Shown here: in pieces, positions 1 to 64,000 of the stretch
How the letters are laid out: each line of letters begins with the position of its first letter
How positions within the stretch are numbered: the first letter of the stretch is position 1
Assembly (NCBI RefSeq): GCF_022201045.2
Contig: NC_068558.1
Span: 10,383,501-10,447,500, forward strand
Direction of reading: 5' to 3'
From: Citrus sinensis
Taxonomy: Eukaryota; Streptophyta; Magnoliopsida; Sapindales; Rutaceae
Length of the DNA: 64,000 bases
Program-made: the position numbers and the translations under genes
Notes under the pieces: generated by a model
The model's database searches: none
Seen by the model: the letters and a program-made list of their open reading frames with translations, nothing else
Told to the model about the DNA's origin: nothing

Positions 1-487
1 AAGCTTGAGAATTCCAATGACAAATAACCAAAATACTGCACTAAGACAGAGAGTGCAAGGGGAAAAAAAAAGGAAAGGAAAAAAATGTGTATCTGCAAGA
101 TAGTATGTATTTGAAAGCCAAGAGTACAACAAAAGTCGACTCGAATTACTGGACCACTCAGCCCATGCCATACGAACTAAATAAGATAACAAGATAACAA
201 CTCTAGTAGGGATATATATGACAACATAAATACCAAATAAAAAATGACAGATATACTAGTTATAGTGTTTATTATTTTTTGAGAATTTAAGAAATAAACA
301 ACCTTTCTATTGATTAGGATCTAACCCCAGCACATTTCTGTAGAAATATTTTACCTCCCACTAAAATTTGTGAATTTTCTATGCTCTTTGTTGTTGCAGC
401 ACTTCTTTATAATGGTAAGAAGAGTTTAATAAAAAAAAATAGTAAATACCTAGAAGACAATGCAAACGTCACCAGAAGGAGCTGTAC

Positions 488-2357
488 CTGCTGTTCTTCC
501 TTTGACATGTGCTGGTTAATTGATGTCTGAAGGGCTCTAGAACAAGATGCTAACTCCTTTGGGAAACTTTCATCATTTTGCGTATAAGAATTTAGCAGCT
601 GAAAAAGATGATCAAAAAGATTGCTTTCACCCTCATGTTCAAGGGAGTATTTTCTTGCCACATTCTTTACACGTATATCAAGAGCTGGAAAGATGACCTG
701 CATTTTTTAGAAAAATCATTCACTCATAAATTCTAATTTATTAGTTTTCTTTTACCCCAAAAGGTGGATACAGCAGATTAGGAAAGAGAATTTAAGTCAA
801 TTGACTATAAGATCCCTTCTTGATAACAGGGTAAAAGCGATAGAAATATAGCACATATGCTCCATATTGTTACCATTAACAAGAGCTCAAGAGAACTTTC
901 CTAAATTCACTTCGAGAAGCACAAGAAGCAGCAGTTACTAAAAGTCTTCATTTTTATAAATACGGTTTCAATTGGAAAAATAGTACACAAAATGCATTTA
1001 TGCTCAACAGCTGATTGCAAGCATTACATTATGCATATAACGTAGTCATTAATTGTCTATCGATATTTATTAACTTGAAAAGGTAGAAAACCAATATACC
1101 TAGTGAAGAAAGGTGGCATGTGAAACAGTAGGAATGCGTTAACTAATGGCACATATATGTACCTTCAGGTAATGTAAAATATCATGCAGAAACAGAAGTT
1201 TGCACCACTAAATTCCAAAAGTGACCATCCTATAGGAGTATTATTAGCTATCAAAAAATTTGGTATGACCTAAGTCAAGCAAGAGAATATGCCCTTTGTT
1301 TGACAAAAAACAAAACTACAAACATGCCCCTCGCCACCCACTTTTCCGCATAGTTTGGAACCATCGTATTAGGAAAATTTGCAGTGCTATTCACAATAAA
1401 TCACTGCATTTTCAAGAAAACTACATAGAGGAATTTTCAAATAAAATAAATGTATTGATATACTACATCACTTCAATATAAAATAAAAACATTAAACTTT
1501 GGTCTCCTTAAATTTGTGTTTCCTTCTTATTCTTCTTTTGGTGGGAAATGTAATAAAAATGAATTTAGGAAATACAAGATTATGAAGGGAGAACATAAAA
1601 TAAGTCCCAAATGAAAATTGACAGACAACAGTGTTTATAAAGAAAATGAAGTAAAAGCAGTGGAAAAGTAATAGCTGAATTTTCATTTTTCTTTTGGAAT
1701 TATCCATTTAAAAATATAGAATTAGTTCTATCATTCAATTTAACTAAAACTGAAATTTTGAAAGAACATATGAAAACACAATTAAATGCCACACACTATC
1801 AGCTTTCAAAGTACAATTTTTTTGCAACATGCATGTATCAACAAGAATGTAAAATATAATAACAAAGCTAAATATTTTAAAATTCAGGAATTTTAAAAAT
1901 ATGATTTTAAACTTACAGGTTAGAAAAAAGAAATTAAATGCAATGAGAAAGCAGCTCACATACTAATTTAAAATTAATATCCAAAAAATATATTACACTA
2001 AACAAACTAGAATCTTACAACATTTATACAGCCACAGTGATTTTAAATCTTTTCAAAAAATCTTACCTCATCTTCAGCATTGGAGTGATGCTTGTAAACG
2101 GAGTGCAAGAAACGGTACCGTTCGGACAACGACAGAATTTCGACGCGGTGACCAGTGGCGAAGTTCATGGCCAATTGGTGAAGCGCGTCGAGCTCATTGC
2201 GCACCGCTTTGTGGAAGAAACAAAAGATCAAAATCGGCGAGTCGTCGTCTTCTTCTTCGTCTAGGTCCGAGCTCTTCGAAGACGACGGCGACGTCGTTTC
2301 GACAGATTCTGTGACGACGGCGTCTCTCCGCTGCAGTTCCGGCAACAACGTCGTCAT
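488..2357 (-). CDS. BTS: BRUTUS-like zinc-finger/hemerythrin E3 ubiquitin ligase, first two coding exons (partial)
   Basis: Seen: coding exon 1 is 2357-2067 (97 codons, ATG start, Ser- and Asp/Glu-rich N-terminus) and ends at a GTAAGA donor. Exon 2 is 697-488 (70 codons), follows a TGCAG acceptor and ends at GTACAG. Both junctions are phase 0. The joined 167 residues form the first hemerythrin-like domain: the stretch beginning PILIFCFFHKAV, then HHSNAEDE at the exon 1 end, VIFPALDIRVKNVA at the exon 2 start, and LEHEGESNLFDHLF and HMSKEEQQ, which supply His/Glu iron ligands. Known: BRUTUS proteins carry several hemerythrin domains plus CHY, CTCHY and RING zinc fingers. They bind iron and target bHLH factors of the iron-deficiency response for degradation in the nucleus. 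Exon 3 should begin with a stretch like VFPLLIEKF; it is not found in 1-487, so the rest lies beyond the left edge. A BTS-like paralogue (BTSL) is less likely from the wording of the domain. Confidence 0.9.
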
Positions 2358-2550
2358 TTTTTTATTTTGTCGTTATGTGCAAAAAGTTTCTTTCCGTTCT
2401 GTTTTTGTTCGGATACGAAGAGCAGAGGGGAGAGAAGCTGAGGTGTTTGTTTGGTTTGGTTTGGTTTGGTTGTAAAATGAATTTATTTTTTTTTTATTTT
2501 TTTGAATTTTTGAATTTTAATTTGCTTGCGAAAGTGATGACAATTTGTAA

Positions 2551-2663
2551 TATTTATATAGTTGACTTGGTGCCACGTGGAGAGGTGCTGCCACGGGGAT
2601 GCTGATGTAAGCAAAGGGCGGTCCAAGTACTAAAGTGAGAGCGAAGGTGGGTGGGGGCACGTG
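2551..2663 (-). promoter_or_regulatory. Core promoter of the BRUTUS-like gene: TATA box and two G-boxes
   Basis: On the minus strand TATATAAATA lies at 2560-2551, about 190 bp before the ATG, implying a 5' leader of roughly 160 nt. Just upstream is the palindromic G-box CCACGTGG (2573-2580), and a second CACGTG core is at 2658-2663. BRUTUS genes are iron-deficiency induced through bHLH proteins that bind CACGTG-type E-boxes, so the sites fit the gene. Their use here is inferred. Confidence 0.55.
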
Positions 2664-5600
2664 AGGAGAGAGTTTTGGATAAACCGATAAAGCAGGAAAA
2701 AGCGTGATTACTACGTCGTTTTGTGTGTGTGAGAGACAGAGACAAGCGCGTGTGAAAAGACCACTTGTTTAGGTTGCGGAAATTGTGCAAAAGAAATGGG
2801 AAAAATTAAAAGGCGGGGAAGGTGAAATTACGAAGCAGCTAATATTAATTGATGGATATTTTAATGATAGTGTATAATTATATTAATTATTTTATTATAT
2901 ATTTATTTTTTAATCTAAAATTATTTATGTGTATTTTAATTAGAAAGATTTGTCTCACAACCACCTTAAGAATATTGAAAGTATAAATAATTACCATAAG
3001 TTTAACAAAAAAAAAATAATTAGTTGATAAAAAATTAAATCTTAAAGTGGCTCTAAGGTATTATCATAAATTCATGATGTGTGCTTGCATTTTTCGATAT
3101 TCTTAAAAGATTTAGAGGATTATTTCCCTTTTACTTAATAGAAGTTTAAATCATATGTGAATTCTAGTTATTAAAAAAAATTATCAATTTTAAAATATAT
3201 GTGAGAGAGAGAGAGAGAGATTTTAAAAATAGAGGAAAAAACATACTTACAACATCCACATTTTGCGCAAATGCACATGCAGACTTCTTTGATTGAAGTT
3301 TCCTAATAAAAGGGAAGAGAGAAACGACTTAGTCCTTCAAAGAAATTATGAATTTGAAGAAACGAGAGGGGATTAAATTATTGTCATAATCAAGGTCATC
3401 AATGTAAGAATTGACCGAAAATGAAACATAATAATGGATACGGGCTTGAGGTTAGTGGCCGATTGTGGCATTAAGAGGGCACAAGATGATTGTGTGAGGA
3501 GCGTGTCACGTATTAGTCAGCACTTGATCATCTCATGCCTTCTCACGTCGTCGTTTGGACAACACATTCCCTTTCTCTTAAGTAATTGATTATTTGACTA
3601 ATCGACCCTTGAAAACCGGACATAAACCATATTAAAACATCGTCTGCCTTCAAGGTTGTTGGGCGTCCCTAGATTAAGCTAATTAGGTGACAAATTAAAA
3701 AAATTCATCATTTCTAGCTTCAAGATCATGCGTGTTGGGTGACGATGTATCCCTTCTTAGTGGCGTAGGTAGAAAATCGAATTCACGACGACAAAATTAC
3801 TTTTCTAACATAAAATACAAACAACCTCGAATCGATCTCAATATATAAAAGAAACTCCCAACGTCGAGAGAGATTTGAGATTCCATAATTAACCCAGCGA
3901 ATGCTTTCTATTTCTAAAAAGGACTTGCAAAAAGAAAATTAAATATAAACAACCGTGTTATTTACAGTAATATTTATATATCGATATTTTTACTTGATAC
4001 ATTTACAATTGGCTTTGTATTATAGGCTTCTTGGGCGTCTGTATGCTACTATGGTGTATCAAAATTTTAGCTAAAAATCAAGACTTTTTAGCTTTTAAGA
4101 GAAAGGCAGCAAATTGTCAAAATTGTCAAAAGTGAAAATATGATTTTAATTTTTTTTGAAAGAATTTAATAGATTAAATTCTAAAATTAATGAAATAATT
4201 AATCTAATAAAGACAAATGTATAATTTATTGCCGAGCAAGACAAAACACATTTTCGAAAATTTTATTGGCTCTGCCACCGTCCTTTCTAGATATCCCAAC
4301 GCGCTGATTTTTCCCCTATATTCGTCAATACAAAAATTGACACTCATACTACAATAAGATCTCAATAATAGTCCATTGCATTGCTTGTAAACTAATGTAA
4401 ATATCTATAATGAGAGAAATTCTATAATATATCTGTTGTATTATAATTAATTAATACATATATTATATATGTAATTGAGTTTAATACAACCACCACTTAC
4501 ATGATAATGTATAAAATAAATACACACATATCATGATATTATTTACTTATTGTATTACTGACATGGTACAAAGATGTATTCTAAAATTACTCCTATTATG
4601 AAATTTATTTACGTAATCAATGGGGTGAAATATCTTTTTTTTTTTTTTTTGAAATCCTTTCTTTAATATGACTTTAAGAGTAATTAATTATTAAAACTAA
4701 ATTTTTGTATCAAACTTATTATTATGTGCAAGAGACACGTTCTTGCGATTAAACTAATCGATGATCTTTATATTGATCCACTAAGATTGACCGACTAAAA
4801 CCACTTTTCATGCGGGATCTCTCCACTTTTGCTGGATCAGTACAAGCTTTTAATTGTGATTCAACCTTTTTCTTGAGTATTATTTTTTTTCTTATCTTAA
4901 TCAAGTCATATCATTTTCCTTAACCCCTTTTGCCACTCTCCTGGTATCTTCTATTGTTTATAAAGATACTTTAGAAGCATTTATTAATGCTTTAACATGC
5001 ATGGTTGCTCATACAACCACACCTTATTTTTTCTTAGTATTTCTTTAATATTCTATTGCTTAATTTAATAAATTAAAGACAATGAATCTTAAAGATCTGT
5101 CTTCTCTTCTCTTATTTTATTTGAGTGCAGGGTGTGTTTCGAAGTGATGTGTGGCAGTTAAGCTGTCAAAATCAACTACTAAAGTGTTTAGTAATCTTTT
5201 TATAGTTAATTTTTGATAGTTCAATAGTTATTTTTTCTCAATTCTACTTTATAGTTATAACTTTTACCCCACATCAATTACAGCTTAAAGATTACAACAT
5301 CTTACTCCCAAATACATTTACAATCATGGTTCAAAACATAGGACCCTTTACGTAGATAGTAATATTTTAACACACCCTAACATGTGTTACCGACGGCTTC
5401 CGATGAGGAGAAAATCTCCTACAACACACGGAGAGACTTGAATAGGCCGCAAGCTTTGATAATGAAACGACATGCATATGAGATGTTCATTACTCAACCA
5501 ATGAGTGCTTGCCAAGTGTACCAATAATGTTAATAAATACGTTGGAGAATCACAAAGAAAGTTGGGCCAAATGTTCATCAAAGTGGCCAGTATTGTGGAC

Positions 5601-6709
5601 AAGTGGACAGTCAAATTGAACGAAAATGGGGGGGAAGAAGTTGCTCTTTATCTGGGCGCATGAAGTGAGTGCTTTCAAAAGAGAATCCATTTCTTCTTAC
5701 GTGCATGTCACTAGAACCAAATAATACACATCTGAACAAATAAGACCGAGGTGCTTTTTCAGTCAAAAGAGTAAAATGGACAATTAAATTAATGCTCATC
5801 TACTCACGTCACCATTTTTGTCATGGCATTCTGCTTTAGATTCAATGATATGAACTAATGCGGCAAATAACAGCACTCGGTGACCCCAAAGTGAGGCAAA
5901 ATTTCTACCATTTTTTTTCTTTTTCATGGGTTCACCAATGCAAACTTGTGGTTTTTTTCCAGATGGGGTTGATTGGTTATTGCTTTGGGGCTACTCACTG
6001 TCCAATGCGCTTTTGTGCGGAGGAAATGGGGTCGGTTTGATTTTGAATTTTGACTCAGCGTCATCAATTATATACCAAAGCAAGATTCAAAAGAAGATAA
6101 CTTATTGATCTTTTTTTTTTTTTTGAAAAGGAAGATAACTTATTGATAGATGAGTAAGAATATGCTACAATGCGCAAACTGAATTATTGTGATTAAATAT
6201 CACAAACTCACAATCATCAAATTTCAGAATTTTTAGTTGGGAATTGGCACATTCATAGAGATGAGACCCTGGCTGGTCCGATTAGGATTACACCATTGAC
6301 AAAAAGGAAGTCACTTCTCTCGAAAATAATGTGTTTTTCTCTTGATCAGGGATTGGATTTCGGTCATTTCAGTATTTATTTTGTTTAATTTGTTGGTAGT
6401 GAAAAGACAATTCATTTTGTTCTATTGCTCAAAGTTGATGAATCAGCAATTCAATTATTTTGAAAGCAATTGGAATATTATATACGGTGCCGATCAAAAG
6501 CATTTCCAGTTGATATTAAAGGGAATTTATGATCAGACCTGATGATTTGGACTATTAGCAATCTGATCAAAAGTTTTGGAGAGTTGGACCTAGGATGTCT
6601 AGTTATATATCAAACTAAAAATACTAGTCTATTATATGTCAATATCCAACAAAAAAAACTAGTAAGAATGGCAATGAGGTGGGTTTGGAGCAGAGATTAT
6701 TATCCTTGT
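2664..6709. other. Intergenic, AT-rich, no gene recognised
   Basis: No open frame here resembles a known protein. Small features: a (GA)9 microsatellite at 3203-3220, long A/T homopolymers (for example T14 near 4636), and a 17-bp direct repeat flanking a T-tract at 6093-6147. The part at 5130-5330 looks like a decayed MITE, with GGGTGTGTTTCG at one side and CCCAAATACATT at the other, but its ends do not pair cleanly. Confidence 0.5.
6093..6147. repeat. 17-bp direct repeat flanking a poly(T) tract
   Basis: GAAGATAACTTATTGAT occurs at 6093-6109 and again at 6131-6147, separated by a C, about 15 T and GAAAAG. A long direct repeat around an A/T homopolymer is the footprint left by L1-type retrotransposition of a very short, 5'-truncated copy. 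Here almost nothing but the tail would remain. Polymerase slippage duplication is an alternative. Confidence 0.4.
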
Positions 6710-8249
6710 TGGGGAAAGATCAGTTTTTTTAATTTTTATAAAGTATTTTTAAGATCGCTCTCATATAATATATAAGAATTTGTAATTTAGAAATCGTACC
6801 TTAAAAATCCGATTTAGCTTTTTCTACTGAAGTGATTTAGGCTCCCAAATCATGATCCGTCACCACCACGTCTGTTAGATCACGATCCGTCACCACCACG
6901 CTTGTTAGATCACGAACTATCACCAATGATCTTCCAGGTTATGACTCAGGTTTGATCTGCACTTGACGTGTGGGCGCTTTTATCACCACCAAAGCAACTA
7001 GCACTAGAAAATTTTTCTCTCAACAGTAGAGAGAAAAATCTTTTTCTCTTATCTGTATAAAGTGGCTGCTCTCTTTTTCTTTAGAGAAAAATAAGTCTTT
7101 TTATATCTCCCTTTAGTGAAAACCCTAGACTCCAAATAATAAAAAACAAAACTTAAGTTACTTGTTTTTTCTATAGAGGACCCATCTTGTAAAATAACAT
7201 AAGGCCCCTTATACACAAGCTAATTAAATGGAGCCTCCCACTAAATGATATATTTAGGCTTTTGACCCAAATAACTAGTTATCTTGCTTATTAATTCAGT
7301 AGTGGTGCAGTCAATTAAATGAGCTAACCCGGGGATCATTTGGGAATATACAATAGTGGCTATAACAATTAGGCATGTAATTAAACTAGCCTAATTATTT
7401 AATTCCAAATCTACTCCACTAAAAGATTGGAATTGACCTCCATAATTGTATGCTCGAATAATAATTCGTCTCAAGCCACATTGATTTCTTTACTGCACAA
7501 TCCTTTGTACCACATCATTAATTAAATCGATATCTCAACTGTCCAATCGATTTAATTACATCTTATTCCTTGATACTTACTAGTTTTCTCTAATGATCAT
7601 TTTCAACATACTAAATATGTTGACACACTCTGGCCAAAGAATTCTATGATCAAGTGCCGAAAACTCATCAAGAGATGTGTTGTACAAATTCTATATTGTT
7701 AATCCATAACTCCAATACTCATAATTGCTCTTACCAAGATATCGGGTAATCTTGACCACAAGTATGTGCCGTGTCCATTGGTAACTCAAATGGAATAACA
7801 ATTACAATAATGAAATCATAATTAACTCAAGATTAAGATTACAGTAAAATCAATGCCTATGAGATTTAATAAGTCTAACAATTATTACAAAGTTAATTAA
7901 ATCTCATATGTGATCCAGTTCAATGTAGTTGTACTACATTAATAAATTCATACATGATTAAGACAAATCATTTAATGAATTCATTATAGTCTATACCTAA
8001 ATAAAGTGTCCAACTTTATTTATTAACTGCGAATTAATTTATTTAATCATAAGATAACTTATATTTATATCTTTTGTGAATCCACATGACGATCAAATAA
8101 ATACATATAATATGATTAAATGAACTTTGATCAAAATATTAATGCAATTAAGATATTTGAATAAAATACCTTATTAATTTTATTAATAAGAAAAAATGTT
8201 TATTACAATTAAATAAACACATGCTTTTAAAGAGCATATTTTCCCAACA
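6710..8249 (-). repeat. 3' LTR of the large Copia element
   Basis: This 1540-bp LTR matches 14181-15720. In element orientation it runs TGTTGGGAAA (8249) to CCCCA (6710). A TATAAAAA box at 7105-7098 implies transcription starting near 7070. The R/U5 part then holds about three 30-bp direct repeats (about 6847-6940) built around ATCACGATCCGTCACCACCA. Flanking bases 6705-6709 are CTTGT; no partner copy is seen at the other end of the element. Confidence 0.9.
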
Positions 8250-8264
8250 ATCTCCCACTAGCTC

Positions 8265-11200
8265 TCAAAGCATATTTGGCATCTCACACACGCCCATGGA
8301 TTCTAAGTGCAAGTTAAAAGGTTTCCTAGGTATGGCTTTAGTAAAAGGATCTGTTAAGTTTTGCTATGACGCAATCTGAGTAACCTCCACATCACCTCTC
8401 TGCACTATATCCCTTATAAGATGATACTTCCTCTCAATATATTTTTGTTTCTTGTGGTTCCTTGATTCCTTAGATTGAACTACCGCACCACTATTATCGC
8501 AAAATAGTTTAAGGGGTGCAGTTACAGCAGGTACCACCTCAAGATCTTGTAGGAACTTGTGGAGCCATACAGCTTCTTTTGCAACTTTGGATGCAGCCAC
8601 ATATTCAGCTTTAGTTGTGGAGTCTGCGATACAAGATTATTTCACACTTTTTCAACTAATAGCTCCACTTCCCAATGTAAACACATAGCCGGAAGTTGAT
8701 TTTCTGGAATCCTTATCTGACATAAAGTCAGAATCAGTATAACCCACTAGAATGAGTTCATCACCAGAATACACAAGCATATAACTTTTAGTTCTTTTCA
8801 GATACTTCATTATATGTTTGACCGCAGTCCAGTGTTCAGGTCCAGGATTAGATTGATATATACTAATCATCCCTACCGCAAAACAGATGTCTGGCCTAGT
8901 GCAAAGCATGACATACATGAGACTTCCCATAGCTTCTGCATAGGGAACTCGTCTCATTCTCTCTATCTCTTTAGATGTTTTAGGTGATTGATCCTTAGAG
9001 AATGTAATTCCATGTCTGAATGGTAATAAACCAGTCTTGAAATTTTCCATGCTAAATCTAGCCCATATCTTATCGATATAGACCGTTTGAGACAAGGTTA
9101 AAGTTTTATTCTTCCGGTCTCATAGTAACTTGATACCAAGAATATAACTTGCCTCTCCCAGGTCTTTTATATCAAATTATTTTGCTAACCAACTCTTTAT
9201 TATAGTCAATACTCCTATATCGTTTCCAATTAGGAGAATATTGTCTACATAAAGAATTAGGAAGGCTACATATTTTTCTTGAATTTTCTTGTACACACAT
9301 GGTTCATCAATGTTCTGAATGAATCCAAACGATTTAATTGTTTGATCAAATCTGATGTTCTATGACCGGGATGCTTGCTTCAATCCATAAATGGATCTCT
9401 GCAACTTACATACCATGTGTTTTTGGCCTTTTTGTATAAATCCATCTGGTTGTTGCATGTAGATGTTTTCTTCAAGATGCCGGTTAAGAAAGGCAGTCTT
9501 GACATCCATTTGCCAAATTTCATATCTAGCACTGCAACAATGGAGAGCAGAGTCCTAATGGATTTAAGCATAGCAACCGGAGAAAAGGTTTCCTCATAAT
9601 CGATTCCCTCTTTCTAAGTAAACCTTTTTGCTACTAATCTTACTTTAAATGTTTCCACCCTTCCATCTACTCCTATTTTTCTCTTGTAGATCCACTTGCA
9701 CCCTATATGTTTTACCCCATTTGGTGTCTCTACAAGTTCCCAGACTTTATTGGAATACATAGATTATATTTCTTGATTCATGGCCTTTTTTCAAAATTCA
9801 ACATCTCTATCTATTAGAGCTTCGTTGTAACTTGTGGGATCTTGTACATGTTCATCTGAGATAGTTGTATAGGTTTCTCCCAAAAGCATGTATCTCGCAG
9901 GTAACCTAGTTACCCTCCCACTACGACGAGGTTCTAAAAGTGATGGTTGTCCAGGGATAATCCTATTGATCATCTAGTTGTTGCTGTTCTTCATGTTTTG
10001 TAACAGGCGTTGAAAGCTGAACATCAACCTAATCACCTGACAGTTCTTCAAGTATTACCTTACTCTTAGGTTTGAAATTATTCATATAGTCTTCCTCGAG
10101 GGAAGTGAAATGTGTGCTTACGATCACTTTCCTATCTTGAGGACTATAAAATAAACCTCCCCTTGTTCCTTTGGGATACCCTACAAACATACAAACCTCA
10201 AAACGTGAATCCATTTTGTCTGCCTTTGGTTTCAGCACATGTGCTGGTGATCCCCAAATATGGACATGTCGTAAACTTGGTTTGCGACCTGACCATAATT
10301 CTATTGGGGTTTTAGGCACTAACTTAGATGGAACTAAGTTCAAGAGGTAAACTGCAGTTTCCAGTGCTAGTCCCCAAAAAGAGATTAGTAATGACGAATA
10401 ACTAAGTATAGATCTCACCATATCCAAAAGAGTTCTATTTCTTCTTTCAACTACCCCATTTTGTTGTGGTGTTCCCGGGACAGTCAACTGAGATATAATC
10501 CCATTTTCAACCAGATACTCTTTGAAATCTCCTGAGAGAAATTCACCACCTCGATCAGATCGAAATTTCTTTATGTTCTTATCTAATTGCTTTTCTATCT
10601 CAGCCTTATACTCTTTGAATTTCTCAAGAGTTTCAGACTTGTGACGCATCAGATAAACATAACCGTATCTCGAGTAATCATTAGTGAAAGTGATGAAATA
10701 CTCATAACCTCCTCGAGCTTGTACATTGATTGATCCACATACATCTGTATGTACCAATTCAAGTGGTACTATGTTGCATGTACTCCTTTGGCCGAGAATG
10801 GCCTTTTGGTCATTTTTCCTTCTGAACAGGATTCGCAGAGTGGCAATGATTCATTTTCTAATGGACCCAAGAGCCCATCTTTGATCATTCTCTGTATCAT
10901 ATTTTGGTTTATATGACCCAAGCGTAAATGCCAGAGGTAACATTGGTTGGAAGAAATATTTCTTTTCTTAGATAAATGTGTATGCTCATCATCATTGATC
11001 ACTGTGTCATGTATAAAATGGATCATTGGACTTAAATGATATAAATTATCTTCCAATGTACCAGAACAAATAAGTCTCTTATTATGAAAAATAGAAACAG
11101 AGGATTCAAAATTTACAATGTACCCTTGCTTTGACAAACAAGCTACTGAAATTAAATTCCTCTTAATGTCTAGAACATAAAGACAATTATTCAAAACTAA

Positions 11201-12214
11201 AGTCTCATTATTAAAAGATAATAAAACAGATCCAGTTTTCACTGCTGACACGAACTGTCCTGTCCCTAACTGCAGCTTGACGCTTCCTTCACTTATTTTC
11301 CTAGTTTTTTTAAACCAATAAAGTGAATTACAAATATGATTAGTTGCTCCTAAATCCAACACCCAAGTGTCAATAGGATTCTGAACTAAACAGACCTCAG
11401 TTACAAAAAGATTTCCCATACCTGATTTCACAATCTTAGGGCAATCCTTTTTCCAGTGACCTTTATATCCACACTTAACGCATTTGCCTTTCAGCTTGCC
11501 AACTTTCTTGGTAAACGATTTTTTTTTCCCAGCTTTCTTCTTACCTTTGCCTTTCAATTTAGGCCCAGCAAATGAACTTTTTTCAGTAATATTTATGCTT
11601 CTCAGAGATTTCTCAGCATGATAGATCTCTTCAGCAGAATGGAGTTCGTTCATCAATTCAATTAAGGTCATGTTTCTTTTGTTTATGTTATAATTGACCT
11701 TAAACCCCTTGAATGTTTCTGGCAGAGATTCTAGCACCATGTCAATCTTTGAGTTATTATCGATTTGTGCTCCCTGAATCTCAGTCTCATTCAAATAGTC
11801 TATCATTTTGAGGACATGATCATAAACTCTTGTGCCCTTCCCCATTTTATTGTTCATAATTCCTTTCAGCGCTGCTTGTCTCGCGGAGCAAGTACTCTAC
11901 CCGAACATCTATTGGAGACTATCTATTATTTCAGTGGCAATCTCCAAGTTCTGATGTTTGGTCTGTAGAATATTAGAAATCGAGGCTAAAATGTAGCATT
12001 TTTCCATTTCATTGGCCTTTTGCCATTTCTCATAAAGCCTCCTCTGATTTCTATGAGCGTCATCCGCTGGAACTGGAGGGCATGGCTGGGTTAAGACATA
12101 TTTATAATTTTCAGCAGTTAGGACAATGAATAGATTTCTTTTTCAATCTATATAGTTCTCTCCAGTGAGTTTGTTTTGACTCAGAATAATAGTAAGTGAG
12201 CTCAGGAAAGACAT
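8265..12214 (-). pseudogene. Copia gag-pol polyprotein, disrupted
   Basis: Gag starts at the ATG at 12214 (MSFLSS) and meets a TGA where a Trp codon is expected, soon after KLTGENYID. The longest open part (11857-10769) holds the gag C-terminus, a CX2CX4HX4C zinc knuckle (CVKCGYKGHWKKDC) and the protease motif, here DLGATNH instead of DSGAT. A frameshift near 10780 precedes integrase (10757-10029), which keeps its D, D (SDRGGEF) and E (NGVVERRNRT) residues. Stops follow around 10026 and 9790. The RT core reads YVDN at 9251-9240 in place of YVDD. RT C-terminus and RNase H lie at 9095-8364, with KQKYIERKYH near the end. Loss of catalytic residues in both protease and RT, plus stops, means no active enzyme set. 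Confidence 0.9.
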
Positions 12215-13263
12215 TTTCTGAAAAATAAAAAATCCATGCATAAATAATTTGAAATAATATTCACAATAAATGACAAAAATGCATAAAACCATAAATGCAT
12301 TTAAATTTATTGTAACGATAATCTAGTTCTGCTTTGACAAGCTATCCGTTGGGGAAGTCATGTCTATACTTACTAGACCCAATTACCCATTGGATTATTT
12401 ACTTTCATGTAGAGACATGATAAATAATTATTGTTATCTTTTTTGGGCCTAAATTTGTTAACAGAGCGTCATTGGGAAAGTTAATAACAAATTTTAGTTG
12501 AGTGTATAACCATTGTTTCAATCTATGTATTTTTCATATCAATAGTCACCGTTGGGGTGAATAATCGATTGAAAAATATTTCAATTTTATCTTTGAAGAA
12601 GTTCATCAAATAAAATATCTAATATATATACCCTCCGAAGGGAGAATCACCGTATCATGAAGTCGATGTATATATATAATTTTATTATTGAACTAACAAT
12701 GGAGCCCGTGGAAAAATTATCTTGAATTTTCCCTCTCCCACTCAATATTTTAAAATTGGTTTTTCTTTTTTAAAACATACATATTGTTAATTGCATGCTT
12801 CCTATAATATTATCTAGATGATATCAAATATTATTAAGCATGTGCAAATTTCATTAAGCATGTGCAAATTTCAAACAATATAATGAGATTCATTATTAAT
12901 GAATGACATGTATCATTATGCATAGAGTGGCACTACCTATTCTATATGACATATTATCATGGCATGTTATCATCCAAAACATAACATATAGAAAAACAAT
13001 TAAATAATCTTAATTCATGGCTTTTTCTAAAATGAAAAAACACATTAACGCTAAGCCTAATCTTCATAGGGCTTCTTGTCAATGTTCATATACCATAAGC
13101 TTGTCTTTGTTGATGGACTAGGGGAAATTGAGCTTTTAAATTTATTATTGGTCCAACTTTAATTTTGAAAGGAAATAAATAAGCAATTAAATTTTTTTAT
13201 TAAAATAAAATTTTTGGACCAAAAATAAATTTAATGTGTTCAATTTTATCTATGCATTGTAAT

Positions 13264-13516
13264 CCATTAAGTCCAATTGAAATTGGGCATAAAACTATGA
13301 TTCATTAAGCCCAAAATTATTTTTGGACTTTAACGCAAAAAATTAATATGTTTCTGCCCAAAAGAAAAATTACAGAACCATAGGGACCTCCATTAAGTCC
13401 AATTGAAATTGGGCCTAAAACTATGATTCATTAAGCCCAAAATTATTTTTGGACTTTAAAGGCAAAAAATTAATATGTTTCTGCTTAAAAGAAAAATTAC
13501 AGAACCATAGGGACCT
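13264..13516. repeat. Tandem duplication (126 + 127 bp) in the Copia leader
   Basis: Two near-identical units, 13264-13389 and 13390-13516, both begin CCATTAAGTCCAATTGAAAT and end AGGGACCT. A few substitutions and one inserted base separate them. They sit in the roughly 1.95-kb untranslated leader between the primer-binding site and gag. Next to them (about 13560-13870) is a GC-rich stretch with repeated GCTGCTGCTCGCGCG-like units, quite unlike the AT-rich surroundings. Confidence 0.85.
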
Positions 13517-14164
13517 CAATGATAAAAATCATGAAACCCTAAAATCCATATTTTTCTTTCTCCTTCTTCCCCAGCCGCCATCTCCACAAAAGCCCAGCTG
13601 CTGTTCATGGTTTCCACGCCGAACAGCTGTCATCAACGTCGGAAAGACGCCAACCAAAACGCTCCTCCAGCTGCCTGTACGCGCGCACCTCCAGCCCACG
13701 TTCGCACCGCTGCTTGGGCACTGCAGCTGCTGCTCGCGCGCTGCGGCTGTTGCTCTCGCGCTACGGCTGTTGCTCTCGCGCTGCAGTTGCTGCGTGTGCA
13801 GTGCCTGGCAGCGTGTGCTGCTGGCCGCTCGCTGCTGCATGCGCTGGTTCGTTGCCGCAGTTTCCAGCAAGTTTATGCAATTTTCCAGTGATTTACAATT
13901 ATCCTAGGCCAATTTTTGGCTTACAAAAAATTCTATAACAGTAAAATAAATCAAGAGGGAAACATGGTGATAAAAAAACCACCCCTCTTGTTATAGATCC
14001 AAACGAAAAATACAGCAGAAAATCAAACCATGAATTAAGACAAACGATAAACATGCTTTATTCATATATTAAACAAATAATATATATCTGAATAAATTGT
14101 GCCACTCTAATACATAAATATCAAGATTAATTTCAAACGAAATTCTTATATTTTAATATGAGAT

Positions 14165-14177
14165 GGCTCTGATACCA
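14165..14177 (-). other. Primer-binding site (initiator tRNA-Met type)
   Basis: On the minus strand TGGTATCAGAGCC lies three bases (AAT) inside the 5' LTR end. It is the usual complement of the 3' end of plant initiator tRNA-Met used to prime Copia reverse transcription. It fixes the element's orientation and the LTR boundary. Confidence 0.9.
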
Positions 14178-14180
14178 ATT

Positions 14181-15720
14181 TGGGGAAAGATCATTTTTTT
14201 CAATTTTTATAAACCTTTTTAAGATCGCTCTCATATAATATATAAGAATTTATAATCTAGAAATCGTACCTTAAAAATCCGATTTAGCTTTTTCCGCTGA
14301 AGTGATTTAGGCTCCCATATCATGATCCGTCACCACCACGTCTGTTAAATCACGATCTGTCACCACCACGCTTGTTAGATCACGAACTGTCACCAATGAT
14401 CTTCCAAGTTATGACTCAGGTTTGATCTGCACTTGACTTGTGGGCGCCTTTATCACTACCAAAGCAACTAGCATGAGAAAATTTTTTTCACAACAGTAAA
14501 GAGAAAAATCTTTTTCTCTGATCTGTATAAAGTGGCTGCTCTCTTTTTCTTTAGAGAAAATAAGCCTTTTTATATCTCCCTTTAGTGAAAACCCTAGGCT
14601 CCAAATAATAAAAAACAAAACTTACGTTACTTGTTTTTTCTATAGGGGACCCATCTTGTAAAATAACATAAGGCCCCTTACACACAAGCTAATTAAATGA
14701 AGCCTCCCACTAAATGATATATTTAGGCTTTTGACCCAAATAACTAGTTATCTTGCTTATTAATCCAATAGTGGTGCAGTCAATTAAATGAGCTAACCCG
14801 GGGATCATTTGGGAACATATAATAGTGCCTATAACAATTAGGCCTGTAATTACAATAGCCTAATTATTTAATTCCAAATCTACTCCACTAAAATATTGGA
14901 ATTGACCTCCATAATTGTATGCTCGAATAATAATTAGTCCCAAGCCACATTGATTTCTTTACTGCACAATCCTTTGTACCACATCATTAATTAAATCGAT
15001 ATCTCAACTGTCCAATCAATTTAATTACATCTTATTCCTTAATACTTACTAGTTTTCTCTAATGATCATTTTCAACATACTAAATATGTTGACACACTCT
15101 TACCAGAGAATTCTATGATCAAGTGCCGAAAACCCATCAAGAGATGTGTTGTACAAATTTTATATTGTTAATCCATAACTCCAATACTCATAATTGCTCC
15201 CACCAAGATATCGGGTAATCTTGACCACAAGTATGTGCCGTGCCCATTGGTAACTCAAATGAAATAACAATTACAATAATGAAATCATAATTAACTCAAG
15301 ATTAAGATTACAGTAAAATCAATGCTTATGAGATTTAATAAGTCTGACAGTTATTACGAAGTTAATTAAATCTCATATGTGATCCAGTTCAATGTAGTCA
15401 TACTACATTAATAAATTCATACATGATTAAGACAAATCATTCAATGAATTCATTACAGTCTATACCTAAATAAAGTGCCCAACTTTATTTATCAACTGCG
15501 AACTAAATTTATTTAATCATAAGATAACTTATATTTATGTCTTCTGTGAATCCATATGGTGATCACATAAATACATATAATATGATTAAATGAACTTTGT
15601 TCAAAATATTAATGCAATTAAGATATTTGAATAAAATACCTCATTAATTTTATTAATCAGAAAAAATGTTTATTATAATTAGATAAACACATATGCTTTT
15701 AAAGAGCATATTTCCCAACA
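14181..15720 (-). repeat. 5' LTR of the large Copia element
   Basis: Exactly 1540 bp, like its partner at 6710-8249. It has a TATAAAAA box at 14574-14567 (minus strand) and the same 30-bp U5 repeats (about 14319-14400). It also serves as the 3' LTR of the truncated copy to its right: 15721 onward is the purine tract and RNase H end of a second internal region. Confidence 0.9.
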
Positions 15721-16155
15721 ATCTCCCACTAGCTCTCAAAGCATATTTGGCATATCACGCATGTCCATGGATTCTAAGTGCAAGTTAAAAGGTTTCCCAG
15801 GTATGGCCTTAGTAAAAGGATCTGCCAAGTTTTGCTGTGACGCAATCTGAACAACCTCCACATCACCTCTCTGCACTATATCCCTTGTAAGATAATACTT
15901 CCTCTCAATATGTTTTTGTTTCTTGTAGTTCCTTGGTTCCTTAGATTGAGCTACCGCACCATTATTATCGCAAAATAGTTTAAGGGGTGCAGTTACAGCA
16001 GGTACCACCTCAAGATCTTGTAGGAACTTGCGGAGCCATACATCTTTTTTTTGCAGCTTCGGATGCAGCCACATATTCAGCTTCAGTTGTGGAGTCTGCG
16101 ATACAAGATTGTTTCACACTCTTCCAACCAATAGCTCCACTTCCCAATGTAAACA
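15721..16155 (-). pseudogene. Truncated Copia copy: RNase H end and polypurine tract only
   Basis: The sequence parallels 8250-8677 of the full element: purine tract, end of pol and RNase H (frame at 16074-15736, with LKLFCDNNGAVAQSKEPRN and KQKHIERKYY). The match stops abruptly at about 16155, in GTAAACA, and unrelated sequence follows. It preserves the C-terminal codons of pol, giving a better view of the natural terminus than the full copy. It shares the 14181-15720 LTR, so the array is internal'-LTR-internal-LTR. Confidence 0.88.
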
Positions 16156-16381
16156 TATATCATCTATTTATAAGTTTTAGCCCAATTGTAAAATATAAAT
16201 TAAAGCATAGACGCCCCCAATTGAATAGAATCCATTAAGCAAATGCCTAATGGAATTGGAATCCATAAACTTTTATTAAAAACAAAAACAAAATAACTAT
16301 CTAAAATTATATTTAGCTTTTCATGATTTAGACATTTAACCTTTTCGCTCAAAGGTTAAAGCCTTCATTTCTACATAAAAC

Positions 16382-18915
16382 TAGAGATGGTCAATGGGTC
16401 GTGCTCGCAAGGTGGTCTATGCTGGCTTGTACTCATACCATGTTGTGCCCACCATTTGTTTCCACGTCGTGCCGTGTTGTGCTTAATTTCTTTTTTTTTT
16501 CCTTTTTTTTCTTAGACCTAGCCCTGCAAATGTGCCATGTCATGGGCCGTGTCTATGAAAAAGGCATGACAAACTTTTGTTTTTAATTTGTAAAGAGTGT
16601 ATGTCAAGCTATTGGTGTAATTTCAAGCTCATCTACTTTTTTTGGGTCCATGTGCCTTTAGTCAAATTTACTAGAATCAAAAGTTTAAAACTCAAATTCA
16701 TATTTGATTATAATAAACTAATAATTAGAGGTGGGCGCGGTTCGGTTCGGTCCGATTTTTTACTAAACTTTTCATAATCGTTCGATTACGATTAATTTAA
16801 AATCATAATCGCGATTAATCAAATTACCGAAATAATCAAATACTCGATTAATTGAAATAATTAGATTCGGTTCAATTATTTCGATTATGGGCCTATTGCG
16901 CATATTTTTTGCTTTTTTAAATTTAAAACCTTAAATTAATAAATCTACTACAAACATAAAAAGTTAACAAACAAAAAATCAAAATATGTCTCAAAGTATT
17001 TTTCTTTTTTTCCCATCATCAATCTCCACCTCTTGCACTTCCTCATCATCATAGCTTTCCATTCTACAGCAACAAATCAACACAACAGCAGCAACAAATA
17101 AAAAATCTTGGGGATTAGAAAATAAAAAATATTATGACATTCCAACACTGGCCTGGCTGATGCATGCAATTAAATTCAAATCATCCTCACCAATTATAAT
17201 CATAAATTCGACCAGAAAATCAAGTGTCATAATCAGTTTCATGAAGTCAATGTTTCAAGCTAAATACAGCATCTCAAGTGAAATCAAAACAACATTTTAT
17301 TACCTCCAATTTTAATCTCGAACAAACTGATAAAAGGAATACAAAGTTTATTCAATAGTATTGTGCATTAACAAAGCATATGGATAAAAGGATTAAGAAA
17401 TGGAGAAGAATTGCTGAGAATGCAAGTCTGGCTAATGGGCATCATTTATAGCATCATATATAATTTATTTATGCAAGTCTGCAAATTCTTATTGACGGGC
17501 CCCTTGGGATCCTCTTGGCTATTTTGGCTATAGCTTTTTTTTATCCTCTTGCATTTACCCCAAATTCGCCCCGCAGCCCATTCCCGAAAACGCCCTGTTG
17601 ACGGGCCCTTGGAGCCAACGAATGAATGGTACGCTATAGCCAAAATAGTTGGGATTAAGATATGCCGGGCTTATCAGATTTAGTAAAAATTCAATGCAAT
17701 TTCTGGGATTCTCACGAATTTATATGGCCCCAATGATAACAAAATATTTTAGCTATAGCTTTTTAAATTCATAAAACCTTGTTCTGCTGAGAGTTATTGG
17801 TGACAGTGGCAGCAGCAGCAGATGACAGCGGCTGCAGCACGTGGTAACAGCGGCGGAGACTCGGCGACGAGCAGCAGCGACGGGCAGCAGCGACAAGCAG
17901 CAGCGACGAGCAGCGGCGGCGACGAGCAACGGGGACGAGATTTCAGCGGCTGAAGGTCACGATTTCGGTTTCAACTAAAGATCAGAACTCAGAAGTGGTC
18001 ACGATTTAGGTTGATGATCAAAACTCAGAAGAAGTGGTCACGATTTAGTTTAGAGTGTTTAGACTTTACTCACTTTAGGGATTCCGGTTGTTATTCGGTT
18101 TATTTGATAATCGGTTCGGTTTTTTTGTTTTTTTTTTTAAACCGAAAACCGAACCGACTGGTTTTATTATTATTACTATATTACTTATTCGGTTTTTTGG
18201 GTGTAAAAAAACCGTAAAAAAACCGAACCGAACCGAATGGTTCGATTCGATTTTTGATTAATCAGTTTTTTTTGCCCACCCCTACTAATAATAGTCAGTG
18301 AATGTAATAGTAACTATTAAGTTGTACCTTACGGTATTAGAATTCTTTTTTAATACTAAACAACAATAACAATAATAATAAATTTTTATTTAGAGTTACC
18401 TTAATTATTTATTTAAACTTACACAGTCATAGATCATAGTTCATAAAAACATTAATACATATATTTTATGAAATCATTATATTTTTAAATGTTATTTATT
18501 AAAATCATGATATCATCTATTCATTTAATAAATTATAAACATAATATTATTAGAGTATAGAGTTTTTTTTAGACTAATAATTAAATGAATATAAAAAACT
18601 TATGTTAATAAAATATAATAAAAGAGTCAATTTTAAGATATATGTAAAATCATAAAAGTTTAAATTTACTTTCAATTAAAAGTAAAATGTATTTATCGCG
18701 GGTCTTTTCACGTGTCGTGCTTTATTCCATCTTTAATCATGTTGTGCTTTTAAGGCCCACGTGCTTAAATTTCTCAACCCTACCCAACCTACGTGCGTGT
18801 CATGCCGTCTCGCTTGCCCCACCAAAACATGCTAATACCTTACCAAGCCATGTTGTACGGACGTGTGTCGTGCTCATGCCGTACCACTTGTTGCCCACCC
18901 CATTGGCCATCTCTA
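16382..18915. mobile_element. Outer non-autonomous hAT-type element, interrupted by a second one
   Basis: The left end reads TAGAGATGGTCAATGGG and the right end is the inverse of TAGAGATGGCCAATGGGG. Flanks CATAAAAC (16374-16381) and GCTAAAAC (18916-18923) match at 6 of 8 positions, consistent with an aged 8-bp hAT target duplication. Subterminal zones at both ends repeat GTCGTGC/GTTGTGC words, typical of hAT subterminal binding repeats. Without the nested insert it is about 970 bp and has no transposase. Confidence 0.7.
16726..18284. mobile_element. Inner non-autonomous hAT element with perfect 8-bp target duplication
   Basis: The element is 1559 bp. Its ends are TAGAGGTGGGC on the left and the inverse of TAGGGGTGGGC on the right. 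CTAATAAT flanks it exactly at 16718-16725 and 18285-18292. Subterminal (A)ACCGAACCGAACC / GGTTCGGTTCGG arrays occur at both ends. No transposase frame is seen. The interior includes a GC-rich stretch of GCAGCAGCGACGAGC-like repeats (about 17805-17940) and an inverted 16-bp pair CTATTTTGGCTATAGC (17519-17534 and 17633-17648). These could be captured host DNA or a still smaller nested element. Confidence 0.87.
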
Positions 18916-18923
18916 GCTAAAAC

Positions 18924-21900
18924 TCAAATACGACATATAGGCATCATCTATTCTTTAGATTTTATATCGGTAAAAATTTTACCCTGTGGGTTCGACTTTC
19001 TAACTACGCCTTAGTCAACCAAACCTATTTTGCACTTCCTGAATCTAGTTAGTTATAATCCCCACACGTGATAGACATTATTATCTGATCATTTGTTTTA
19101 ATGCAAAAGATTTTGCCTATTCAAAGGATGAAGAAACCATTATATATAATAGTGGTAATACATAAAACATGCTTCTCGTAAAATAATTCGACAATATACA
19201 ATGTTCAAAGAGTTTGAAGCTAGGTACATCATTTGATGTATTCACAACAATTGATTAAATGAATATATTTGCTTTCTCTCCTAATTTTCTCTCATACAAC
19301 TAAAGGTTAAAACACTACTTAAGCATGGGAGTGTTTTATTAATTGCTCGTGAACACGACTCAAAATTATGATTAGAAAAGTGATTTCATTAGTGAAGATT
19401 TTAGATTCTAGATAAAAAGCTAGTTAATATACATCGTTTTGATTTTAAAGAAGTGTAAACTTGCTAAGAATGATATATGATTATTAGGGATGGTAAAAAG
19501 ACCCGAACTAAATTTTGGCCTAATTGACCTGACCCTAATTTTTAGGGTTTTGGCCATAATTTGAAAGGCCCAAGGATTGAGGTAGAGTTCAAGGAATCAA
19601 GATCTAATAACATTCGGTTTAGGGCCTTACCAAAAGTCCAAACTTGACCCTTAAATTAATTTTTAAAATAAAAAATATATTACATAAAAGTTGTTAAAAC
19701 ATACATACCACATACATGGTCAAATCATCCATTTGATGTCATATTAATCTATACAAAATAATGTATATTTATTGTCTTAGCTAGATTTTGGTGGGACCAA
19801 ATAATCAAATAAATTAGTTTAGAAGCGATTACTGTTGCCATGCTAAGCTTGAGGTATGCTCTAACAAAATAAGGGAGGATAGCTGGAGGAATCAAATGAT
19901 CGGTGGAGGGAGGTAAAACTAGAATGAGCTCAAAGATGAGACCATTGAGTTTGGGTTGTGTGAACCTACAAAACAGATAGAATTGAGAATAAAGATGGAG
20001 CTCACGAAGGCTAGCGACTGCACTTTGATGCTCAAGTAAGATTTTGGTTAATGAACGATGGCCTCAAGATCAAGAGATCTTAAAACTTTAGTAATGGTGT
20101 TTTTACTCTTAGGAGGAAGAAGATGAGTTCATTCTTTTCTTTTCTTTTTTTGTAATAAAGTGATGTCACTCTTGTTTGGAGCAAATCTTAAACTTTTGTA
20201 CAATGTGCCTAAAGGTCATTTCAATAATTTTGGACTTGTGGCGCTCATATAGGTAAAGAAGCCTCCAAAGAAAAAATATTTGTCCCCTCTTAGATACGAA
20301 CATTTACGTAATTTATTTTGTGGTCCTTTGATGGTGACATTTATGAGCTTGGGAGGTAAGGAAGCCTTCAGCCACCTATTTACCCTTATAGGCGGGCACA
20401 CGGTAGCCTCTTAGTTTTGTGGTCCAATTGCTTTTCAAGGTGTTGCTGAGGGTAACTTATGTGGCGCTCTCTTATTGCTCTACCAAGGAATCATCATTGC
20501 TAGTAGTTCCTCAATCTTAACTAAAAAGGAGATATTTTTGTTTTATAATTTGATGGCATGCGCTGTTCACGTGTGGGCTCTAACGATCAAAATTCATGTT
20601 TTGATTATACCCTTCAATGTCGAGTATTCTTTCCAAACTACCCCTTTTCTTCAGGAAGCTTATCTTTTGGTTCCATGCGAGCTATTCTAATAATCTGGTC
20701 AAACAAACCGATTCTCCTTGTTTAACTTCAATGACCATGTGTCACAACATTATTTATCCACGTTAGCACCCAGATTTCCCTCCAAACAATTATCATTTGC
20801 TCTTAGTTTAAAATAGTGACATGGCAAGACACACAAGACCTAAGTATTTAGAAACCCTGGTGGTTCTCTAAAGACAAGTTTTTAATGCGATGTTTGGGAT
20901 ACGAATGCTTACAGGGGACTTGGGGATTTAAAAGATAAAAGGTGGAGGGTGAACAGCCAAACGGGAGTGTTGTTTAATCGGATGAAACCCAATGTTCGGC
21001 CTGTTACAGAATTGGTAGGGTGGGCCCAATTCAAGGCCTTTTTCGGTCCAAGCCTACCGGACAACAAGTTGGGCTGAAAAAGGGCTAAATAGAAATACAA
21101 CCCACTCTTAGGTCCTATAATTTAAATCAGTAGCGATGATAAATGTTAAATGATGCTTCCAATCTGTTTTAAGTGACGGTACTTCCTTCTCTTTGACTTA
21201 CAATAACATTTTAAGTAAAATGGGTCAGTTTTAAGTGTTTGACATTTGATCCAACAGTATGTTACTAACTATTTTTGCATGTTCTTAAAACGCACATTCA
21301 GTAGGTTAAGGGTCCATTTGATAGTAAACTATTGTGGGCTCTAGAGTTCAATTCAGATTAGAGGATGTTACTGTAATATAGATTTTGAAGAATTAATAAA
21401 TTCTTAAATAAATAATAATAATAATAATAATATGAGTTTTAAGTGTAAAATTTTCATTTTAATCTCTATAAGACTGCAAGTTCTCTCAAAATTTTTAAAT
21501 TTGAGAGAAAAATGTCATTTAAATTATATGATCCCATAAATATTAGTTCTATAATAATTTATAATTTTACCATTATTAATTTATTTTTAACAAATTCTTT
21601 TCTCTTTTCTTTGCTAGAAACAAGCGAGCCTATTTTTTTTTATTGATGTTTAACAGAGTTTGTTTTATTCAAATTTGTATCATTATTTTTTAATAGGAAA
21701 AGAACTTTTACACTATGAAAATAAAATGTTTATATGTTACAACTTATATAATTAAAAGAATCATATAATAAGTTTTTAAATGTTTTAATTGAGCCACCGT
21801 AGAGTTGAACTCTAAACTCCACCTTTGACTTGTTTTGTGGTTTTTAAATTATAATTATTAGAAACTGAAGTTAAAGTTACTAACAAATGAATATTATGAT

Positions 21901-22484
21901 TTATAAATACTACTTATTCAACAGTCCATTGATTGATGTGCGTCGATTTTCTGTTACGATAAATTTGACGAAAAACTTATGGTATTTAAGAATTTAATTA
22001 AAATAAAATTAAGATAATATGTTTCTATAAAATTGGAATAGAAACAATAGATCTTGCCAAGAATGTTGGAGCTATGATTAAGCGAAAATGTAAATCACTT
22101 CTTAATTAAGCATTGAGTACCTTACTCCCTCAACCCTTTTTTTTTTTTCTAAGAGCCAATCTTCATCATGTTTGCTTGATGAATAATTTTATTATTGTTG
22201 TATTTTCTAAGAAAATAAAAGTATATATATATATATTTTACATCATCATTTCAAATAAAAATACGTTCGCCATCAACTTGTCGCCTCTTTTGTATTCATT
22301 TGTTCTTGCACTTGCAGGCCATCAAAAACAAACGTACACAGAAGTCTCCTCAAACCCAAAATTCCTTCAAACAAAATCAAAATTTCCTCACAAAACAAAT
22401 ATGCCTCCCTTCAATTTCAATTCATAGCAAAAACAAACCAATAAACTCTTTGGCTTTGCTTAATTTGCTTTGTTAGTTTACTGA
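18924..22484. other. Intergenic, no gene recognised
   Basis: No supported coding region. At 19492 a sequence beginning TAGGGATGGTAAAAAG resembles a hAT end, but no matching inverted end was found. An (AAT)n microsatellite is near 21413-21431 and a (TA)n run near 22218-22235. The final 150 bp before the AP-3 gene is CA-rich and CT-rich, as is common for plant 5' leaders. Confidence 0.5.
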
Positions 22485-25421
22485 ATGGCGGGCACTTCGA
22501 TAATGGAGACCCTCTTCCAGCGCGATCTCGACGACCTGATAAAGGGCATTCGCCAGCAACAAATCAAAGAATCCCTTTTCATTTCCAAAGCCATCGAAGA
22601 GATTCGCCGGGAGATCAAATCCACTGACCTCCCCACCAAATCCGCTGCCCTTCGAAAGCTCTCCTACCTCTCCTCCCTCCACGGTGCCGACATGTCGTTC
22701 GCTGCCTTCCACGCCGTGGAAGTCATGTCGTCCCCCCAGTTCTTCTACAAGAAAATCGGGTACCACGCCGTCACCCAGTCTTTCAACGACGACACCCCGG
22801 TAATTCTCTTGATCACCAATCAATTGAGGAAAGATCTGAATAGTAGCAATCAGTTTGAAGTCAGTTTAGCTCTTGAATGCTTGTCGAGAATCGGAAATGT
22901 TGATCTTGCTAGAGATTTAACTCCTGAGGTTTTTACTTTGTTGTCCAGTAGTAAGGTTTTTATTAAAAAGAAAGCCATTGCGGTTGTTTTAAGGGTTTTT
23001 GAGAAATACCCAGATGCTGTTAGGGTTTGTTTTAAGCGTTTAGTTGAGAATTTAGAGAGTTCTGAGCCGGTTATTCTTTCTGCAGTTGTGGGTGTGTTTT
23101 GCGAGCTTTGTTTGAAAGACCCCAGATCGTATTTACCATTAGCGCCGGAGTTTTATAAGATTTTGGTTGATTCTAAGAATAATTGGTTGTTGATTAAGGT
23201 GTTGAAGATATTTGCTAAGTTGGCTACTCTAGAGCCTAGGTTGGCTAAGAGGGTTGTTGAGCCAATATGTGAATTTATGAGGAGGACTGAGGCCAAGTCA
23301 TTGCTTTTTGAGTGTATTAGGACTGTGTTGAGTAGCTTGAGTGAGTATGAATCTGCAGTGAAGCTTGCAGTTGTTAAGGTTCGGGAATTTTTGGTTGATG
23401 ATGATCCAAATTTAAAGTATCTTGGGTTGCAAGCACTTTCGATTATTGCACCGAAACACTTGTGGGCGGTGTTGGAGAATAAAGATTTTGTGATTAAGTC
23501 TTTGAGTGATGGGGATTATAATATTAAGCTTGAGTCTTTGCGTCTTTTGATGTCAATGGTGTCTGAGAGTAATGTGGCTGAAATATCCAGGGTTTTAATT
23601 AACTATGCGCTTAAATCTGACCCTGAGTTTTGCAATCAGATTCTTGGTTCGATTTTGTCTACTTGTTGTAGAAATCTATATGAGGTTATTGTTGACTTTG
23701 ATTGGTATGCATCACTTCTTGGGGAAATGGTGAGAATTCCACATTGCCAAAAGGGGGAAGAAATTGAGCATCAGATAATTGATATTGCTATGAGGGTCAA
23801 GGATGTTAGACCAGCACTTGTGCATGTCTGTCGTAATCTTCTTATTGATCCTGCTTTACTTGGTAATCCTTTCTTACATAGGATATTATCTGCTGCTGCT
23901 TGGGTTTCAGGGGAGTATGTTGAGTTTTCAAGGAATCCATTTGAACTGATGGAGGCACTATTACAACCCCGTACTAATCTCTTGCTGCCCTCGATCAGGG
24001 CAGTGTACGTTCAGTCTGTTTTCAAGGTGTTAATCTTTTGTGTGCACTCTTACCTCTTGCACAAGGAAAATATTTCCTCTGTCAATACCGATAATCTTGC
24101 ATCAGAAGTTCCAGAATCAGTCTTCGCAAGGATGAGCTGTGAAAATTCTGATTTAGCAACATCTGAAGCTCCTGCTTCTAGCGAACAGCATGATAGCTTC
24201 AACCCAAGAAATATAAATCAATCATTTGGAGATCTTTCTATTGAAAATGGTGGGGATGCAACTGTTTCTAACAGTCAGGCATCTACATCTGCTTCTCTGG
24301 GAAGGAACAGTTTCACACAAGAATCGATTGTAAACCTGTTTAATATAGTTGAACTAGCTCTGGGTCCACTGTCACGAAGCCATGATGTAGAAATACAAGA
24401 GAGAGCAAGGAATGTACTTGGCTTCACTGATTTGATTAAGCAAGAAATACTGAATCCTGTAGTCCAGGGGGAAGAGAATTTAGCGAGGGCTGAAACAGAA
24501 GCTTCTAGGGTTGTGAAATTGATGTGTGATGCCTTTTCTGAGGAGCTTGGTCCAGTCTCAACAAGTGCACAGGATAGGGTTCCTGTACCAGATGGATTAC
24601 TGCTTAAGGAAAACCTAGCTGACTTGGAAACAATCTGTGGCGACATCCAATTGCCTTTGTCAAGTTCATTTTCTCTCAGCAGTACTCCTCTTGGGGAAGC
24701 TGTTGATATTTCCAGAACTAACCTCCAGAGCAAAGATGAGACCGAACCATCACATGAGTCCACTTCTTTGCTTGCTGAACACCGTAAACGGCATGGCTTA
24801 TATTATCTTGCATCTGAGAAGAGTGAAGTTGCATCAAATGATTATCCTCCTGCCAATGACCCTATGTCACAGGATAAACTCAATGATGATGCTGAAGATC
24901 TACTTAAGCTCACAGAGCAGTCACTTGCCCCAAAGAAAAAGCCAAACCAGGCAAAGCCTAGGCCTGTGGTGCTAAAATTAGATGGAGATGAGATATCTGT
25001 AGCAGCCAAGAAGCCTGAGCTGAAGGATGATTTGCTCTCAGGTGTTGTGCAGGATGTTCTTTTAGGCAATGATGGTGTACCTAGTTCATCAAGAAGTAAC
25101 CGCTCTGAGAATCTATCTGGCAAGAGCAAAGGGAAGGAGAAATTGAATACTGATCTTTCTCTGGAAACAAAAGAAAATGTGCCAGGTGAGAAGATGCCTG
25201 ATCATGTCAACACTAGCTCAAGAAGAAGCAAACACCGTAGTCATGGAAAAGAGAGAAGACAAAAAGGTCAAGGGAAGGATGGTGAAGAGAAAGAAGACAA
25301 TGGTCAGAAAAAAAAGCGGAAGAGTAATCATCACCGTGGTAAGCATAAAGCTCACCAAAGAGCTGATGAGCCCTCAAATGTGGTTGCACAAACACCGGTG
25401 ATTCCTGATTTCCTTTTGTAG
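22485..25421 (+). CDS. AP-3 complex subunit delta, single exon
   Basis: A 978-residue uninterrupted frame starting MAGTSIMETLF, the usual start of plant delta-adaptins. Residues about 20-570 are the HEAT-like adaptin N-terminal solenoid, with conserved words FQRDLDDLIKGIR, AALRKLSYL, KKIGYHAVTQSF and NWLLIKVLKIFAKL. A poorly conserved Ser/Asp/Glu-rich linker follows, then a basic tail from about residue 911 rich in Lys, Arg and His. Known: delta and beta are the large subunits of AP-3, which with mu and sigma sorts cargo from Golgi/endosomes to the vacuole; Arabidopsis AP-3 mutants have abnormal lytic vacuoles. The protein is somewhat longer than Arabidopsis delta (about 870 residues) because of the linker and tail. 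Lack of introns agrees with the plant family. The ATG is preceded by TTTACTGA, and no in-frame upstream ATG is evident. Confidence 0.95.
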   Translation: MAGTSIMETLFQRDLDDLIKGIRQQQIKESLFISKAIEEIRREIKSTDLPTKSAALRKLSYLSSLHGADMSFAAFHAVEVMSSPQFFYKKIGYHAVTQSFNDDTPVILLITNQLRKDLNSSNQFEVSLALECLSRIGNVDLARDLTPEVFTLLSSSKVFIKKKAIAVVLRVFEKYPDAVRVCFKRLVENLESSEPVILSAVVGVFCELCLKDPRSYLPLAPEFYKILVDSKNNWLLIKVLKIFAKLATLEPRLAKRVVEPICEFMRRTEAKSLLFECIRTVLSSLSEYESAVKLAVVKVREFLVDDDPNLKYLGLQALSIIAPKHLWAVLENKDFVIKSLSDGDYNIKLESLRLLMSMVSESNVAEISRVLINYALKSDPEFCNQILGSILSTCCRNLYEVIVDFDWYASLLGEMVRIPHCQKGEEIEHQIIDIAMRVKDVRPALVHVCRNLLIDPALLGNPFLHRILSAAAWVSGEYVEFSRNPFELMEALLQPRTNLLLPSIRAVYVQSVFKVLIFCVHSYLLHKENISSVNTDNLASEVPESVFARMSCENSDLATSEAPASSEQHDSFNPRNINQSFGDLSIENGGDATVSNSQASTSASLGRNSFTQESIVNLFNIVELALGPLSRSHDVEIQERARNVLGFTDLIKQEILNPVVQGEENLARAETEASRVVKLMCDAFSEELGPVSTSAQDRVPVPDGLLLKENLADLETICGDIQLPLSSSFSLSSTPLGEAVDISRTNLQSKDETEPSHESTSLLAEHRKRHGLYYLASEKSEVASNDYPPANDPMSQDKLNDDAEDLLKLTEQSLAPKKKPNQAKPRPVVLKLDGDEISVAAKKPELKDDLLSGVVQDVLLGNDGVPSSSRSNRSENLSGKSKGKEKLNTDLSLETKENVPGEKMPDHVNTSSRRSKHRSHGKERRQKGQGKDGEEKEDNGQKKKRKSNHHRGKHKAHQRADEPSNVVAQTPVIPDFLL

Positions 25422-26862
25422 CAATAAATTTTTTAATTCAATGGAACTTGGTTAATATTGTTACCTGTATTCTAACACCCTGAGTTGTGAGGTTAGTTCT
25501 TCTGTAGATTTATACAATTTTTTTTTTTTGGGTTGGGGCTTGTGGTTGTTTTGAAGTTTTATCTTTGGGAGTGGTTTTACATCTGATACTTTGTGAATTT
25601 GATTTATTCAGTACAAGCTTCAAAATTTGAGATTGATTGTTATTAGCTTGTTGATATTCATTGTAGTGTTCCCTGACACAATATAATTCCAGAAGATGCT
25701 AGTATTGATCCAGAACTTGTTGAACAGAAATCTGATCATAGTTTTGTTATATTCATTAGTTGCTGGAAAATGCCTCGTCTCTGATCACTTTGTGCATATT
25801 TTGTTGAGAGAAATTTTGGTACTGGATTCAAAGTTGATGCTTACAAGGAAGAGAACTGCCGGATAGATCTGAAACCTTGACTGAATGACCGGAATCCACG
25901 CAATTTTTGATTGCTACTGCATTAGTTTAAACAATAAGAGCTCCTTACTGCTACACTAAATTTAAAGGGCACAATGCTGTACTCAATAATCTCCTAAATA
26001 ATTAGATAAATTGGCTGACTTTTGCAACATTTTAGCCAGACTTTGTCATCAGTTAATTCTTCCCCCTAGAGGTACTTCGATTTTCATTTCATTTGGGGTT
26101 GGCAGCTGGGTTAGAGGTAAGCAAATATTAGCAAGAAGTGATACTTTCAGAAAATTGAATAAGAAATAATATAAAATAAAAATATTGTCACTAGAATATT
26201 GAGGTAACCAAATATTTGGAGTTGGACTCTCTCTCTTTAGAATAACTATCCAAGTTGAGCTTCATTGGTCTTGATTTAATGAGCGCCAACAACTACGCAT
26301 CCCTTACCAAATCATTCTAACATTCATAATTGCGAAACTATTAACTGTTTGAACAAGTCCCTGCCTTTGATTCGGGAGGTCTAAATCGAAAGTTCAAAGT
26401 AGGAACAAAAGAGTAGTTTTATTGTTTTGATGAACTTGCCTCTCTCTTTCATATTAATATTAATTATGCTAATGTTGGTGGCTTAGATTGGGCAAATTTT
26501 TGCACTTTTCTATCTCATTCGAAGACTTGAGATCCATTATGCGCCCCTAGCTTGAATAAAGTCTGTCCGGTTACTCTTTATTCAACTCCCCCAAGTTTGC
26601 ATTGTTGACTTGAGAAAATTTATCAAAAATGGAACGCATATTTGATATATTTGTTTTTTGATAATCGCAAGTTTAGGATTCTCCATAATTAATCTTTCAT
26701 TAAATAATTTTGACCAAAAATATTATGTGCCAATCTTCTTATTCGTACGCACAATATTGTATATTGAACGCCTCACAAGAATATTTTACAGGGTCGGCAG
26801 TCGGCACAAGGTTCTTGAAGCTTACAACTTACAATGAATCCCCTTCTCTTATACCATATACA
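25422..26862. other. Intergenic: 3' region of the AP-3 delta gene and upstream region of the GT14 gene
   Basis: AATAAATT just after the stop (25422-25430) could serve as a near-upstream polyadenylation signal. T-rich sequence follows. No coding region or repeat is recognised in the rest. Confidence 0.45.
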
Positions 26863-26870
26863 TATATAAA
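26863..26870 (+). promoter_or_regulatory. TATA box of the GT14 glycosyltransferase gene
   Basis: TATATAAA lies 69 bp before the ATG at 26939. A start site about 30 bp downstream would give a leader of roughly 40-45 nt, which contains CT-rich sequence. Confidence 0.5.
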
Positions 26871-26938
26871 CCTTTAAACCCGGACATTTATTTCCATTCC
26901 AAATTAACACGCATTCGTTCTTCAATATCTCCCTCTCA

Positions 26939-29900
26939 ATGAAGAACACAATTCAACTGCAGCAGCAACACCCGCCACCATTTTCAATCACAAAGTTGTT
27001 CTTGAATCTCCAAATGCATCTCCCTAATCTCTTCTCATATTTTGTTATCTTCGGCTTCGGTGTAGCCCTAGGCATAGCCCTAAGTTTCCATCTCAAAAAC
27101 ATTTCCTTGTTCAGCTTTGATGATCAACTCCATCAACTTTCTTCTTCTTCTTCTTCATCATCATCTCCTCCACCAAATATACAACCGTCGTCTCCAACTT
27201 TACATCTTGTTACGACAACAGGGAATCAAACGACAGTGAACACCACTCGAACAGGGTTAAACGACTACGTTTCGCTGCGGCCTAATAATAATAATGCCAT
27301 GCATGATATGACTGAAGAAGAGTTGCTGTGGAGGGCATCAATGTCTCCTCGCATTCATGAGTATCCATTCAAGCGTGTCCCAAAAGTCGCGTTCTTGTTT
27401 TTAACAAGAGGTGCTGTGACCTTGGCACCTCTTTGGGAAAAATTCTTTCATGGACATGAAGGCCTTTACTCCATTTATGTTCATTCAAGTCCATCCTTCA
27501 ATGAAACAGTGCCTCAAAGTTCAGTCTTTCATGGCCGGAGAATCCCAAGCAAGGTTAGTAAATAACAATATTTATATTTTCTTTTTCATTTTTACCTATA
27601 AGTTTGAGATCATTATCCCTACAATTACTCCATGCATAATTTTTTTTTCTTTATGGAATCCTTAAATGTTCATAAATTAATTAATAGGTTACTCCAAAAA
27701 ATTAATTGAGGTGAAATATTATGATAATACCAACGGTTTTTCATTTCTTCACTCTTTTGAGAAGCTTAATCGTTGGTCAGTTTCTAAGATTGGGATAAAT
27801 TTATTATATTGTCGTAATTAATGCGTCCATATGTCACACTTAGAGGGATAAGCCGGTTCAGTAGGGAACTGGACAAACACATGTTTGTGTTTGGTAATTA
27901 GTAAAAGAAAAAAAAAATCAAAGATCATTAATTAAACACATAAATCGATTAATTAATTAATTTTAAAATTATACATTATATTCCAGACTTACTTGAAAGA
28001 CATGAATGTTGGTGATTGGTGATCACGTTGTCCAGTTCGAGTCAAGATTTTTTAATAACTTTTCTCGTTAATGATTTATTTCGTATTACCTTTGAAATTA
28101 ACATATATCGGCCAATGAAATCGTGACATGAGAAGTCATGATAAGAACATGTTTACATGGAGGAATTTGAATGCATGCGCTAGCTTGGAAAGATAAAAAT
28201 ATTTTTAGAAACTATGAATCTGACCTTAAGATTTAAAGATTTAACACAATTTAATTAAAAAAATTATGAAAGTGTTTAATTTTTTTGGGAAACATTAATT
28301 GACGAAATTTGTGGTTTATTATAAGAACAAGTGTAACACATGCATAGCATGGATTGGCATTAATTTCATGTTTCTCTAGTCGTTTATAAATTATAACGTA
28401 TGAAAAATAAATCCATTCAAAGCTAAAAAAATATGAAGAATAAATATTTTGCTAAGAATAAAAGTCTAAGTGCCTCTAGAATACTGGAGAGTTCATTCTT
28501 ACAGTATCAATGAAGTAAACGGATTCTTCAGAACCATAGCTCAAAGAGGGAAGAAATATTTCAATGTGCGGTAACATCTAGGTCCATTATTTTTTATGTT
28601 CTTACAAATAAGGACATAGTATATCCATTTTTATCAGATGGGTCCCCAGCTAATGACGTGACTGCTGGAATACCCTTTACTTTTATGTTAGATAGATACT
28701 CTCTCTTCTTAAAGAGGATGAGTCAAAATTCAACAAAGTGATGGTCGTTCGGTCATTGCAATTACCTTAATTGTTTTGAATTTTCCTACATTTTGTCCTA
28801 GTTTTTAGTGGAAAAATTTTCTTTTATTTGTAATAAAAAAATGGCTGTAGATGATAGGACCATTTTTGCATAATTTGCTTTCATTTATCATTATTTTATA
28901 AACTTAAATGAGAGGAATAGTTTCTAATATGTGTTATTGTTATGCTTAAAAAAAGAAAAAAAATTCTCTTTTTTCAATTAGGAAAAAAAAAATATTATTT
29001 GACAATTTAGATTTTTCACTGTTAGAGTTTCAAGCATTACTTTGATTCTACTCATTTTCCAACTCATTAAAAAACTCTTTTCAGATGGTTCCTGATTCCA
29101 TTTCTTTTACATTCTTGCTCCACTTTTTAACATTCCTTTCTTCATGCTTTCTCCATGCCCACTTGCACATAACAAAAAGAAAAAAAGTGTAGACATGAAG
29201 CAAAATGTTGCTAGAAACTAAAGAGATTAAGTAACAAATTCAAGAAGTAAAAGTTTACTTGGGAAATAACAATTTTCCCCTAAAGTTACTAGACTTAATC
29301 GCTTTCCTATACTTTTTATAATGTTTTAATTGACGTTTGATGTAAAAACTTTCATAGGAAAATTTATCTCAGCCACACTAAGTATTTTTTTTTAATTAAA
29401 AAGAATGAAGTGTTGTTAAAAACTCTAAGAGATAAGTAATTTTTTTATTAACTTAATGACTTAATTGACTAAATTTCAATCAACTAAGTATTTTTTTTCA
29501 ATTTATTAAAATTTTTAGTCATTAGGTTATTAACCAAATTTTCTTTTTATCCTTTTATATTCTTTAAATTAGCATTATTTATCTTTATAATTTTTTATGA
29601 ATATTTTTCATGCAATACATTGTAAACTACCAAAAACATTTGTTAAAATGTTTTAATATATAATACTAAAGGGGTGTATTCACTTGAACATGATTTATGT
29701 TATGATAAAATATTATTTTATTTTATGTTCATTGAGATATTTATTATTGATGGAACATTTAAAATGTATAAGAGCACAAATGTAAAAATATTGATTTTAT
29801 GACTTTTTAAGTAGGAAAAAAACTTTTTAAATTAGAAAAAAACAACTTAATGCTTATCATGGAAGATTTAGAAAAAAATAATAAAAATATGATTTAGATT

Positions 29901-30739
29901 CAAATATTTAATTTTATTCTGAATTCATATTCAGAAAAAAAAAACCCTAAAATAAAAAAAAATGTAGGGGAAACTGAAAAGTGTCTTCTCTCTAATATTA
30001 TTTAAAGATAGGTTCCCCTAAATTATCTTGGGCCTGTGTGCTGGGCCCATGAACATAAAATTTCATTTGGTTTTTTTTCCCTAATTCAACAATGTAGGAG
30101 GTGCAATGGGGAAAATTTAGCATGCTTGAAGCGGAACGTCGCCTGCTAGCCAATGCTTTACTTGATATCACCAACCAACGTTTTGTTCTCCTCTCAGAGT
30201 CGTGCATTCCTCTATTCAACTTCTCAACCATCTACAACTATCTCATAAACTCGAGCAAGGCTTTCATTGAGGCCTACGATTTACCAGGCCCAGTAGGCCG
30301 AGGCCGGTACAACCGTCCAATGAGGCCCGTGATCCGGCTCGAACAATGGCGAAAGGGCTCGCAATGGTTCGAGATGGACCGGGCCCTCGCCCTGGAGGTA
30401 ATTTCCGATAAAAAATATTTTGTGACATTCAAAAGACATTGCAAGGCTTCATGCTACGCTGATGAACACTACTTGCCAACATTTGTGAGTGTGAAATTTT
30501 GGAAGAGGAACTCAAATAGAAGCTTGACATGGGTTGATTGGTCCAAGGGAGGACCTCACCCTGCTAAATTTCAAAGAAGAGATGTGACAATTGAGTTTTT
30601 GAAGAGGCTAAGGAGTGGTAGCCATTGTGAGTACAATGGGAAAAGCACTAATATTTGCTTCTTGTTTGCAAGAAAGTTCTTGCCCAATGCTCTTGATAGG
30701 TTGCTAAGGTTTGCTCCTAAGGTCATGGGATTCAATTGA
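26939..30739 (+). CDS. GT14-family glycosyltransferase (Core-2/I-branching-like, Branch domain)
   Basis: Two exons, 26939-27553 (205 codons, donor GTTAGT) and 30098-30739 (213 codons plus TGA, acceptor AATGTAG), join in phase 0 as [14 protein letters not shown] to give 418 residues. The 2.5-kb intron is AT-rich. Seen: a short cytosolic N-terminus, one hydrophobic segment at about residues 31-52 and a Ser/Pro-rich stem, i.e. a type II Golgi membrane protein. The luminal domain has [51 protein letters not shown] and the late [14 protein letters not shown]. Known: these are hallmarks of the plant Branch/DUF266 family, related to animal beta-1,6-GlcNAc transferases. Some members act on arabinogalactan glycans, but most have no proven substrate, so none is assigned. 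Length is normal for the family. Confidence 0.93.
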
Positions 30740-32150
30740 TTTGAATATATGATTTTTTTTTGGGGTTTTGTGTTGATCATTCGATATGTAAATATTTGAT
30801 TGTTCGATTATTTGTAATTTCACATTGGTTTCAAAAATTCCATTCTTTGATTGGATGTTTAATTGAAAAATCTTTACTAGAGTGGCTTTCAATTTTTTTT
30901 TTATAATTTATATTTTATTCTTGAATATAGTTCAATTGGCCATGAATATGCCTGAATCTGATAATTAATAATAAAAGATTAATGTTGGTACTTAGTGAAT
31001 GAGGTGTCATTCCCATTTAAACTTTTTTTTTTCTTTTAAAACAAAAAATTAAAGATTTTGAATAGAAAGATCACCACTTCAACGGCACTCATTGTCACTT
31101 CTAGAAAACGTGCCACTATTTGCTGAAAAAGAAATGAAACTTTTTACACAAGGACCTGGATTGGTAATTGAAAGCTTTGGTGGTAGGGAAAATGAAACCA
31201 AGCAAAAGGGTATAAAGGATAAAACAAAAGGCCCCTAATGGTCATAATTTTGGTAATTCTCTTTCTTTCTTTTTTTTTTCTTTTTTTAACCCTTCCCTGA
31301 ATCATGGTCAATTTAACTTTTAGCAATAAGCAATTGGGACCCTCTTGATTGGTATTAACTTGCTAGGAAATGCTTCCAAAGTTTCCCGGAAAGTACTAAC
31401 TGGTCATTTGTCCCAAAAGAGAAGAATAAATCTCTTTTGATGACTGCTCTTAGGCCGATTGTGACACATAATTAGGCATCATATCTCTTGTAGCGTTCAC
31501 AAAAGGAAGCGATACAAAAATAAATGATCCATTTATTGAAGGAAAATTTCCATAATTCAGGTGGCATTAGTTGAGTTGATGGAGTTGATAAATTGTACAT
31601 AAAAGCACAAGACTTGCAAAGACTTTCTTGATTGCTGTACATAGCAAAAGCCTCCTCAAATTGTTTGTGTCAAATTATCAAATATCAATCAATTGGTCAT
31701 GATGGTAGCGAAGGTGAAAGCGAAACACGTGTATACATAAATTGTATGGCTATAAATAGTTAACAAAAGTGCTGCGGACCCATCAGCATTAAGGCCTGAT
31801 ACCAATACGATCCTTCTCAGAAATCAAAAACTTTTGACCAGTTTTCACGCGGGGCGGTCTTTCCTGTTCCTGCCAATTTTTTCCATTTAAAGGAGTCTCT
31901 ATTCTCTGCATGGTACATTCAGAAGGGATTTATGTTTACTAATTATATAAATTTGCCAATCTTTTAAAATTTCTACGTCACCCGAGTCTCATTGTTATAA
32001 AAATATACAAGTAAAATATAGTTACATATACAGATTTTTTATTCATTAATAATTTATTAAAAAAATCGACAAGAAATTTAAGTTAACACTGAATCCAAAA
32101 TAATTTTAATATGATTAAGCTCAACTTTAGAGGGAGGAGATGATGATTCG
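30740..32150. other. Intergenic between the GT14 and CBP60 genes
   Basis: AT-rich, no coding region recognised. The last 250 bp (from about 32220) resembles the region upstream of the second CBP60 copy (about 40590-40810), including words like GTTGCTTCT, AACTTCATTT/AGCTTCATC and TATTATTTTA. The CBP60 duplication therefore included the promoter. Confidence 0.5.
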
Positions 32151-32151
32151 G

Positions 32152-32180
32152 TTGACTTTCAGGAGTAGTGTTGACGTCAA
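32152..32180 (+). promoter_or_regulatory. W-box cluster with palindromic TTGACGTCAA upstream of CBP60
   Basis: TTGACT (32152-32157) and the palindrome TTGACGTCAA (32171-32180) lie about 300 bp before the CBP60 start codon. The palindrome is two back-to-back W-box cores (TTGAC) that also contain TGACGTCA, a bZIP/TGA-type site. Known: CBP60 genes include pathogen-induced members regulated through WRKY and TGA networks. Use of these sites here is inferred. Confidence 0.45.
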
Positions 32181-32467
32181 AGTCGATACATCATATGCAT
32201 TAGGTCATTACAAATTAAACACTTGCTAGTTGCTAAGTTGCTTCTGTTATCATTCCTCGAAGCTTCATCTATATTATTTTATAACAAGTATTCAATCTTT
32301 ATACGCTTTATAATCTTCGTCATAAAACCCCCCATTTCTTCCCTAACCCTAAACCAACAACTTCCTTTTCATTTCTCTCTCCCTCTCTTTAATTTCTTTA
32401 CTCTGCTGCTGGATTTCTTGTACTGATTCTGATTCTTTAGCAAGAGGGGCAAAAAAAACAAAAAAAA

Positions 32468-35400
32468 ATGGCCGCTAAACGGTTTCTTAATGGATCCGAC
32501 CCGGAAGAGCCTCCTGAAAAACGAACCAGGACTAGACCTTCTTTTGCTTCGTATGTAATCAAATTTTTTCATTAAATTAATTTCTTCTTCTTCTTTTTTT
32601 TGATCGAGTTAATTTCTTATCTTATGAAATTTAATTAATTATAATTAATCATGCTTTTCAATTAAGCTTTTTCCTTTTTCTATGTGACAGTGTAATTGGA
32701 GAAGCAGTCATGGTGAATTCCTTTCAGAACTTTTTTTCAGCGTTAGAGCCTTTGCTTAGACGAGTGGTATTTGCTAAACTCCAATATTACGAAATCTTGA
32801 TGGCTGCAGAATCGTATCTTTAAAATTATAAAGATCTAATATGAACTACTATTATTTTCTTTAACAACTAATGGAGTTTAATATTAATCTGTACAACACA
32901 ACCGTAAGAATGGTAGGAGAATTATTTTAATAAAAAAAAATTTTAGTTTAAGTATTCATATAAATATTCTAATCCGTGCATGTTTATTATGTATTTGCAT
33001 CTGTAACAACTATTTTGCTTGTATTCACATAAACCCTAAGGCAACATGAAATAATATATTTACCTATATTAAGTAAATTTAAATATAACTTAATATTGAT
33101 TATAATTTGTGGTAATAGTTCTCATGGTTTACTTTATGATATGATCAGGTGAATGAAGAAGTACAGCGTGGGGTAAGCAAATATAATCCTTGCCGTTCAT
33201 TAACAAGGTCTTCTTCATTGCGCATTCAAGCCCTTGAGCCATCAAGCCTCAAGCTTATTTTCAGTCAAAAACTTTCACTCCCCATCTTCACCGGAAGCAA
33301 AATCACCGACGTCGAAAACAACCCACTTCAAATCGTTGTTGTCGACACAAGATCGAACGGCCTTATTGCTCCGGCCAGTCTCCCTCAGCCAATCAAAATA
33401 GAATTAGTTGTTCTTGATGGAGACTTTCCTCCGGGGGACCGGGATCATTGGACCCCAGAAGAGTTTGAAAGCAATATCGTGAAGGAGAGAACCGGCAAGC
33501 GGCCGTTGCTCACCGGTGACGTGAATGTCACGGCCAGAGACGGGGTTGCGCCGATCGGAGACATCGAGTTTACGGACAATTCAAGCTGGATTAGGAGCCG
33601 CAAATTCAGAATTGGTGCAAAAGTGGCACGTGGGAGCTATCAAGGTGTTAGAATATGTGAAGCCATTACTGATGCTTTTGTCGTCAAAGATCATCGTGGA
33701 GAATGTAAGTACATATATCTCATCTTTACTTACATATAAAATTAAGAATAATGCATTAATTCATGAACATATCATCTAATTGTTTTGTCAACACACACAC
33801 ACACACACGCACATAGAATAATTGGCATTTATGTTAAAATAATTAGTCTGCTCCCTTTTCATTATACTTCTAGTGATGTGTTAGTCAACTAGTTCATGTC
33901 CTTTCACTAAAATTGTGTTTCACATGACTTTTATATATTATCAATTTGTAATCTTAAGACCTTGTTGTCTTTGTTTAATAGAGGGTTGGGGATAACTACT
34001 CATCGTCATTTGTATTCAAATAAATGATATATTACTATGCAAATATATGTCTTTAGTCAAACCCCCCTTGTGTTTGCAAAACCCCACACGCCTACTCTCT
34101 CTGCCTCCTTTTTCGTTTGTCTGGTTTTCTACACATAAGCCAAATAAGCCTGATTGTATTTTAGGCAGCTTCCTGTCTGAAATGGATCTCAAAATTAACT
34201 GTTTGATACAATTTTTGTGTCTTGGGATATGATTTGAATACTAAATTAGGATAGAAAAATCTTTGAGTATTCCTTCTTTATACACTCTATTCTGTTGGAT
34301 GCTTTTCTCAAAGAAAAAAAATTAATTATATTACAAATTAAAACTTGTTGAAAACTCTAGTAAATATTTTTTTGATAGATTACACATATATGCGTAGTTA
34401 TATATGTTTCCGCATGTGTGTACGTACGCACATACAAAACACATATATGTGTGTGTATGTATGTAGGGACGTATGTACGTGTGTGTTAATTTAGGGTCCA
34501 TATTTGAGTCTATATGTTGTGCTTATCATATAATTCAACATTATAAGTTAGCAACCCATCAATTATTGGTTAATTTGGGCTTTTAATCTCCAGTGGAATT
34601 GGCGGTACCACATGGAACAGTTGAACATCACCATATCTCATCATCATTTTAGATTAGAGTAATAGCATTTCCTTTTCTCAATTCAAACTATTCAATCAAG
34701 TCCAGTCAAACAAACTGCTACAGTTCCATTACTTTATTGTTTGTGCTTACAATTATGCCAAACTTATGGGGCCCCATTGATGCAATCATAGAGCCACTCG
34801 TTAAGTCCTCATATGATGATTATCCTCACCGTCTGATGTCATAAGCAAAGGGAGATCGATACTTTTCTCCATAGCTTTTGTTTTTGAGAGAAGTTTTCGT
34901 TAGAGTTTTAACATTAAATTAATTGAGTATTACGAAAATTGTAGGGATAAGTGATAAACTCTTAAAACTATAGGGAAGAAAGATTATTTTGTATTAAGTA
35001 TTATTTTTTTTAATTTTTAAAGTTAAAATGTAACCTCGTCTGTTAAACCAATCTTTACATGTTAATTATTATTATTCGAACTTAGATGACCGCAGTATAA
35101 AACGGATTTACAAAGCTGTGCCCAAAGGCCAATGAAGTATTTTAGGGGGAAAAAAAATTGCTATAATCCATCTACATCTGGCAGGCTGGATGTAGTCTTC
35201 AGTCAACGGTTTATTAAGTTTTAGTTTTGGTCATATAGAACTTTTCATGGATCTCAGCATCAATAATGACAGGAACACACAATCATCATATTTTGACTTG
35301 AATTTTTTTTTTTTAAATTTCTTCTATTATCTTATATTTAAAGTTTTAGATTAACCAATTACATGAGATTTTTGTTAAAACCTTGTGTCTTATCTCTGTC

Positions 35401-36548
35401 TGAGTCAAGGATTTATCTTGTCCAAATGGCATTTCATTTAAGACTTGCAATTACATTATTCTCATCAAATTGTCTTATGTATGCTTGAATAAATAATTAA
35501 CTAATATTAATATATATTTTTGTTCCACATATATGAAGTGTACAAGAAGCATCATCCACCAATGTTAGAAGATGAAGTATGGCGTCTTGAGAAGATAGGG
35601 AAAGATGGAGCTTTCCACAAAAAACTTTCCGCTGCAGGCATTAAAACAGTCCAAGACTTTTTGAAATTGTCCATTGTGGAGCCCCAAAGACTTAGAAAGG
35701 TACATATTTAATTTTTAATTCTCAAATAAGATTTCCTTTAAATCCAATTCAAAACATACCTTAAATTTAATAAACTAATTTCTTACTGTAAATTGTTTTT
35801 TCAGATTTTGGGCCCTGGCATGTCCGAGAAAATGTGGGAAGTGACAATGCAGCACGCAAGAAAATGTGTTATGGGCAACAAGCTGTACATTTTTCGTGGA
35901 CATAATTGCATCATCCTGCTAAATCCCATTTGTCAAGTTGTTAGGGCAGTGATTAATAACCAAACGTACCTTACTCGCGATCTCACTAAACTTAATAGGG
36001 TATAAAATTGATTTTTTCTTTATTTATAATATATGCGTGACTTGTAACATTAAATGTTAACTCTTGCTAATATTTCTTTGGATTTTGCAGACTTATATCG
36101 AGAATACGGTAAGACAAGCATATTTAAATTGGCGTGAACTAGAGGTAGCCGAAGGAGTTTTGAATGAGATGGCCCTGTTAACACAAGGTATATATTTATC
36201 TCTCACTGCAACTTGCAATTAGATAATTACTTGCCATTGCAGAATTTTTAGTCCTATTTTAACAACTTGTTAATTGAAAATTTATGTATAGGTGATTTGG
36301 TGGATCAATATCCGAATCATAATCAGAGCATGATCAAACCATTTCAACAAGATGGTTCCGCAAGTGATAAATCTCTGGACGTGGGGTTCCTGGTAAGCAG
36401 CAGTACTAATAATACGCAATTTGGAAGCAACGATTGGCAAATTCAGTCTGCATACATAAGTAGTGCTCCTGTAATTGGTTACAGCATCTCGGAATCATCT
36501 GATGATGGCGATTTAACTACTTCAAGGTCCTTCATCAATGGGAATTAA
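32468..36548 (+). CDS. CBP60-family calmodulin-binding protein / transcription factor
   Basis: Seven exons, all with GT-AG borders: 32468-32550, 32691-32766, 33149-33704, 35539-35699, 35805-35999, 36091-36187 and 36292-36548. They sum to 1425 nt, 474 residues plus TAA. Seen: a basic N-terminus, then [101 protein letters not shown] and a late helix [17 protein letters not shown]. These are the conserved blocks of plant CBP60 proteins. Known: the central domain binds DNA, and calmodulin binds the C-terminal part in most members (CBP60a-f) or the N-terminus in CBP60g. Several members control salicylate synthesis and immunity in the nucleus. Which clade this belongs to was not determined. Intron 3 is long (1.8 kb). 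A decayed tandem copy lies 4 kb downstream. Confidence 0.93.
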
Positions 36549-37892
36549 GATTTAGGGATACTGATCAACGATACGGTATTCGTAATATAAAAATTATTAG
36601 GTGCGAACGTTTCATAGATTCTAAAACGTGCATTTAATCAAAAGTTTCTAATTTCAAATTCGCCTTTTTAAACGAGCTGAAGTTTTCACATAAAGAATAT
36701 TTATGATGTATGTCTCCTTGTACATATAGAAAGGAAATAAAGGGATACAAAAGTCTAGTTAGCTAGATTCAAGCCAAGGGTAAAGTGTTTTTGGCATAGG
36801 GTTGTGAAGATCGAGGATGTGATGGTTTTTGCTGTAAAGGCAAGTCTCCTCCCAATTGCTTTCTTTTTTATTTTCCTTTTTCCCTGTCTGCTGTTGTGAA
36901 ATGTATAGGCAGATGGATGGCATAAAACAAACTGCAATGTACTTGGAATTCCTTCAACACACTCGCTGTGTAATTTATAAGTCTTTCTTGATGGTATGAA
37001 TTTGAAACTCGTGTTAATCCATTAAAGATTTCTAATCAAGTACAATTCAAATTTTTAATTGCCTATATATACTTATCAAATAAATACCAATCATAATAGC
37101 ACTAAATTCAAATTCACAGTGAAATGCAATGTAAACTGAAAAATCCTAAAATCTCGTTTAGAGAATAACATAATTAGATGACTATTTTTCCCCTATTTAC
37201 TTTAAACCTCAATAAAATTGATATATTTGACCTTTTTTGCTTAAAATTCAGTAGATAGGATAGAGTGTATGCTGCCAATGAATTTTTACCTCTTCTTCTA
37301 ATGTGTGTGTCAACTTTATCATTATCAAAATGGACCAGCCCACCACAAGAAGTGCATTGCAACTTTGCAAGTGGTTGTTTTTTTCAATCTGAAGATAACC
37401 CACTTGTCTTTACCCGCTCGGCTTTATGCGAAGGACATTATCCAAGTAACAGCCCTCACAATATTTAACTCGTCCTTCATGTCAAACTCTGATTCAAACA
37501 CTCAAGTTCATATCAATTACGTGTGAGAGAGCTATTTGACTTTACAATGAAGCCCTAACATTTGGGCCTCAAACTCTGCGTCCATACATTAAAAGATGTG
37601 TACTACTTCACACCCCTCAAAAGTCCTTATCAAACCCCGTTTTCAAGGATTCCCCATTTAAAAGTAGTTTTAAGAGCCATTGGAAATCAAATAATACTGT
37701 AGTTACTCCCAAATCTGCCTTTCAAATTCTCAATAAACCTCGTGCTCCCCCTTGTCAGATCATCAACCGTTGGTCTCTCTAATTGAATTTTACCCCAAAA
37801 ATATAAATCAAAGAAAAAAAAAAAGAAAAATACACATACACATGCAAAGACTTGAAGATTCGAGCTAGAAGAGAAAATAAGAGAATATCAAT
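36549..37892. other. Intergenic 3' of the CBP60 gene
   Basis: AT-rich sequence with no coding region recognised. Confidence 0.45.
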
Positions 37893-38996
37893 TATTCACC
37901 ACTCATTTGATGAGTGATTTGCACTTGTACATATATTTTAATTTTATTTATATCACGGTCTTTATAGAATAAATTTTACATATGTGGCTAATTACATAAC
38001 TAATTAGTCATACCTTTAATGGGTGGCAACTAGTTTAATTAACAAAACTTCGTGCTGAAATAAAAAGTATAGGATTCAAAACTCACTAAATAAATGTCAA
38101 AAAAATTGAGTTGCCATTAAACTTTAACTTACAGAAAAATAACCATATTTTTTGGATTTTGTTAAGAAGATGAATGATTAATTTCACTTAATGTCCTTAT
38201 TTAGGGTGCGTTTATTTACTAGAGTAGGAGCAAAGATTGAATGAGAATTCTACTCTATAGGTTCCACCTACATTTGGAGTGAAGAAGTGAGATTCCTACT
38301 CCCATGAGAGGAGGCGGGAGTGGATTCCATTCTTATTTTATCCTTCCCTTTAAATATAACATAATTATATTTATTAAAATACAATGTTAAATCTAATATA
38401 ATTATATGTATTAAATAAAATAATGTTACATTTATTTAAAAGTATTCACCACTCATTTGATGAGTGATTTGCACTTGTACATATATTTTAATTTTATTTA
38501 TATCACGGTCTTTATAGAATAAATTTTACATATGTGGCTAATTACATAACTAATTAGTCATACCTTTAATGGGTGGCAACTAGTTTAATTAACAAAACTT
38601 CGTGCTGAAATAAAAAGTATAGGATTCAAAACTCACTAAATAAATGTCAAAAAAATTGAGTTGCCATTAAACTTTAACTTACAGAAAAATAACCATATTT
38701 TTTGGATTTTGTTAAGAAGATGAATGATTAATTTCACTTAATGTCCTTATTTAGGGTGCGTTTATTTACTAGAGTAGGAGCAAAGATTGAATGAGAATTC
38801 TACTCTATAGGTTCCACCTACATTTGGAGTGAAGAAGTGAGATTCCTACTCCCATGAGAGGAGGCGGGAGTGGATTCCATTCCTATTTTATCCTTCCCTT
38901 TAAATATAACATAATTATATTTATTAAAATACAATGTTAAATCTAATATAATTATATGTATTAAATAAAATAATGTTACATTTATTTAAAAGTATT
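37893..38996. repeat. Tandem duplication of a 550-bp unit, nearly identical
   Basis: Unit 1 is 37893-38442 and unit 2 is 38443-38992, with four further matching bases. Both begin TATTCACCACTCATTTGATG. By eye I found one difference (T at 38334 against C at 38884). The unit includes GGGTGCGTTTATTTACTAGAG, which looks like the end of a plant MITE; possible opposing sequence is near 39500-39650 but does not pair well. The near-identity implies a recent event or an assembly duplication. Confidence 0.92.
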
Positions 38997-40814
38997 AATA
39001 TCATATTTATTTAAATAATCTTATTATGTTATTTAATACTATTACATTTGTTAAAAATAATAATTTACATTGTAACTAAGTTAAAATTAGTAGAAAATAA
39101 TATTATTATATTCACATAGAATTAGTAATATTAGTATATGATATCTTTATTTGAAAATATATAATATTATCATATTTATCTAATATTAATAATAAATAAT
39201 AATAAATAGGTAATTCTAAGAAGATATTATTTTTTTACTATGTTATCAATAATAATGTTTCATTTGTGTTGGTCTTATCAATAAATTTTAATTCACATAA
39301 TTAAAATTAAAATTAACAAAAAAATTGTGATTTACATAATTAAGAACATTAATAATAATTAACTTATATGATTAAAATTAACAATAAAATAAATAGGTTA
39401 TTTTAGAAATATGTTTTTTTATCCACTTTGTAATTAAAAACTACATTTCTTTAAATAAGGGTAGAATTATAATTTTAAAACATTTCATTCCTAATTTAAG
39501 ACAAAGTTAACACATAAGTGAGATTCTGATTTCTACTCTACACTCCCATTCTAATTTAAGTAAACAACTAACTCTCACTCTCACTCCACACTCCCAATCT
39601 CAAGATTCTCATTCCTTAGAATTTCTAATCCAATCCGAAAAGTAAATGCTACTTTATTGTCAAAATTCAATACCCCTAATCCCCTATAAGCGATCTACAA
39701 TGGATCATAAACCGTTACTTCCTATTACCACTAAAAAGGATGATTGACCGAATTTTACCTATAAATTCACTTTTGTATTCTCTTATATATAGTGAGATTT
39801 TTTAGAGTAACTAAGAATCCCAACTAAAGTTTTTGAATCTTTTGAAAAATGTAAAATGGATCGGAGGGAGATTTCAACCTCCAATTGCTCAAGAGATAGT
39901 TTAAATATGAATTCAATGATATAAAATGATAATAGTCAAATATTAGAAATGAGGTATTCATTTTCTAAATTTACATGCACATAAAGGATATTAATTTTTG
40001 TCCTATATATATGTTTGCATGCGAAATTTCAAAAGGTCAAGGATCATTATTGAAATTTAGCCTATTTCTATGTAAAATTTATGTGTCAGCCCCCTCAAGT
40101 GTATAATATTTCTATCACATTATCTTAAGTCTACCATATTTTTATTTTTATCCACTTCGAAACCAAAATCTTAGTTCTCCTACATACATGTATCATATAA
40201 CGATTTTGATTCTGAATGTAGCGTATTACATAATAATGTTGATTCTCACTATTTGTGTATGTCAGAATGACATCATTATGTGATTCATCATAATGCACAA
40301 CACCAACAACACTAATGTATGTAGGTATATATATGTGTGTGTGTGTATTTGTTAAGTGTAAAAGTTAATTAGAAACTGTTTCGATATATAAAACGTTTTT
40401 TTCTTAAAATAAAAGATAGATGAAGAAGACGATCGAGGAAGAGAAAGAGAGAGAATGTGAAGAAAGAAAAAGAAAGATTAAAAAGAGAGAGTTAATGATT
40501 TGGTAATTCCCTTTTGTTGAGAATGTCGATACATTTGTTGTACTATTGGGTTATAGGTGAGTTCACTACGTTGGTCACTACGTTTCATTTGCTTGGTTGC
40601 TTCTTTTATCACTCTCAGAAACTTCATTTAATATTATTTTACTAACTATTCAATCATTATACTCTTCCTATTCTTTAAGACAAAGTTTTACCGTTGATAT
40701 CCCTAACCCTAACACCAACAAATTAAAACACCATATTTCTCTCTCATTTCTTGAGTTATAACAACTTGAATGTTTCTGCTTATTCTTATTCTTTAGCAAT
40801 ATCTCTAAAGAAAA
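38997..40814. other. Intergenic between the CBP60 copies
   Basis: Very AT-rich, with a GTGTGTGTGTGT run near 40335. No coding region is seen. The last 220 bp parallels the upstream region of the first CBP60 copy. Confidence 0.45.
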
Positions 40815-43616
40815 ATGGCAGCTAAATGGATTTTTAGCGAATCAATAAGCTCAGACTCGGACCAGTTTCTCGAGGAACAAACGAGGACTAGGCCTCGTGC
40901 TTCTCCATTAGTGATCAAATTTTATTAACTTCTTTCTCAATTTCGATCGTGTTAACTTCAATTTGAAACTTGATTATAATTTTCAATTACTTACCTTGAA
41001 CTTAATCATGCTTTACAATTATAGCAACGATCAATTTTCTTTTTCCTTTGACAGTGCAATTGGAGAAGCGGTCATGGTGAATTCCTTCAAGGACTTCTTT
41101 TCAGTGTTAGAGCCTTTGCTGAGACGAGTGGTATGCTTAGTTTTGATAATGTTCCAGTTTTGAAATAATATATTCTTAGTTTTTTGAATTCAATCACTCA
41201 TATACAAGTTTATATAAACAGTTTACAAGTATTCACGTTCAGGCATCAGCATAGATGTGATAATTTGACATTTGATGGTTATAGCAGAATTATTTGCACA
41301 AAGATTTTTTTGGGTAATTTTTAAAAACCTCCCTTGAGGTTTGAGGCTGTTGCAAGTAGATGGTGAAAATTATTTTATTTGTAAAAGACCCCCTACTGTC
41401 AGTTAAAATTTCCATTGACTAACTGTTGACTTTGAAAAGGCAATATTACCCCCAATAATAGTTTATAGACCGACATAACTAAAGTGCAAGGGCTGAAACT
41501 TATGATGCGTAAACCACTGACTTTATTTTTTTGACATTTTCGCCCTTTACAATTCCAAATATTTACAATTTCATAAGTAATTAAAACAACTATTTTCACC
41601 ATGATCAAGTTATTGATATTTCCTTAAAATCTTAAAAAAATAAAATTACAAATCTTAAAATAATTTTTTTTAAGTTTGTAATAAAATTATAAATCTTAAT
41701 TATTTGATATAAAAATGTAATTTTTTTAAGTTTCTAATAAAATTACAAATCTTAATTATTTGATATAAAAATGTAATTTTTTTTAAGTTTGTAATTTTAT
41801 TTTTTTTAAGATTTTAAGGAAATATCAATAACTTGATCATGGTGAAAATAATTGTTTTAATTACTTATGAAATTATAAATATTTGGAATTGTAAAGGATG
41901 AAAATGTCAAAAAAATAAAGTCAGTGGTTTACGCATCATAAGTTTCAGCCCTTGTACTTTAGTTGTGTCGGTCTATAAACTATTATTAGGGGTAATATTT
42001 TCTTTTCAAAGTCAACAGTTAATCAATGGAAATTTTAACTGACGGTAGGGAGTCTTTTACAAATAAAATGATTTTCACTATCTACTTGTAACAGCCTCAA
42101 ACCTCAAGGGAGGTTTTTAAAAATTACCCATATTTTTTGGTAGGCAAAAATCCATGCATAGCTACATCAGCAAATAAACCCTAAGCAACCTAAAGTAATG
42201 TATATACCTTCTTTGAGCTAGCCCGTATCTTTCCAAGGATTTGAACACTGATAGCCAGCCACAAAAAGCTGTTCGAAAGAGACGAAACATATATGCTTAA
42301 TAAAGAACAGTTTGATTATTTGTGCTGATAACTCTCATGATTTGCTTTTATGGTGTATATTATAGGTAAATGAAGAAGTGGAGCGTGGACTAAGACAATA
42401 TTACAAATTTCAATCTTTAACTAGGTCTCTTCCATTGTGTTTCCAGGCACTCGAATCATCAAGCCTCAAACTTACCTTTAGCGAGGAACTTTCCCTCCCA
42501 ATCTTTACTGGTAGAAAAATCACCGACATCGAAAACAACCCTCTTCAAATTGTTGTTGTAGAGACAAGATCAAGCGGCCGTATTACTCCTGCCAATCTTT
42601 CTCAGCCAATCAAAATACTGATGGTGGTTCTAGACTGGGACTTTCCTTCTGGGGACCACGACGATTGGAGTCAAGAAGAGTTTGAAAGCAACATTGTGAA
42701 GGAAAGAATAGGGAAGCAGCCGTTGCTCACCGGTGATGTCAATGTTACGATTAGAAACGGGGTTGCACCGGTTGAAGATATTGAGTTTACAGACAACTCA
42801 AGCTGGATTAGGAGCCGAAAATTCAAAATTAGTGCTAAGGTGGCACAGGGGAATTATCATGGTGTTAGAATTTGCGAAGCCATTACTGAAGCTTTTGTTG
42901 TCAAAGATCATCGAGGAGAATGTAAGTATAGATACTTGAATATATAATGATTAATTAATTGCTTAAGTACCCTGTAATAAAATTAATTTTTTCCATGACA
43001 AAGTGTACAAGAAGCATCATCCACAAATGCTAGAGGATGAAGTATGGCGTCTTGAGAAGATTGGGAGAAGTGGAACTTTCTACAAAAAACTGACGGCTTC
43101 AGGAATTAAAACAGTTCAAGACTTTTTGAAAATGTCTATTGTGGAACCCCAGAAGCTTAGAAGGGTAAATAAATCTTAATTTTCCCATTAAATTTCTTAT
43201 ATATCAACTTCTAAGTCTATCTTAAATTGGAATCCAATTAATTTCATTATGTAAATTTGTATCAGATTTTGGGCACTGGAATGTCCGAGAAAATGTGGGA
43301 GGCGACGATAAAGCATGCAAGAACATGTATTATGGGCAACAAGCTTTATATATTCCGTGGGCCGAATAGCATCATCTTCTTAAATCCCATTTGTCAAGTT
43401 GTTAGGGCAACGATTAATGGCCAAACATTCCTTACTCGCGATCTCCCTAACCTTAATGGGGTATGAATTCTGTTCAAACGTTGACTTTCCGAACATCAAT
43501 TAAAGCATGCTTATTCATAATAATAACCTACATCGGGAATTTGGTGAGAGAAGCATATTCAAACTGGCATTCTCTTGAGGTGGTTGAAGGAGTTTCGAAT
43601 GCCCTACTAACCCAAG
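40815..43616 (+). pseudogene. Second CBP60 copy, splice sites lost and 3' end missing
   Basis: Counterparts of six of the seven exons are present: 40815-about 40900, 41055-41130, 42366-42921, 43004-43164, 43266-43460 and about 43524-43616. Exons 2-5 have exactly the lengths of the intact copy and stay open. The breaks are at the ends. The exon 1 donor (TTC|GTATGT in the intact copy) has become TTCTCCATTAGTGATC; neither remaining GT gives a usable frame. The exon 6 acceptor GCAG is replaced by TAAC, with no AG nearby, and exon 6 has lost 6 bp. Exon 7 is not found. Reading on from exon 5 gives a stop after LPNLNGV. A shortened protein could start at the exon 2 ATG (41074), but it would lack the C-terminal region where most CBP60s bind calmodulin. 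A truncated functional gene cannot be excluded. Confidence 0.8.
41311..42130. mobile_element. Fold-back (long inverted repeat) element in a CBP60 intron
   Basis: Left arm about 41311-41650 begins TGGGTAATTTTTAAAAACCT. Right arm about 41790-42130 is its inverted copy and ends AAATTACCCA. The arms, near 340 bp, pair almost throughout, with scattered mismatches. The loop holds two direct copies of an AT-rich unit around AATTATTTGATATAAAAATG. Flanks are T-rich (GATTTTTT / TATTTTTT), so a target duplication cannot be read securely. GGGTAATTTTTA ends with long arms resemble Mutator-type MITEs. It lies in intron 2 of the broken CBP60 copy and is absent from the intact copy. Confidence 0.85.
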
Positions 43617-45451
43617 GTACATATATTTAAGGGATATTATCAATGGTTCCTCTAACTTTCAACTTAATAAGTTCGAAAATACACAGATATCAGAAGCAAC
43701 CACCTATCCACTGGGGTTTGTCTGGGGGATCACAAAACAAATTTTTTCGCATACCTCCACTAGTGTATATTGAAGTCACCGGCTAAAATGGTTATTAACC
43801 TGTTATTTTCAAAAAGTTCAAGTAGTTAAATACTAATTATTCTTTTATGTAATCGGTAAATACTTGTTTAGACCCATATTTTAGACTTAATACTTATTTA
43901 ATTCTTGTATTTTGGGAAAAATTTTGAAACACCTATACCATTTGTTATGCAACGGTTAAAAATTATTTTTTATTAACTTTTACAATAACACTTATAATGT
44001 TGACTAATGGAAGATAAGTGCCAAGTAAGTTAACTTTTTTTTCCATTTTATTGATGTTCTTAAGATTGTTGCTTAGCCCACATCTTATATCAATTAATTT
44101 CAAGGAGATTATTGTAAAAGTAAACAAATAGTAATTTTTAATTGCAAAATAACAAATAACAAGAATGTGGGTATTTTATAAATTAAATGGGCTAAATAGA
44201 TATTTAGCCCAAAATATATGAATTGAACTGAGTATTAGGTTACCAAGTCAGTTAGGAATGTTTATTGTTACATTATTACTAGTAGAAATAATAATTAAGA
44301 TTAGATCTAACTTAAGGGTCTGTTCCTTGTCATTCATAAGATGTCCACCTTAAAGCCATTAGAATTTTTGGAATCTTTGTCAATTGACTCAACTACTTTG
44401 GGGATCGTTATTTTAGTGACAACATATTCGTTCAGGGGACATGGGGGAAAAAATATGCATTAGAAATGGAAGCGTTTTACTTGGTAAAAATCCTAGGGAG
44501 GAAAGGAGCTTAAAAATTCAATTTGGAATTGTCTACATCTACTTTTTAAAAAATTAAAAATGAAAATACCGCATGATCATTTTCGTAATTTTGTTGTAGC
44601 TGCAAATTGGACCAAATTTCCCATTTGGTATTAAGGTGTCATACCGTAAAAGTTATAATTACTGTTCAAATAAAAATTTTGATAGAACTAGTAAAGATGT
44701 TACAAGTTTTTTATTATATAAAAATTGAATTAAATTATTCTAATTTTTAAATTAATATGTAAAGATGCTCCAGTTTGCAAACCATAGTACCAAACAGGGT
44801 CCAATACTTGTTGAATGGACCATGCAGATGCAATTTATTGCATCATTTTGTTGCAAATTTCGCTGGGTATGCAGCCGACCATTTATTTTATGATTACGGA
44901 TTGCCCATGCAAGACTCAAAACAGTCCAACTTCCATTTTTTGTTTCCGTGATCAACTGCCATCGTTTTTCTGTTTCCGTCGTGGAAAATTCAAATCAAAC
45001 TAAAGAAATTAAAATCTTCTTGTCAAAACAAACTGTTTCTCTATTTAGTATTCACCTGAAAAAATCACTGCGAATCGCTTTCGCAATTGCTCTTCTTACA
45101 GTCAAAAAATCCCGAATATCCTACTAGAATTATTTCCAAGATTTCCAATACAATTAACATTTTTCACTGATTTACTTAAATCTTGTTAAATAATTATTAA
45201 TAATTTAATAAATAATACATCACATATCATATCGTTTGAAAAAAAAAAGTTAAGATAAAAATTTAAAATATCATCTACCATTTCGATTTGTTAATATTCA
45301 TGTTGCCCTTTTCCGGCCATTGGTAAGGTTGCTTTGCTGGTATGTTTGTCTTCATAGTCACTTTCACCGTTTGCTTAAAATAATCTCAATCTACATTTTA
45401 CCTACCAAGTCTGCACTAATCTCTCTCCATGACCTTTTGCAAAACTTAATC
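43617..45451. other. Intergenic upstream of the LRK10-like gene
   Basis: No coding region is recognised. Two stretches recur farther right: GTAGCTGCAAATTGGACC (44598 region) resembles 55014-55034, and CGTGGAAAATTCAAAT (44980 region) resembles 49756-49773. These are probably upstream pieces of duplicated LRK10-like genes. Confidence 0.45.
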
Positions 45452-48400
45452 ATGGGCAAAAGTATCCTCCCAGCACAAATTCGACACTGCATCCCCACAA
45501 TCGTCTGCTTCTTTATTGCAGTACCGGCATCTTATAGCGACGTAGATGAACGGTATGCATTATGCAGTAGGCAGTTCTATTGTGGGACATTGTCACCTGA
45601 TATCGGGTATCCTTTCTGGGGAGACGGTTTTAGGCCACGGTACTGTGGTCGCCGAGGATTCCGTCTCCACTGTCAAGGCTATGGGAATCCGATTCCGAGT
45701 CCTAAAATATATATGGAAAATGAAAGTTTTCAAGTTTCAGGAATTGATGGCGGTCGTCAAACGATGACTATCACCCCTGCTCGACTTGATTTGCTTGGTG
45801 GTTATTGTCCTTCAGTCGAATGGCCGGAAACAATTATCAACCACACGCTCTTTAGTTACAGTGAGACCGTTCGAAACCTCAGCAAGTTCTTCAATTGCAG
45901 TGGTGGGTTCACATCGGTGGGTAAAAATAACTTCAGCTGTCCTTTAGAAGATGGAGTTATAAATGGCTTTTATACCATCGATGGTGACTTTGGCCCACTG
46001 CTTGAAAATCGTAGCAGCTCTTGTCGCAGCGTTGTCAAAGTCCCCGTTCAATTGACAGCTTCCAATTTTGATTATCTTACAGCTGGAAAGTTGAGTGAGG
46101 TTTTAATCCAAGGGTTTCAGGTGCGATATCGCGCGGACAATGAATCCTATTCGGCATGTTCGTCTTCACAAGGCATATGCGGATCTAACGAGACTTCAGA
46201 TGAATTTGCGTGTCTTTGCCGCGATAAACCCCATATGTCTACCTGTCCAACTGGTATGCTTACTTCCTTCTCATGGTCATCCTCTTAAATATTACGGTAG
46301 GAGGTATTAATATGAAATTAAGTTCTTAACAAGGCTTATATATAGAAGCCTACCATAGAAGGGTGACAAGCTTATAAGAGAGAAGTCCGTGCGCTGAGAA
46401 GGTCTTTGGTGCTTTTGGAGCATTGCTCTTCATCTATTCAGTGCTTGCCACGAAAGTATGCATATTATCATGATTGTTTGAAACATACAAGTGGCAAGGA
46501 ATGATGAGAAAAATGAGCAGTATTTTAGGAGCACCCAAGACTTTTTCCCATGTGCTTGAGACGGGGCGAATGACGAAGCCATTTATGGAAACTGATTCAG
46601 TCTCCTCCAATTGCTTCTGTGGGCAAAGTTTGAACTTTGTTTTTGCAATTACATGCTGGCTTTTCTTGTTGGTTAGAGTTAGTTTTGGTTGCTGTTTTCG
46701 TCACTAAAAATTCAGAATATTGATTATTTTTCTATTGGCCCCTATTGCTTATGGATTCTTTTACTCTGTTTTCCTCTTTTTGACTGATTGCATGTTCTGC
46801 CAGTACAAGTGTTAGAATTTTGAGCTTGTTCTATCTAGTCTGAATTTGAGGCTTGATTGAAGTGAGAATTTGTGCCTGAATTATGCACAACAAAATATCT
46901 GCAGTACATATGGGTGTCTGTACAGTCTGTTGCTGACTCTTCCTTTTTTTACCTTGAATTACAGGCAAAGTTCAGAGCGACAGACTGAAGCTTGTCATAG
47001 GTAACCGTAAAATAGCGACCTAATTCTTTTAGCTTCATCTTTTTCACTGCATTTCAAACTTTCCAACTTAGCGTGTCATATATTCTTGTGAAGTTTTGTG
47101 ACTAGCTGATGAATATTTACAGTTTAACCCAAGATTCCACAAAGATGGTAGACAACATAGTGCAAGAGCATGATAAATTTTAATATCAAACAATTAAAAG
47201 CTTGGAAAACCTTTTATGGATAAAAAAATCTAATTAATCTTGAATTAGTTCATTTCATCCTTATCAAATTATTAAAAGAAACAAAACCAATATCTGTACT
47301 ATAGTGACATTTTTCATTGAAAGCGGAGTTGTGAGTAAAAGAGTTTATTAAACAAAACAATAGTAATCTAGCTAGCTATTAACAGAACCGAAGAGATATA
47401 ACAAAGCATTTTAGGGGCTATTCCATGTTGACAATAGAGACAACTGCCGCTGCAGAGATTGTGGCAACTTTTCAGTTTTGTTTTTGTAATTAATTTAGCT
47501 ATGCAAAGGCGGAAGATGCTGGACAATTGTTCATACGTGCCAGATTATTTGTCTGCCTCTTCCTGACGGTTCGGAGTTATGGTTTCACTGTGAATATTCT
47601 GAAGGACATCAATTATTTCTACACTATCTGCTTCATGCTTGTTCGCGTTGCTTTTCCTATATAGGTTTAATCGTTGGAATAATTGGCATAACAACCGCCT
47701 GCATAACTATGCCTTCCGCTGTGGGTTATCAACCTACCCTTAGTACCGAAATGGGTTCTTTACAAGAAAGAATTACTTCTACCAAAGAGGGGTCCATAAC
47801 TTCTATTCAAGCAGTTTATGTACCCGCGGATGATTTGACTGATCCCGCTCCTGCCACGACATTTGCCCATTTAGATGCTACTACCGTACTATCAAGAGGA
47901 TTAGCTGCTAAAGGTATCTATCCAGCAGTTGATCCTTTAGACTCAACGTCAACTATGCTGCAACCTCGGATCGTTGGCGAGGAACATTATGAAACGGCGC
48001 AAAGAGTTAAGCAAACTTTACAACATCGAAGAAGTTCTCATCAACTCTGTCAGCGGCCTTTCGTAGAAAGATAACAAAGAGTGATAAAGATCTTGAGGCC
48101 TTCATTAGAAACTATGGACCTCTTCCTCTCAAAAGATACAACTTTTCGGATGTTAAGAAAACAACCAACTCATTTAAAGATAAGCTTGGCCAAGGAGGAT
48201 TTGGCAGTGTCTACAAAGGAAAGCTGTTGGATGGTCGTTCGGTAGCAGTGAAGCTCCTAAACGCTTCCAAAGGGGATGGACAAGATTTTATTAATGAAGT
48301 TGCAAGCATTAGTAGAACATCCCATGTCAATGTCGTCACACTACTAGCCTTTTGTTTGGAGGGTGACAACAGAGCTCTTATCTACGAGTTCATGTCGAAT

Positions 48401-49108
48401 GGATCGCTTGAAAAATTCGTTTACAACGGAGATACTTCAAAGCCCTGTCAGTATTTGAGATGGGAAAAGATGTACGAGATTGTTATTGGAATAGCCAAAG
48501 GCCTTGAATACTTGCATCGTGGATGCAGCACTAGGATTTTGCATTTTGACATAAAACCTCATAACATTCTTCTCGATGAAGATTTCTGTCCTAAGATCTC
48601 TGATTTTGGGCTGGCAAAACTCTGCACTACGAAAGAGGGTATAGTGTCGTCGTTACTGGGGGCTAGAGGGACAATCGGCTACATTGCTCCAGAAGTGTTC
48701 AGTAGAAACTTTGGAGAGGTGTCACACAAGTCTGATGTGTACAGCTTTGGAATGATGATAATGGAATTGGTTGGATGCAAAAATAATCTGGACTCTGGAG
48801 TTGATAATTCTAGCGAGGTATATTTTCCACATTGGATTTACAGGCATGTTGAGCAAGACAGAGAATTTAAATTGCCTGGTGTCGTAACCAGAAAGGGAAA
48901 TGAAATTGCCAAAAAGATGATTATTGTGGGTTTGTGGTGCATACAGGCCCGTCCATCTGATAGGCCGCCAATGAATGAAGTGATAGAAATGTTGCAGGGA
49001 AGCACTGAAGCCTTGCAAATCCCACCAACGCCTTTCCTGTCTTCTCCTCCAAGAGCCCCAATAGATTCTTCCACTTTTTCAACGTTAGGGCATAATGATC
49101 AGAATTGA
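45452..49108 (+). CDS. LRK10-like receptor kinase carrying an inserted chloroplast atpB fragment
   Basis: Exon 1 (45452-46253) encodes a signal peptide (about residues 1-29) and a Cys-rich GUB_WAK/WAK-associated ectodomain ([14 protein letters not shown], ending [12 protein letters not shown] and FACLCRDK). Exon 2 is 46965-47000. Exon 3 starts at 47665 with a membrane segment ([15 protein letters not shown]). At 47709 it runs in frame into atpB, and that frame stops at 48074. The kinase is in another frame, open from about 48054 to the TGA at 49108, with [33 protein letters not shown] and GYIAPE intact. If AAAG|GTATCT (47913/47914) and CTCTGTCAG|CG (48053/48054) are spliced, all parts join in one 714-codon frame including the stop. 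Otherwise the locus is a pseudogene making a kinase-less receptor. Known: LRK10-like kinases are plasma-membrane receptors, several linked to disease resistance or abscisic acid signalling. The 45452 ATG was chosen because the signal peptide follows it. Confidence 0.78.
47709..48024 (+). other. Nuclear insertion of plastid DNA: atpB fragment
   Basis: About 316 bp encode, without a stop, the part of chloroplast ATP synthase beta from [16 protein letters not shown] through [20 protein letters not shown] to [11 protein letters not shown]. It is intact and, to my knowledge of the family, unchanged in amino acids. The match starts at ATGCC, which also ends the receptor sequence (ACTATG), suggesting microhomology at the junction, and ends within ACTTTACAAC. 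Codon use is plastid-like. It sits between the receptor's membrane segment and its kinase. Such a fragment makes no working ATP synthase subunit. Confidence 0.95.
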
Positions 49109-50272
49109 AATATCGATGCAAGTTAAGACTTTTATGTTGCGTCTATTTCTGTTAGCGAAACAAATGGTGCACGAAATTTGAATTGATCATATGTTACATT
49201 CTATTCCAGCATTCCTCCCTATTTCATCCCATTCTCCGTTCCTTTCTCATCTTGATTCCTTTCCTTATGTTCTCGGATCCAAACATGACCTAAATACAGT
49301 AATGCTTATTGAAAACTGGGGTCTTCCTGTCAAAATCAGAAATTTTTTTATGATATTTCTTTTTTCTCAACCCCCCATCACCCCAAATTCATACGGAGGG
49401 AAAATGCTTGATAACCAATCCATCAATTTTTATCATAATGATTGAATTCCCAAATTCATATGGGAATTTGTTATTTATTTATTTTATTTAAGATAGAGGG
49501 GTAGACAAATTCAAATCAATTTTTATCCGCTTACTCTCTGTGGCTAATTAAATAAAACAGTTTGAACACCAATCCGGTCTTATTCCTTGTATTAATTTAA
49601 TTCTTTACATTGATTTTGAATAACTGATCCGTGTTGACTCAATTTGAGTCTGTATATTTTTGTCATTTTCACTATTTTCGAAAACAGAAAATTTCCATGC
49701 CCATTCCCTACGTCTCTTCTCCGGCCAAGAAGACTTTCCATAGCTTTTCGGTCTCACTCGTGGAAAATTCAAATGGATTCCTTTTCAATGAATTTAATAG
49801 TTTATGTTTGCTATAGTCATAGTATAACTAAGACTAAGAAATCTTTTATTTTTTCAGTCCAATTGTTGTTTTGATTTTGGAAAATAAAAAATAACTATCT
49901 TTATCAATAGACTGACTCTTCAACATATTTATCTCCAACCAACTACAGTAGAAACTCACTAATACATAGGACTCATTGCATAAATTGATAGTCTACTCAT
50001 GGGAAAACTCCTCCCAGTTTTCCTGAAGTTGTTGTTAGAGCAAATTAAAATCGCTTTTATAAAACAAAATTTCAACAAATCGCTTTCAATATTGAATTTC
50101 AAATTAAAATCAACTTCTTTTTTAAAATAGTTTTCGACCTGATCTCAAATCAAACGGTTTGGTGTGCATGGAAAATGGGGACAGAAAAGAGAGGAATGTG
50201 AGAAACAAAAATTAGAATAAAATGGTTTGGGTGCATGAATTTGTAAGGAGATATCTAACTCTTTGTTAATTT
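49109..50272. other. Intergenic 3' of the LRK10-like gene
   Basis: No gene recognised. About 49700-49790 resembles sequence upstream of the LRK10-like gene (about 44920-45000), sharing TCGTGGAAAATTCAAAT. This hints at a decayed second gene. Confidence 0.4.
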
Positions 50273-50931
50273 TGTTTGAGATAATACTCCGACGAGACCA
50301 GACGTGATGAGCAGATGTTTGGTGGCAGAAGTCTGCGAGCAGGTGTGTCCTGTAAGAGCCAGGTAGCAGGGAAACAAGGGTAGGAATATCCTGCTCATCC
50401 ACGAGCACGTCATCCGCGAGGCCAATTTCCTGTAAGAAGCATAAAGCCATTCCTGCTGTATTCTTGCTAAGGGTTGATTCGAGGAGACCCGGTCAACGAC
50501 AGTTGGCGAGGCATGCTCTCCAGCCCGAGAATCTAGGCACGAAGGCCACGCAACCACCCACGACTACGGAAATGGGGAATCCACGTTCGAGAGGTGGGAG
50601 GATAACGGACGTAGACTGCGGAAAACTGGGATTCAGAGGAAGCATATAAAAAGGTAGCCAACGAAAGTAAGAGGGTTAGCAATTTTGATTCTAAAAGAGA
50701 GAAAACAACCTAACAGCCATAAGATTTGTGGCAAGCGTTCCCCGAACCTTCATATCTGACTTGAGCGTCGGAGGGTTTGTGCCGAGAAAACAACCGGCGT
50801 ACTCTGACCTGTCTGTGTGCGCAGGAACCTCTGGAGAAGAAGCTTTACGATGAGAGATCCTGGTCGTGGTGAAGTTGATCGAGCAGAGACCCTGGTCGTA
50901 GAACGAGGAGAACCAGAATCTCGCATCAACA
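50273..50931. mobile_element. Probable solo LTR, GC-rich island
   Basis: A 659-bp block, clearly richer in GC than both flanks, starts TGTTTGAGATAATACTCCGA and ends CTCGCATCAACA. ATTT occurs on both sides (50269-50272 and 50932-50935), though in AT-rich DNA this is weak support. GCATATAAAAAGG at about 50642 could be its TATA box. No coding sequence belongs to it. An unrelated GC-rich fragment is possible. Confidence 0.45.
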
Positions 50932-51177
50932 ATTTTTTTTTTGTATATTAAACCATTTGTTAAATTATTTTTAAGTGCAAGTAAATTCATGCACCTATAC
51001 CTGTGATAATTCTCAATTAGGAATCTCTTCTTATTTTCCTTTTACAGTTCTTGAATCTTTTTTTTTTCATAAGTTATTGAAAAAAATAATTTAATTATAA
51101 ATAAAATAAAAAAATAACTTGATTGTCAATATTAAATTGATAAGTTAATTTTAAAAATAAGAAGCAAGGAGAGAGGT

Positions 51178-51198
51178 GGGGGGGGGGGGGGGGGGGGG
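51178..51198. repeat. Uninterrupted run of 21 G
   Basis: G21 is followed by AGAGAGAT. Poly(G) of this length is rare in AT-rich plant DNA. It can form quadruplexes and is error-prone in sequencing, so the exact count is uncertain. Confidence 0.9.
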
Positions 51199-51481
51199 AG
51201 AGAGATAAGACACGTCACCCGACGATTCTACTCAGTTAATAAGTCGCTAATCCGCGTAGACTCCATTTGATTGGACTCATAAATATTTGTCATTCCAAAC
51301 TATTCAAAAGAGTGCGAAAGCACATGAGACAAAATAAAGTTCAATGTGGCATGCCCCTTCCTGACGTTACCTTCAGCCAAGAAAACTTTACTCCAGGACT
51401 ACAAGTTGTCGGCTAAATGGAATTAATTTTCAACTAATTATTTTCTTAAATTAAAATGTAACTGATATTACAGGAGAAGTC

Positions 51482-51609
51482 TATGTTACAGATTCTGTAA
51501 CATACATCCCCTACTCCATGCACTCCACGTGTCCCTGCATGTGGAAACAAAGCAAGCAAATGGCACCCTTGGGGGCTGGCTAACCTGGTCTGTATGTTAC
51601 AGAATCTGT
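51482..51609. repeat. Palindrome and matching inverted repeat
   Basis: Positions 51482-51504 form a perfect 23-bp palindrome with a single central base (arms TATGTTACAGA / TCTGTAACATA). Its outer half recurs inverted as GTATGTTACAGAATC at about 51592-51606. The roughly 125-bp interval could be a very small MITE, but no target duplication is obvious. Confidence 0.6.
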
Positions 51610-52638
51610 ACCGTAGCCAGCTCCGATATTACATATTATTGTTTGGATAAAAGCTTGCATGGCACTATACTCCAGGGAGACGGTTCACGTGGCACAGCAG
51701 TTAGTTTTCGTGTGCAGTTCACTGATTTTTTTAATATTAAATTCGATGGGTTCTACTATAGGTCGCACTATTCTACCACATGACATGTGTAATTTACTGA
51801 TTTTTTAATATTAAATTTAATGGATTCCACTATACGTCCCACTATTCTATTACATGACATAGCGACAGTAAATTATTCTGCCACCTCGACATCTTCCACA
51901 TGACTTTGACCACTTACTTATTGTCATTAATTTACTTGCTTTTGCCTAGATCAACCTTCTTCAGGGACATGTCCTGGGATGCGGACGTTAAATCCTTAAT
52001 TCAATGTTGGGCTTATATATGAATGATTATTTATTGTGAATTATCATATAAGGTATTAAGTTCAATTAAAGATAATTTATTAAGATTTTTAATAATTTGA
52101 ATTTTAATATATCAAATAGAATGTAGACTTTTAATGTATAGAAACTTAAAGATAATTTTTATTTTTATGATGGGTTAAAATAGAAATACCAAAAATAATA
52201 GAGAAATTTGTCTATATAAGTAATTATGGTCCCTAAATCACACGTAAAATTCTATTTTTTCCTGACATCCTATATGAGAGAGAGGACATAGAGAAAGTTA
52301 AATGATTTCCTAGGAAAATATATTAATTTAGAAGACAAACCACATGACTATAGAGAACAATTAGTTATTATGGATTCATGTGTGCTTTCTCATATTTGAT
52401 TTATTAATTCTTGGTGATATAATATGAATATTTCTGGAATTTATGTGATAGTCCTTACCAAAGGCTATTCTCTAACAGTAGAAACCAGCAAACATTACTG
52501 TAGCTGCTAATCCTACTCGAGGTATGCAATACATTATTATTTTTTAATTCATATATTTTAAAATAATAAATAAGGATATATACATTATTTTTCTTAATCT
52601 TTTCAAGCTGCTCTATACTATAAATTCTTTAAGGCTTA

Positions 52639-53021
52639 GAGCATCTTCAAAAGACTCTTCAAATATCAATTTACTTACTGATATGGCAAATAAGAGGATA
52701 GAAAAATACAATCTCCTCCAGAAGACTCATCAAATAAGAACAAGTTAGCATTATTTTAATTAAATCTTTCCCACTATCAAATTTAACTACCCTCCGTTTT
52801 TTAAAGGAAACATAAATAATAATTATAGCAGTCTTATCTTTTCAATTAATAATAATAAAATATTAATAGAAGAGGGAGAAACTTACTTGGCAATATTGAA
52901 GAGTGAGAAACAAATCTTATTTGAAAAATCTAAATTAACGTGTCTTTTGGAGTGTTTAATATTGATATGACTCTTCAAATAAAAAGTAAAATTTTATTTG
53001 AATAGTCTTTTAGAGATGCTC
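52639..53021. mobile_element. Tourist-like MITE (PIF/Harbinger type)
   Basis: The element is 383 bp. Its ends are GAGCATCTTCAAAAGACT and, inverted, GAGCATCTCTAAAAGACT. TTA flanks both sides (52636-52638 and 53022-53024), the usual PIF/Harbinger target. The similarity of the ends continues inward (TTCAAAT). No coding capacity. Confidence 0.78.
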
Positions 53022-53024
53022 TTA

Positions 53025-55574
53025 GATATGACTTATGAGACTTGAGATTGATGAGAGAAATCAGACAACCTTGGTTCTTATTTATTGATAGCATTTAGAG
53101 ATGTATTAAGTAAGCAAGTGTTGTGCAAATTTTAATATACTCATAAGTACACGAGTCTATTGAAATATAAACTAGGAATAACGAGATTGAACTCATAAAG
53201 ATTGTCAAATTTTAGGAAAGTAAAATTTAATCTAAGCTAATTATAACCATACCTTAATTGAAAATAAAATATTTTGTTCGACAACATTAAAACCAAAGAT
53301 GCAATTAAAATTAAAATGAGTAAGTTAACACAAGAATTCAAGAGGTTGATGCTACTAAGATTTCAAAATCCACCATTGTTCAACTTAACAATTATCTAAT
53401 TATCAATCAATTCTTAATTTTAGAGTGACAACTCGAAATTAATATATGTCCACTCATGAATATAATAGTTAAGTTCAATTAAAATTAATCTTATATAGGT
53501 TATTTTTCTAGTTAATAATATGATATCTAAGCATCCCTTATAAGTAATATTGAATAATTAAGAGTCAAAAGTTTTCTAAGTATTTTATATAAATAATTTA
53601 ATGAATGACACAAAATTAAAGATAATCATATGTAAACATTATACATTCAAGTACAAATTTAGTCAAATATTAATCATAACAATCAATAATATAAAAAAGA
53701 ATTAGTGAAAAGATTTAATAATATTGAACTAAATATGTGAAATAAGAATCATAAACATTAAAACATGGAAATTAATTAAATAAAAAGTAATTTATTTCCT
53801 GCAACAAACTTCATAAAATCAGTCGTGGAAATAAATTCGTAGCTGCTGCTCAATTGCTTTCGGCGGCTTCCGTCTCTTTTATTCGTCCCCGTGTCAAGGC
53901 CGAAGGTTGGCTTTTATAATGTTAAGCCACCGACCTCTTCTGTTCCTAAAGCCATAAGGCTTTACAATTTTTAAAGCCCATAATCTTTTACAATTTGAAA
54001 AGGCTTTACCCGTTCAAGCCCTTTTAATGACATGCACGTGTGACTCCTTCATCATCATCATGGATTGGGCTTTATGTTTAATCTCTCTTATTTGGTGTGC
54101 GGCTCCATATCTGTGCTTAATCCCGATAATTTCTAATTCTCTCCAATTTGATTGCTTTGCTCCATATCTGTGCTTAATCCCGATAATTTCTAATTCTCTC
54201 CAATTTGATTCCATTAAGCAATGTTTATCTCTTATGCCCCACTTAGTATTGAAATTGCACAGTTATAGTTTTAAAACTACAATACTAAAATTTTTAGTAA
54301 ATAATAGCGGCTGTAGTTTGGAATTCAAGTTGATTTGATCAACCACATTTATTTAGAAAAACTTATAATATTTTTACTTTTTTGAATTATTATTTGAAAA
54401 TTATGATTATTATATATTATTAATAATTATTTCATAGTTATAATTTTTTTTCATAATAGTTGTAACTTAAAAATTACAGCGTCTAAATACCAAAATAGAC
54501 CTTAATCTCTAATTTATTACCTGTTCAATAAAATAATTCAATCAATTAAAAATGACAAATAAAAATAACTAATACACTTATAATAAACAGTAAAATATGT
54601 AGATAAATTATACTCATAACCAAGTCACTTCTTGAACGAGGGATATGCATTGTCGATGTTAATAACCTCTCATAAAGTTATACTATTATATAATTTCAAC
54701 TTAGATTTAATAACTAAGATTAGATCTTAGAGAGACAATGCTTCAAGATCAAGAGCACCTCAATATTTCCTATTATATTTTATAACGCAAGTGTTAGTTG
54801 CATGTCGATTCACATGATGTCAATCTTTAAACCATTAGAATTGTTCAAGTCTTGGTAAATTCCGCAAGCCCGACTTTTGGGTGCGTTACTGGAAGCCTTT
54901 TCGTTTCACGGACATGTAAAAGCTTCAGAGAATATATATGATCAGTTTTAACGTTCGTCCAATTGCTTTTAATTCATCTAATTAAATCGGTTCGATGGAT
55001 TTGCAATCTCCCTGTAGCTGCAAATGGGACCAAAATTTATGTCAAAAGGAATCAGTTCACGGTACGTGATTCATAGTAAGGTATGTAGGGGTTAGGCGAC
55101 CTTTTGTTAATAATTTCGCCCAATTTGCATCCAAGATCTAACCAATCTATCTTGTGATTTCCCTTCCCACATGTAAAATTATAGAATACATTACAAATAC
55201 TATAATCAATTAATACACATATATAAATAATACAATTAATTTTCAAAGGTATCAAAGCAAATATTGTTTTTAGAGAGCCCTCTCATCTTGCATGTGTTCA
55301 ACTAAATTAAATGGGACTCATGACATCTAGCCATTTGCTTTGCTATGCACACATATAAACTACTGTTTGAACAATTTCTTTTTCGCATTTTTGTTTTTTC
55401 ATCGATATGATAATAATATATTTTTTTTTCAGATAAATTACTAAAAATATTTTCAGTTATTTCATTTTTTATATTAACTTCAAATTAAGCTATGAAACAC
55501 ATTTTCATATTCACAAAAACTAATTATTGAGACACATTTTCATTTTCCTCTGATTAATTATTGATTGGCCGGAG
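53025..55574. other. Intergenic, AT-rich, with decayed repeats
   Basis: No gene recognised. About 53830-54060 is less AT-rich and may be a retrotransposon remnant. About 54245-54510 looks like a MITE with weakly matching ends. About 54820-55040 recalls the region at 44330-44620 upstream of the LRK10-like gene. Confidence 0.4.
54102..54211. repeat. 57-bp tandem duplication
   Basis: GCTCCATATCTGTGCTTAAT starts at 54102 and again at 54159. About 52 bp of each copy match without a visible mismatch, up to CAATTTGATT. Confidence 0.9.
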
Positions 55575-55577
55575 GAT

Positions 55578-55720
55578 GGGGAGAGGTTCTGAATCAAGGG
55601 TTTGAGGTCATATATCATGCAGATAACACTTACTGTTCGGCATGTAGGAATTCTCAAGGGATATTTATGTGGAAACAAAATGTCTTCAATGGAACTTTGC
55701 TTCACGCCCTTCTCTTTCAT
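55578..55720 (+). pseudogene. Relic of an LRK10-like/WAK-associated ectodomain
   Basis: Translated in pieces, this stretch gives EVLNQGFEVIYHADNTYCSA followed by C-NSQG. It parallels [20 protein letters not shown] and C-SSQG at the end of the ectodomain exon of the LRK10-like gene (about 46100-46170). Farther on, MELCFTPFSF recalls the closing Cys motif but needs a frame change. Nothing recognisable of the rest of the gene remains. It marks a lost neighbour of the receptor kinase. Confidence 0.7.
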
Positions 55721-56044
55721 ATAGTCTGTTTTTAAAAAAATAGAGGAAGCAACTGAATAATTTAACTCCTAACATTAAGAACTAAATGAGCATTTACCTT
55801 TTTATATTTTTGAAATTTTATCCTACGTTAAGATTAAGAACTTGTATAATTATCTCTAATTAGATATACCAAAACATGTTTCCGTTCTCTTAAAGAAAAC
55901 CAAAATAGAACTGAATTTGCAAAACTCAAATTGAACCATTGCCTCTACTTCTACCACAATTGTAGATAATCAAACAATTAAGACTACTCAAGTAATTTAG
56001 GACCCTGATTAATTTCTCTATTTCAGGTCATTCTTGGTATTTGA

Positions 56045-56300
56045 GGTGATGTAACCTTTAAATTACAGCTGCTATGAAAAAAAGTATAAATATAAAATAA
56101 AAATTAATAATATGTAATTAATATGATATTTAAATAATAATTTTGACAAAAAATAGAAAATATATTATAGTTTCTTTAATCACAAAAATGTGAGATCAAA
56201 TTATCTTAACTTTCAAATTATAGTACTAAGTGTTTACTAAACACTTTGGTAATGTAGGATTTAAGCTACAATTGTCCATACCAAACAGCTGCCCTGCCTA
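56045..56300. repeat. AT-rich MITE-like repeat, copy 1
   Basis: Begins GGTGATGTAACCTTTAAATT and ends near CCATACCAAACAGCTGCCCT. A close copy is at 57672-57927. It is the left part of a larger duplicated unit that continues into the LINE fragment. Confidence 0.8.
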
Positions 56301-56339
56301 TAAGTATGGGAAAAATCTCAAAGACATACTAAAAAACAG

Positions 56340-57530
56340 GACTTACAATTCAGTCATCGGTAGCGAAGCATCCAAGGAGAAGAAAAATCAACATTGCTAA
56401 CGAATTGAACAATAAGCATAGAATTACTTTTTAACTGAAGTTGCATCCAACCGCTATCATAAGCGGTCTTAATGGCAAAGATGATAGCCATTAATGCAGT
56501 GTCATGACCAAGAAAATAACCAAAATTATCCAAATAATTGCGCAAATGATCCCGAAAAATACCACCACAAGCAGCAACGACTGGATTACCCTTAGAAAGG
56601 CCATTGATGTACACTCTAACCCAGCCAATGAGAGGACAATGTCAAAGAGTAAATTGACATCTAGGAGCCTGAGAAGGATCCCTAAAGTATCGAGGACTGC
56701 CTATCCGTACTTGAAGTAATAGTCTGTGCAAAACTTCGCAATATGTAAAAGATGAGAAACACAGTCAGCTTGAACATTCTGAATAGAAGGCTGAAAATGG
56801 TCAAACTGATGTTTGATCCGTGTTTTACAAATAGAGTAAAAAGGATGAAAGCATGCAACCAACCACAAATTCTTTAATTGTGGACACAAAGATTTAGCAA
56901 TTATGTCTTCCCACAGAATCGCCAAAGTCCCGCTAAGATGAGTACGAGACCAAGCAGCTACCCATTGCCAAAGCCGACTAGCAAAGCTACAACTAGCAAA
57001 CAGATGATCCACCGACTCCGAACAATAAAAAGTATCACATAAAGAGCAAACTGATATTGTAGAACTGATATTGTAGAAATACCATGAATTTGAACAATAT
57101 CATCGGTTGGAAGCTGATTTAGTGGACAAACTGACATGTCACGGCCTTGAGAATTCGAACAATGTAAAGACTCATAGAAATCAATTATATGGCCAGCGAT
57201 AGCTTCTTTTTTGTCTGTGTAAAATCCCCAGATCTTCAACAAAAAAATTCTGGCCCGGGCTTCTTTTGATTTAGCAAAGATATGAAAAGGCCGAGAACTT
57301 TTATCACCCTTCTTAAGCCATTTAAGTTTAAACGTAGCTTTGTCTCTCCAAAAAGAACATTCCAAATCAATGGCATCAAGGACGTCTTTTCTTGCCTTGA
57401 TCTCTACTTGTTTAACGTCGTCATTGTTATCACCCGCATCATTCAAAGCTTGAATATCAAAGAGCTTGCTTCTAGTAGTTTAGACCTTCTCATGAATGTT
57501 ACCAAAAATGCAGCTTTGCTCTAGGAACGA
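56340..57530 (-). pseudogene. LINE-type retrotransposon fragment, internally deleted (copy 1)
   Basis: Read on the minus strand: a segment typical of plant LINE ORF2 between endonuclease and RT (57446-57060, with FWRDKATFKLKWLKKGDKSS), then, with the RT core missing, a zf-RVT-like part (57012-56860, DHLFASCSFASRLWQW). Last is an RNase H-like domain (56614-56354, GLSKGNPVVAACGGIFRDH). The first catalytic Asp of RNase H appears as Asn (YINGLS), whereas copy 2 keeps TDGLS. Stops and frameshifts break it. Not mobile on its own. Confidence 0.82.
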
Positions 57531-57671
57531 AGATGCATTTTAGAAGTTTAAGCTTGAGAGTTACTATATACATAGGATAACTAGAAAGAGCTTGAGAATA
57601 CTAAACTTAAAATCAACATGCTTTAACCACAAATTTAGGAAACGAAAATGTCTTGGCCTTCAAAACTTAGA

Positions 57672-57947
57672 GGTGATGTAACATTTAAATTACAACTGCT
57701 ATGAAAAAACTATAATTATGAAATAAAAATTAATAATATGTAATTAATATGATATTTAAATAATAATTTTGAAAAAAATAGTAAATATATTATAGTTTTT
57801 TGCATCACAAAAAAGTGAAATCAAATTATCTTAACTTTCAAATTATAGTATTAAGTGTTTACTAAATACTTTAATCATACAGATTTTAAGCTACAATTGC
57901 CCATACCAAACAGTTGCCCTACTTATAAGTATGAGAAAAATCTCAAA
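57672..57947. repeat. AT-rich MITE-like repeat, copy 2
   Basis: Copy of 56045-56321 with a few differences. It runs to ATCTCAAA, where the Copia element begins. The sequence that should follow (GACATAC..., as at 56321) resumes right after the Copia element at 62927. Confidence 0.85.
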
Positions 57948-58435
57948 TGTTAAAAAGTCAAGCTTCAAGCATGCAATTGTTGAAGAGACAGTTAGCTTTG
58001 ACTACATTTGCATGAGAAAGTTGGCATTGCCAAGTTTTACAATTTGGCAAATTGAAGCCAAATTGAAACCGTGTGGTAGGTGAGTAATGCTCCTTATAAA
58101 TAGAGAAACATTTTGTAATTGTTAACATCTCATCCCAATTGAGAGCAATTGTAAGTGAAACAATTAGAGAGTTTTGAGAGAGCTTCCACTTGAGTGCTAG
58201 TGAGGATACAATTGGGTGTACTAGGGTTGTGAGTTTTGAAAGCTTTCCCATTTTTGTAAATACACATTTGTTAGTAAAATTATCTTTCAGTCTTTACCTG
58301 TGGACGTAAGCTTTAGGCTGAACCACGTAAAATTATTGTGTCTTTTTCTTTGCATTTGTTCACCACATTTATATTTCTCCAGAAGTTGCAGTTACCGTAA
58401 TATTGGTAATTGTTCAACACGCGCTTTCTGCAACA
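57948..58435 (+). repeat. 5' LTR of the TNT1-like Copia element
   Basis: 488 bp; TATAAATAG at 58095-58103 is the likely TATA box. The 3' LTR carries roughly 35 extra bases near its start (an extra copy of the GCATGCAATTGTT region), so the pair differs in length. Confidence 0.9.
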
Positions 58436-58470
58436 ATCGGTATCAGAGTCGAAGGTTCGTGCTTGGGGCA

Positions 58471-58550
58471 TACGGTACTGTTCACGTATATGAAATTGTT
58501 CATAGATACGGTACTGTTCACGTATCCGATATTGTTCATTGATACGGTAG
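58471..58550 (+). repeat. 36-bp direct repeats in the Copia leader
   Basis: TACGGTACTGTTCACGTAT starts at 58471 and 58507, and a partial third unit (TACGGTAG) at 58543. They lie between the primer-binding site and gag. Confidence 0.85.
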
Positions 58551-58795
58551 AGACAATCATTTATACTTGGGAGACAATCTATTGTAAATAGTGTGTATTT
58601 TTGCATATTTAGGAAAATTCTGTCAACAATGCGATAAGAGCCTAAGGAGTATGGGTTTTAAGTGGGACTGTTGTGACCCCTCCATTCTCTTAAGAAATTT
58701 CTTGGTGCATTTATTCACGCAAAATTAATATCATAGAGGTTGGTTTTCAAAATTAAATAGTTATTGAAGGTACTGATCATTTGAGTTAAGAAAAA

Positions 58796-61700
58796 ATGGC
58801 AGAGGCATCGTCGTCGTCGTCATCAATGAGGACTATTGTGACTAATGTAAAGTTTGAAATGGAGAAATTCGATGGTACCAATAATTTTTGTATGTGGCAA
58901 TGTGAGGTGTTAGATGTCTTATGTCAGCAAGAGTTGGATGTTGATCTTGAAGAAAAACCTGATAATATGGATGACAAAGAGTGGATAAAGATTAATAGAC
59001 AGGCATGTGGTACTATTCACTTATGGCTGGCTAAAGATCAAATGTACTCTGTCATGAGGGGGACATTAGCAAAAACATTATAAGAGGCGCCGGAAGAAAA
59101 GTACAAGAAAAAAGCCTTGAAAATAGATTTTATATGAAGAAAAAAACTTTATCGATTCACATATGAACCTAGTATATCAATGAATAATCATGTGAACTCA
59201 TTTAACAAGATATTAGTATATTTGCTAAATTTGGATGAGAAATTTGAAGATGAAGATAAGACACATGTAACAAAACATGGTGAAGAGTTAGACTTTAGTC
59301 TGGTTGGAATGACATTGACATATCATTCAGATGAGTAGATTTTGGATTCGGGTTGTACCTATTATATGTATCCTAACAAGGGCTGGTTTTCTAGTTTCAA
59401 GGAGTTGGACGGTGGAGTTATTTTTATTGGCAATGACAATGCTTTGTAAAACCATGAGAATAGGTTCAATCCAATTAAAGAATCATGACAGCTTAATCCA
59501 AGTCTTACAGATGTTCGTTATGTACCAAGTTTGAGAAAAATCTCATCTTATTAAGAGTTCTAGAATCTAAAGGGTTCACAATCACTTTGAGAGATGAATT
59601 GTTGAAGGTAGTAGCTAGCACACTGACAGTAATGAAAGGCATAAGAAGAAATAACTTGTATTATTTCCAAGGGAGTACAGTTATTGGATCAACATCAACA
59701 GTCTTTGGAAAAGATGCAGATTTAGAAGCAACCAAGTTGTGACATATGCCTTTAGGACATGCTGGTGAAAAAGCATTGCAAACTTTAGTGAAACAAGGCT
59801 TACTGAAGGGTGTAAATTCTTGCAAATTGAAATTTTATGAACATTGTGTTCTGGGCAAGCAGAAAAGGGTAAAGTTTGGTTCATCAATTCACAATACAAA
59901 AGGAATTCCGGACTATGCTTACAGTAATATGTGAGGACCTACCAAAACAACTTCTTTGGGAGGTATACACCATTTTGTTACTTTTGTTGATGATTATTCA
60001 AGAAAAGTATGGGTGTATTTGATGAAGAACAAAAATAAAATTTTTAGCATATTTCTGAAATGGAAGAAAATGGTCGAGACTCGGACTGATCGAAAGGTTA
60101 AAAGACTTCGCTCAAACAATGGCGGTGAGTACAAGAATGATCAATTTCATCAAACATGTCGAGATGAGGGCATTGTGCGACACTTCACTATTCGACATAC
60201 ACAACAGCAGAATAGAGTGGCAAAACGCATGAATCAAACTATTCTGGAGAAAGTTCAATGTATGTTGCCTAATGCTAGATGGGGCAAAGAGTTTTGGGCT
60301 GAGGTAGTTGTATATGCGTGCCATATGATCAATCGTTTTCCATCAGCTACAATTGAGGGCAAAGTTCAATGTATGTTGCCTAATGCTGGATGGGGCAAAG
60401 AGTTTTGGGCTGAGGCAGTTGTATATGCGTGCCATATGATCAATCGTTTGCCATCAGCTACAATTGAGGGCAAAACAATCATAGAGAAGTGGACGGGTAA
60501 ACCTGCTACTAATTATAATTCTTTACATGTTTTTGGTTCCATTGCCTATTATCATGTAAAGGAGTAAAATGATATTGTCTCTAGGGTCCTATTATAGAGA
60601 AGATTATTTTCAGTAGAGATGTGACTTTTGATGAATCAGCCATGTTGAAACAAAAAGATACTTAAGAGGATGACAAAACCAATAGCACTTTGCAGTAGGT
60701 AGAGTTTGAAAAGATTAAAATAATCTAGCCGTTGTTGAGGAGACATATAGTGATTCTCCATGGACTGAAGATGAAGAAGAGATTCTAACCTTTACAGAGA
60801 AGCAATAAGTAGCCCTTAAAGTGTATAGTAGAAGCTAGCAATGAATAAAGAAATATAGCCTCTTCATAAAAATGGAACGTGGGAGTTACATTGCCCAAAG
60901 AGAAAAAAAATAATTGAGTGTAAATAGGCATATGCAAAAAAGGAAGAATTTCCTTGCAAAAATGAAATTCGATACAATGTTAGATTGGTAGCAAATGATT
61001 ATGCTAAAAAAGAAGGAATAGAAAACAATGAAGTATTTTCTCCAATTGTGAAACACTCATCTATTAAAAATTTATAGCCATGATTGCGCGACTTGATCTT
61101 GAAGTATTCAGGTTGATGTAAAAACTACATTTTTACGTGGTGATTTGGAAGAGGAAATCTACATGGCTCAGCCAAATGGATTTAAAGTTACTGGAAAAGA
61201 AAATTGGGTTTGCAAATTAACAAAGTCACTTTATGGATTGAAACAATCTTCGACATAGTGGTATAAACAATTTGATCAGTTTAAGAAAGGGCAGAGGTAC
61301 ACAAGAAATAAATTTAATCATTGTGTGCATTTTCACATACTACAAGAGGGATCTTTTATATATTTACTCTTATATGTTGATGATATGCTAATAGCATCTA
61401 AGAGCAAAGATGAGATTGAAAAGTTAACGACTCAACTCAATCAAGAATTTGAAATGAAAGATTTGGGGCAAAAAAGATTCTTGGCATGGAGATATGTAGA
61501 GATAGAGCTCATGGCAAAGTCAATTTATCTCAGAAGCAATATTTGAAGAAGGTACTACAATAGTTTGGTATGACTGAGCAGACAAAACCTGTGAGTACTC
61601 CATTGGCTTTTCATTTCAAGCTTTCTACACAATTATCTCCTTTAATATATGCGGAACGAGAATACATGTTATAAGTTCCGTATTCAAATGCAGTGGGCAG

Positions 61701-62350
61701 GTTAATGTGTGCAATTGTGTGTACCAGGCCTGACATTTCACATGCAGTTGGTATAGTGAGCAGGTATATGCATAATCCTAGTTAAGGATATTAGCAAGCT
61801 ATGAAATAGATTATATGATACATTTAGAAGACCGTAGATGTTTGTTTATTGTTTAAGCAAAATAATAGACTTGGTCAAGTTGTGATCGGGTAGGTCGATT
61901 CTGATTATACTGGTGATTTGGACAAACGATGGTCAACCACCAGATATGTATTTACTTTTGCTAGAGGGCCAATCAGTTGGAAATCTATACTATAGTCTAC
62001 AGTTGCATTGTTAACCACAAAAGCAGAGTACATGACAATTACAGAGGCTGTTAAAGAGGCTATTTGATTACAAGACTTACTTGAAAACTTGAGATTGGTA
62101 AATGAGCACATTGATGTGTATTGTGACAGTTAAAATGTTATTCACTTAACAAAAAACTAAGTTTATCATGCACGTACAAAGTATATCGATCTATGATTTC
62201 ACTTTGTACGAGAAATTATTGATGAGGGAAAGATTTTTCTTTAGAAAATCAAGGCTGCAGAGAATTCCGCAGATATGTTGACCAAGGTAGTGACGTCGAT
62301 CAAGTTTGAAAGCAGTTGAAGAAGGTAAAGACTGGAGGATGGTTTGCTAA
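58796..62350 (+). pseudogene. TNT1-like gag-pol, disrupted
   Basis: Gag begins at the ATG at 58796 and stops after 95 codons. A GAG-pre-integrase portion follows (about 59700-59930). Integrase (59956-60567) reads SNNGGEY where SDNGGEY is expected, so the second catalytic Asp is Asn. It also contains an in-frame 37-residue tandem duplication (60250-60360 and 60361-60471). RT (about 60840-61600) keeps LLLYVDDMLIAS. RNase H (about 61880-62330) is scattered with stops. Not functional. Confidence 0.88.
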
Positions 62351-62392
62351 TAGTCGACTCAAATTTAATAAATTTTCGCCGAGATGGAGAAT

Positions 62393-62921
62393 TGTTGAAA
62401 AATCAAGCTTTAAGCATGCAATTGTTAAGTAATTGCATAAGACAACTAGCATGCAATTGTTGAAGAGACGACTAACTTTGACTACAATTCAATGGGAAAG
62501 TTGGCACCGATTGCCAAGTTTTCCAATTTGGCAAATTGAAGCCAAATTGAAACAGTGTGGTAGGTGAGCAATGCTCCCTATAAATAGATAAGCATTTTGC
62601 AATTGTTAGCATCCCATCCCAATTGAGAGCAATTGGAAGTTAAGCAATTAGAGAGTTTTGAGAGAGCTTCCACTTGAGTGTTCTAGTGATGATACAATTG
62701 GGTGTATTGGGGTTGTGGATTTTGAGAGTTTTTCTCACTTTTGTAAATTCTCATTTATTAGTAAAATTATCTTCCAGTCTTTACCCGTGGATGTAGGCTT
62801 TAGGCCGAACCACGTACAATTATTGTCTTTTTCTTTGCATTTGTTTATACCACATTTAAATTTCTCCAGAAGCTGTAGTCACCGTAATATTGGTAATTGC
62901 TCAACTTGTGCTTCCGCAACA
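62393..62921 (+). repeat. 3' LTR of the TNT1-like Copia element
   Basis: 529 bp, matching 57948-58435 apart from the small insertion near its start and scattered substitutions. TCAAA directly follows. Confidence 0.9.
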
Positions 62922-64000
62922 TCAAAGACATACAAAAAAATAGGACTTACAATTCAGTCATCGGTTGCGAAGCATCCAAGGAGAAGAAAAATCAATATTG
63001 CTAATGAATTGAACAACAAGCATATAATTACTTTTTAACTGAAGTTGTAGCCAACCGCTATTATAGGCCGTCTCAATGGCGAGAATGATAGCCATTAATG
63101 CAGTGTGATGACCAAGAAAATAACTAAAATTATCCAAATAATTGTGCAAATGATCCCTAAAAATGCCGCCACAAGCAGCAGCCACTGGATTACCATTAGA
63201 AAGGCCATCTGTATGCACTCTAACCCGGCCAATGAGAGGACAATTCAGAGAGTAAATTGACATTTGGGTGCCTGAGAAGGATCCTTAAAGTATCTAGGAT
63301 CGCCTATCCGTACTTGAAGCAATATAGCATGTACAAAACTTCGCAATATGTAAAAGACGAGAAACACAATCGGTTTGAACATTCTGAATTGGAGGCTGAA
63401 AATGGTCAAACCGATGAAAGCATGCAATCAACCAAAATAAAAAGGATGAAAGCATGCAATCAACCACTAATTTTTTAATTGTGGACACAAAGATTTAGCA
63501 ATTATGTCTTCCCACAATATTGCCAAAGAAGTCAAGTTAAGATGAGTACGAGATTGCGCATCTAGCCATTGCCAAATTCGATTAGCAAAGCTACAACCAG
63601 GAAATAGATGATCTGTCGACTCCGAACAATAAAAGGCATCACATAAGAACAAACTGATACTATAAGAATACTACGAATTTGAACAATATCATCAATTGGA
63701 AGCAGATTTAGTGGACAAACTGACATGTCACGGCTTTCAGAATTCGAACTATGTAAAGACTCATAGAAATCAATTATATGGTCAACGATAACTTCCTTGA
63801 TGTCTGTGTAAGAATCCCCAAATCCTCAGCGAATAAATTCTTGTGCGGGCTCTTTTTTATTTAGCAAAGATATGAAAAGACCGAGAACTTCTATCACCCC
63901 TTTTAAGCTATTTAAGTTTAAATGTAGCTTTGTCTTTATAAAAGAAAATCCAAATCAATGGAGTCAATGACTCTTTTCTTGCCTTGATCTCTGCTTATTT
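62922..64000 (-). pseudogene. LINE-type fragment, copy 2, running off the window
   Basis: Matches 56316-57410 closely: RNase H-like part (63263-62958, VHTDGLSNGNPVAAACGG), zf-RVT-like part (63652-63480, DHLFPGCSFANRIWQW) and upstream ORF2 sequence to the edge. It has the same missing RT core as copy 1, so both descend from one deleted source. It is the continuation of the unit interrupted at 57947. Confidence 0.82.

Follow-up and report, generated by a model that had tools for sequence, protein, structure and literature searches.

The stretch of Citrus sinensis DNA analysed here (the window, 64,000 nucleotides) is part of C3, a contig of 52,308,633 bases, in an 11-contig assembly that totals 299,734,781 bases. 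Its domains identify one of its genes as an LRK10L/WAK-like receptor kinase of the disease-resistance type, the name LRK10L-2 / WAK-like receptor kinase being taken from database titles. Pfam recognises GUB_WAK_bind (E = 1.6e-12), WAK_assoc (1.7e-15) and kinase (1.4e-43) domains, and as in other LRK10L-2 / WAK-like kinases these are combined with a membrane helix and with clustered paralogs, here on C3, C2 and C6; the nearest paralog matches listed are on C3 (73–82% identity over the kinase), followed by C2 and C6. Unlike its relatives, the orange allele carries a piece of plastid atpB in the membrane exon and lacks about 14 nt there. The gene is organised as follows:

45452..46253, + strand: exon 1, with a signal peptide-like start and the GUB_WAK_bind plus WAK_assoc ectodomain (Pfam), its end set by the match to database proteins P0001–P0004
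46965..47000, + strand: exon 2, 36 bp, encoding the stalk of the ectodomain as far as the membrane helix; included in P0001 and P0002, missing from P0003 and P0004
47665..47708, + strand: start of exon 3, host sequence encoding the first part of the membrane helix
47709..48024, + strand: plastid atpB insert, AtpB residues 292–396 of 498, in sense orientation and in frame with exon 3
47709..47913, + strand: part of the insert kept as coding in a 713-residue model, 68 AtpB codons plus one base
47914..48053, + strand: candidate 140-nt intron, with the donor GTATCT from plastid DNA and the acceptor CTGTCAG from the host exon
48010..48011, + strand: acceptor AG within the plastid insert, very weak (−7.63 bits), preceding the exon that starts at 48012 in P0002 and P0003
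48054..49108, + strand: last exon, end of the juxtamembrane region and kinase domain, open to the stop (Pfam Pkinase / PK_Tyr_Ser-Thr)
48072..48074, + strand: TAA stop of the unspliced frame, ending a 415-residue product without kinase

Insert aside, the 713-residue model is open throughout, and the ectodomain and kinase frames are otherwise undamaged in the exons read. Parts of the 5′ flank and of exon 1 (45380–45523 and 45764–46022) are repeated at 87–100% identity at three dispersed sites (C3:46.89 Mb, C5:31.74 Mb and C1:9.56 Mb) that retain and omit the same portions, perhaps as a captured or duplicated fragment. A nearby paralog fragment (L013; G000:C3:10512500-10521500, minus strand) contains the membrane/juxtamembrane segment, and its similarity to the gene ends about 100 bp past that segment, before most of the kinase domain, as in a truncated copy. 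Positions 51178–51198 form an unbroken run of 21 G amid AT-rich sequence.

All 316 positions of the insert agree with atpB on contig C11 (132.5 kb, taken as the plastid) and with the copy on C10 (632.5 kb, taken as the mitochondrion), and the identity to plastid DNA stops abruptly at the 47709 and 48024 edges. It is thus, as in a NUPT, plastid sequence with nuclear flanks in a chromosome, the flanks being those of a member of the receptor gene family. This confirms the chloroplast atpB fragment of about 316 bp that an earlier sequence-only reading had placed in a receptor kinase, and the identity to plastid atpB supports the organelle origin proposed there. C10 and C11 align over 5,960 bp at 99.98%, with no mismatch and one gap, atpB included (L010, G000:C10:311000-320999, positions 543–6501), a stretch explained either by transfer from plastid to mitochondrion in the very recent past or by an assembly error. 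Since C10 carries the same 316 bp with no difference, the plastid and C10 are indistinguishable as the immediate donor. Further nuclear atpB pieces listed for the genome are all shorter; the next two in length are 90% and 91% identical, and one piece of 70 bp is 100% identical. Alignment of the insert with the species' own atpB, suggested earlier as a means of dating it, reveals no substitution in 316 bp and the insertion is therefore recent, with an approximate upper bound (95%) of 4.3 or 1.35 Myr for assumed substitution rates of 2.2e-9 or 7e-9 per site and year, respectively.

The empty site, which the earlier reading had proposed to look for in relatives, is found there as protein sequence. 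P0005, from a 51.2-Mb contig of Citrus x aurantiifolia, and P0006, from a 50.5-Mb contig of C. sinensis, both have a 21-residue stretch running through the insertion site, and their identities to P0001 over the aligned part (88.9% and 88.0%, respectively) make them probable orthologues or alleles of the window gene. P0006 (contig of 50,541,887 bases) is devoid of 16 residues, the VAVK lysine among them, which suggests possible damage or misannotation in this copy as well. The alignment comprised 11 of the 12 Citrus receptor rows among 120 listed matches plus two Melia rows, 13 rows altogether, P0020 (868 aa, Citrus, unrelated extra domains) being omitted; within the 11 Citrus rows, the segment is intact in the paralogs P0010 and P0011 and missing from the models P0009, P0012 and P0014.

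Relative to P0005 and P0006 the gene has lost ICIF plus two bases (14 nt); the T of ACIT is retained, as is the final base of the Thr codon that follows. By eye, a 14-nt difference is seen for the paralogs L011 and L012 as well, and a 14-nt loss supplies the 2 mod 3 extra nucleotides that the joined flanks require. The first bases of the insert are AT and the last AC, and Ile codons start with AT and Thr codons with AC, implying a 2-bp microhomology at both edges as deduced from the amino acids of P0005 and P0006, not from empty-site DNA. The 14-nt deletion and the shared AT and AC match an end-joining scar, which has no target duplication, a small deletion and 0–7 bp of microhomology, and point to end-joining repair of a double-strand break. 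The scar left by organelle DNA filling such breaks displays microhomology of 1–7 bp or is blunt, according to a review (PMC7037861).

The exon starting at 47665 reads in frame into atpB and then meets the TAA at 48072–48074, as had been claimed, which results in a 415-residue product when the transcript is left unspliced. Four exon joins reproduce four database proteins, P0001–P0004, letter for letter. P0001 (713 aa, C. sinensis) connects exons 1, 2 and 3 with the 140-nt intron 47914–48053 removed, P0002 (644 aa) joins exon 2 to 48012, P0003 (632 aa) joins exon 1 to 48012, and in P0004 (618 aa, C. clementina) exon 1 is followed directly by 48054. P0001–P0003 are all on one 52.3-Mb contig, equal in length to C3, and P0001 represents six clustered sequences. 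The splice route predicted to give a 713-residue receptor is thus identical to an annotated C. sinensis protein, in which the insert is read in frame: donor AAG/GTATCT and acceptor CTGTCAG/CG are located as described, at 47913/47914 and 48053/48054, and removal of the 140 nt restores the frame with 68 AtpB codons. At the level of annotation, the route exists. Two features were absent from the earlier account, namely the acceptor at 48011/48012 inside the insert and the lack of a membrane segment in P0002–P0004, three of the four annotated proteins assigned to the allele. The sequence of P0004 itself contains no part of the insert; its model skips the membrane exon, which fits the presence of the insert in clementine. 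Among 120 listed matches of 7,998 candidates for a query of P0001 residues 250–400, P0001 is the only fusion, and P0005 also covers these residues, as the empty form, at 55% identity. The DVS annotation combined BRAKER-trained predictors with Mikado transcript assembly from 80 RNA-seq sets, a pipeline relevant to P0001–P0003 if they stem from that annotation.

The signals of the candidate intron are of unequal quality. Its donor scores 3.20 bits, the best of the 17 GTs in 47665–48060 and within the top 1.8% of window GTs, against 3.60 and 1.37 bits for the gene's own donors. The acceptor at 48053 scores 1.01 bits, within the top 11.4% of window AGs, against 6.81 and 3.81 bits for the gene's own acceptors, so that its description as a good acceptor was overstated and mediocre to fair is more apt. 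The weight matrices use approximate Arabidopsis-like frequencies, and the bits are therefore only a ranking aid. A branch-point-like TTTAC places its A 33 nt upstream of the acceptor, in plastid sequence. The intron thus has a GT at 47914 and an AG at 48053, and the relatives P0005 and P0006 are without it. It does not have the AU- and U-rich composition of plant introns, however: its AU content of 0.56 and U content of 0.25 compare with 0.62/0.37 and 0.67/0.34 in the gene's introns, and 677 of 916 kinase-exon windows of 140 nt are at least as AU-rich, which makes it exon-like. The existence of an in-frame route means little in itself, since single-intron GT-AG routes that restore the frame number 55 when any strength is allowed; the pair used by P0001 is the highest scoring. 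When 316-mers drawn from 9 kb of plastid DNA were placed at the site, 328 of 17,370 provided an in-frame donor as strong (234 of 17,062 with windows containing this very donor excluded; 84 of 5,715 nuclear control 316-mers), and a donor at least equal to the gene's own exon-2 donor was provided by 1,384 of 17,370 (1,271 of 17,062 without this donor; 250 of 5,715 nuclear controls). The splice route is unusual (about 2–8%), not extraordinary, and such cases get noticed preferentially.

The reading that we favour, with a probability of roughly 60%, is that of a young, allele-specific and gene-damaging insertion with a partial or leaky predicted splice rescue, mainly a damaged allele and not yet a new receptor. 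A double-strand break would have hit the exon that encodes the membrane helix of an LRK10L-type receptor kinase, presumably on the sweet orange chromosome set that is mostly of mandarin origin. In Valencia orange the DVS_A set is of 97.1% mandarin origin (about 290.3 + 8.7 Mb), and we infer that the window belongs to DVS_A and that the locus is of mandarin origin. The break would have been sealed with a 316-bp scrap of atpB, straight from the plastid or via the near-identical C10 copy, the loss of about 14 bp of exon, seen in the sequence, being attributed to that repair. The frameshift would leave the plain transcript encoding a 415-residue ectodomain, membrane helix and AtpB stub with no kinase, a possible kinase-less decoy. 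Cryptic sites, the donor at 47914 and the acceptor at 48053, are predicted to circumvent the frameshift and give the annotated 713-residue fusion, and the database-annotated joins of exon 1 or exon 2 with 48012 or 48054 would give forms without the helix. The identity of the insert, its sharp edges, the empty site, the four matching joins and the top-scoring donor all support this reading. Against it stand the exon-like composition of the intron, the mediocre acceptor and the possibility that frame-forcing predictors and mis-mapped plastid reads could yield P0001 without real splicing.

The main competitor, tentatively held at about half that weight, is that the allele is simply dead, P0001–P0004 being products of gene finders forced to a full reading frame and misled by plastid reads. 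A frame-forcing program would find one of the 55 in-frame routes, and the pair chosen is the top-scoring one. The insert is identical to plastid atpB, so plastid RNA reads would map there and could mimic exon coverage; the abstract of a published study describes cpDNA as almost fully transcribed in RNA-seq data (PMC6258696). The exon-like intron and the loss in the fusion of the basic residues behind the helix also suit a dead allele, as do LLAFC and FMSNG in P0001–P0004, where the other nine aligned proteins have LLGFC or LLGYC and FMPNG, changes that may reflect a mild relaxation of constraint. The intact ectodomain and kinase frames speak against simple inactivation, though so young an insert allows no time for decay. 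The acceptor before 48012 is harder to account for. It is worse than 92.7% of window AGs, and its use in P0002 and P0003, when the stronger 48053 would equally keep the frame, suggests that intron evidence underlies these models; a signal-driven predictor alone would hardly pick it. Killing of the gene, offered earlier as the alternative outcome, is thus still a serious rival, from which the 48012 acceptor detracts.

A functional receptor formed by the 713-residue fusion, with a juxtamembrane segment of plastid origin, appears improbable. The fusion corresponds exactly to an annotated protein and the kinase retains its main motifs, and a best 19-residue hydropathy of 2.42 (2.38, 2.42 and 1.85 in three paralogs) indicates that the membrane helix can form. 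The cytoplasmic side of the helix is nevertheless altered: the 20 residues behind it contain one K/R against five in P0005, most of the basic residues that followed the helix in the ancestral form of the gene having been lost, while the lumenal side has three in both proteins. In addition, the 68 AtpB residues are a piece of a soluble enzyme fold placed out of its context, and with no substitutions the insert displays no sign of selection. The predicted structure of P0001 (13-row alignment; mean pLDDT 28.8, pTM 0.20) is uninterpretable. The earlier proposal that organelle DNA supplied both an intron and a new juxtamembrane segment therefore stands as to the origin, the empty site and the annotated splice model; the intron belongs to the level of annotation, and AtpB residues may have a juxtamembrane role. 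A larger scheme, in which one repair event provided part of a coding exon, a donor and most of an intron, the fusion is made and signals, and soluble isoforms arise through the plastid-supplied acceptor, is similarly doubtful. An assembly chimera of nuclear and plastid reads, compatible with the 100% identity to plastid, is highly improbable given the 14-nt target loss and short shared bases resembling a repair scar, the clementine model on a different contig that also skips the membrane exon as expected with the insert, and, if the window derives from it, a published assembly of about 420x long reads with a base accuracy above 99.999%.

The locus has partial precedents. Noutsos et al. 2007, as reported in the review (PMC7037861), described 45 organelle insertions with a part in 49 protein-coding exons of 34 genes. 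As in those cases, organelle DNA inside a nuclear gene adds coding sequence; unlike them, the orange insert has kept 100% identity to its source, is confined to a single exon and is predicted to contribute, all at once, coding sequence, a donor, the larger part of an intron and an alternative acceptor. Spliceosomal introns derived from mitochondrial DNA in double-strand breaks, including a Daphnia intron that resembles mitochondrial 16S, are mentioned in PMC3443670, referencing Curtis and Archibald 2010. There too organelle DNA was put in by end joining and is removed as an intron (a prediction in orange), whereas here the ultimate source is a plastid gene, the intron takes up only a portion of the insert, and its acceptor is supplied by the host exon. 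The sequence, scar and youth all fit an ordinary gene-breaking NUPT, from which the locus differs in its annotated in-frame products that circumvent the break. In open-licence literature no title or start of an abstract concerned this locus and the clementine gene name was unmatched, and the accessible part of PMC4256211 held nothing relevant under organelle terms.

Organelle-derived exons and introns of mitochondrial origin are thus both already known, and at this locus a single fresh insert of plastid DNA would unite the two. Its source sequence, the empty site as protein and the scar of the repair are all readable, the insert is still unmutated, and sweet orange, being a hybrid, probably carries the filled and empty copies side by side. 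The locus therefore poses the question of whether a gene-breaking organelle insertion can be rescued by splicing at once, to which existing sweet orange RNA data are applicable. If the fusion is made and signals, a working new receptor would be striking, and the insertion would represent an allelic splice switch of organelle origin, segregating in a crop, that selects between membrane-bound and soluble forms of the receptor.
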